A stretch of 35,675 bases of DNA, taken from positions 1-35,675 of the forward strand of contig PFEY01000032.1 in the NCBI GenBank assembly GCA_002783205.1, in the 5' to 3' direction. The DNA is from Rhodobacteraceae bacterium CG17_big_fil_post_rev_8_21_14_2_50_63_15. GTDB taxonomy: Bacteria; Pseudomonadota; Alphaproteobacteria; Rhodobacterales; Rhodobacteraceae. Below are positions 1 through 35,675 of this stretch, piece after piece; the stretch's first letter is position 1, and each line of letters begins with the position of its first letter. A model generated the notes under the pieces. The model was not told where the DNA came from. It did not search any database and saw only the letters and a list, made by a program, of their open reading frames with translations. A program made the position numbers and the translations under genes.

Positions 1-697
1 TGATATCATGCGAAAAATCGTCGAAGTGGGTCACAAAGAGCCGACTGTCGTCCCGGCGCAGGCTCTGTGCCAGCCCCGTCACCATCACCAACCGCGAGCC
101 CTCCGCGTCCGAGACCAGATAGGCCCTCGAGGAGGTATAGGTCACCGATCGCTCGGGATCGCGCCGGTCCGACAGGAACACGTCGCGCAACTCGCCCTCG
201 GGCGTGATCTCGCGGATATAGAAGGTGATGCCGGGCGCGGGATGCAGGAATTCGCCTTCGCTCAGGAGCTGCGCCGCGACATTGCGCGAAATCTCCTGCT
301 CGCGCAGCCGCAGCTGGCTGAGACTTCCCGGAATCAGCAGATGCGCCAGCAGCGACATCATCAGCGCCACAATCACCCCGAAGACGAGAACCGGACGGGT
401 CAGGCGGGCGGGCGAATAGCCGGTCGCCTGGATCACGGTCAGCTCGCTCTCGGATGAGAGGCGATGGACCACGTAGACGGCGGCGGCGAAGGCAGCGATC
501 GGCAACATGCCCCCGATCACAGAGGGCAGGGTCAGCGCGGTGAGTTCCGCGAACACCCAGGCGGGCTGTCCGTCGCCGATCAGCTTGTCGAACATGCGCA
601 CGGCCTTGTTGATCCAAAGGATCGACACCAGAACGAGCGCGAAAAAGCCGAACAAAACCATCAATTGCGACAGCAAGTATCTGTCGAATCTGGTCAA
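1..697 (-). CDS. lptF: LptF, LPS export ABC permease (partial, 3' end off the window)
   Basis: About 232 N-terminal residues are visible; the C-terminus lies beyond the left edge. The reading frame opens with a TTG preceded by GGGGGAC and starts LTRFDRYLLSQLM, the usual beginning of LptF/LptG (YjgP/YjgQ family) permeases. Hydrophobic segments follow (for example LFGFFALVLVSILW), as does the family-like stretch LPSVIGGMLPIAAFAA. The later visible part (about residues 130-232) is the start of the large periplasmic beta-jellyroll region. LptF works with LptG, LptB and LptC to extract lipopolysaccharide from the inner membrane toward LptA/LptD. It is divergent from pepA-holC, an arrangement conserved in many proteobacteria, which supports LptF rather than LptG. 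The TTG start is the only uncertain part; no better in-frame ATG is near. Confidence 0.9.
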   Translation of the reverse strand, partial: MTRFDRYLLSQLMVLFGFFALVLVSILWINKAVRMFDKLIGDGQPAWVFAELTALTLPSVIGGMLPIAAFAAAVYVVHRLSSESELTVIQATGYSPARLTRPVLVFGVIVALMMSLLAHLLIPGSLSQLRLREQEISRNVAAQLLSEGEFLHPAPGITFYIREITPEGELRDVFLSDRRDPERSVTYTSSRAYLVSDAEGSRLVMVTGLAQSLRRDDSRLFVTHFDDFSHDI

Positions 698-825
698 TTG
701 TGTCCCCCAAGGCAGAAATATTGTGGCGCAACCTAGCCCAAAGCCGCGCGGGGGAAAACTGCTAACTGGCCATCGACGAAAGGGCGCGCTAGGTCTGGAC
801 GGCATTCAGAAATGGGAGACCGCCG

Positions 826-2298
826 ATGACACGCCTCGCCCCCGTCAGCTTTGCCGCCCCCGATCTCGACGCCATCGCCGCGGCGCCGGGCCGGGTGGCG
901 GTCTTTGTCACCCCAGATGGCAAGCTCGACCCCGAAGGTCGCCGCGCCAACCGCCTCGCGCGCGGGGCGCTTGCGCGGCTGATCGAGGGCGGCGCGCTCG
1001 ACAAGAAGGAGCCGGGCGATCTGGTCACACTGGGCTGGCCCGCGGGCCTTGCGGCGGAGGCGCTCGACGTGGTGATCCTGCCGCGCAACGCCGATGCTGC
1101 GCAGAGCCGCCGCGCGGGCGTGGCACTCGGCCGGGCGCGCGGCGACAAGGCGCTCACCCTCCTCGGCGGCACGCTCAAGCGGCCCGAGGAGGTGGCGCTC
1201 GGCGCGGTGCTGCGCGACTATGATTATGCCGCCCACCGGACCGGCGAGCACAAGGACGCCGATGCGATCACCATCACGGTGCGGGATCCGGAGGCGGCCA
1301 AGGCCGCGTTCGCCCCGCTGCGCGCCGTGGCCGAGGGCGTGTTCCTCACCCGCGATCTCGTGAACGCGCCCGCCAATCACCTGACCACCACCGCCTTTGC
1401 CGAAGAGATCAAGGGGCTGGCCGATCTCGGCCTCAAGATCACCGTGCTCGAGGAAACGGACATGGAAAAGCTGGGCATGGGCGCGCTTCTCTCGGTCGGG
1501 CAGGGCAGCGCCAGCCCCTCCAAACTCGCCATCATGGAATGGCAGGGCGGCGCCAAGAGCGAGGCGCCGCTGGCGCTCGTGGGCAAGGGCGTGGTTTTCG
1601 ACACCGGCGGCATCTCGATCAAGCCCGCGCAGGGCATGGAGGAGATGACGATGGACATGGCGGGTGCGGGCGTGGTGACGGGCGTCATGCGCGTCCTGGC
1701 CAGCCGCAAGGCGCGGGCCAATGTCGTGGGCCTGGTGGGCCTGGTCGAGAACATGCCCTCGGACCGCGCCACGCGGCCCGGCGACGTGGTCACCTCGATG
1801 AAGGGCGACACGATCGAGGTCATCAACACCGATGCCGAGGGGCGGCTCGTGCTGGCCGATGTGCTGTGGTATGCACAAAAGACCTATCGCCCGCGCGGCG
1901 TGATCGACCTGGCCACGCTGACAGGCGCCTGCATCATCGCGCTCGGCCATGACAATGCCGCGGCGCTCTCGAATGACGATGCACTTTGCGACGCGGTGCT
2001 CAAGGCCGCCCGCGCCGAGGGCGAAGGGCTCTGGCGGCTGCCGCTGGGCAAGCCCTATGCCGAGATGATGAAGAGCCGCATCGCCGATGTGAAGAATTCG
2101 GGCGGTCGGCCCGCGGGCACGATCACGGCGGCCGAATTCCTGCACCGTTTCATCGAGGAGGGCACGCCCTGGGTGCATCTCGACATCGCGGGCGTGGCCA
2201 GCGTGCAGGCCGAGACGACCTATGCCCCCAAGGGCGCCTCGGGCTGGGGGGTGATGACGCTCGACCGTCTCGTGCGCGACATGCTTGAAGGCGGCTGA
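826..2298 (+). CDS. pepA: Leucyl aminopeptidase, M17 family
   Basis: A 490-residue cytosolic M17 metallo-aminopeptidase that releases N-terminal residues from peptides. The two-metal site is intact: Lys254 (VGKG), Asp259 (FDTGG), Lys266 (ISIKP), Asp277 (MTMDMAG), and Asp336/Glu338/Arg340 within the signature NTDAEGRL. The N-terminal macro-like domain covers about residues 1-160 and the catalytic domain the rest, normal for the family. The ATG is preceded by GGGAG at a suitable distance. The stop overlaps the start of holC by one base (TGATG), so the two are translationally coupled, and lptF is divergent upstream. In E. coli PepA also binds DNA in Xer recombination and carAB regulation; nothing here tells whether this protein does so. 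Confidence 0.97.
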   Translation: MTRLAPVSFAAPDLDAIAAAPGRVAVFVTPDGKLDPEGRRANRLARGALARLIEGGALDKKEPGDLVTLGWPAGLAAEALDVVILPRNADAAQSRRAGVALGRARGDKALTLLGGTLKRPEEVALGAVLRDYDYAAHRTGEHKDADAITITVRDPEAAKAAFAPLRAVAEGVFLTRDLVNAPANHLTTTAFAEEIKGLADLGLKITVLEETDMEKLGMGALLSVGQGSASPSKLAIMEWQGGAKSEAPLALVGKGVVFDTGGISIKPAQGMEEMTMDMAGAGVVTGVMRVLASRKARANVVGLVGLVENMPSDRATRPGDVVTSMKGDTIEVINTDAEGRLVLADVLWYAQKTYRPRGVIDLATLTGACIIALGHDNAAALSNDDALCDAVLKAARAEGEGLWRLPLGKPYAEMMKSRIADVKNSGGRPAGTITAAEFLHRFIEEGTPWVHLDIAGVASVQAETTYAPKGASGWGVMTLDRLVRDMLEGG

Positions 2299-2756
2299 TG
2301 GGGGCGGTCTATTTCTACCACCTGACGCGCCGCCCGCTGGAGGAGACACTGCCGCTGCTTCTGGAAAAGGCGCTCGGCGCGGGCTGGCGGGTGGCGGTGC
2401 GCGGCAGCGATGCGGCGCGGATGGACTGGCTCGACGCAAGGCTGTGGCTGGGGCCCGAGGACGGCTTTCTGCCGCATGGCCGCTCGGGCGGGGAGCATGA
2501 TGCGCTCCAGCCCGTTCTGCTGACCACCGGGACCGATCTGCCCAACGGCGCGCGCTGCGTCATGGCGGTGGACGGGGCCGAGGTCACGCCCGGGGAGGTG
2601 CTGACGCTGGAGCGGGTCTGCATCCTCTTCGACGGCAATGACGCGGAGGCGGTGCAGGCTGCGCGCGCGCAATGGAAGGCTCTCACCGGGGCCGGATGCG
2701 CGGCGCAATACTGGACCGAAGCCTCGGGCAAATGGGAAAAGAAGGCCGAGGCCTGA
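2298..2756 (+). CDS. holC: DNA polymerase III chi subunit
   Basis: A 152-residue protein starting MGAVYFYHLTRRPLEETLP, typical of HolC (E. coli chi is about the same size). Chi joins the clamp-loader complex through psi and contacts the C-terminal tail of single-strand binding protein. Visible family landmarks are the YFYHL start, the W-R-V strand (GAGWRVAV), the LDARLW segment, the FLPHG loop and the late RVCILFDGND strand. The start overlaps the pepA stop by one base; pepA-holC is a widespread gene pair. No psi (holD) gene is nearby, as expected, since psi is hard to find outside gammaproteobacteria. Confidence 0.93.
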   Translation: MGAVYFYHLTRRPLEETLPLLLEKALGAGWRVAVRGSDAARMDWLDARLWLGPEDGFLPHGRSGGEHDALQPVLLTTGTDLPNGARCVMAVDGAEVTPGEVLTLERVCILFDGNDAEAVQAARAQWKALTGAGCAAQYWTEASGKWEKKAEA

Positions 2757-2979
2757 GCGGGGGCTGGCGCGGCTCACCGGTGCTGCGCAACGCGCGTGTC
2801 GGTGATTTTATGGCGCCAGATCGTTCGACGCGCGGGCCGATGACCCCTGCTTCAAGGGTCTCCCCCGGGGGGGATCGCGTGTCCCGAATGATGTCCTGAT
2901 CTCTCCGTCATGGTCGCAGGCAACGCCGCCCCGCCCCGGTGCGGCCTTGCTTTGCATCAAATTATTCGCCCCTCTTACG
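2757..2979. other. Convergent intergenic region, holC / aidB
   Basis: About 220 bases between two converging genes. It holds a small imperfect hairpin (GACCC at 2842-2846 pairing with GGGTC at 2856-2860) and a CCCCCGGGGG palindrome at 2862-2871, but neither is followed by a clear T run on either strand. No supported gene was seen. Confidence 0.4.
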
Positions 2980-4605
2980 TCAATCGCCCCCCAGCCGCGC
3001 CAGCACCGCGGCCGTGTCGATCGCACCGATGGCGCCCGCGACGCGGCCCCTCGGCGCGCTCAGGCGGGTGGTGATATAGGCCTCGGCCACCGGCGCGGGC
3101 GCATGGCGCATCAGCACCGAGGCAGTGAGCAGCGTGGCCAGGCTCTCGGCATAGAACCGCGCCAGCCCCTCCTCGGGCAGCTTGGGAAAACTCTGCATAT
3201 GCGCCGTCATCGCCGCGTCGAAACGGCGGTCCTGCCCGGCGACGACGGCCAGTTCGGCGCCGAGCACCTCGGCCGCCAGCGGCTCCCGGCGCAGGGTGCG
3301 CAGGATATCGAGGCAGATGACGTTGCCCGAGCCCTCCCAGATCGAGTTGAGCGGCGCCTCGCGGTAGAGCATGGGCAGGGGCGTGTCCTCGACATAGCCC
3401 ATACCGCCCAGGCATTCCATCGCCTCGTAGACAAGGCCCGGACAGAGCTTGTTGCCGAGGAACTTGGCCAACGCCACGCCCAGCCGGGCGAGTGCGCGCA
3501 CCTCCGCGCCCTGCCCGTCGAAGGCACGCGCCACATGCAGCCCGAGCGCGAGCGTGCCCTCCCAGTCGAGGGCCAGATCGGCGAGGACGGCGCGCATCAG
3601 CGGCTGGTCGATGAGCTGCTTCTGAAAGGCCCGGCGGTGGCGCACCCAGTGATGCGCCTCGACAAGCGCCGCGCGCATGAGACCGGCGGGCGCCATCGCG
3701 GTATCGAGCCGGGTGTGATGCACCATCTCGAGGATGGTGCGCACGCCCTCGCCCTCCGCGCCCAGCCGATGCGCCAGCGCGCCGTGATACTCGATCTCGG
3801 CGGAGCCGTTGGCGCGGTTGCCCAGCTTGTCCTTGAGCCGCTGGATGTGGATCGCGTTGCGCCCCTCCTCGAGCCAGCGTGGCACCAGGAAACAGGTGAG
3901 CCCGCCCTCGGCCTGCGCCAGCGTGAGAAACCCGTCGGACATGGGCGCGGAGCAGAACCATTTATGCCCGGTGAGCCGGTAGTGATCGCCCGCCGCCTCG
4001 GCGCGGGTGGTATTGGCGCGGATGTCCGAGCCGCCCTGCTTCTCGGTCATCGCCATGCCCATCGTGGCCCCGCCCTTGCGCGCCAGCACCCGCGCCGCCG
4101 GATCGTAGAGCCGCGCCGTCAGCTTGGGCACCCATTGCGCGAACAGCGCCTTGTCGGCCCGGAGTGCGGGCACGGCGGCATAGGTCATCGTCATCGGGCA
4201 GCACACGCCCGGCTCGACCTGGGCGGTGAGATAGACCATCGCGGCATGGGTGGCGTGGCCGCCGGGGGCCCCCTCCCACGGCAGCGCCGCATAGCCTGCA
4301 CCAATGCCCGCGCGCATCAGATCATGATAGGCGGGGTGAAAGCGCACCTCGTCGAGCCTGCGCCCGCCGGCGTCAAAGAGCAGCAATTCGGGCGGGTGGC
4401 GGTTGGCGGCACGTCCGGCAAGGCGCATCTCCTGGGCACCGATCCTTGCGCCATAGGCCGCAAGCTGCTCGCCATCTGCCCCGGCCGCCGCCGCATGGCA
4501 GCGCAGCGCCGGATCCTCGTGCCAGAGATCGAGATCGCCGCGCGACGCGGGCTGGTTGAGCACCACATGGGTCGCAAGGTCTGCTCGTGCGGGACTGTCT
4601 TGCAT
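2980..4605 (-). CDS. aidB: AidB-like acyl-CoA dehydrogenase
   Basis: A 541-residue flavoprotein of the acyl-CoA dehydrogenase superfamily, closest to the AidB subgroup. Stretches recalled from E. coli AidB recur here: MTEKQGGSD followed by N-T-T-R, RLKDKLGNRANGS, LIDQPLMRAVL, EAMECLGGMGY and NSIWEGSGNVICLDILR. The length matches AidB (about 540) rather than the roughly 390 of ordinary acyl-CoA dehydrogenases. In E. coli AidB is induced in the Ada response, binds FAD and DNA, and is proposed to protect DNA from alkylation; its physiological reaction is not settled. The ATG at 4605 follows AAGGAG. No ada or alkB gene is beside it, so the alkylation link is by homology only. Divergent from the ftsB-like gene. 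Confidence 0.88.
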   Translation of the reverse strand: MQDSPARADLATHVVLNQPASRGDLDLWHEDPALRCHAAAAGADGEQLAAYGARIGAQEMRLAGRAANRHPPELLLFDAGGRRLDEVRFHPAYHDLMRAGIGAGYAALPWEGAPGGHATHAAMVYLTAQVEPGVCCPMTMTYAAVPALRADKALFAQWVPKLTARLYDPAARVLARKGGATMGMAMTEKQGGSDIRANTTRAEAAGDHYRLTGHKWFCSAPMSDGFLTLAQAEGGLTCFLVPRWLEEGRNAIHIQRLKDKLGNRANGSAEIEYHGALAHRLGAEGEGVRTILEMVHHTRLDTAMAPAGLMRAALVEAHHWVRHRRAFQKQLIDQPLMRAVLADLALDWEGTLALGLHVARAFDGQGAEVRALARLGVALAKFLGNKLCPGLVYEAMECLGGMGYVEDTPLPMLYREAPLNSIWEGSGNVICLDILRTLRREPLAAEVLGAELAVVAGQDRRFDAAMTAHMQSFPKLPEEGLARFYAESLATLLTASVLMRHAPAPVAEAYITTRLSAPRGRVAGAIGAIDTAAVLARLGGD

Positions 4606-4733
4606 CGGAGGCTCCTTCCTCTGCGATGCTAAAACGCAAGCGACCGCAACGAAAGGGGATTCACAACGGGACTCACCTGTGGCATGGTGCCGTGAGGCGT
4701 CCGGCAGAGGCGCAAGACAGAGCAGAGCAGAGC

Positions 4734-5030
4734 ATGATTTCTCGCAGCCGACCCTGGGGCACCCTGATGTTTTTCATCATCGCGTTCTTTCTGGGCGCCT
4801 ATTTCACCTTTGCCGCCGTGCAGGGCGATTATGGCCTGTTTCGGCGGGCCGAAATCGTGGCGCAGAGCGAGGCTCTCAGGATGCAGCACGAAGAGATGAT
4901 GCTCCTCGTGACGCGGATGGAAAACCTGACACGGCGGCTTTCGGATACCTATCTTGATCTCGATCTGCTGGATCAGCAGTCCCGCGAGGTGCTGGGCCTG
5001 ATGCGCAGCGACGAAATCGTCATTCGTTAG
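4734..5030 (+). CDS. ftsB: FtsB/DivIC-type septum formation initiator
   Basis: A 98-residue bitopic protein: short basic cytoplasmic tail (MISRSRPWG), one membrane helix (about residues 10-28, LMFFIIAFFLGAYFTFAAVQ), GDYGLFRR, then a coiled-coil stretch (about 38-75) and a C-terminal segment ending LGLMRSDEIVIR. This is the FtsB/DivIC layout: it bridges FtsL and FtsQ in the divisome. The open frame extends upstream, but the ATG at 4734 gives the standard length. It lies immediately before the pdh cluster, a common place for ftsB in alphaproteobacteria. Confidence 0.85.
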   Translation: MISRSRPWGTLMFFIIAFFLGAYFTFAAVQGDYGLFRRAEIVAQSEALRMQHEEMMLLVTRMENLTRRLSDTYLDLDLLDQQSREVLGLMRSDEIVIR

Positions 5031-5037
5031 GCCGGAA

Positions 5038-5065
5038 CCGCGCCCGAGACATTTGTCTTGCGCGG
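5038..5065 (+). terminator. Possible hairpin after the ftsB-like gene
   Basis: CCGCGC (5038-5043) pairs with GCGCGG (5060-5065), and an inner AGAC/GTCT pairing closes around ATTT. It starts 8 bases after the ftsB stop. There is no U tract, so it may be a weak or factor-dependent end, or just an mRNA 3' structure. Confidence 0.3.
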
Positions 5066-5134
5066 GGATCATCGCAGGCGCAGGGCTGGCGCGACAAATT
5101 CCCGCTCGCACCCGCCGCTTGTTTCGTGTATGAA

Positions 5135-5154
5135 ATAGTTTAACGCTAAACTAT
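5135..5154. promoter_or_regulatory. Perfect palindrome upstream of pdhA (candidate operator)
   Basis: ATAGTTTA (5135-5142), spacer ACGC, TAAACTAT (5147-5154): a perfect 8-bp inverted repeat in an AT-rich patch that stands out from the GC-rich surroundings. It ends 10 bases before the pdhA ribosome site. Its place, just upstream of the first gene of the pdh operon, fits an operator bound by a dimeric regulator. The regulator cannot be named from the sequence. Confidence 0.6.
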
Positions 5155-5180
5155 ATTTGTCAACAAGGAGTCGCCGCCTC

Positions 5181-6191
5181 ATGGTTGCCCGAAAAAGCAC
5201 AAAGAAACCAAATGTTTCCGCCGAAGATCTCAAGCAATATTACCGCGACATGCTACTCATCAGGCGATTCGAGGAAAAGGCCGGACAGCTTTATGGCATG
5301 GGTCTGATCGGCGGTTTCTGCCATCTTTACATCGGACAGGAGGCGGTGGTCGTGGGGCTTGAGGCCGCAGCCGAGGAAGGCGACCGGCGCATCACCACTT
5401 ACCGCGATCACGGCCATATGCTGGCCTGCGGCATGGACCCCAAGGGCGTCATGGCCGAGTTGACGGGGCGCGCGGGCGGCTACAGCCGGGGCAAGGGTGG
5501 CTCGATGCACATGTTCTCGACCCAGAAGCGCTTTTACGGCGGGCATGGCATCGTGGGGGCGAACGTGCCTCTGGGTGCGGGTCTGGCCTTTGCCGACAAG
5601 TATCTGGGCAATGACCGCGTGACCTTCACCTATTTCGGCGATGGCGCGGCCAATCAGGGGCAGGTCTACGAGACCTTCAACATGGCGGCGCTCTGGCAGT
5701 TGCCGGTGATCTTTGTCATCGAGAACAACCAGTATGCGATGGGCACGGCGCAGAAGCGCTCGACCTCCTCGCCCGATATCTATCACCGGGGCGAAGCCTT
5801 TGGCATTCCCGGCGAGATGGTCGATGGCATGGATGTGCTGGCCGTCAAGGAAGCGGGCGACAAGGCCGTCGCGCACTGCCGGGCGGGCAAGGGGCCCTAT
5901 ATTCTCGAGATCAAGACCTATCGCTATCGCGGCCATTCGATGTCTGACCCGGCGAAATACCGCACCCGCGAGGAGGTGCAGAAGATGCGCGACGAGAAGG
6001 ATGCGATCGAGCATGTGCGCGAATTGCTGATCTCTGGCGGTCATGCCACGGAGGAGGATCTCAAGGCGATCGACAAGGAGATCAAGGACGTGGTGAACGC
6101 GAGCGCCGAATTCGCCAAGGAAAGCCCCGAACCCGCTATCGCGGAACTCTGGACCGATATCATTGCCGATCCGGCACCGCAGAACGCCTGA
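5181..6191 (+). CDS. pdhA: Pyruvate dehydrogenase E1 component, alpha subunit
   Basis: 336 residues from the ATG at 5181, which is preceded by AAGGAG ten bases upstream; an in-frame TTG at 5157 has no such support. E1 (alpha2beta2) decarboxylates pyruvate with thiamine diphosphate and reductively acetylates the lipoyl group of E2. The ThDP/Mg signature is visible: FGDGAANQG, ending in ENNQYAMG. The regulatory-loop region YRYRGHSMSDPAKYRTREEV is also the standard alpha-subunit sequence. First gene of pdhA-pdhB-pdhC; no E3 (lpd) gene is in the window, so that subunit must be encoded elsewhere. Confidence 0.97.
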   Translation: MVARKSTKKPNVSAEDLKQYYRDMLLIRRFEEKAGQLYGMGLIGGFCHLYIGQEAVVVGLEAAAEEGDRRITTYRDHGHMLACGMDPKGVMAELTGRAGGYSRGKGGSMHMFSTQKRFYGGHGIVGANVPLGAGLAFADKYLGNDRVTFTYFGDGAANQGQVYETFNMAALWQLPVIFVIENNQYAMGTAQKRSTSSPDIYHRGEAFGIPGEMVDGMDVLAVKEAGDKAVAHCRAGKGPYILEIKTYRYRGHSMSDPAKYRTREEVQKMRDEKDAIEHVRELLISGGHATEEDLKAIDKEIKDVVNASAEFAKESPEPAIAELWTDIIADPAPQNA

Positions 6192-6206
6192 GGAGGAGAG
6201 ACGATC

Positions 6207-7577
6207 ATGGCAACCGAAATCCTGATGCCCGCCCTCTCTCCGACCATGGAAGAAGGCACGCTGGCGAAATGGCTTGTGAAAGAGGGGGACACGGTCAAGG
6301 CCGGCGACATTCTGGCCGAGATCGAGACCGACAAGGCGACGATGGAGTTCGAGGCGGTCGATGAGGGCACGATCGGCAAGATCCTGATTGCCGAGGGCAG
6401 CGAAGGCGTGAAGGTCAACACGCCCATCGCGGTGCTGCTGGAGGAGGGCGAGAGCGCGGATGACGTTCAAAGCACCCCCACCGCCAAGATGCCCGAGGAC
6501 AAGCCCGTAGATCAGCCCAAACCCGTCCCGGCCAAGGCCAAGGCCGCCGAGGCGCCAAAGGCCAATACCAGCCCCGACTGGCCCGAAGGCACCGAGATGC
6601 AGACCATGACGGTGCGCGAGGCGCTCAATTCCGCCATGGCCGAGGAAATGCGCCGCGATCCGACGGTCTTTGTCATGGGCGAGGAGGTGGCGGAATATCA
6701 GGGCGCCTACAAGATCACGCAGAACCTGCTGCAAGAGTTCGGCGCCAAGAGGGTGATCGACACGCCGATTACCGAGCACGGCTTTGCCGGAATTGGCGTT
6801 GGCGCGTCCTGGGGCGGCTTGCGGCCGATCGTGGAATTCATGACCTGGAACTTCGCCATGCAGGCGATTGACCAGATCATCAATTCCGCCGCCAAGACGC
6901 TCTACATGTCGGGCGGTCAGATGGGCAGCCCGATCGTGTTCCGTGGCACCAATGGCGCTGCGGCGCGCGTTGGGGCACAGCACAGTCAGGATTACGCCGC
7001 GTGGTATGCGCAGGTGCCCGGCCTGCGGGTGGTGCAGCCCTATTCGGCGGCAGATGCCAAAGGCCTGTTGAAAACCGCCATTCGCGACCCGAACCCGGTG
7101 GTATTCCTCGAAAACGAGATCCTCTATGGCCGCTCCTTCGAGGTGCCCAAGATCGACGATTTCACCATCCCCTTCGGCAAGGCCAAGATCTGGCGCGCGG
7201 GCACGGATGTGACCATCGTCAGCTTTGGCATCGGCATGACCTATGCGCTGGAGGCCGCCGACAAGCTGGCCCAAGACGGGATCAGCGCCGAGGTGGTGGA
7301 CCTGCGCACGCTGCGCCCGATGGATACCGACACGGTGATCGCCAGCGTGATGAAGACCAACCGCTGCGTGACGGTCGAGGAAGGCTGGCCGGTGGCCTCG
7401 ATCGGCAACCATATCTCGGCGGTTCTGATGCAAAAAGCGTTCGACTATCTCGACGCGCCGGTGATCAATTGCACGGGCAAGGATGTGCCGATGCCCTATG
7501 CCGCCAATCTGGAAAAGCTGGCCCTGACGTCCACCCAAGAGGTGATCGACGCCGTGCGCCAAGTGACCTATCGCTGA
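6207..7577 (+). CDS. pdhB: Pyruvate dehydrogenase E1 beta subunit with N-terminal lipoyl domain
   Basis: 456 residues, about 120 longer than a plain E1-beta. Residues 1-80 form a biotinyl-lipoyl domain with the modified lysine in ETDKATMEF (Lys43). An Ala/Pro/Lys-rich linker (about 88-130) leads to the transketolase-like E1-beta body (about 135-456; [59 protein letters not shown]). A lipoyl domain on E1-beta is known from rhizobia and Rhodobacterales. Starts 15 bases after pdhA behind GGAGGAGAG. Its lipoyl domain matches that of pdhC at 77 of the first 87 residues, pointing to duplication within the operon. Confidence 0.97.
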
Positions 7578-7851
7578 GGGAGAGACGACCATGGCAACCG
7601 AAATTCTGATGCCCGCCCTCTCGCCCACGATGGAAGAGGGCACGCTGGCGAAATGGCTGGTCAAGGAGGGCGATACCGTTTCCGCGGGCGATCTTCTGGC
7701 CGAGATCGAGACCGACAAGGCCACGATGGAATTCGAGGCGGTGGACGAGGGCGTGATCGGCAAGCTGCTGGTCGCCGAGGGCACCGAAGGCGTCAAGGTC
7801 AACACGCCGATTGCGGTGATCCTGGACGAGGGCGAGAGCGCTGCGGATCTT
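6207..7851 (+). repeat. Duplicated lipoyl-domain coding segments (6207-6467 and 7591-7851)
   Basis: The first 87 codons of pdhB and pdhC encode proteins identical at 77 of 87 positions, and the first 30 residues are the same. The ten differences are mostly conservative (for example Ile35/Leu, Ile61/Val, Glu79/Asp). The span given covers both copies and the sequence between them. Confidence 0.85.
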
Positions 7852-8892
7852 TCCAGCGCCCCGGCCAAGGCCGCAGCACCGGCGGCGAAAGTGGCGGAGA
7901 GTGCACCGCAGGCGGCGAGCGCTGCCCCCGCCCCCGCCGCGCCGAAATCGGCCGATGGCGGGCGCGTCTTTGCCTCGCCTCTGGCGCGGCGGATCGCGGC
8001 GGACAAGGGGATTGATCTGGCCGCAATCAGTGGCTCTGGCCCGCATGGGCGGATCGTCAAGGCGGACGTGGAGGGGGCCAAACCCTCGACGGCGCCCTCG
8101 CAGGCCGCTGCACCCGCAGCCGCCGCCAAGGCCCCTGCCCCGGCCGCTGCGGCGCCATCTGGCCCGTCGTCGGATGCGGTCATGGCGATGTATCAGGGCC
8201 GCGCCTATGAGGAGGTCAAGCTGGACGGGATGCGCAAGACCATCGCCGCACGGCTGACCGAGGCCAAGCAGACCGTGCCGCATTTCTACCTGCGCCGGGA
8301 AATCCGTCTGGATGCGCTGATGAAATTCCGCGGTGAGTTGAATGCGCAACTCGAATCGCGGGGCGTCAAGCTGTCGATCAACGATTTCATCATCAAGGCC
8401 TGCGCGCTGGCATTGCAGGCGGTGCCCGATGCCAATGCCGTCTGGGCGGGCGACAAGGTGCTGCGGCTCAAGCCGTCGGATGTGGCCGTGGCGGTGGCGA
8501 TCGAGGGTGGGCTCTTTACGCCCGTTCTCAGGGATGCCGAGATGAAATCGCTCTCGGCACTCTCGTCGGAGATGAAGGATCTGGCCAAGCGGGCACGCGA
8601 CCGCAAACTCGCGCCGCAGGAATATCAGGGCGGCACGTTTGCGATTTCCAACCTCGGCATGTTCGGGATCGAGAATTTCGACGCGGTGATCAACCCGCCG
8701 CATGGGGCGATTCTCGCCGTGGGTGCGGGGCTGAAAAAGCCGGTCGTGGGCAGGGATGGCGAGCTGACGGTGGCGACGGTGATGTCTGTCACGCTGTCGG
8801 TGGATCACCGGGTGATCGACGGCGCGCTTGGCGCGCAACTCCTGGAGCAGATCGTGGGCAACCTCGAGAACCCGATGGTCATGCTGGCGTAA
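7591..8892 (+). CDS. pdhC: Pyruvate dehydrogenase E2, dihydrolipoamide acetyltransferase
   Basis: 433 residues that transfer the acetyl group from lipoate to CoA and form the core of the complex. Order of domains: one lipoyl domain (1-80, Lys43 in ETDKATMEF), Ala/Pro linker (about 88-120), peripheral subunit-binding domain (about 125-162, [18 protein letters not shown] then GSGPHGRI), second Ala/Pro linker, and the catalytic domain (about 205-433) with the active-site motif SVDHRVIDG (His406, Asp410). Starts 13 bases after pdhB with GGGAGAG upstream. A single lipoyl domain plus the one on pdhB is the usual arrangement when E1-beta carries its own. Confidence 0.97.
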
Positions 8893-8900
8893 AGTCTTAG

Positions 8901-8922
8901 GCCCCGGCCTTTGGGCCGGGGC
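8901..8922. terminator. Hairpin between pdhC and the DUF486 gene
   Basis: GCCCCGGCC (8901-8909), loop TTTG, GGCCGGGGC (8914-8922). It begins 8 bases after the pdhC stop and lies between two convergent genes, so it could serve both. No clean U tract follows on either strand. Confidence 0.6.
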
Positions 8923-8941
8923 ACCTTCGGGCGCGCGCCCG

Positions 8942-9295
8942 TCAGAGCGGCGCGCGAAAGATCACGAAGGCCCCCGCCGCGATCAGCGAAAACCCGAATG
9001 CGTGGTTCCAGGTGATCGGCTCCTTGAGGTAGAGCACGGAGAATCCGGCAAAGACCACGAGCGTGATCACCTCCTGCATGGTCTTGAGTTCAGCCGCCGA
9101 ATAGACCCGATGCCCGAGCCGGTTGGCGGGCACCGCGAGCATGTATTCGATCAGCGCGATGCCCCAGCTGATCAGCACCACGGCCCAGAGCGCGACATGG
9201 GGGAATTTCAGATGCCCATACCATGCGAAGGTCATGAAGATGTTCGACAGGCTCAGCAGCAGCACCGGCGCGAGCCACAGCCAGAGGCCGCTCAT
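8942..9295 (-). CDS. DMT-superfamily membrane protein, DUF486 type
   Basis: 117 residues with four predicted membrane helices (about 3-20, 33-52, 72-88, 97-115). The stretches LSLSNIFMTFAWYGHLKF, NRLGHRVYSAAELKTMQE and FSVLYLKEPITWNHAFGF are characteristic of the DUF486 (COG3169) family, which resembles half of a drug/metabolite transporter. The substrate is unknown. It starts 5 bases after the cysE stop, so it is probably cotranscribed with cysE; a link to cysteine metabolism is possible but unproven. Confidence 0.85.
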   Translation of the reverse strand: MSGLWLWLAPVLLLSLSNIFMTFAWYGHLKFPHVALWAVVLISWGIALIEYMLAVPANRLGHRVYSAAELKTMQEVITLVVFAGFSVLYLKEPITWNHAFGFSLIAAGAFVIFRAPL

Positions 9296-9300
9296 TCAGG

Positions 9301-10137
9301 TCAATCGCTCTCGGTTTCCGTGGTTTCCGTGCCGCGCACGCCCAGAAGCTGATCCATGCTGACCGACGGCTGAGCACAGCCCGCCTCGCCGACGATCCGG
9401 GCCGGCACGCCGGCGACGGTCTTGCACGGCGGCACGTCCTGCAACACGACCGAGCCTGCGGCGATGCGCGAGCAGTTGCCGACACGAATATTGCCCAGCA
9501 CCTTGGCCCCTGCCCCGATCAGCACGCCATTTCCGATCTTGGGATGGCGGTCCTCTTCCTCTTTGCCGGTGCCGCCAAGGGTGACGGAATGCAGCATCGA
9601 AACGTTGTCGCCCACCACCGCCGTCTCACCGATGACAATCGAATGGGCGTGGTCGATCATGATCCCCCTGCCGATACGGGCGGCGGGGTGAATATCGACG
9701 CCAAACACCTCGGAGCAACGCATCTGAAAGAACCGCGCCAGATCGCGTCGCCCGGACGTCCACAGCCAATGCGCGATGCGATAGGCCTGAATGGCCTGAA
9801 ATCCCTTGAAAAACAGAAGCGGCAGGATGAACCGGTCACAAGCCGGATCGCGATCATTGACCGCGACGATATCGGCGCGGGCAGAACGCCCGATCTCGGG
9901 ATCGCTGGTCAGCGCCCTGTCGCAGATCTCGCGCAGGATCTGTTCGGGCATCTCGTCGGAGGCGAGCTTGAGCGAGATGCGATAGGCGAGCGCCGATTCG
10001 AAGCTGTCGTGGTGCAGGATGCTGTAATGAACGAGTCCGCCCAAGAGCGGTTCATCGGCAATCGCGGCCTTGGCTTCTTCGGCGATCTGCGCCCAGACCG
10101 GATCAAGTTCGGCCAGTTTCTTGCGGGTTTGTGCCAC
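9301..10137 (-). CDS. cysE: Serine O-acetyltransferase
   Basis: 278 residues. It makes O-acetylserine from serine and acetyl-CoA, the first step of cysteine synthesis. The helical N-terminal domain (about 1-140) is followed by the left-handed beta-helix with hexapeptide repeats (about 145-245). Catalytic-site motifs are visible: DIHPAARIGRG, MIDHAHSIVIGET, HSVTLGGTGK, DRHPKIG, and AGVPARIVG near the end. The C-terminal tail, the part that in other CysE proteins binds cysteine synthase, ends TETTETESD rather than in the usual isoleucine, so complex formation is uncertain. The start is a GTG preceded by AGAGGAG. Confidence 0.95.
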   Translation of the reverse strand: MAQTRKKLAELDPVWAQIAEEAKAAIADEPLLGGLVHYSILHHDSFESALAYRISLKLASDEMPEQILREICDRALTSDPEIGRSARADIVAVNDRDPACDRFILPLLFFKGFQAIQAYRIAHWLWTSGRRDLARFFQMRCSEVFGVDIHPAARIGRGIMIDHAHSIVIGETAVVGDNVSMLHSVTLGGTGKEEEDRHPKIGNGVLIGAGAKVLGNIRVGNCSRIAAGSVVLQDVPPCKTVAGVPARIVGEAGCAQPSVSMDQLLGVRGTETTETESD

Positions 10138-10209
10138 GGGCTTTGCTCCTCTGGATTAGCGCCAGTATAACAGATAGGCAGAGCGGGTAAATTGCCAAGC
10201 GGTGAACAG

Positions 10210-10548
10210 ATGGATGAAACGACGCAGGCCCGGATGCGGGCCCGGATCGAGGCAATTCTCGCGGATCTGGCAGACGAGGACAGGCGAGGCAAGGCCGGTC
10301 AGGCGACGGTCGAACTCGATCAGCAGGCCGTGGGACGGCTGAGCCGGATGGACGCCTTGCAGAATCAGGCGATGGCGCGGGCGGGTCAGGTGCGCCGTCA
10401 GGCGCTGCGCCAGCGGTTGCTGGCGGCGATCGCGCGAATGGATGAGGGCGAATATGGCTCTTGCGAGGATTGCGGTGAGGCCATCGTCGAGGGGCGTCTG
10501 GCGCTCGATCCGGCGGCGACGCGCTGCATGTCCTGCGCCAGTGGTTGA
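10210..10548 (+). CDS. DksA/TraR-type C4 zinc-finger protein
   Basis: 112 residues from the ATG at 10210 (an in-frame TTG at 10192 would add six). A long N-terminal helical region (about 1-80) leads to a C-terminal four-cysteine zinc finger, CEDC ... CMSC, with the family context GEYGSCEDCGEAI and RLALDPAATRCMSC. DksA-like proteins reach into the RNA polymerase secondary channel and, with ppGpp, alter initiation. This one is shorter than E. coli DksA (151) and resembles the short alphaproteobacterial paralogues. Divergent from cysE; the two share a 72-base spacer. The specific role is unknown. Confidence 0.88.
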   Translation: MDETTQARMRARIEAILADLADEDRRGKAGQATVELDQQAVGRLSRMDALQNQAMARAGQVRRQALRQRLLAAIARMDEGEYGSCEDCGEAIVEGRLALDPAATRCMSCASG

Positions 10549-10565
10549 GATCGGGCCACGCCCGC

Positions 10566-11390
10566 TCAATCGGTATCGGAGACCAGATAGCGGGTCGCCA
10601 TCGAGAAAAGTTCGCCCTGCGAGGAAATCCCCAACTTGGCATAGGCGTTGCGGCGATGCACCTTGACGGTGCCCACGGCCAGCCCGAGAGAGGCCGCGAT
10701 GGTTGGACCGGAATGGCCCTGAAGCACCAGATGGATGATTTCCGCCTCGCGCGGGCTTAGGCTGACCGCGCCAAGAAACCCGAGCAGATCCTGCGCCCGG
10801 CCGGGCCGTCCGTCTGTCGTCTCCGGTTCCGCGCTCTGGCCCCAGTGACGCGCGATGGCGGCGCAAAGCGGGGCAAAGCCCAAGCGAACGCTATCCAGCG
10901 CCGTGGCATCGAAATCCGCGCTGCGCAGGCTGCGCGCCAGCGACAGGATGATCCAGCCCTCGGACCCATCGGGTAAAAGCAGGCCCAGCTCGTCACGAAT
11001 GCGCACCCGGCGATAGAAGCGACGGTAGTATTCCGACAGCAGGAAGGACGTCGGCACCAGATCGCGCAACCGGAAGGCGCCCGGCGCGCGGCCCTCGCGG
11101 CAGGCTTGGTAGAAGGGATCGAGCAGGAACGGCCCGGTGGCATAGAACGAGACGGAAATGGCCGCCTGCACATCATCGAGATCGTGAAACAGGCAGACCG
11201 GCTCTGACGCGCCGCGATAGCGTGTCACCATCATCGATTCAAACCCGGTGCAAACCGCCAACGCGCGCCGCAGCGCCAGCGCAAACCCGTCCTGCCCGAT
11301 CTGTTCGATCAGATCTCCAAGCGCTGCGTTCCAGTCGCGGAGGCCGGCCTCGGATTTCAGATGGGGTGTAAATTCTACCACTATCGCCAT
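10566..11390 (-). CDS. LuxR-family transcriptional regulator
   Basis: 274 residues. The C-terminal part (about 208-266, LSPREAEIIHLVLQGHSGPTIA, then GLAVGTVKVHRRNAYAKLGIS) is a LuxR/GerE helix-turn-helix. The N-terminal 200 residues are not a phosphoreceiver domain and do not match the classic acyl-homoserine-lactone fold as far as can be judged; the region looks like the sensor-like N-terminus of LuxR solos common in roseobacters. It is divergent from the agmatinase gene with 92 bases between, so it may regulate that gene, itself, or both. Ligand unknown. An inverted repeat lies just upstream of its start. Confidence 0.85.
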   Translation of the reverse strand: MAIVVEFTPHLKSEAGLRDWNAALGDLIEQIGQDGFALALRRALAVCTGFESMMVTRYRGASEPVCLFHDLDDVQAAISVSFYATGPFLLDPFYQACREGRAPGAFRLRDLVPTSFLLSEYYRRFYRRVRIRDELGLLLPDGSEGWIILSLARSLRSADFDATALDSVRLGFAPLCAAIARHWGQSAEPETTDGRPGRAQDLLGFLGAVSLSPREAEIIHLVLQGHSGPTIAASLGLAVGTVKVHRRNAYAKLGISSQGELFSMATRYLVSDTD

Positions 11391-11392
11391 AG

Positions 11393-11416
11393 ATCCCTAG
11401 ATGAATTTACAGGGAT
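11393..11416. promoter_or_regulatory. Inverted repeat between the luxR-type gene and agmatinase
   Basis: ATCCCT (11393-11398) and AGGGAT (11411-11416), separated by 12 bases, begin 3 bases upstream of the LuxR-type start and lie in the spacer shared with the agmatinase gene. The overall span of 24 bases suits a dimeric regulator. The arms are short, so chance cannot be excluded. Confidence 0.35.
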
Positions 11417-11482
11417 ATACGTTGTGGGCACAGTGTTCGGCAAGCGAAGATTTTTTCTTACCTCTCACCGAAAGGACCCCCC

Positions 11483-12445
11483 GTGACCGAGACCACGAGC
11501 GTCAACCCCGTTGCCTGTGATCTGGCCTTTGGCCGACCCGACCCGCGCGGCAGCATTTCCGAACCCAGCTATGGTGGCGCCCTCAGCTTCATGCGGCGGC
11601 GCTATACCAAGGATCTGAGCGGCGCCGATGTGGCGGTGATGGGCGTGCCGTTCGATCTCACGGTTTCGGGCCGCTCGGGCACCCGGCTTGGGCCGCGCGC
11701 GGTGCGCGCCGCCTCAAGCCATATCGCCTGGTCCGCACCCTGGCCCTGGGCCTTCGATCCCTTCGAGATGCTCTCGGTCGTCGATTACGGCGATTGTTTC
11801 TTTGATCCCGGCTATCCGGCGCAGGTCCCCGAGGCGATCACGCAGGCGGCACGCGAGGTGCTGGCGCAGGACACCGCCCTTCTGACGCTTGGGGGCGATC
11901 ACTTCATCACCTGGCCGCTGCTGAAGGCCCATGCCGAGAAGCACGGGCCGCTGAGCCTGATCCAGATCGACGCCCATTCCGACACCTGGTCGGACGAGCC
12001 GGGGCGGATCGACCACGGCACGATGCTCTGGCATGCGGTGCGCGAGGGGCTGGTTCTGCCCGAACGCTCGGTTCAGGTGGGCATCCGCACGCATAACCCC
12101 GAACCGCTGGGGTTCAACATCATCGACGCGCGCGAGGTGCATCGCAGCGGGCCTGAAGCGGTGGCGGCAAAGGTGCGCGCGATCGTCGGCGATGCAAAAA
12201 CCTACCTGACTTTTGATATCGACGCGCTTGATCCCTCGGCCGCCCCCGGCACCGGCACGCCGGTCATCGGCGGGCTCTCGACCTGGCAGGCGCAGGAATT
12301 TCTGCGCGGACTCGAAGGCATCACCCTTGTCGGCATGGACATGGTCGAGGTCGCCCCGGCCTATGACGTGGCCGAGATCACGGCGCTGGCGGCGGCGACC
12401 CTGGCCTGCGATCTGCTGTGCCTCTATGCAGCGGGGCGCAGGTAG
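11483..12445 (+). CDS. speB: Agmatinase (ureohydrolase family)
   Basis: 320 residues. It hydrolyses agmatine to putrescine and urea using two Mn ions. The metal ligands are all visible: GGDHF, DAHSDTW, and FDIDALDPS. The stretches LTFDIDALDPSAAPGTGTPV and VGMDMVEVAPAYDVAEITALAAATLA are very like E. coli SpeB, favouring agmatinase over guanidinobutyrase or arginase, though related guanidino compounds remain possible. The start is a GTG with GAAAGGA upstream. No arginine decarboxylase gene is in the window. Divergent from a LuxR-type regulator. Confidence 0.92.
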   Translation: MTETTSVNPVACDLAFGRPDPRGSISEPSYGGALSFMRRRYTKDLSGADVAVMGVPFDLTVSGRSGTRLGPRAVRAASSHIAWSAPWPWAFDPFEMLSVVDYGDCFFDPGYPAQVPEAITQAAREVLAQDTALLTLGGDHFITWPLLKAHAEKHGPLSLIQIDAHSDTWSDEPGRIDHGTMLWHAVREGLVLPERSVQVGIRTHNPEPLGFNIIDAREVHRSGPEAVAAKVRAIVGDAKTYLTFDIDALDPSAAPGTGTPVIGGLSTWQAQEFLRGLEGITLVGMDMVEVAPAYDVAEITALAAATLACDLLCLYAAGRR

Positions 12446-12477
12446 GGCGCGGGATCTGTCCCGATGTCACAGATCCG

Positions 12478-12505
12478 AAAAAAAGCCCCGGCGATTTGCC
12501 GGGGC
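12478..12505 (-). terminator. Strong intrinsic terminator of the OmpR-type regulator gene
   Basis: Read on the minus strand: GCCCCGGC, loop AAATC, GCCGGGGC, then seven T (12484-12478). It lies about 107 bases beyond the stop of the minus-strand regulator gene at 12612, and 32 bases after the convergent agmatinase stop. The same hairpin could act for agmatinase but without a U tract in that direction. Confidence 0.85.
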
Positions 12506-12524
12506 CAGTCCAACAGGGAGGTAC

Positions 12525-12563
12525 ATGCGTCAACCGCACATACAACGTAAGATAGCACGATAA
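12525..12563 (+). other. Candidate 12-codon ORF behind a strong SD-like site
   Basis: AGGGAGGT (12515-12522) stands just before ATG at 12525, opening a 12-codon frame (MRQPHIQRKIAR) that ends in TAA. The SD-to-ATG distance of about 3 bases is shorter than ideal. It sits directly after the hairpin at 12485-12505. This may be a small ORF, a small-RNA segment, or nothing. Confidence 0.2.
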
Positions 12564-12611
12564 TCGCGCGATGCGCAGGCCGCCTTGATCGAGGTCAAAC
12601 GAGCGTGACCT

Positions 12612-13298
12612 TTAAACCACAAGTCGGTAGCCGCCCGACTCCGTCACCAAGAGGCGCGCATTACCCGGATCGGGCTCGATCTTTTGCCGCAGGCGGTAGA
12701 TGTGGGTCTCGAGCGTATGCGTCGTCACGCCTGCATTATAGCCCCAGACCTCGTGCAGCAGGATGTCGCGCGCCACGATATTCTCGGTCGCGCGATAGAG
12801 AAACTTCAGGATGTTGGTTTCCTTTTCCGTGAGCCTCACCTTGCGCTCGTCTTCGGTCACGAGCATTTTCATCGCCGGTTTGAACGTATAGGGCCCAAGC
12901 TGGAACACCGCATCCTCGGATTGCTCATGCTGGCGCAACTGGGCCCGGATGCGCGCCAGAAGCACCGGAAACTTGAACGGCTTGGTGATGTAGTCGTTGG
13001 CGCCGGCATCGAGACCCAGAATGGTGTCAGCGTCGCCATCATGGCCCGTCAACATCAGGATCGGGGCCTTGACCCCCTGTTTGCGCATCCGTCGGCACAA
13101 TTCGCGTCCGTCGGTATCGGGCAGGCCGACATCAAGGATGATGAGATCATAGATCTGATCCTTGATCTTGCTCATCGCATCAGCGCCGCTTGACGCCTCG
13201 AACACATCGAAATCCTCGGTCATCACCAATTGCTCGCCAAGCGCCTCACGCAAGTCGTCATCATCATCGACGAGAAGTATCTTCTTGACTTGTGCCAT
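12612..13298 (-). CDS. OmpR/PhoB-family response regulator (orphan)
   Basis: 228 residues from the ATG at 13298, which follows GAAGGGGAAA; the frame runs further upstream but without family sequence. The receiver domain (about 5-120) has the acidic pocket (VDDDDD), phosphoacceptor Asp56 (LIILDVGLP), Thr84 and Lys106 (TKPF). The C-terminal winged helix (about 130-228) carries RLTEKETNILKFLYR and TLETHIYRLRQKIEPDP. No histidine kinase is adjacent. The sequence type recalls the envelope-related CenR-like regulators of alphaproteobacteria, but I cannot confirm that assignment. Divergent from ribA; a strong terminator follows the gene. Confidence 0.92.
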   Translation of the reverse strand: MAQVKKILLVDDDDDLREALGEQLVMTEDFDVFEASSGADAMSKIKDQIYDLIILDVGLPDTDGRELCRRMRKQGVKAPILMLTGHDGDADTILGLDAGANDYITKPFKFPVLLARIRAQLRQHEQSEDAVFQLGPYTFKPAMKMLVTEDERKVRLTEKETNILKFLYRATENIVARDILLHEVWGYNAGVTTHTLETHIYRLRQKIEPDPGNARLLVTESGGYRLVV

Positions 13299-13457
13299 CT
13301 CGATTTCCCCTTCCTGTGATGGAACATGAGCCACAAGGCGACTTGCGGCAAGATCTGCAACACAAGACTCACGCCCACGTGTTGCCTTGAGAGCGTTTCT
13401 TTCCATTCGTTACAAAAAACCCTACATAGAGTTGTAATCTATCGGACCCCTGCCACC

Positions 13458-14549
13458 ATGACCCTTGCACCAGATATCAGTGAAATCGTCGCCCGTGCAC
13501 GATCCGACCTGCGGATGGGCGTGCCGGTGGTGCTGTCGGGCGAGCAAGGCGTGGCGCTGATCCTGGCGGCCGAGACGCTTGATGCGCAGCGCCTGGCCGA
13601 TCTGCGCGCACTCGGGGGGGCACCGGTGCTGGCCATCACCGCGCGGCGCGCCGAAACCCTCAAGGCGCGGCCCTATGATGGCGATCTGGCGCGGGTGATG
13701 CTGCCGCCGGATGTGACTCTGGCCTGGCTGCGGGCGGTGGCCGACCCGGCCGATGACCTGAAAACGCCGATGAAGGGCCCGCTGGCAAGCGCGCGCGATG
13801 GCGTGGCGGATCTGCACCGGCTCGCGATCGCGCTGGTCAAATCGGCGCGGCTATTGCCCTCCGTGCTGGTTCTGGCGCTGCCGGATGGTGCACGATTTGC
13901 CGCGCGCAACAGCTTGACCCTGGTCGATACGCTGGCGGCGACAGAACATCTCAACGAGATGAGCCCGCTGCATCCGGTGATCAGCGCCCATTTGCCGTTG
14001 CAGGTCTCCGAGGCCGGGCGGCTGCATATCTTTCGTCCCGAGGACGGCGGCGAGGAGCATTATGCCATCGAGATCGGCAAACCCGCGCGCGATGCGCCGG
14101 TGCTGGCGCGGCTGCATTCGGCCTGTTTCACCGGCGATCTGATGGGTTCGCTGAAATGTGATTGCGGCCCGCAACTGCGTGGCGCGCTGGCGCAGATGGG
14201 GGCGGAAGGGGCGGGCGTGCTGCTCTATCTCAATCAGGAGGGTCGCGGCATCGGTCTGGCCAACAAGATGCGCGCCTATTCGCTTCAGGATCAGGGATTT
14301 GACACCGTCGAGGCCAATCACCGTCTGGGCTTTGAGGATGACGAGCGCGATTTCCGTATCGGGGCACAGATTCTGACCCTGATGGGATTCTCGGCGGTGC
14401 GTCTGCTGACAAACAATCCCGCCAAGATTGCGATGATGGGGCAGAATGGCATCGAGGTCGTTGAACGGGTGCCGCTCAGACTTGGGGAGAACCCGCATAA
14501 CCATGCCTATCTCGCCACCAAGGTGGCCAAGTCGGGGCATTTGCTCTGA
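13458..14549 (+). CDS. ribA: GTP cyclohydrolase II with degenerate RibB-like N-terminal domain
   Basis: 363 residues from the ATG at 13458. Residues about 165-363 are GTP cyclohydrolase II: zinc ligands Cys223, Cys234 and Cys236 (ACFTGDLMGSLKCDCGPQ), YLNQEGRGIGL, EANHRLGF and RLLTNNPAKI. The enzyme opens GTP to the first riboflavin precursor. Residues 1-160 follow the outline of dihydroxybutanone-phosphate synthase (GVPVVLSGEQ, LILAAETLDAQRLADLRALGG, LPSVLVLALPDG) but lack the acidic DDEDRENEGD-type catalytic loop, so this half is probably inactive. No FMN riboswitch was recognised upstream, and no clear ribosome site precedes the ATG. Divergent from the OmpR-type regulator. Confidence 0.92.
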   Translation: MTLAPDISEIVARARSDLRMGVPVVLSGEQGVALILAAETLDAQRLADLRALGGAPVLAITARRAETLKARPYDGDLARVMLPPDVTLAWLRAVADPADDLKTPMKGPLASARDGVADLHRLAIALVKSARLLPSVLVLALPDGARFAARNSLTLVDTLAATEHLNEMSPLHPVISAHLPLQVSEAGRLHIFRPEDGGEEHYAIEIGKPARDAPVLARLHSACFTGDLMGSLKCDCGPQLRGALAQMGAEGAGVLLYLNQEGRGIGLANKMRAYSLQDQGFDTVEANHRLGFEDDERDFRIGAQILTLMGFSAVRLLTNNPAKIAMMGQNGIEVVERVPLRLGENPHNHAYLATKVAKSGHLL

Positions 14550-14552
14550 CGC

Positions 14553-15080
14553 TCAGCGCTGCTTTTCGAACCAGATGATGACCTCTCCAATTTCCAGCCC
14601 GTATTTGTTCATATAGGCGCGATTGAGCACGCGGCGGTCGGATTGCAGCCACATCCAGTCGTCAAAGGCGACTCGCAGCGTGCCGTCCGGCACTGGCAGG
14701 TCGATCGCATAGCGCCAGTTGAAGGTGTCGCCACGTTCTTCGCCCGACGCGCTGCCGATCACGCCGGGGGCTGATCCCTCCCAGGTTTCCGGGCCGGTCT
14801 TGGTGAGGGTCCAGACGCGGGTTTCGGTGGCGCCATCGGCATAGGCGAAATCCTCGTTGAGCGTCAGGGTCTTGCCATCCCAATGCCCGGCGACATCCAC
14901 CTTGAAGCGGCGGCGCACCGTGCCGAAGCGATCCTGAAACTGGCCGTAGCCGATCACATGACCGGCAAAGAACTCCTCGAGCTTGAACTCTTTCGGGCTC
15001 AGCTTTGGATCGCCAAGATCGGGCCGTCCGGCACAGGCCGTGACCAGAAAGACGGACAGGAACAGAAACGCAAGACGCAT
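14553..15080 (-). CDS. DUF3833-type lipoprotein
   Basis: 175 residues. The N-terminus MRLAFLFLSVFLVTACAG is a lipoprotein signal with lipobox VTAC, Cys16 being the lipidated residue. The body matches the DUF3833 family: LEEFFAGHVIGYGQFQDRFG, RRFKVDVAGHWDG, LTLNEDFAYADG, TRVWTLTKTGP and LRVAFDDWMWLQ. Function unknown; it is expected in the envelope. Start at 15080 behind GGGGGTTCC. It follows the SDR gene on the same strand after 62 bases, so they may be cotranscribed. Confidence 0.85.
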   Translation of the reverse strand: MRLAFLFLSVFLVTACAGRPDLGDPKLSPKEFKLEEFFAGHVIGYGQFQDRFGTVRRRFKVDVAGHWDGKTLTLNEDFAYADGATETRVWTLTKTGPETWEGSAPGVIGSASGEERGDTFNWRYAIDLPVPDGTLRVAFDDWMWLQSDRRVLNRAYMNKYGLEIGEVIIWFEKQR

Positions 15081-15142
15081 GGAACCCCCCTGACAATGCT
15101 CGCGGGAGAGATAACGCGACAGCGCGCGCCGGCAAGGTCGGA

Positions 15143-15922
15143 TCAGAGCGTGGCGTTCACCGCACCGCCATCCAGCAGCAGGTTCTGGCCGATGATGAAG
15201 CCGGCATACTGGCTGCACAGGAAGGCACAAGCGGCCCCGAATTCCTCTGGTGTGCCGTAGCGACCCGCCGGGATTGTGGCGCAACGGCGCGCCTTGGCGT
15301 CCGCCAGTGAAATTCCCTGCGCGGCGGCGACGCCGTTGTCCAGCGATATCGCCCGGTCGGTGGCATGAATGCCCGGCAACAGGTTGTTCATCACCACTCC
15401 CCGACCCGCAACCTGCCGCGACGTTCCCGCAACATATCCGGTGAGACCGGCGCGCGCGGCGTTCGACAGACCGAGAACGGCGATCGGTGATTTGACCGAT
15501 TGCGAGGTGATGTTGACCACCCTGCCCCAGCCGCGCGCCATCATCCCCGGCACCAACGCCTTGATGAGCGCGATGGGCGTGAGCATGTTGGCATCGAGCG
15601 CCTTGATGAAATCTTCGCGGTCCCAGTCGCTCCACATCCCCGGCGGCGGGCCACCGGCGTTGTTGACCAGAATATCCACGCCCGTCGCCGCCTCGAGGAT
15701 CAGCGCGCGGCCCTCCTCTGTCGTGACATCGGTGGCCACGGTCACGATCGTCACGCCGAAATCCTTGCGGATCGCCTTGGCCGCTGCTTCGAGCGCCTCT
15801 GCACCCCGCGCGTTCATCACCAGATCGACCCCGGCCTCGGCCAGCGCGCGGGCACACCCAAGCCCGAGCCCCTTTGATGACGCACAGACCAGTGCCCGCT
15901 TTCCCCTGATCCCCAGATCCAT
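15143..15922 (-). CDS. SDR-family oxidoreductase with atypical active site
   Basis: 259 residues with a Rossmann fold. Cofactor motif CASSKGLGLG (13-22), NNAG (87-90) and Ser140 (VVNITSQS) are as in short-chain dehydrogenases, and a C-terminal GAACAFLCSQYAGFIIGQNL then LDGG fits the 3-oxoacyl-ACP-reductase-like branch. The catalytic YxxxK is replaced: where Tyr and Lys are expected there are Ser153 and Arg157 (GLSNAARAGLTGY). This substitution occurs in a recognised SDR subgroup, so it is probably not a sequencing error. Substrate unknown; it may be a reductase with changed chemistry or a non-enzymatic binder. Confidence 0.85.
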   Translation of the reverse strand: MDLGIRGKRALVCASSKGLGLGCARALAEAGVDLVMNARGAEALEAAAKAIRKDFGVTIVTVATDVTTEEGRALILEAATGVDILVNNAGGPPPGMWSDWDREDFIKALDANMLTPIALIKALVPGMMARGWGRVVNITSQSVKSPIAVLGLSNAARAGLTGYVAGTSRQVAGRGVVMNNLLPGIHATDRAISLDNGVAAAQGISLADAKARRCATIPAGRYGTPEEFGAACAFLCSQYAGFIIGQNLLLDGGAVNATL

Positions 15923-16079
15923 GTCATCCCCCCGGTTTGGTTCAGCCGGGAGTTAACACCGGGGCATGCAGAATGACCAGAGGCCTGCCGACCATGCGCC
16001 GACGGGCTGAACGCAGGAGCCCCGGAAAGTCCCGCGCATTGACCACTTGACGCCACAATTCTAGACTAATGCTGCAACA

Positions 16080-17135
16080 ATGTTTTCGCCGCCGACGGCC
16101 TTACCAGAACCGGTGTCTCTGATGATCCCCGACCGTGCCCAGACCGCACATTCCGTCTCCGTCTTTCCCGCCGCGGCGTTCTGCGTGGTGAACGGGGCCA
16201 ATCTCGGCGATCCGATTTCCTTTGCCGCCGAGCTCGATCTCGATGATGTTTACGACGTGCAACCCGGCGCATCACCGCTCTTGCTGTCACTGGTGATGCA
16301 CCCTGACGGCCCGTTCACTATCGCCGAGAGAAGCGCGGTTGGGCACCCCGGCGCGCAGGTGCATCTGGATTGCTGTCTGACTTTCATGTCGGTGGCCGGA
16401 AAAACCAAGGAAATTCTGGTGCTGGTCGAGCTTGACGCCGACGGGGATGTCGCCGCGATCTACGTCATGCCTCTGGCGCACCTGCATGCCAAGACCGATT
16501 ATACGCTGGTCGGCATCGACCGCGAGGCGGGGTTGAAGAAATTCGCGCAGGCCGCCTGCATGTCCTTCGCGCGGGGCACCCATATCACTCTGGCCTCGGG
16601 CGAGCAGCGCCGGGTCGAGGATCTGCGGCCCGGCGATCTGGTGCTGACCCGCGACGACGGGGCGCAACCGCTGCGCTGGATCGGACAGACCACCTTGAGG
16701 GCTGCGGGCGATTTTGCCCCCATTCGCATCCGGGCGGGCGCACTCAACAATGAACGGGATCTGCTGGTCAGCCCCGATCATCGGCTTTTCATCTACCAGC
16801 GGTCGGACGCGCTCGGGGCGGGGCGACACGAAGTTCTGGTGCGCGCACGTCATCTGGTCAACGGCGATACGGTGCGGCGTGAGAGCGGCGGATTCCTCGA
16901 TTACTATCAGCTCCTGTTCGACACGCATCAGATCATTTATGCCGAAGGTATCGCCGCCGAAACACTTCTCGTCGATCCACGCACCCGCGCCGCGCTGCCG
17001 GTTGATCTGGGCGATTGCGCGATCCCCGATGAAACGGCGCATGGCGCGCGCGCGCATCTGCGCTACGAGGTGAGCGGGGTTCTGCTCGATCGTCCCAACA
17101 CCGCGGATCTGCTCAAGCGCGCCTCGTCGCGTTAG
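16080..17135 (+). CDS. Hint_2 (hedgehog/intein-type) domain protein
   Basis: 351 residues. Residues about 159-300 form a Hint_2 domain: Cys160 (QAACMSFARGTHI), then RVEDLRPGDLVLTRDDG, LRWIGQTTLRA, the block-B-like SPDHRLF (His234), and YYQLLFDTHQIIYAEGIAAETLL (His283). The N-terminal 155 residues are not recognised. Such proteins are numerous in Rhodobacterales and are thought to self-process, but their roles are unknown; Cys160 is the expected cleavage nucleophile. No ribosome site is obvious, and an ATG at 16122 is an alternative start. It precedes prfC closely (51 bases). Confidence 0.85.
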   Translation: MFSPPTALPEPVSLMIPDRAQTAHSVSVFPAAAFCVVNGANLGDPISFAAELDLDDVYDVQPGASPLLLSLVMHPDGPFTIAERSAVGHPGAQVHLDCCLTFMSVAGKTKEILVLVELDADGDVAAIYVMPLAHLHAKTDYTLVGIDREAGLKKFAQAACMSFARGTHITLASGEQRRVEDLRPGDLVLTRDDGAQPLRWIGQTTLRAAGDFAPIRIRAGALNNERDLLVSPDHRLFIYQRSDALGAGRHEVLVRARHLVNGDTVRRESGGFLDYYQLLFDTHQIIYAEGIAAETLLVDPRTRAALPVDLGDCAIPDETAHGARAHLRYEVSGVLLDRPNTADLLKRASSR

Positions 17136-17186
17136 GGCGTGCAAGCCGTGTTGCGCAGGCCCGCCCGCCCCTCTATATCCCGCCGC

Positions 17187-18794
17187 ATGTTGGACACCCG
17201 CACAAACCGCCCCGCCCTGCCGGCCGAGATTGCCCGGCGCCGCACCTTTGCGATCATTTCGCATCCGGATGCGGGCAAGACCACGTTGACGGAAAAGTTC
17301 CTGCTCTACGGGGGCGCGATCCAGATGGCAGGCCAGGTGCGCGCCAAGGGCGAGGCGCGACGCACGCGCTCGGATTTCATGCAGATGGAAAAGGATCGGG
17401 GGATTTCGGTCTCGGCCTCGGCGATGTCATTCGATTTCGGGCGGTTCCGGTTCAACCTGGTGGACACGCCCGGCCACTCGGATTTCTCCGAGGACACCTA
17501 TCGCACGCTGACCGCCGTCGATGCCGCCGTGATGGTGATCGACGGCGCCAAGGGGGTGGAAAGCCAGACGCAGAAGCTCTTTGAGGTCTGCCGCTTGCGT
17601 GACCTGCCGATCCTGACCTTTTGCAACAAGATGGACCGCGAGGCGCGCGACACCTTTGATATCATCGACGAGATTCAGGAAAATCTGGCGATTGACGTCA
17701 CCCCGGCAAGCTGGCCCATCGGCATGGGGCGGGATTTTGCCGGCTGTTATGACATGCTGGGCGACCGGCTGGAACTGATGGACCGCGCCGACCGCAACAG
17801 GGTGGCGCAATCGATCGAGATCAATGGCCTCGACGATCCGGAACTGGAGCGCCATGTGCCCGCCGATCTGGTGGCCAAGCTGCGCGACGAGGTGGCGATG
17901 GCGCGCGAACTCTTGCCCGCGCTCGATGTTCAGGCGGTGCTCGAGGGGCATATGACGCCGATCTGGTTTGGCTCGGCGATCAATTCCTTTGGCGTCAAGG
18001 AATTGATGACCGGCATCGGCACCTACGGGCCGGAGCCTCAGGTGCAGAAGGCCGAACCGCGCCAGATCGCGCCAGAGGAAACCGCCGTCACCGGCTTTGT
18101 CTTCAAGGTGCAGGCCAACATGGACCCCAAGCACCGCGACCGGGTGGCCTTTGTCCGTCTCGCCTCAGGGCATTTCAAGCGCGGCATGAAGCTCACGCAT
18201 GTGCGCTCGAAAAAGCCGATGACGGTCTCGGCGCCGGTGCTCTTTCTCGCCGCCGACCGTGAACTGGCGGAAGAGGCCTGGGCGGGTGACATCATCGGCA
18301 TTCCGAACCACGGGCAGTTGCGCATCGGTGACACGTTGACCGAAGGCGAGGCCCTGCGCGTGACCGGCATCCCGTCCTTTGCGCCGGAACTGCTGCAACA
18401 GGCCCGCGCTGGCGACCCGATGAAGGCCAAGCATCTGGAAAAGGCGCTGATGCAATTCGCAGAAGAAGGCGCCGCCAAGGTGTTCAAGCCCGCCTTTGGA
18501 TCGGGCTTTATCGTGGGGGTCGTCGGCGCGCTGCAATTCGAGGTGCTGGCCAGCCGGATCGAGCTGGAATACGGCCTGCCGGTGCGTTTCGAGGGGTCGC
18601 AATTCACCTCTGCCCGCTGGGTGAGCGGGCCGAAGGACAAGGTGGAGGCGTTCATCGCCGCCAACAAGGCGCATATCGCCCATGACCACGACGGCGACGT
18701 GGTCTATCTCACGCGGTTGCAATGGGATATCGACCGGGTGGTGCGGGACTATCCCGAGATCAGGCTGGCCACCACCAAGGAGATGATGGCCTAG
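17187..18794 (+). CDS. prfC: Peptide chain release factor 3
   Basis: 535 residues from the ATG at 17187; an in-frame ATG at 17139 has no family sequence behind it. RF3 is a GTPase that removes RF1/RF2 from the ribosome after termination. GTPase motifs: G1 ISHPDAGKTTLTEK, G3 DTPGHSDFSEDTY, G4 FCNKMDREARD. The RF3-specific stretch MQMEKDRGISVSASAM is present, as is the C-terminal QFEVLASRIELEYGLPV. Length equals the family norm. Ends 7 bases before the convergent tetraheme cytochrome gene. Confidence 0.96.
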   Translation: MLDTRTNRPALPAEIARRRTFAIISHPDAGKTTLTEKFLLYGGAIQMAGQVRAKGEARRTRSDFMQMEKDRGISVSASAMSFDFGRFRFNLVDTPGHSDFSEDTYRTLTAVDAAVMVIDGAKGVESQTQKLFEVCRLRDLPILTFCNKMDREARDTFDIIDEIQENLAIDVTPASWPIGMGRDFAGCYDMLGDRLELMDRADRNRVAQSIEINGLDDPELERHVPADLVAKLRDEVAMARELLPALDVQAVLEGHMTPIWFGSAINSFGVKELMTGIGTYGPEPQVQKAEPRQIAPEETAVTGFVFKVQANMDPKHRDRVAFVRLASGHFKRGMKLTHVRSKKPMTVSAPVLFLAADRELAEEAWAGDIIGIPNHGQLRIGDTLTEGEALRVTGIPSFAPELLQQARAGDPMKAKHLEKALMQFAEEGAAKVFKPAFGSGFIVGVVGALQFEVLASRIELEYGLPVRFEGSQFTSARWVSGPKDKVEAFIAANKAHIAHDHDGDVVYLTRLQWDIDRVVRDYPEIRLATTKEMMA

Positions 18795-18801
18795 ATTTCT
18801 C

Positions 18802-19395
18802 TCAGTCGTCGCGCTCTACCTTAGGCAGGTGATGGGCGATGCCCTTGTGGCAGTCGATGCAGGTGCTACCTTCCGGCGAATGTCCGGTCTCGGCGACAAC
18901 TTGCATCTTTTCCTGTGCCCGGCGGCCCTGCTTGGTGAAATCCATCGCCTCAAAACTGTGGCAGTTGCGGCATTCGCGGGAATCGGTGCGCTTCATCACC
19001 TCCCAGACATGCCCGGCCAGTTCGGCGCGCTTGGCCTCGAATTTCTCGGGCGTGTTGATGGTGCCGAGCACTTTGTGCAACAACTCGTTGCTGGCCTGGA
19101 TCTTGCGGATGACCTTGGGCCCCCAGGCATGGGGGACGTGGCAATCCGAGCAGATGGCACGTACGCCAGAGGCGTTCTTGTAATGCACGGTGGTCTTGTA
19201 TTCCTGAAACACGGTGTCGCGCATCTCGTGGCAGGAAGTGCAGAATTCGAGCGTGTTCGTGGCCTCCATCGCGGTATGGAACCCGCCCCAGAAGATGATG
19301 CCGGCGACAACCCCGACCGAGAGCAGAATCCCCTGCCCGATGAGAACACTGGGCCGGGTAAACCAATGCCAGAGCCATTTCACGAATCGAATCAT
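18802..19395 (-). CDS. NapC/NirT-family tetraheme cytochrome c
   Basis: 197 residues: a short cytoplasmic tail, one membrane helix (about 17-38), then a periplasmic domain with four CxxCH sites at Cys52 (CTSCH), Cys82 (CSDCH), Cys142 (CRNCH) and Cys179 (CIDCH). FCTSCHEM after the helix is the usual NapC/NirT signature. These proteins oxidise quinol and pass electrons to periplasmic partners. It follows the diheme cytochrome gene at 19477-20196 (81 bases), presumably in one operon. No nitrate, nitrite or TMAO reductase gene is in the window, so naming it napC would be unjustified. Confidence 0.93.
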   Translation of the reverse strand: MIRFVKWLWHWFTRPSVLIGQGILLSVGVVAGIIFWGGFHTAMEATNTLEFCTSCHEMRDTVFQEYKTTVHYKNASGVRAICSDCHVPHAWGPKVIRKIQASNELLHKVLGTINTPEKFEAKRAELAGHVWEVMKRTDSRECRNCHSFEAMDFTKQGRRAQEKMQVVAETGHSPEGSTCIDCHKGIAHHLPKVERDD

Positions 19396-19476
19396 CTTCT
19401 TTCAGTCCTTCAGGTGAATTTGGCGATTGGGACGTGCCGACCGGGTGGGCGGCACGTCCATAGTTGCAAGCGGTTG

Positions 19477-20196
19477 CTATTCGGCGGGAAGTTCCGCGCC
19501 GATATAGGCGATCACATCGGCCGCAATCTGATGATCGAAGGCGCGCAGCGCCGGCATCGCCTCATGCGGCTGACCGTTGAGCACCTTGTGCATGACCTCA
19601 TAGGGATTGCCCACCAGCGAACCGAGCGGCGGCATCTCCTTGGGCAGTTTGCCCTCTGCCCCGTGGCAATTGGCGCACACGGTGCGATAGACCTGACCGC
19701 CATTTTCGGCATCGCCGACGATCTTGCCATCCGCGACATAGGCGTCGTAACCATAGTCGCCGTGGACCACGAAATTCGCCAGATCGGTCAGATCCACATC
19801 GGACAACAGGTCGCCAAAGCCGTGCGCCGGAGCCGTCAGCACCGCGACCACAGCCGCCGGATCACCGCCCTGCATCCCGTTGATGCCCTTGATCCCGGTG
19901 AAATGCTTGCCGCTGCTATAGGCCCCGTCCGCGCCCTTGCCATCCCAGCCGTGGCATTCCTTGCAGCGCCAGTTGGCATTCGGCTTTTCGGCATAGCTCG
20001 CATCCTTGGGATAGAGCGGATGCGCCTCTTTCGGGGCTTCCTGATTGGTTTCCTTGTACCACTTGTCGTAAAGCCGTCCGCCACGTGCCACCGACCCCTC
20101 ATCGGCCGCAAGGGCAAAGGGCGCCGTTGCCAAGCCGAACGCGGCCGCCAACAAGGCAACGCGCGCCAGCGGTTGAGTGTTTTTCATCATCTTCAC
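19477..20196 (-). CDS. Periplasmic diheme c-type cytochrome
   Basis: 239 residues with a Sec signal peptide (about 1-30, ending FALA/AD) and two heme sites, CKECH (Cys78) and CANCH (Cys174). Two cytochrome-c-like domains can be drawn: residues about 33-145 with HGWDGKGADG after the heme, and about 155-239 with HGAEGKLPKEMPPLG. It probably accepts electrons from the NapC/NirT-type protein encoded just downstream. The ATG follows AGGAGG, and upstream lie a -10-like CACAAT and an FNR-like box, so it is likely induced when oxygen is low. The partner enzyme is not identified. Confidence 0.9.
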   Translation of the reverse strand: MKMMKNTQPLARVALLAAAFGLATAPFALAADEGSVARGGRLYDKWYKETNQEAPKEAHPLYPKDASYAEKPNANWRCKECHGWDGKGADGAYSSGKHFTGIKGINGMQGGDPAAVVAVLTAPAHGFGDLLSDVDLTDLANFVVHGDYGYDAYVADGKIVGDAENGGQVYRTVCANCHGAEGKLPKEMPPLGSLVGNPYEVMHKVLNGQPHEAMPALRAFDHQIAADVIAYIGAELPAE

Positions 20197-20250
20197 AGTC
20201 CTCCTGCGCTACATCGACCTTGCCTCACTGGCAAAGGTCCCAGCAGACCC

Positions 20251-20256
20251 ATTGTG
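20251..20256 (-). promoter_or_regulatory. -10-like element of the cytochrome operon
   Basis: CACAAT on the minus strand. With a start site about 7 bases on (near 20244) the FNR-like box is centred near -41.5, as in class II FNR promoters. Confidence 0.45.
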
Positions 20257-20278
20257 CAACTCTGGCTAAGGCCTTGCG

Positions 20279-20292
20279 TTGATCTACATCAT
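20279..20292 (-). promoter_or_regulatory. FNR/FnrL-type box upstream of the cytochrome operon
   Basis: On the plus strand TTGAT-CTAC-ATCAT; on the minus strand ATGAT-GTAG-ATCAA. It differs from the consensus TTGAT-N4-ATCAA at a single base. It lies 83 bases upstream of the diheme cytochrome start and at the right distance from a -10-like hexamer. No other gene start is close, so it most likely serves this operon. Confidence 0.7.
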
Positions 20293-20351
20293 GAAATTGA
20301 GAAACTTCAACAATCCGTTACACCGCCGCTACATTTTTTATCCGCGCAGAC

Positions 20352-20376
20352 GGCGCCGGGAGATCGCCCCGGCGCC
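20352..20376. terminator. Hairpin after dctM
   Basis: GGCGCCGGG (20352-20360) pairs with CCCGGCGCC (20368-20376) around a 7-base loop. It is located 28 bases beyond the stop of the minus-strand TRAP operon. T residues follow only after about 12 bases on the minus strand, so its strength is unclear. Confidence 0.5.
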
Positions 20377-20403
20377 AAGGCCCTTTCGGATCGTAGTTTC
20401 GTC

Positions 20404-22761
20404 TCAGTTCGACATCAAAGTCGGAATGATGGTCACGATTGCCGGGAAGAACCACAGGATCGCCAGTCCCCCGATTTGGATCAGCACGAAGGGCAAGACG
20501 CCGCGATAGATGTGACCCGTGGTCACCTCCTTGGGCGCCACGCCGCGCAGGTAAAAGAGCGCAAAGCCGAAGGGGGGTGTCAGGAACGAGGTCTGCAAGT
20601 TGACCGCGATCATGATCGTCACCCATTTCGGATCGAAGGTGCCGCCATAGATCACCGGCCCCACGATCGGGATCACGATGTAGATGATCTCGAGAAAGTC
20701 GAGCACGAAGCCGAGGATGAAGAGCACCAGCATCACGATCAGAAAGACCTTCAGCTCGTTGTCGAAGCTCTTGAGGAATTCCTGGATGTAATGTTCACCC
20801 CCGAAGCTGATGACCACGAGGTTGAGAAGCTGCGAGCCGATCAGGATGGTGAAAACCATCGACGTAACCTTGGTCGTCTCGCGCACCACCGGGGTCAACA
20901 CCCCGCCCGTGTAGAGCACCCAGCAGGCAAACAGCAGGCCGAACAGGGCGTAGAGATAGGCCGCATAGGCGATCAGGAAGGCCACCCATGACTCGAAGCT
21001 GACACTGTCAAGATTGACCCGCAGGTCAAAGTTGATCCCCATCAGGATGGCAAGGCCCACGGCCAATGTGGCAATGATGATGATTTTCGGTGATCTGTCC
21101 TGATCGCGCAACTTGCGATAGGCGGCCAGCATGATGGCGCCACCCGCGCCGAGGGCTGCGGCGGGTGTCGGATTGGTGATGCCGCCAAGGATCGAGCCAA
21201 GGACCGCCACGATCAGCACCAACGGCGGGAAAACCACGCGGATGATCTCGTTTTTGGCCATACGCAGCGCCGCATGGGCGACGCCATACAGCGCCAGGCC
21301 GTAGGGAATGAGCAGGAGCAGCGCTGATATCCCCGAAGATGTCGATGGCTTGATGACAAGGATATCGACGAGCAGCCCCAACAGAATCCCGAGCGCGCCG
21401 ATGATCAAGGGGGCAGGACTGGACGACGGGCTGACCCCACGCCCCACGGCGAGGGTCAGGGCCAGCATCACCATGATGATGGCAACTCCGTCGCCGATCG
21501 GGGCGGCGGCTGCCTCCTTCTCGAAGCGCAATTGCGCGATCTCTTCGGGGCTCAGACGCACACTTGCAGTGACGCCACCCGCGGCGTCGATCGTCGCCTG
21601 CTCGGCGACCGCCACATCCCATTTCTCTTGTCCGTGCAACGCGATCATTGCCGCCTTGCACTCGGGATTTACGTTGGTCCTCAGGGACGCCGTGGCGCCC
21701 TGATCGGAAAAGCTGTCAATGGTCAGATCCTGAGATCCGACGATGTTCAGCGAGGTCAGGAACATGATTCCGGCAATCAGTCCGACGGGCACGCCCACAA
21801 ACCAGGTAAACCCCTCCGAGCGGGTAATCACCTCGCCCTTGCCGTTGCTGGAAAGCTGAACGGCAGGTGCCTTGGACGGATTAAACAGCGCATAGCAAAA
21901 GGCATAGAGCCCGTAAAGCACCGCAAGAAGGATCCCCGGCAGCAGGGCCGCCTGAAAGAGGGTGCCGACAGACACCACGGCCGGCTGTCCGAGATAGGTC
22001 AGCGCGTCGCCGCAGCCCACCGCCATGGCGCGATTTTCCTGCGCCACGGAATAGAGATCGCCCGCCAGCGTGCCCAGAAGAACGATCACGATCGAGGGCG
22101 GGATGATTTGTCCCAGCGTCCCGGAGGCGGCAATCACGCCGGTGGCGATTTGCGGCGAATAACCGGCCCGCAGCATGGTGGGCAGAGACAGCAGCCCCAT
22201 CGTCACCACCGTTGCGCCGACGATCCCGGTCGAGGCCGCCAGAAAGGTGCCCACCACCACGACCGACACCGCGAGACCTCCGGGCAGCGGGCCAAAGACC
22301 CGCGCCATGGTGGTCAAGAGGTCGTTGGCGATCTTGGAACGCTCCAGCGTGATCCCCATCATCACGAACATCAGGACCGCGAGCAGCGTCTCGATAGACG
22401 CCCCCGCCAGCACCCGCTCGTTGATCCGGTTGACGATGAACGACACGTTGCGGTCAAGCGCCACGTCCCAGCCAAGCGGAAACAGCGGTTGCGCCGCGCG
22501 GGGCAGATCCGGGTATCGGAAAATCGAGATGGCATCAGGCCGCACACCGCTCGCGATCAGGCTGTTATAGGCCTCGCTGCCGCTGTCGATCGCCTGGTGG
22601 ATCAGGATCCCGGCGCTGTCGAGCCCGGCGATGATCGCAAACGCCACGATCCCCGCCCCGCCAATGGCAAAGGCCACCGGAAACCCCGAGAGAATGCCCC
22701 CGAAGAGGCAGAAAAATACGATGATGAGACCGATCTCGACGCCGTCAAGTCCGAATAGCAT
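20404..22761 (-). CDS. dctM: TRAP transporter large permease subunit, extended DctM type
   Basis: 785 residues, against about 430 for ordinary DctM. It drives substrate uptake with the sodium gradient. DctM-type stretches are seen at the N-terminus (GFPVAFAIGGAGIVAF), at about 115-260 (VLMFVMMGITLERSKIANDL, ATVVTMGLLSLPTMLRAGYS, ASGTLGQIIPPSIVIVLLG) and in the C-terminal third (DFLEIIYIVIPIVGPVIY, TSFLTPPFGFALFYLRGVAP). Between them is a long insert with extra helices and a hydrophilic segment (about 335-420, including VNPECKAAMIALHGQEKW). The size class fits the so-called mannitol/chloroaromatic TRAP branch; the substrate is unknown. Starts 14 bases after dctQ behind AAAGGGA. Confidence 0.93.
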   Translation of the reverse strand: MLFGLDGVEIGLIIVFFCLFGGILSGFPVAFAIGGAGIVAFAIIAGLDSAGILIHQAIDSGSEAYNSLIASGVRPDAISIFRYPDLPRAAQPLFPLGWDVALDRNVSFIVNRINERVLAGASIETLLAVLMFVMMGITLERSKIANDLLTTMARVFGPLPGGLAVSVVVVGTFLAASTGIVGATVVTMGLLSLPTMLRAGYSPQIATGVIAASGTLGQIIPPSIVIVLLGTLAGDLYSVAQENRAMAVGCGDALTYLGQPAVVSVGTLFQAALLPGILLAVLYGLYAFCYALFNPSKAPAVQLSSNGKGEVITRSEGFTWFVGVPVGLIAGIMFLTSLNIVGSQDLTIDSFSDQGATASLRTNVNPECKAAMIALHGQEKWDVAVAEQATIDAAGGVTASVRLSPEEIAQLRFEKEAAAAPIGDGVAIIMVMLALTLAVGRGVSPSSSPAPLIIGALGILLGLLVDILVIKPSTSSGISALLLLIPYGLALYGVAHAALRMAKNEIIRVVFPPLVLIVAVLGSILGGITNPTPAAALGAGGAIMLAAYRKLRDQDRSPKIIIIATLAVGLAILMGINFDLRVNLDSVSFESWVAFLIAYAAYLYALFGLLFACWVLYTGGVLTPVVRETTKVTSMVFTILIGSQLLNLVVISFGGEHYIQEFLKSFDNELKVFLIVMLVLFILGFVLDFLEIIYIVIPIVGPVIYGGTFDPKWVTIMIAVNLQTSFLTPPFGFALFYLRGVAPKEVTTGHIYRGVLPFVLIQIGGLAILWFFPAIVTIIPTLMSN

Positions 22762-22775
22762 TGGTTTACGTCCCT

Positions 22776-23666
22776 TTAATGCGTGCCTTCATAGGCCTCT
22801 TCGCCCTCGCCCAGCGTGTCGCGGTCAAGGTATTTTCCAACACTGTCGATGCCTTCCTTATACTCCAGATAAGAGCGCCAGAAGAACGCCATCGCCTGCA
22901 AGAAAACCATCGCGGCAAAGCCAATCAGCAACATCTTGAACAGGAAATAGGCGTTGAACCCGTTCGGGCTGAAGCCAATGGTTTCCACGTTCCAGCGCAG
23001 CGCGCGGGATTTCATCATCAGCCGGTCAAGGCCTTCGCTGGCCGACGGGTTGGGCACGATCAGATGCCGCCACATGAAGAACCAGCCATACATCCAGATC
23101 AGAGTTGCCATCGGCATCATGAAAAACAGACTGCCCAGCATGTCGATGATCCGCTTGGTGGCGTGGCTCACCGGCGCATAGATCAGATCAACCCGCACAT
23201 GCCCGCCCTGAACAAAGGTGTAGGTGGCACAGAGTGTCACGATCATCGCATTGTAAAGCTTGAGTTCCTCACCCCACCAGCTGACATCGAACTGGAGCGG
23301 AATGCCAATTCCCAGCACGATGTCGGGCCGGGCAAAGATCCGCTGAATGAAAACGATGATGATCTGTTGCAGAACCATGATCAGGCCGGCCCAGGCGATG
23401 AACCGGCCAACGGTGTTGGCAAAACCCTCAAGCGCGCGAACACAGCCCCACATGAAGCCATTTTTCCAAAGGCCGATCCCCGTCAGGATCAGAAAGATGG
23501 TAAACACGACAAAGAACAACTCGATCGAACCGCCATAGTAGACGACCCGCATGATCGCCTCCTTGTCGGACCAGTTGAGCCAGAGCCCCGGATGGCTGAT
23601 CGCGTAGGCCAGATTGTAAAAGGCCATGCCGATGTTCTGAATGACCCAGAGGATTGCGTCGAGCAT
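22776..23666 (-). CDS. dctQ: TRAP transporter small permease subunit, extended DctQ type
   Basis: 296 residues, longer than the usual 160-200 for DctQ. It has several membrane helices, among them IELFFVVFTIFLILTGIGLW, VGRFIAWAGLIMVLQQIIIV, GSLFFMMPMATLIWMYGWF and MLLIGFAAMVFLQAMAFFW. The segments between are charged, including KSRALRWNVETIGFS and the acidic C-terminus GEGEEAYEGTH. DctQ pairs with DctM to receive substrate from the binding protein. Start at 23666 with GGGAGAAGAG. Second gene of dctPQM. Confidence 0.9.
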   Translation of the reverse strand: MLDAILWVIQNIGMAFYNLAYAISHPGLWLNWSDKEAIMRVVYYGGSIELFFVVFTIFLILTGIGLWKNGFMWGCVRALEGFANTVGRFIAWAGLIMVLQQIIIVFIQRIFARPDIVLGIGIPLQFDVSWWGEELKLYNAMIVTLCATYTFVQGGHVRVDLIYAPVSHATKRIIDMLGSLFFMMPMATLIWMYGWFFMWRHLIVPNPSASEGLDRLMMKSRALRWNVETIGFSPNGFNAYFLFKMLLIGFAAMVFLQAMAFFWRSYLEYKEGIDSVGKYLDRDTLGEGEEAYEGTH

Positions 23667-23725
23667 CTCTTCTCCCTCACGCGTGCCACTCGGGCGGAGC
23701 TTTGGAACTCACGCGCCGATAGGGA

Positions 23726-23749
23726 CAGGCCCCGAGATAGCGGGGCCTG
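23726..23749 (-). terminator. Intercistronic hairpin between dctP and dctQ
   Basis: CAGGCCCCG (23726-23734), loop AGATAG, CGGGGCCTG (23741-23749), 23 bases after the dctP stop. No U tract. Such hairpins after binding-protein genes usually protect the upstream mRNA or cause partial termination, giving more binding protein than permease. Confidence 0.6.
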
Positions 23750-23771
23750 CCGTTGTGATCTGCGTCGCAGT

Positions 23772-24854
23772 TTAGCCCAGAACGCGGTCGCGCTGCGCGG
23801 TATAGGCGCCGTCGGACTTGTGGATCCAGGCCGAGGAGGCTTTGAGCGAGGCGGTATAGCTGTCATACATGCGCTTGTAGAGGTCGTCGCCCATGTTTTC
23901 CTGATGCACCTCATCAGAGGCCTTGCCGAAGGCATCCCAGACCGAATCGGGGAATTCCAGCGTCTTGACGCCGGCCGATTGCAGGCGCTGAAGGGCCGAG
24001 GAGTTATTGGCCAGGAACTGCGCCAGGTTCCACTGATGCGCCTCGGCACAGCCGATCTCGATCATCTTCTGTTGCGCCGGGGTCAGGCTGTCGAACACTT
24101 CACGGTTCATGCCGATCGAGAGGCCTGCGCCCGGCTCGTGGAAGCCTGCGGTGTAATAGATCTTGGTGATCTCCTGAAAGCCCATCTTCTCGTCTGCCCA
24201 GGGACCGATCCACTCGGTGCCGTCGATGGCACCCGAGGCCAGCGCCTGATACACTTCGGAGCCGGGCAGGTTCTGCACCGATGCGCCCAGCTTGCCGAGC
24301 GCTTTGCCACCAAGGCCGGGCATCCGGAACTTGAGACCGTTGAAATCCTCGGGTCCGTTGATTTCCTTGGAGAACCAGCCGCCTGCCTGCGCACCGGTAT
24401 TGCCCGCGAGGAAGGATTTGAGACCGAAGATCTGGCCCAGCTCGTCATGGAAGGCTGCGCCGTCGCCGTGGTAATACCAGTTCACCAGTTCCTGCGCGGT
24501 CATGCCGAAGGGCACCGACGTGAAGAACGCATAGCCCGGATGCTGGCCCACAAAATAGTAGTCCGCCCCATGGTAGAGATCGGCCTGACCGGCAGTCACG
24601 GCGTCGAACACCTCGAACGCACCCACCAGTTCACCGGCGCCCTTGACGTCGATCGTCAGGCTGCCGTCGGACATGCCGTTGACGCTGTCGGCCACCCGTT
24701 GCGCGGCATCGAACACGCCCGCCAGACCACGACCCCAGGTCGTGACCATGGTGAGCTTGCGTGCGCCCTGCGCATAGGCCGGTGCGGCCAGCGCGACCGC
24801 GGCGGCGGCGCCGCCACCCAAAGCGGAATTTTTCAGAAAAGAACGACGATCCAT
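23772..24854 (-). CDS. dctP: TRAP transporter solute-binding protein (DctP family), Tat-exported
   Basis: 360 residues from the ATG at 24854, preceded by GGGGAGGA. The N-terminus MDRRSFLKNSALGGG is a twin-arginine signal, cleaved near AYA/QG (about residue 28). The mature part has the DctP fold: KLTMVTTWGRGLAGVFDAAQRVAD, FEVFDAVTAGQADLYHGADYYF, GGWFSKEINGPEDFNGLKFRMPGLGG with the conserved arginine (FRM) that binds a carboxylate, and ALASGAIDGTEWIGPWAD. The family therefore suggests an organic anion. First gene of dctPQM; divergent from a two-component system likely to control it. Confidence 0.93.
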   Translation of the reverse strand: MDRRSFLKNSALGGGAAAAVALAAPAYAQGARKLTMVTTWGRGLAGVFDAAQRVADSVNGMSDGSLTIDVKGAGELVGAFEVFDAVTAGQADLYHGADYYFVGQHPGYAFFTSVPFGMTAQELVNWYYHGDGAAFHDELGQIFGLKSFLAGNTGAQAGGWFSKEINGPEDFNGLKFRMPGLGGKALGKLGASVQNLPGSEVYQALASGAIDGTEWIGPWADEKMGFQEITKIYYTAGFHEPGAGLSIGMNREVFDSLTPAQQKMIEIGCAEAHQWNLAQFLANNSSALQRLQSAGVKTLEFPDSVWDAFGKASDEVHQENMGDDLYKRMYDSYTASLKASSAWIHKSDGAYTAQRDRVLG

Positions 24855-24900
24855 ATGGTATCCTCCCCATTCATTGAATGACTGCCCTCTCGGGGACAGC

Positions 24901-24939
24901 ACTCGGATCATTAGAGTAAGCGGACCTTAGACTCGGATC
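24901..24939. promoter_or_regulatory. Two direct repeats upstream of dctP
   Basis: ACTCGGATC occurs at 24901-24909 and again at 24931-24939, 30 bases apart (about three helical turns), 47 to 85 bases upstream of the dctP start. A TAATGA hexamer on the minus strand (24913-24908) overlaps the first copy. They are candidate binding sites of the NarL-type regulator at 26652. The rest of the 352-base spacer (24855-25206) is AT-rich near 24950-25010; beyond that I see no supported site or gene. Confidence 0.4.
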
Positions 24940-25206
24940 TTGCGTCTGCATATACCGATTACTGCGTAGATTTGTGCCTTTTGAAAAAAATTCTGGGGCA
25001 AATTCCAACTTGGCGACATGAAGATCGTATCAATCGCGCTCCCCGCAAAGGGCAAGGCGGCCTGCCGCTCTGACCGTCTCGCTCTGACCGGAGACAAGAG
25101 CGGCCCGGCCGATCGCCTGCCCCGCCACGATCTGCCGGAGGCGAGGACGGCGGCCCTGATGCGTCAAGGACTGGAATTTTCTCAGGTTTGGCACTATCGC
25201 TTGACC

Positions 25207-26655
25207 ATGCGACCCATTCTTGCCCGCTTGCGGCTCAATTACGGCCAGAAACTCTTTCTCATCGCCACCCTGCCGTTGATCCTGACGGCGGTGGCGATCT
25301 CGGTCGTCGTGACCCTGCAATCGCAGCAGCTTGCCGAGCGCGAAATCGCGACGCTCGAAGCCCAGTTGATCGAGGCCAAGCGCGCCGAGTTGCGAAACTA
25401 TCTCTCGATTGCCCGCACCGCATTTGTCAATATCTACGGACGCGCCGCCCCCGATGACACGCGCGCCATGCTTCAGGTCAGCCAGATCCTCGCCGGGATG
25501 CTCTATGGACAGGACGGCTATTTCTTTGTCTTCGATTACGACGGCAACAATCTCGTGAGCCCGCGCCACACCGCGCTGATCGGCCGCAACTGGACCGGAC
25601 TCGAGGATCCGAACGGTCAGCCGATCACCGACACGCTGATCCAGTTGGCGCGCACGGGCGGCGGCTATCACAGTTATGAATGGCCCAAGCCCTCGACCGG
25701 CGAAAGGGCGCAGATGGTGACGTATGTGATCGGATTGCAGGATTGGCGCTGGGCGATTGGCACCGGCATCTTCATCGACGATGTGATCGCCGTCGTGGCG
25801 GCGTCGCGCGAAAAGGTCGAGGCCCGCATCAAGCGCACCTTTTTCTATATCGGCGCGGCGATGCTGGCGGCGCTGCTGCTCGTCTTTGTGCCGGGTCTCT
25901 TCATCAATATCCGCGAGCGGCGGCTGGCCGATGCCAAGCTCAAGAAGCTGACCCAGCGCGTGTTCGATGCCCATGAGGAAGAGCGCGGCCGCGTGGCGCG
26001 CGAATTGCATGACGGGATCAGCCAGATCCTCGTCGGCGTGCGCTATGCGCTCGACACCGCCAAGCGGCGACTGGCAGCGGGCGATGCGCGCGCCAGTGAC
26101 ACGCTGGAACGTGGCATCTCGCATCTCTCCGGGGCGATTCAAGAGGTCCGCCGGATCAGCCGCGATCTGCGTCCGGCGGTGCTTGACGATCTCGGGCTCG
26201 GCCCGGCGCTCAAGGCGCTGACGGAGGATTTCGGCAAGCGCACCGGGATCAAGACAGAGTTCAGGACCGTGGTTTTCCGCAACCGTCTGGACGATGAGGC
26301 AAAGATCGCGCTCTACCGCGTCGCCCAGGAAGCCTTGACCAATATCGAGCGCCATTCCGGGGCCACACAGGTCTCTGTCGATCTGCGCGGCCATGCGCGC
26401 GGCGGCACGCTCAAGATCTCCGACAATGGTCGCGGTCTCGATCATCACCAGACGAGGCAGACCGCGAGCAACGGACTGGGGCTGCGCAACATGCAGGAGC
26501 GGATGGACCAGCTCGACGGCACGTTGCGAATTCTCTCGTCGAAATCCGGCACCCTGATCGAGGCCTCGGTGCCGCTCAACCATCTTTTGCAGCCCCAGGA
26601 CGACTCGGGCGATGCCGGCGACCAGGCAACATCAAAGGCGAGAACCCAAGCATGA
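25207..26655 (+). CDS. Cache-domain sensor histidine kinase (NarL-partner type)
   Basis: 482 residues from the ATG at 25207. Membrane helix about 16-36, a periplasmic single Cache-type domain (about 40-205: YGQDGYFFVFDYDGNNLVSP, GGGYHSYEWPKPSTGE, DWRWAIGTGIFIDDV), second helix about 213-235. A HisKA_3 domain with His268 (EEERGRVARELHDGISQIL) follows, then a HATPase_c domain (about 362-457) with YRVAQEALTNIERHS, SDNGRGLD and NGLGLRNMQERM. The frame stays open to an ATG at 25018, but family sequence begins only near 25207; neither start has a good ribosome site. It overlaps the response regulator by four bases and is divergent from dctPQM, so it probably senses the TRAP substrate. Confidence 0.88.
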   Translation: MRPILARLRLNYGQKLFLIATLPLILTAVAISVVVTLQSQQLAEREIATLEAQLIEAKRAELRNYLSIARTAFVNIYGRAAPDDTRAMLQVSQILAGMLYGQDGYFFVFDYDGNNLVSPRHTALIGRNWTGLEDPNGQPITDTLIQLARTGGGYHSYEWPKPSTGERAQMVTYVIGLQDWRWAIGTGIFIDDVIAVVAASREKVEARIKRTFFYIGAAMLAALLLVFVPGLFINIRERRLADAKLKKLTQRVFDAHEEERGRVARELHDGISQILVGVRYALDTAKRRLAAGDARASDTLERGISHLSGAIQEVRRISRDLRPAVLDDLGLGPALKALTEDFGKRTGIKTEFRTVVFRNRLDDEAKIALYRVAQEALTNIERHSGATQVSVDLRGHARGGTLKISDNGRGLDHHQTRQTASNGLGLRNMQERMDQLDGTLRILSSKSGTLIEASVPLNHLLQPQDDSGDAGDQATSKARTQA

Positions 26656-27299
26656 CATCAGCGCCCATTCGCATCGTGATCGTCGATGACCATCCGATGG
26701 TGGCCGAAGGCATCCAGTCGATTCTCGAAAGCTATGACGATGTCGAAGTGATCGGTGTCTTTTGCACCGGCGCCGAGATCATCGACCGGGTCAGCGATCT
26801 TGACCCCGATGTGATCCTGCTCGATCTCAACATGCCGGGCATCGGCGGGTTGACAACGACCGAAATCATCCTCGAGCGCCGCCCCCATACCCGCATCCTC
26901 ATCCTGAGCATGCATGACAGCCCTGAATATATCGCGAGCGCCCTCAGCCATGGCGCGGCGGGCTATGTGCTCAAGGATGTTCCCACCGATGAGATCAAGC
27001 GCGCGATCGACGCGGTGATGGCGGGTCAGCGCTATCTGTGCACCGGCGCGCAGGGCTCGCTCGGGCCCTTCAGCCCCGACGAACGCGAGCAATTGACCAA
27101 CCGCGAGCAGACGATCCTGCTGCAACTGGCGCAGGGCAAGTCCAACCGGGATGTCGCGCAGATCCTTGATATCTCGGTGCGCACGGTGGAGACGCATCGC
27201 AAGAACATCAAGCGCAAACTGGGCATTTCCTCGACCGCCGGCCTGACCCGCTATGCGCTGGAACACGGCGTCTTGCAGGGCACCGGCGTGCGGCTCTGA
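26652..27299 (+). CDS. NarL/FixJ-family response regulator
   Basis: 215 residues. Receiver domain (about 5-122) with the acidic pair in IVDDHP, phosphoacceptor Asp58 (VILLDLNMPG), Ser87 (ILSMHD) and Lys109 (YVLKDVP). C-terminal LuxR-type helix-turn-helix (about 148-205): LTNREQTILLQLAQGKSNRD, DISVRTVETHRKNIKRKLGI. The start overlaps the kinase stop (ATGA), so the two are coupled. Likely target: the divergent dctPQM operon, perhaps through the repeats at 24901-24939. Confidence 0.95.
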   Translation: MTSAPIRIVIVDDHPMVAEGIQSILESYDDVEVIGVFCTGAEIIDRVSDLDPDVILLDLNMPGIGGLTTTEIILERRPHTRILILSMHDSPEYIASALSHGAAGYVLKDVPTDEIKRAIDAVMAGQRYLCTGAQGSLGPFSPDEREQLTNREQTILLQLAQGKSNRDVAQILDISVRTVETHRKNIKRKLGISSTAGLTRYALEHGVLQGTGVRL

Positions 27300-27376
27300 G
27301 AACAGCCAAGTCCGAGTTCGATATTTGCACCCGCCCGCCTGTTCTGTAACCTTGCCCGAACACGGGAGGAACGGGA

Positions 27377-28174
27377 ATGCCGCAACGCGAGATCAAGCCG
27401 CTGGGCCTGCCGGAGATGGGCGAGGTCCGTCTGGCCATGCTGGCAGAAGCCTTGCGTCTGGGCTGGGCCGACATGCGCCGCGCGCCGGGCTATGCGGTGC
27501 TGTTCGCGGGCGTCTATGTGGCAATCGGCCTGCTCATGGCCGCGATCACCTGGACCACCGGCAAGAGTTACTGGCTGATCTTTGCCGCCGTCGGCTTTCC
27601 GTTGATCGGGCCCTTTGCGGCGGTCGGATTCTACGAGGTCAGCCGTCGACTGTCACAGGGACGGCCGCTGGTGGCCTCGGAAATCCTTGCCGTCATCGCC
27701 TATCAGAGACGGCGGCAACTGCCGTCGATCTGCGCCATCATCATCATGGTGTTCCTGTTCTGGTTCTTTCTGGCGCATATGATCTTTGCGCTGTTTCTGG
27801 GGCTCTCGACGATGACGAATGTCTCGTCGTCGCTTGCTGTCTATTTCACCCCGCAGGGGCTGGGAATGCTGGCGGTGGGCAGCGGCGTGGGCGCGATGTT
27901 CGCGCTTTTGCTCTACGCGATCACGGTGGTCTCATTGCCGCTCTTGCTCGATCGCGAGGTGGATTTCGTGACCGCGATGCTGGCCAGCATCGAGGTGGTG
28001 CTCAACAATCCCGTGCCGATGCTGGCCTGGGCGGCGCTGGTGGCGGGGCTGACCTTTGTCGCGATGGTGCCCGCGTTTCTGGGCTTGTTCGTGGTGCTCC
28101 CGCTTCTGGGACATGCGACATGGCATCTCTATCGCCTGATCTGCGCGGCGGGCCAGGATGAGGGCGAAACCTGA
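27377..28174 (+). CDS. DUF2189-type integral membrane protein
   Basis: 265 residues with six or so membrane helices, among them YAVLFAGVYVAIGLLMAAIT, YWLIFAAVGFPLIGPFAAVG, ICAIIIMVFLFWFFLAHMIF and LAWAALVAGLTFVAMVPAFLG. Family-like stretches are FPLIGPFAAVGFYEVSRRL, SLPLLLDREVDFVTAMLASIEVVLNNP and LPLLGHATWHLYRL. DUF2189 proteins are of unknown function; some lie near cytochrome oxidase genes, but none is here. The ATG follows GGGAGGAA. Confidence 0.85.
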   Translation: MPQREIKPLGLPEMGEVRLAMLAEALRLGWADMRRAPGYAVLFAGVYVAIGLLMAAITWTTGKSYWLIFAAVGFPLIGPFAAVGFYEVSRRLSQGRPLVASEILAVIAYQRRRQLPSICAIIIMVFLFWFFLAHMIFALFLGLSTMTNVSSSLAVYFTPQGLGMLAVGSGVGAMFALLLYAITVVSLPLLLDREVDFVTAMLASIEVVLNNPVPMLAWAALVAGLTFVAMVPAFLGLFVVLPLLGHATWHLYRLICAAGQDEGET

Positions 28175-28268
28175 TCTACCCCAAAGACGCGCCCTGCCCC
28201 GGTTTGGCATGGACCCGTGGCAGACGTTCGGGCAAAATGAACCCACAGGCTCTTGAAAGGGCAGACCA

Positions 28269-28658
28269 ATGATCGACGTGAAGGACATCGAGCGGATGGC
28301 CGCCGAATATACGGCAGCCTGGAACTCGAAATCGGCCGAGGCCGAGGCCGCATTCTATGCGCCGGAGGGCGAGATCATCATCAATCGCGGTGATCCGTGG
28401 ACAGGGCGCTCGCGGGTGCGCGATATGGCGGCTGGGTTTTACGCCGATGTTCCCGATCTTTCCCTGACCTGTGATGGCGTGCGGTGTTCGGGGCATCACG
28501 TTCTCTATCTCTGGACCTTCACGGGACATGACGCGACCACGGGACAGGCCCTGACCATTCGTGGCTGGAAGGAATGGGAGCTCAACGATGATCTCAAGGT
28601 CGCGGCCTCGCGCGGATGGTTCGATGCCGAGGACTATGCAAGGCAAGTCGGCGGCTAA
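28269..28658 (+). CDS. NTF2/SnoaL-like protein
   Basis: 129 residues with the alpha+beta cone expected of the NTF2-like superfamily: an N-terminal helix (DIERMAAEYTAAWNSKSAEAEAAFYAPEGE), a nucleotide-free pocket core (WTGRSRVRDMAAGFYADVPDLSL), then strands VRCSGHHVLYLWTFTGHD and LTIRGWKEWELNDDLKV. Members range from isomerases and cyclases to stress proteins, so function cannot be assigned. Starts behind AAGGGCAGA. Same strand as the DUF2189 gene, with 94 bases between. Confidence 0.75.
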   Translation: MIDVKDIERMAAEYTAAWNSKSAEAEAAFYAPEGEIIINRGDPWTGRSRVRDMAAGFYADVPDLSLTCDGVRCSGHHVLYLWTFTGHDATTGQALTIRGWKEWELNDDLKVAASRGWFDAEDYARQVGG

Positions 28659-28825
28659 CCTCTGCGGCAGTCCTCATAGACCACCGGCCCGTCGGACCTT
28701 GCGGCCCCCTGAGCGACCGCGAGACGATCCAGATCAAGGCGAGATCCTTGGGCATGTGGTATCAGGGAAAGTGCCGTTTCCGGCCCAGGTGAGGCGGCGC
28801 TGATAGTGATGAAGGACGCTTTGAC

Positions 28826-29179
28826 ATGCGAAAACCAGTCAAGACAGACGCAAAGGCAGAGCCCGCAACACCCGCGATGACCGCAGCGATGATGGCCTTC
28901 AATTCGGCCATGCTACAGGCGTGGCAGGACATCATGTCGGACAGCGCGCGCTTTCTGACAGAGCGTCTGCATCAGGATCTGGACACCCAAAGGGCCCTGC
29001 TGGCCTGCAAGAGTGCAACCGAACTGCTTCAGGTTCAGTCGGCCTTCTTCAAGACGGCCATGGCGGATTATGCCGACTATGCAACGGGGCTTCGCGAACG
29101 GCTCGCCGCCGCGACGAAGGACACGATGGAAGATGCGCGGTCCGGTTTTTCGCGCGGCTATGACGACGTGCCGCTCTGA
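28826..29179 (+). CDS. Phasin-family protein
   Basis: 117 residues, strongly amphipathic helical: AMMAFNSAMLQAWQDIMSDSARFLTERLHQDLDTQRALLACKSATELLQVQSAFFKTAMADYADYATGLRERLAAA is the phasin pattern (helix, short turn at LACKS, helix). Phasins coat polyhydroxyalkanoate granules. The basic, Ala/Pro-rich N-terminus is typical. No phaC, phaR or phaZ gene is in the window. The start follows GAAGGA. Assignment rests on general pattern, so a related helical protein is possible. Confidence 0.7.
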   Translation: MRKPVKTDAKAEPATPAMTAAMMAFNSAMLQAWQDIMSDSARFLTERLHQDLDTQRALLACKSATELLQVQSAFFKTAMADYADYATGLRERLAAATKDTMEDARSGFSRGYDDVPL

Positions 29180-29217
29180 ACCCTGCCCCCCGGAGTGATC
29201 CCTGTTTCGCGACCCGC

Positions 29218-29430
29218 TCATGCCTCGCGGCCCTGCGCGACAAGGCGCGCGTGCAAGACGCGCGCCTCCGGCACTCCGGCCTCCAGCGCAAAGATATAGG
29301 CATGGGTGAGGTAGAAACAGGCGGCGTCGAGATCCGCCGCCCCATCCGCCGCCTGTTCATAAAGCCGGATCAGCGCCGCGCGATCCCCCGCGGCATGAGC
29401 GCGGATCATCGCGGCGTCGAGATCGCTCAT
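29218..29430 (-). CDS. Small protein of unknown function, coupled to the Rieske oxygenase gene
   Basis: 70 residues, MSDLDAAMIRAHAAGDRAAL onward, mostly helical with two helix-turn-helix pairs that look like a single tetratricopeptide-like unit (AALIRLYEQAADGAADLDAAC, then FYLTHAYIFALEAGVPEARV). Its ATG overlaps the stop of the oxygenase (ATGA), so it is translated with it. It may be an accessory or stabilising protein. No family was recognised with confidence. Confidence 0.7.
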   Translation of the reverse strand: MSDLDAAMIRAHAAGDRAALIRLYEQAADGAADLDAACFYLTHAYIFALEAGVPEARVLHARLVAQGREA

Positions 29431-30584
29431 TCCGCGGCACGCGCCCGCTCGCGATGCGCCTCGATCCGGCCCGCCACCCAATCGTGAAAGCAATGCGTCG
29501 GGCTGTCCATCACCGGCGAGAACCGCCCGCCGTCGAAACCGGGGGCGTGGCGGCCGCGCTGCATACCCTCGACGACACAGATGTCCTCCTCGAATACGGC
29601 CCTCCAGAGTTGCGTGTTGCGCGCGCGCAATCCGCCGTCGGTGTCCGCCGCGGCATAATAGAGATGGACATGCTCGAGCGTGCGCTCGGGGCCCTGCGGT
29701 GCGAGAAGGACCGCAAAGGCATGGTCGCGATGCACGCCCAAGAGAACATTGGGATAGACCGACACATATTCGGCCTGTTCGTTCCACTTGCTGCCAACCT
29801 CGGGAAAATCGGGGAAAGTCGCGCCGGTCTTATCGCTTAACTGCCGATAGACCATCGTGCCCTGACCGGAATACTCGCCCGGTCTCTCGATGTGATAGTG
29901 ATCCTCGAGCCGCGAATAGCTGTTGAGGCCGGGATGCACCCAGGGCAGGTGGTAGCTCTCGCAGTAATTCTCGACCGCGAGTTTCCAGTTGGTCGCGACC
30001 GCGAGGCTGAAGGTGCTGTCGGCACCGCCGTGATGGAGGGGTTGCTCGAAATCGGCCCAGCGCCGGAGCAGATCCGCATGCGCCTCCTCAAAGGCCGGCG
30101 CATCGCCCGAGACGTTGATCCAGACCACATCGCGCCAGATATGGCTGCGGATCTCGGACAGGCCCAGTTCGTCGCGGCGGATCGCCTCATGCGTGTTGTG
30201 CCCCGGCCCGCCGACATGGGGCGTGCTGACCAGTGCGCCCTTGGTGGAATAACACCATGAGTGATAGGGACAGCGGATCGCCCCCTCGATCTTGCGCGGT
30301 GCGTTGACCAGGATCATGCCGCGATGACGACAGATGTTCTCAAAGACGCGGACATCGCCGTCCTTGTCGCGCAGAAGCAGGAGCGGCATGCCAAGAAACT
30401 CCAGTGGCTTGGCATCGCCCGGTTCTGGCAGGTCGGCGGCCACCGCCAATCCCACCCATTGAGAAAGAAGCAGCGCGTGCTTTTCCTCCTCGAAAACGGC
30501 AGGATCAATGTAGTGGGCGTTGGGCAGGCCATGGGCGCGCTCGATCGAAGTGCCGACAGTCGAAAGATCAGTGAGAGCGGTCAT
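29427..30584 (-). CDS. Rieske non-heme iron oxygenase, large subunit type
   Basis: 385 residues from the ATG at 30584. Rieske cluster: Cys85-x-His87 (CRHRG) and Cys105-x2-His108 (CPYHSW). Mononuclear iron site: His212 and His217 in NYCESYHLPWVHPG, with Asp334 as probable third ligand. It belongs to the ring-hydroxylating / quaternary-amine demethylase group (GbcA-, CntA- or choline-monooxygenase-like), and the substrate cannot be told. No ferredoxin reductase or beta subunit is nearby; the only partner is the 70-residue downstream protein. It lies after ilvN on the same strand with a 105-base gap. Confidence 0.9.
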   Translation of the reverse strand: MTALTDLSTVGTSIERAHGLPNAHYIDPAVFEEEKHALLLSQWVGLAVAADLPEPGDAKPLEFLGMPLLLLRDKDGDVRVFENICRHRGMILVNAPRKIEGAIRCPYHSWCYSTKGALVSTPHVGGPGHNTHEAIRRDELGLSEIRSHIWRDVVWINVSGDAPAFEEAHADLLRRWADFEQPLHHGGADSTFSLAVATNWKLAVENYCESYHLPWVHPGLNSYSRLEDHYHIERPGEYSGQGTMVYRQLSDKTGATFPDFPEVGSKWNEQAEYVSVYPNVLLGVHRDHAFAVLLAPQGPERTLEHVHLYYAAADTDGGLRARNTQLWRAVFEEDICVVEGMQRGRHAPGFDGGRFSPVMDSPTHCFHDWVAGRIEAHRERARAAE

Positions 30585-30689
30585 CCTGGCGTCTCCGGGT
30601 GGGTGGTTTCGGCCACACAGTGACAGAGGCCACCCCGCGCTCGCGCTCATCTGCGACGCGCGCGCACACCCGAACGACACGCCGCGCGG

Positions 30690-31250
30690 TCAGCGCCCGC
30701 GCGGCAGCGCCGCCACCCCGGTGCGCGCCATTTCCACAAGGCCCAAGGGGCGCATCAACTCGGCAAAGGCGTCGATCTTTTCCGGCGCGCCGGTGATCTC
30801 GAATACGAAACTGCCCAGCGTGCTGTCCACGGCATTGGCGCGAAAGATATCCGCAAGACGCAACGCCTCGACCCGCTTCTCGCCCTCGCCCGCGACCTTC
30901 AGCAGCGCCAGTTCGCGCGCAACACTCGGGCCCTCCACGGTCAGGTCATTGACCTTGTGCACCGGCACGATCCGTCCCAGTTGCGCCTTGATCTGCTCGA
31001 TCACCTGCGGGGTGCCGGTGGTGACGATGGTGATGCGGCTGGTGTGGCCGGTATGATCCACCTCGGCCACGGTCAGGCTGTCGATATTGTAGCCCCGGCC
31101 CGAAAACAGGCCGATCACGCGCGCCAGCACGCCGGGCTCGTTATCGACGATCACGGCCAGCGTGTGGGTCTCCTGCACATCCGAGAAATTCGAGCGCAGG
31201 TTGTAGGCGGAATGCCGGGACGAACCTTTCTTGATGTGCAGGGGGGGCAT
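30690..31250 (-). CDS. ilvN: Acetolactate synthase small (regulatory) subunit
   Basis: 186 residues from the ATG at 31250; upstream in-frame sequence is not part of the family. The N-terminal ACT domain (about 25-100) reads ETHTLAVIVDNEPGVLARVIG, FSGRGYNIDSLTVAEVD, SRITIVTTG. The C-terminal domain contains VHKVNDLTVEGPSVARELALLKV and LADIFRANAVDSTLGSFVFEITG. It activates the catalytic subunit and gives feedback inhibition by valine. The mRNA is led by the attenuator upstream of ilvB. Confidence 0.95.
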   Translation of the reverse strand: MPPLHIKKGSSRHSAYNLRSNFSDVQETHTLAVIVDNEPGVLARVIGLFSGRGYNIDSLTVAEVDHTGHTSRITIVTTGTPQVIEQIKAQLGRIVPVHKVNDLTVEGPSVARELALLKVAGEGEKRVEALRLADIFRANAVDSTLGSFVFEITGAPEKIDAFAELMRPLGLVEMARTGVAALPRGR

Positions 31251-31290
31251 GTGAGTCCAATCCTCTTTGTGGCGCAAAACGGCCGTGGCT

Positions 31291-31317
31291 TCTTCTTGGC
31301 GAAAATACCCTCGGGGG
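31291..31317 (-). repeat. Possible repetitive extragenic motif in the ilvB-ilvN gap
   Basis: On the minus strand CCCCCCGAGGG is followed by TATTTTCGCCAAGAAGAAG. The look of it (GC block, TATTTT-CGCC, AAGAAGAAG) resembles short extragenic elements I recall from roseobacter genomes, but I cannot count copies here. Only one copy is seen in the window. Confidence 0.3.
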
Positions 31318-31321
31318 GTGT

Positions 31322-31340
31322 GGGGGGCAGACGGCCCCCC
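31322..31340 (-). terminator. Hairpin in the ilvB-ilvN gap
   Basis: GGGGGGC (31322-31328), loop AGACG, GCCCCCC (31334-31340), beginning 8 bases after the ilvB stop. No T run follows directly on the minus strand. It may partly end transcription or shield the ilvB mRNA. Confidence 0.45.
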
Positions 31341-31347
31341 ATCGGCC

Positions 31348-33102
31348 TCAGACAAGGACCGCGCCACCCTCTTTGATCGCGTCCTTGGTGCTGACCTCGC
31401 CCAGCAGCATCTTGTTGTGCGGCTCGCCCGACGGGATCATCGGGAAACAGTTCTCGTGCTTTTCCACGAGGCAGTCAAAGATCACCGGCCCGTCATGGGC
31501 AAGCATCTCCATGATCGCCTCGTCGAGATCGCCGGGGTCCTTGCACTGGATGCCCTTGGCACCAAAGGCCTCGGCCAGTTTCACGAAATCGGGCAGCGAT
31601 TCCGACCAGCTTGACGAATAGCGCTCGCCATGCAGCAATTCCTGCCACTGGCGCACCATGCCCAAGCGCTCGTTGTTGAGGATGAACTGCTTGACGGGCA
31701 GATGGTATTGCATCGCGGTGCCCATTTCCTGCATGTTCATCAGCCACGACGCCTCTCCCGCGACGTTGATCACCAGCGCCTCGGGATGGGCGATCTGCAC
31801 CCCGATGGAGGCCGGAAAGCCATAGCCCATGGTGCCAAGGCCGCCAGAGGTCATCCAGCGGTTGGGAGCGTTGAAGCCCAGATACTGCGCCGCCCACATC
31901 TGATGCTGGCCCACTTCGGTGCAGATATAGCGGTCGTGACCCCTGGTCAGCGCCTCGAGCCGCGCCAGCGCGTATTGCGGTTTGATCACCGGGCCTTTCT
32001 GGGTGAATTTCAGGCAATCGACCTTGCGCCACTCGGCAATCTTCGCGGTCCATTTGCCGATCGCCTCGCGGTTGACCTTGCGGCCGCGCGCTGTCCAGAT
32101 CTCCAGCAGGTCCGCCAGCACCGTGGCGATGTCGCCGACGATCGGGATATCGGCGCGGATCACCTTGTTGATCGAGGAGGGATCGATATCGATATGCGCC
32201 TTGATCGACTCGGGGCTGAAGGCATCGACCCGTCCGGTGATCCGGTCATCGAAGCGCGCGCCGATATTGATCATCAGATCGCAGTCATGCATCGCCATGT
32301 TGGCCTCGTAGAGCCCGTGCATCCCCAGCATACCCAGCCAGTGCGGCCCATTGGCTGGATAGGCGCCCAGTCCCATCAGCGTCGAGGTGATCGGAATCCC
32401 GGTTGCCGCGACCAGATCCCGCAAGAGCCGCGTTGCCTCGGGCCCGGAATTGATCACGCCGCCGCCGGTGTAGAAGATCGGACGTTTCGCGGTTTCCATC
32501 GCCGCGACCAGATCGGTGATGGCCTCGATATCGCCCTTGGTCTGGGGTTGGTAATGCGAGACGCGCGCCTTTTGCGGCGGGGTATAGGTCGCGCTGGCAA
32601 ATTGCACGTCCTTTGGGATGTCCACCAGAACCGGGCCGGGACGGCCGGTGGTCGCGACGTGGAACGCCTGATGGATGATGTCCGAAAGGCGCGCGGTATC
32701 GCTCACCAGCCAGTTATGCTTGGTGCAGGGCCGCGTGATGCCGACGGTGTCGGCCTCCTGAAAGGCATCATTGCCAATCATGAAGGTGGGCACCTGCCCC
32801 GTCAGCACGACAAGCGGGATCGAATCCATCAGCGCATCGGTGATGCCCGTCACCGCGTTGGTGGCGCCGGGGCCGGACGTCACCAGCACCACGCCGGGCC
32901 GCCCGGTGGAACGGGCATAACCCTCGGCGGCGTGCACCGCCGCCTGTTCGTGACGCACGAGGATATGACGGATGTCGTTTTGCTGGAAGATCTCGTCATA
33001 GATCGGCAGCACGGCACCGCCGGGATAGCCGAACACGACGTCCACGCCCTGATCCTTGAGGGCCTGAACCACCATTCTCGCTCCGGTCATCTGACGTGTC
33101 AT
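31348..33102 (-). CDS. ilvB: Acetolactate synthase large (catalytic) subunit
   Basis: 584 residues. It condenses two pyruvates, or pyruvate and 2-oxobutyrate, in the first common step of branched-chain amino-acid synthesis, using ThDP and FAD. The catalytic Glu52 (RHEQAAVHAAEGYARSTG), the FAD-contacting GPGATNAVTGI and the ThDP/Mg region VAGEASWLMNMQE ending ILNNERLGM are visible. The Mg motif has GEAS in place of GDGS, which I believe is usual in alphaproteobacterial enzymes. ATG at 33102 with GGAG ten bases before. First structural gene after the ilv attenuator; ilvN follows at 97 bases. Confidence 0.97.
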   Translation of the reverse strand: MTRQMTGARMVVQALKDQGVDVVFGYPGGAVLPIYDEIFQQNDIRHILVRHEQAAVHAAEGYARSTGRPGVVLVTSGPGATNAVTGITDALMDSIPLVVLTGQVPTFMIGNDAFQEADTVGITRPCTKHNWLVSDTARLSDIIHQAFHVATTGRPGPVLVDIPKDVQFASATYTPPQKARVSHYQPQTKGDIEAITDLVAAMETAKRPIFYTGGGVINSGPEATRLLRDLVAATGIPITSTLMGLGAYPANGPHWLGMLGMHGLYEANMAMHDCDLMINIGARFDDRITGRVDAFSPESIKAHIDIDPSSINKVIRADIPIVGDIATVLADLLEIWTARGRKVNREAIGKWTAKIAEWRKVDCLKFTQKGPVIKPQYALARLEALTRGHDRYICTEVGQHQMWAAQYLGFNAPNRWMTSGGLGTMGYGFPASIGVQIAHPEALVINVAGEASWLMNMQEMGTAMQYHLPVKQFILNNERLGMVRQWQELLHGERYSSSWSESLPDFVKLAEAFGAKGIQCKDPGDLDEAIMEMLAHDGPVIFDCLVEKHENCFPMIPSGEPHNKMLLGEVSTKDAIKEGGAVLV

Positions 33103-33142
33103 CTGCGTGTTTCTCCGTATGTGACGTCACTTCAATTCGCAT

Positions 33143-33170
33143 AAAAAAGCCCCCGGTCGGATCCGGGGGC
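33143..33170 (-). terminator. Attenuator terminator of the ilv leader
   Basis: On the minus strand: GCCCCCGG, loop ATCCGA, CCGGGGGC (33170-33149), then TTTTTT (33148-33143). It lies 41 bases upstream of ilvB and 24 bases after the leader peptide stop. An alternative pairing of GGCGCATG (33211-33204, inside the leader ORF) with CATGCGCC (33175-33168) would take the first three bases of the terminator stem. Confidence 0.88.
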
Positions 33171-33194
33171 GCATGAGAGACGGGTATGGTTCCC

Positions 33195-33242
33195 CTACCG
33201 GCCCATGCGCCATTCGCCTACGATGTTGACTAGCCCTGCCAT
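33195..33242 (-). CDS. ilv leader peptide (15 residues)
   Basis: MAGLVNIVGEWRMGR, ATG at 33242, TAG at 33197-33195. AAGGAG (33257-33252) lies nine bases before the ATG. The codons CTA-GTC-AAC-ATC-GTA give Leu, Val, Asn, Ile, Val, including CTA and GTA, which are rarely used in this GC-rich genome. This is the control stretch expected for attenuation by charged branched-chain tRNAs. Absent from automated gene lists because of its size. Confidence 0.85.
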   Translation of the reverse strand: MAGLVNIVGEWRMGR

Positions 33243-33272
33243 TGACAGCGACTCCTTTTCTGCGTGTGCGAG

Positions 33273-33301
33273 ACATTAGGACCGGGTCGGGGGGGCGTCA
33301 A
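33273..33301 (-). promoter_or_regulatory. Promoter of the ilv leader
   Basis: TTGACG (33301-33296), 17-base spacer, TAATGT (33278-33273), close to the sigma-70 consensus at ideal spacing. The expected start is near 33266, giving a transcript whose leader ribosome site begins about 9 bases in. Confidence 0.8.
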
Positions 33302-33422
33302 GGCAGTTTGCTGGATAAAATGTCGCGAAAAGGGGGGATTTCTTTGCATTTATTGCTTAAATGGGGCAGATATGCGCCTTGGGGCCGAAAATGGGTGCGG
33401 CCAAGCGGCATTTTTATCCGCT

Positions 33423-33446
33423 CGGCCCGCGAGATCTCGTGGGCCG
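33423..33446. repeat. Near-perfect 24-bp inverted repeat
   Basis: CGGCCCGCGAGA (33423-33434) and TCTCGTGGGCCG (33435-33446) form a 12-bp palindrome with one mismatch and no spacer. It lies between the ilv promoter and the end of the small membrane protein gene, about 50 bases beyond that stop. Without a T run it is a doubtful terminator; apart from it, 33302-33495 holds nothing I can support. Confidence 0.45.
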
Positions 33447-33495
33447 GGCGGGCGCTGCCTTCTACTGCATCAGATGCTGAACGTGCTGGCGTGAC

Positions 33496-33723
33496 CTACT
33501 TGCGGGGCGATCGCGCGCGCGCTCTGGCCGCGCGCCGCACGCTTGCGACCAGAATGACGATGCTGCCCAGCAGCAGGACGCCGCCCCCGGCGAGCGGCGG
33601 CAGCGCGGTCGCGTCGATCAGCGCCGCCGCGATCAGGACCAGGACCAGAATCGCGGCGGTCAAGCGCGCGTCACTCACGAACATGCTGAAAAGTTCGGAC
33701 AGGACATCTTTCAGAACACTCAT
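33496..33723 (-). CDS. Small membrane protein of unknown function
   Basis: 75 residues from the ATG at 33723, which shares one base with the stop of the upstream gene (TGATG); GGAGGAGG lies just upstream of it. Two hydrophobic helices (TAAILVLVLIAAALIDATAL and VLLLGSIVILVASV) and a basic C-terminus (RRAARARARSPRK). Third gene of the ChrB-N-type / ExxE-permease operon, so it may be a small partner of that permease. No family recognised. Confidence 0.75.
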   Translation of the reverse strand: MSVLKDVLSELFSMFVSDARLTAAILVLVLIAAALIDATALPPLAGGGVLLLGSIVILVASVRRAARARARSPRK

Positions 33724-34469
33724 CACAGCCCTCCTCCGGCCGGTTGCCGCACCATCCGGGCCGAGAGCAGCCCCGCGACCAGAAACAGCGCCGCAAACGC
33801 AAGCAGCGCCAGATCCTGCCCCGGCCAGTCCACGCCCAGGCCCTCACCCGTCCAGAACACGCCAAAGGCGGACAGCATCACCCCCACCCCGAACTTGAGC
33901 GTGTTCTCGGGCACGTTCGACAACGGCCGATGCGCGATGACCCCAATCCCGAGAACCAGCACACAGGCGGCCAGCGCGCCAAGACTGGCGGGCCAGAGCA
34001 GCCCGCGCCCGGCGCCAACGGCGATGACGATGAAGATGACCTCAAGCCCTTCCAGCAGCACCGCCTTGTAGGCGGCGATCCCGGCGATCCAGTCCTGCGA
34101 GGTCTGCTGACGTTTGACCTCTGCGCTCAGCTCTGCGGTTTCGCGGGCAAAGATCGCGCTCTCGTCATGCAGCGGCAACACGCCCGCCGCCCGCAGCGAC
34201 GCCTTGCGCAGCCAGCCGATCCCGAACAAGAGCAAGAGCACCCCGATCACCAGTTGCAGCAGATGGAGCGGCACCCGGTCGAGGAGCGGCCCGAGGATCA
34301 CGACGATAGCCGCCAGCGTCGCCAGCGCCGCCCCGGTTCCCAGCACGGCGGGCCGCCAGCCGCGCAGGGTGGCGACCACCAGCACGATGGTAAAAGCCTC
34401 GACAACCTCGACGACCGAGGCAAGGAAGGCCGCGCCTATGGCAGGGGCGGCAGTGGACCAGTCAAGCAT
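33723..34469 (-). CDS. Polytopic membrane protein with two ExxE motifs (COG4280-like)
   Basis: 248 residues from the ATG at 34469 (AGGAAAGAG before it); a GTG at 34481 would add four. Six to seven helices arranged as two halves. Each half starts with a helix bearing ExxE: Glu21-Val-Val-Glu24 (VVEVVEAFTIVLVVATLRGW) and Glu140-Gly-Leu-Glu143 (LLEGLEVIFIVIAVGAGRG). This resembles the REGLE motifs of FTR1-type iron permeases and the uncharacterised COG4280 family. Between the halves is a charged loop (about 100-128). Likely a cation or metal transporter; substrate unknown. Lies between a ChrB-N-type gene and a small membrane protein gene. Confidence 0.8.
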   Translation of the reverse strand: MLDWSTAAPAIGAAFLASVVEVVEAFTIVLVVATLRGWRPAVLGTGAALATLAAIVVILGPLLDRVPLHLLQLVIGVLLLLFGIGWLRKASLRAAGVLPLHDESAIFARETAELSAEVKRQQTSQDWIAGIAAYKAVLLEGLEVIFIVIAVGAGRGLLWPASLGALAACVLVLGIGVIAHRPLSNVPENTLKFGVGVMLSAFGVFWTGEGLGVDWPGQDLALLAFAALFLVAGLLSARMVRQPAGGGL

Positions 34470-34477
34470 CTCTTTCC

Positions 34478-35020
34478 TCACTTGTTTTCATCATGTGCGT
34501 CAAAGACCCGGCGGGCATAATCGTCCAGAACATTGACACATCCGGCCAGACGCGCCTCGGCCTCGGCTGCGCGGGGCGCGCCATAGAAATCGAGCTTCCG
34601 GATCTTGGCGAGCCAGCCCTGAAGTTTCTTGAGATCAACGTCGTTCTCTTCCAGTTCGGCATAGGTGAAGTGGTTGGCGGCGACTTCCTTGGCCACCTCG
34701 CGTTCGAAATCATCGCATTTGTCGATGAATTCGGCATAGGCCTCATCGCGTTCGGCCTTGAAGCGCGCGAGCACCTTGGCCTCCTGCCCCGGATCGAGGG
34801 CGAGGGTTTCGAGGAGCACCGACTCGCCGTTGGCTTCGAGAACGTCGTTCTCCAGCATCTTCAGGCGGCGGACATGATCCTCCGTTCTGGGCAGGAGGCA
34901 GACTCCGTTTTGCAGGTAGATGGCCCCCATCGCCTTCAGCTTGCGCCAGAGCGAAACCCGCTTGGCCGCCGGTTCTGGCGGCACCTTGTAGGTCAGAAGG
35001 AGCCATGATTCTGGGGTCAT
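34478..35020 (-). CDS. Stand-alone ChrB N-terminal-domain protein
   Basis: 180 residues from the ATG at 35020. MTPESWLLLTYKVPPEPAAKR, then LWRKLKAMGAIYLQNGVCLLP and RTEDHVRRLKMLENDVLEANGES match the N-terminal part of ChrB chromate-resistance regulators. The usual C-terminal ChrB catalytic-like domain is missing, so this is about half the length of full ChrB. The remainder is charged and helical (EEKxxEFIDKCDDFEREVAKEVA type). In chromate operons ChrB senses the oxyanion and controls chrA. No chrA is present; the next genes encode the ExxE membrane protein and a small membrane protein. No ribosome site is clear. Confidence 0.8.
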   Translation of the reverse strand: MTPESWLLLTYKVPPEPAAKRVSLWRKLKAMGAIYLQNGVCLLPRTEDHVRRLKMLENDVLEANGESVLLETLALDPGQEAKVLARFKAERDEAYAEFIDKCDDFEREVAKEVAANHFTYAELEENDVDLKKLQGWLAKIRKLDFYGAPRAAEAEARLAGCVNVLDDYARRVFDAHDENK

Positions 35021-35034
35021 ATGACAGTGATATT

Positions 35035-35048
35035 GTAACCATCGTAAC
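35035..35048. promoter_or_regulatory. Tandem GTAAC repeats upstream of the ChrB-N-type gene
   Basis: GTAAC occurs at 35035-35039 and 35044-35048, nine bases apart. On the minus strand the same stretch contains TACAAT, a -10-like hexamer about 15 bases upstream of the ATG at 35020. Candidate operator/promoter; the elements are short. Confidence 0.3.
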
Positions 35049-35133
35049 ATATCAAGAGACACCATTGCTCGGACCGTGCAGGCGGCGGGCCTCGCAATCT
35101 TCCCCAACCCCGTGCGACCTGCTAGCTAGGGGG

Positions 35134-35675
35134 ATGCTCAGCTATCAGCACCATTACCACGCCGGCAATCCGGCAGATGTCCACAAGCACGCGCTGCTGG
35201 CGTGGATGCTCGACTACCTGATACGCAAGGACAAGCCGCTCAGCTACATCGAGACCCATGCCGGCCGGGGGCTCTATGATCTCGAGGATCCAGCCGCGGT
35301 CAGGACCGGCGAAGCGGCACAGGGGATCGGGCGGCTGGAGCGGGCCTTTGCCGCCGATCACCCCTACCGCCAGCGTCTGGACGAGGTGCGCGCGCGCCAC
35401 GGGGCCACCGCCTATCCCGGCTCTCCTCTCATCGCGGCCCTGAGCCTGCGCGCGATGGACCGCCTCCATCTGGCTGAACTGCATCCCGGCGAACATGCGC
35501 ACCTCACCGACCATCTGGCCCCCTACCACGCCCATGTCCGCCAGCAGGACGGCTATGCCATGGCGCAGGAGATCTGCCCGCCAATCCCGCGCCGCGGCCT
35601 TCTGCTCGCCGATCCCAGCTATGAGGTAAAATCCGAATATGACCTCATTCCCAAGGTGTTTGCCCAGATCGCCCG
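35134..35675 (+). CDS. rlmJ: 23S rRNA (adenine2030-N6)-methyltransferase (partial, 3' end off the window)
   Basis: About 180 N-terminal residues. The start MLSYQHHYHAGNPADVHKHALL is the RlmJ signature; the SAM-binding motif I follows (YIETHAGRGLYDL). The catalytic motif near the end reads LLADPSYEVKSEY, where many RlmJ have DPPY. It methylates A2030 of 23S rRNA as free RNA during ribosome assembly. ATG at 35134 with AGGGGG just upstream. Divergent from the ChrB-N-type operon. The frame is open to the right edge. Confidence 0.93.
   Translation, partial: MLSYQHHYHAGNPADVHKHALLAWMLDYLIRKDKPLSYIETHAGRGLYDLEDPAAVRTGEAAQGIGRLERAFAADHPYRQRLDEVRARHGATAYPGSPLIAALSLRAMDRLHLAELHPGEHAHLTDHLAPYHAHVRQQDGYAMAQEICPPIPRRGLLLADPSYEVKSEYDLIPKVFAQIA

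Follow-up and report, generated by a model that had tools for sequence, protein, structure and literature searches.

A probable ribosome-mediated attenuator before ilvBN in the Rhodobacteraceae and a similar leader cassette before Bcr/CflA-like transporter genes

The ilvBN operon of Rhodobacteraceae bacterium CG17_big_fil_post_rev_8_21_14_2_50_63_15 is preceded by an element which, judging from its sequence, very probably acts as a ribosome-mediated transcription attenuator of the operon. The window, meaning the whole stretch of DNA analysed, comprises 35,675 nucleotides (contig PFEY01000032.1, positions 1 to 35,675). Ribosome-mediated attenuation is a mechanism already known, and the ilvBN case fits the known kind. 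The parts of the element, their conservation, a bias in codon choice and a fixed spacing of control codons, pairing arms, stop codon and terminator could all be demonstrated, and on the basis of genome comparisons the leader is widely conserved in the Rhodobacteraceae, taken here in the wide sense and referred to as the family.

Organisation and conservation of the ilvBN leader

All components of the element are located on the minus strand, and each of those named in the original prediction (promoter, AAGGAG, fifteen-codon ORF, arms, hairpin and T6) was found in its place when the sequence was re-read. The -35 box TTGACG (33301-33296) and the -10 box TAATGT (33278-33273) are separated by a spacer of 17 nt, while the ribosome binding site AAGGAG (33257-33252) lies 9 nt 5' of the ATG of the leader ORF, MAGLVNIVGEWRMGR (33242-33195). 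This ORF consists of fifteen codons and a stop codon at 33197-33195 (ATG GCA GGG CTA GTC AAC ATC GTA GGC GAA TGG CGC ATG GGC CGG TAG), with the regulatory codons 4 to 8, CTA GTC AAC ATC GTA (Leu Val Asn Ile Val), at 33219-33233. Arm 2 (GGCGCATG; 33211-33204), within the final leader codons, shows perfect 8-bp complementarity to arm 3 (CATGCGCC; 33175-33168), of which the last three nucleotides also form the base of the terminator stem, as had been predicted. The intrinsic terminator hairpin, GCCCCCGG-N6-CCGGGGGC (33170-33149), has an 8-bp G+C stem and is followed by a U tract of six T (33148-33143), with 40 nt between the U tract and the ATG of ilvB (33102). The acetolactate synthase large subunit gene ilvB (31348-33102) was identified by NCBIfam models NF006581 (1109.9 bits; cut-off 974) and TIGR00118 (768.6 bits), and its nearest named relatives are in Roseovarius (89 % identity). 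The small subunit gene ilvN (ilvH) is contained in the ORF at 30690-31367 (NF008864; 218.7 bits, residues 66-224), and the gene probably starts at an internal position of the ORF, because the family match begins only at residue 66.

Conservation was assessed in 80 ilvB loci, the best 80 of 590 confirmed matches. An ORF of 10-20 codons ending in [RCHK][MV][GD][RQLK] and followed by a T run was found before ilvB in 76/80 loci, the exceptions being L018 (TAG at codon 11), L046 (shifted variant), L067 (AT-rich MAG) and L075 (101 nt of flank only). A composite search blind to the peptide ending, for 10-20 codons with at least four Leu/Ile/Val in codons 2-10 and a G+C hairpin with T5 located 5-60 nt past the stop codon, likewise retrieved 76/80 ilvB upstream regions (all but L002, L046, L067 and L075), and found no such combination elsewhere in the same 80 loci (a total of 1,037,852 strand-bases, in which 111 terminator-like sites occur). 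The joint occurrence of leader and terminator can thus not be ascribed to chance. Seventy-four of the 76 leaders are exactly 15 codons long, and the other two have 16 codons. Within the same genus a DNA match was obtained in 22/23 genomes and the leader was present in all 22 matched loci, five of which are identical in the leader segment to one of the 80. The expectation that relatives would keep the LVxIV-type codons, the hairpin and the U tract is therefore borne out, both in 76/80 ilvB loci and in the same-genus loci.

A covariance model built from 64 sequences matched 168/198 family genomes (model-building species possibly included), which extends a textbook form of control to most of the sampled family. 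Among the family matches inspected as loci ilvB is located downstream in 33/34, the exception (L120) being a weak second match of 28.8 bits. Genome G335 has two ilvB genes with a model match immediately 5' of each (L134 and L150), and genomes G396 and G436 each have a second model match. The leader of locus L018 stops early, at a TAG in codon 11 (MATLVVIVGT), and keeps undamaged arms and terminator; either this is a natural variant, whose ribosome might leave arm 2 uncovered, or the sequence contains an error.

The promoter, ribosome binding site and terminator were each compared with chance expectation or with relatives. The sequence TTGAC occurs within 90 nt upstream in 76/76 leaders, with 0.093 per 90 nt expected in the same loci, and is accompanied in the relatives by a TAATGT-like -10 box, scored at the most favourable of three spacings, which makes a match more likely. 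In the window the -10 box agrees with TATAAT at three of six positions only, and a generic sigma-70 scan of the window did not list the TTGACG/TAATGT promoter. A Shine-Dalgarno-like motif was observed upstream of the leader ORF in 75/76 relatives. The window terminator is one of seven terminator-like sites in 30000-35675, where shuffled sequences give 3.4. The terminator stem covaries, with a two-sided change in 4/7 pairs among the 64 sequences and a score as high in 0/500 shuffles, and the U tract likewise recurs in the relatives. The isolated leader folds only mildly better than shuffled sequences (z = -1.75), and folding energy alone was set aside as proof of a leader.

Control codons, arm pairing and the proposed switch

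Leu, Ile or Val is encoded at codons 4, 5, 6, 7 and 8 in 72, 73, 73, 70 and 67 of 74 leaders, respectively, with the three amino acids interchanging freely while the class is kept, in leaders that were not picked on this feature. The predicted Leu-Val-Asn-Ile-Val run is present in the window, where four of these five codons specify Leu, Ile or Val and codon 6 specifies Asn. Codons 12, 13 and 14 are CGC, ATG and GGC in 72, 73 and 70 of 74 leaders; the amino acids at these positions formed part of the picking rule and the wobble bases did not, so that the constancy of the latter fits RNA pairing. The use of rare CTA and GTA codons, which had been noted for the window alone, proved general. CTA makes up 52/95 Leu codons in the leaders and 71/3447 in the accompanying ilvB genes (an approximately 26-fold enrichment), and GTA makes up 107/218 Val codons in the leaders and 169/3303 in the ilvB genes (approximately 10-fold). 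This enrichment does not merely reflect A+T richness, since the GTT share of Val codons falls from 16.8 % in the ilvB genes to 1.4 % in the leaders. The leader represents a clean case of codon usage fitting starvation sensing. According to selective tRNA charging theory, the Leu control codon best suited to E. coli is CUA, and the Salmonella leu attenuator, whose leader has a CUA control codon as does the window, became less sensitive when CUA was changed to CUG (PMC1183508).

Over nine pairs in 64 sequences (576 cells), arms 2 and 3 are paired in 99.1 %, with at most 71.6 % in slid registers, and the best arm pairing in the window beats that of shuffled sequences (p = 0.004). The arms are nearly invariant, with a single two-sided change among the 64 sequences (L057, GCACATG/CATGTGC); a second compensated pair (L046, GCGCGTG/CACGCGC) was recognised by inspection outside the alignment. 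With arms this constant, the covariation score lies slightly above shuffles (6/500 as high) and below three slid controls. Adding eleven transporter leaders (see below) gave 92.2 % paired arm cells, a percentage reached by 58/500 shuffles, and no clear covariation signal was gained. Arm covariation was set aside as proof of an antiterminator, as the arms vary too little.

Of 99 leaders (near-copies included) 98 could be scored for the overlap of arm 3 with the terminator, which measures 2 nt in 47 of them, 3 nt in 50 and 4 nt in one. Two shared bases can pair with both arm 2 and the 3' side of the terminator in 63 or all 64 of the sequences. Under constrained folding of the window with arm 2 free, the terminator is favoured by 1.5 kcal/mol (-35.2 vs -33.7 kcal/mol for the antiterminator); with arm 2 masked the terminator is at -20.3 kcal/mol, and before the terminator 3' arm exists the antiterminator is at -24.2 kcal/mol. 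Among 85 sequences, the window being one of them, only 13 have an antiterminator that is better than the terminator or falls short of it by no more than 1 kcal/mol. Of the 8-bp antiterminator originally predicted, the pairing and an overlap of 2-4 nt with the terminator (98 scored of 99 leaders) thus stood, while exclusion of the terminator at equilibrium did not, and the antiterminator is best described as a plausible candidate. There is little incompatibility between the two helices, so that any contest would be confined to the 2-4 pairs adjoining the U tract, and an overlap this unusually small puts to the test what portion of a terminator stem has to be blocked. In the window the U tract is immediately followed by ATGCG (33142-33138), a repeat of the arm-3 motif, and in L057 the repeat follows the changed arm (ATGTGC). 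ATG[CT]G stands right after the T run in 47/99 leaders, and TGCG or TGTG within 9 nt in 60/99; the repeat is thus not general and was rejected as a further pairing partner.

The geometry of these parts fits attenuation, and starvation-induced read-through into ilvBN is therefore the most likely mechanism. We infer that the leader is translated, that transcription terminates at the hairpin and that a switch operates in the direction set out below. RNA polymerase would start approximately 25 nt before the leader ATG, to judge from the -10 box. With charged Leu-, Val- and Ile-tRNAs available, the ribosome would pass codons 4-8, reach the stop codon and cover arm 2 (33211-33204), leaving arm 3 free; the terminator (33170-33149 and U6) could then form and transcription would stop before ilvB. 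Upon a shortage of charged tRNAs the ribosome would stall at CTA, GTC, ATC or GTA and arm 2 would stay free, capturing arm 3 as it emerges and taking the terminator pairs next to the U tract, and with the terminator base taken more polymerases would read through into ilvBN. Taking the ribosomal footprint at its generally accepted size, a ribosome whose A site holds codon 4, 5 or 7 covers none of the eight arm-2 bases, one at codon 8 covers three and one at the stop codon all eight. The blocking of termination by an overlap of 2-4 nt is the least supported step; its effect is taken to be kinetic, because it is costly to close the final terminator pairs within the polymerase.

Twenty of the 30 family genomes in which the model found no match were examined with a looser scan, run with no chance control. 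Before ilvB, a different Leu/Ile/Val-rich leader with terminator was found in 11/20 (for example MDMIVVLIGTRGPRMR, MLAQVLVVIIGERA and MIATLVVIGRIGAREV), a doubtful leader in one (L237) and no leader in 8/20. The best arm pairing in the divergent leaders is of other sequence, with arm 3 located 2-7 nt upstream of the terminator, non-overlapping, in 10/11, and is better than in shuffles at p < 0.05 in only 2/11; the codon cluster thus seems to outlive the arms. A wider ilvB scan covered 30 loci, two from the family and 28 others, including four that are short and unplaced (L177, L185, L188, L193). Among the 24 usable loci outside the family, a strict scan gave a similar ilvB leader in one (L194), and a codon-cluster scan omitting the four short loci gave no further ilvB leader with a convincing terminator; both scans need perfect stems and can miss leaders. 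Another similar leader precedes ilvB in L106. A common ilvB leader across the whole class was rejected on these counts (1/24 usable non-family loci, plus L106).

A similar cassette before transporter genes

When the ilvB covariance model (R1) was applied to 289 genomes drawn from the class, matches were obtained in eleven, four from the family and seven from outside it. Six of the seven non-family matches (L113-L118; 34-74 bits) precede a gene of the MFS transporter type, not ilvB, while the seventh (L119; 27 bits) has neither ilvB nor the transporter downstream. The leaders of L113-L118 read MTVTTVVVGAWRLDR, MHILIVVVGERRLDR, MNPKSVVVVVSRRCMVR, MKLQVDVVVEGCLGR, MSIRIVSQYVWRAVL and the degenerate MYLSNTAGVGARRPGR. 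One transporter protein was compared with NCBIfam and belongs to TIGR00710 (Bcr/CflA; 212.8 bits, cut-off 200.9), the remaining transporters being assigned by similarity or record annotation. We tentatively consider, at somewhat short of an even chance, that one homologous cassette serves two unrelated genes, ilvBN in the family and Bcr/CflA-like transporters elsewhere. The transporters, probably importers, would then be induced by shortage of valine (or of branched-chain amino acids) and serve amino-acid economy, and the Rfam family Atu_C8 would be the terminated leader of the transporter mRNA.

Among 45 transporter homologues 19 have a leader and two a degenerate one; a twentieth candidate (L205) was dropped as spurious, having a long ORF with no Val run. 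Seven of these rows (L116, L117, L217-L221) were fetched for their leader, and the query itself is also leader-bearing; the 38 homologues from the protein search include 13 with a leader and one with a degenerate leader (L200). In the transporter tree the leader-bearing rows fall into two groups, the first with 18 rows (15 with leaders, one degenerate, two without) and the second with leaders in 4/4, and the leader label changes four times vs 14.8 times in shuffles (near-copies included; bootstrap support not fully settled). A Val-rich leader with terminator was observed before the transporter in L116, L156, L157, L159, L160, L162, L198, L206, L217-L221 and L224-L229, and the transporter-leader loci come from several alphaproteobacterial families, with one plasmid record of Burkholderia besides. 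No such leader precedes the homologue in the genome of the window (L164), and 20 of the 69 family transporter matches were inspected as loci. CTA is absent from the transporter leaders and GTA accounts for 23/89 Val codons, so that they share the codon signature of the ilvB leaders only in part.

A relative of the transporter on an Agrobacterium tumefaciens plasmid (L223), which belongs to the larger transporter tree group, is directly preceded by a TPP riboswitch (RF00059; 74.6 bits; L223:1315-1431) in place of the leader, and is a candidate for a thiamine-linked transporter, with multidrug efflux as its annotation. The replacement of one metabolite sensor by another would point to a nutrient transporter, not a drug pump. 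The leader suggests that the Bcr/CflA-like transporter, listed in annotations as a multidrug efflux protein, has a role linked to valine. It provides a testable hint to the substrate of a "multidrug" transporter clade, and as such outweighs the ilvBN result and is the part most likely to surprise a specialist.

With Rfam family Atu_C8 (RF02502, "Rhizobiales sRNA") the window leader can be aligned from one end to the other. The consensus of Atu_C8 is readable as a leader, ATG ATT ATT CTT GTG GTG GGC CCG CGC ATG GGC AGG (MIILVVGPRMGR), and has the same GCGCATGGGC and CATGCGC arms as the window, which scores 21.3 bits against Atu_C8 (E 0.034 in a 181-base search), below the gathering cut-off of 50. 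The two differ in that Atu_C8 has approximately 8 nt between arm 3 and the terminator whereas the window arms overlap the terminator, and in that Atu_C8 precedes the transporter gene and the window element ilvB. Matches above the cut-off were found in 1/190 genomes of the class sample, 6/36 genomes in the family of G130 and 3/13 separately tested loci, with the other ten, including window-type and Roseobacter-type leaders, below it. All nine above-cutoff copies examined, six from the family of G130 and three on plasmids of Rhizobium etli, R. lusitanum and Phyllobacterium, directly precede a homologue of the same Bcr/CflA-like transporter. Atu_C8 copies with a leader ORF before the transporter were observed in L105, L217-L221, L226, L228 and L229. 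The transporter-leader reading, if true, reinterprets an Rfam sRNA family. No report of the transporter leader, or of Atu_C8 as a leader, was found in the literature searched, which included few subscription papers and gives weak evidence of absence; the accessible portions of PMC3738593, PMC2965389, PMC8632094 and PMC10117765 contain none on the transporter leader.

Known attenuators and alternative readings

The leu and ilv attenuators of E. coli and Salmonella share with the window regulatory codons for the pathway's own products, and have longer ORFs and a larger antiterminator-terminator overlap than the window. Among the closest described cases is that of Caulobacter crescentus, like the window an alphaproteobacterial ilvBN with a rho-independent terminator, where a leader with tandem Ile and Val codons is reported to act by attenuation (Tarleton 1994, as cited in PMC4117421). 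An alphaproteobacterial ilvB leader peptide, before the same gene as in the window, was also on record by 2005 (Vitreschak 2004, as cited in PMC1273637). In the unrelated lineage of Corynebacterium, ilvBNC is likewise described as combining a leader or upstream ORF before ilvB with attenuation (PMC11857589, PMC10272879).

The attenuator reading of the ilvB leader, as originally proposed, is supported by conservation of leader, codons and terminator in the relatives. That the leader senses branched-chain tRNAs while the 2:3 hairpin serves as a pause or timing hairpin, with no mutually exclusive pairing, is possible but doubtful. Such a role would accord with a terminator overlap of just 2-4 nt, the preference for the terminator at equilibrium, the lack of overlap in 10/11 divergent family leaders and the approximately 8 nt between arm 3 and the terminator in Rhizobiaceae-type transporter leaders; however, no main-group leader is without overlap (98 scored of 99), and the shared bases pair both ways in 63 or 64/64 sequences.

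An independent sRNA or small-protein gene beside ilvB, with the ilvB promoter after the terminator, is considered to have only a slight chance of being correct: Rfam calls the related Atu_C8 an sRNA and all sub-threshold Rfam matches at the leader are sRNA models, but ilvB follows in 33/34 family matches inspected as loci, the leader codons match the downstream pathway, and in the window the U tract lies only 40 nt from the ilvB start. The occurrence of similar leaders before a Bcr/CflA-like transporter annotated as multidrug efflux could be taken to indicate a stall peptide answering translation inhibitors, not amino acids, yet the free swapping of Leu, Ile and Val at codons 4-8, the skew towards CTA and GTA, the biosynthetic operon targeted in the window and the TPP riboswitch, a metabolite sensor, before a related transporter make this very improbable. 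A riboswitch or T-box binding a metabolite or tRNA directly is suggested by position alone, and can be given next to no weight when the conservation tracks the codons of an ORF; it was rejected, as no Rfam family reaches its gathering score at the leader. The sole gathering-level Rfam match in the window is located away from the ilvB leader, and is the singlet oxygen resistance RNA SorX (RF02784; 12479-12550, minus strand; 54.2 bits, cut-off 46.6).
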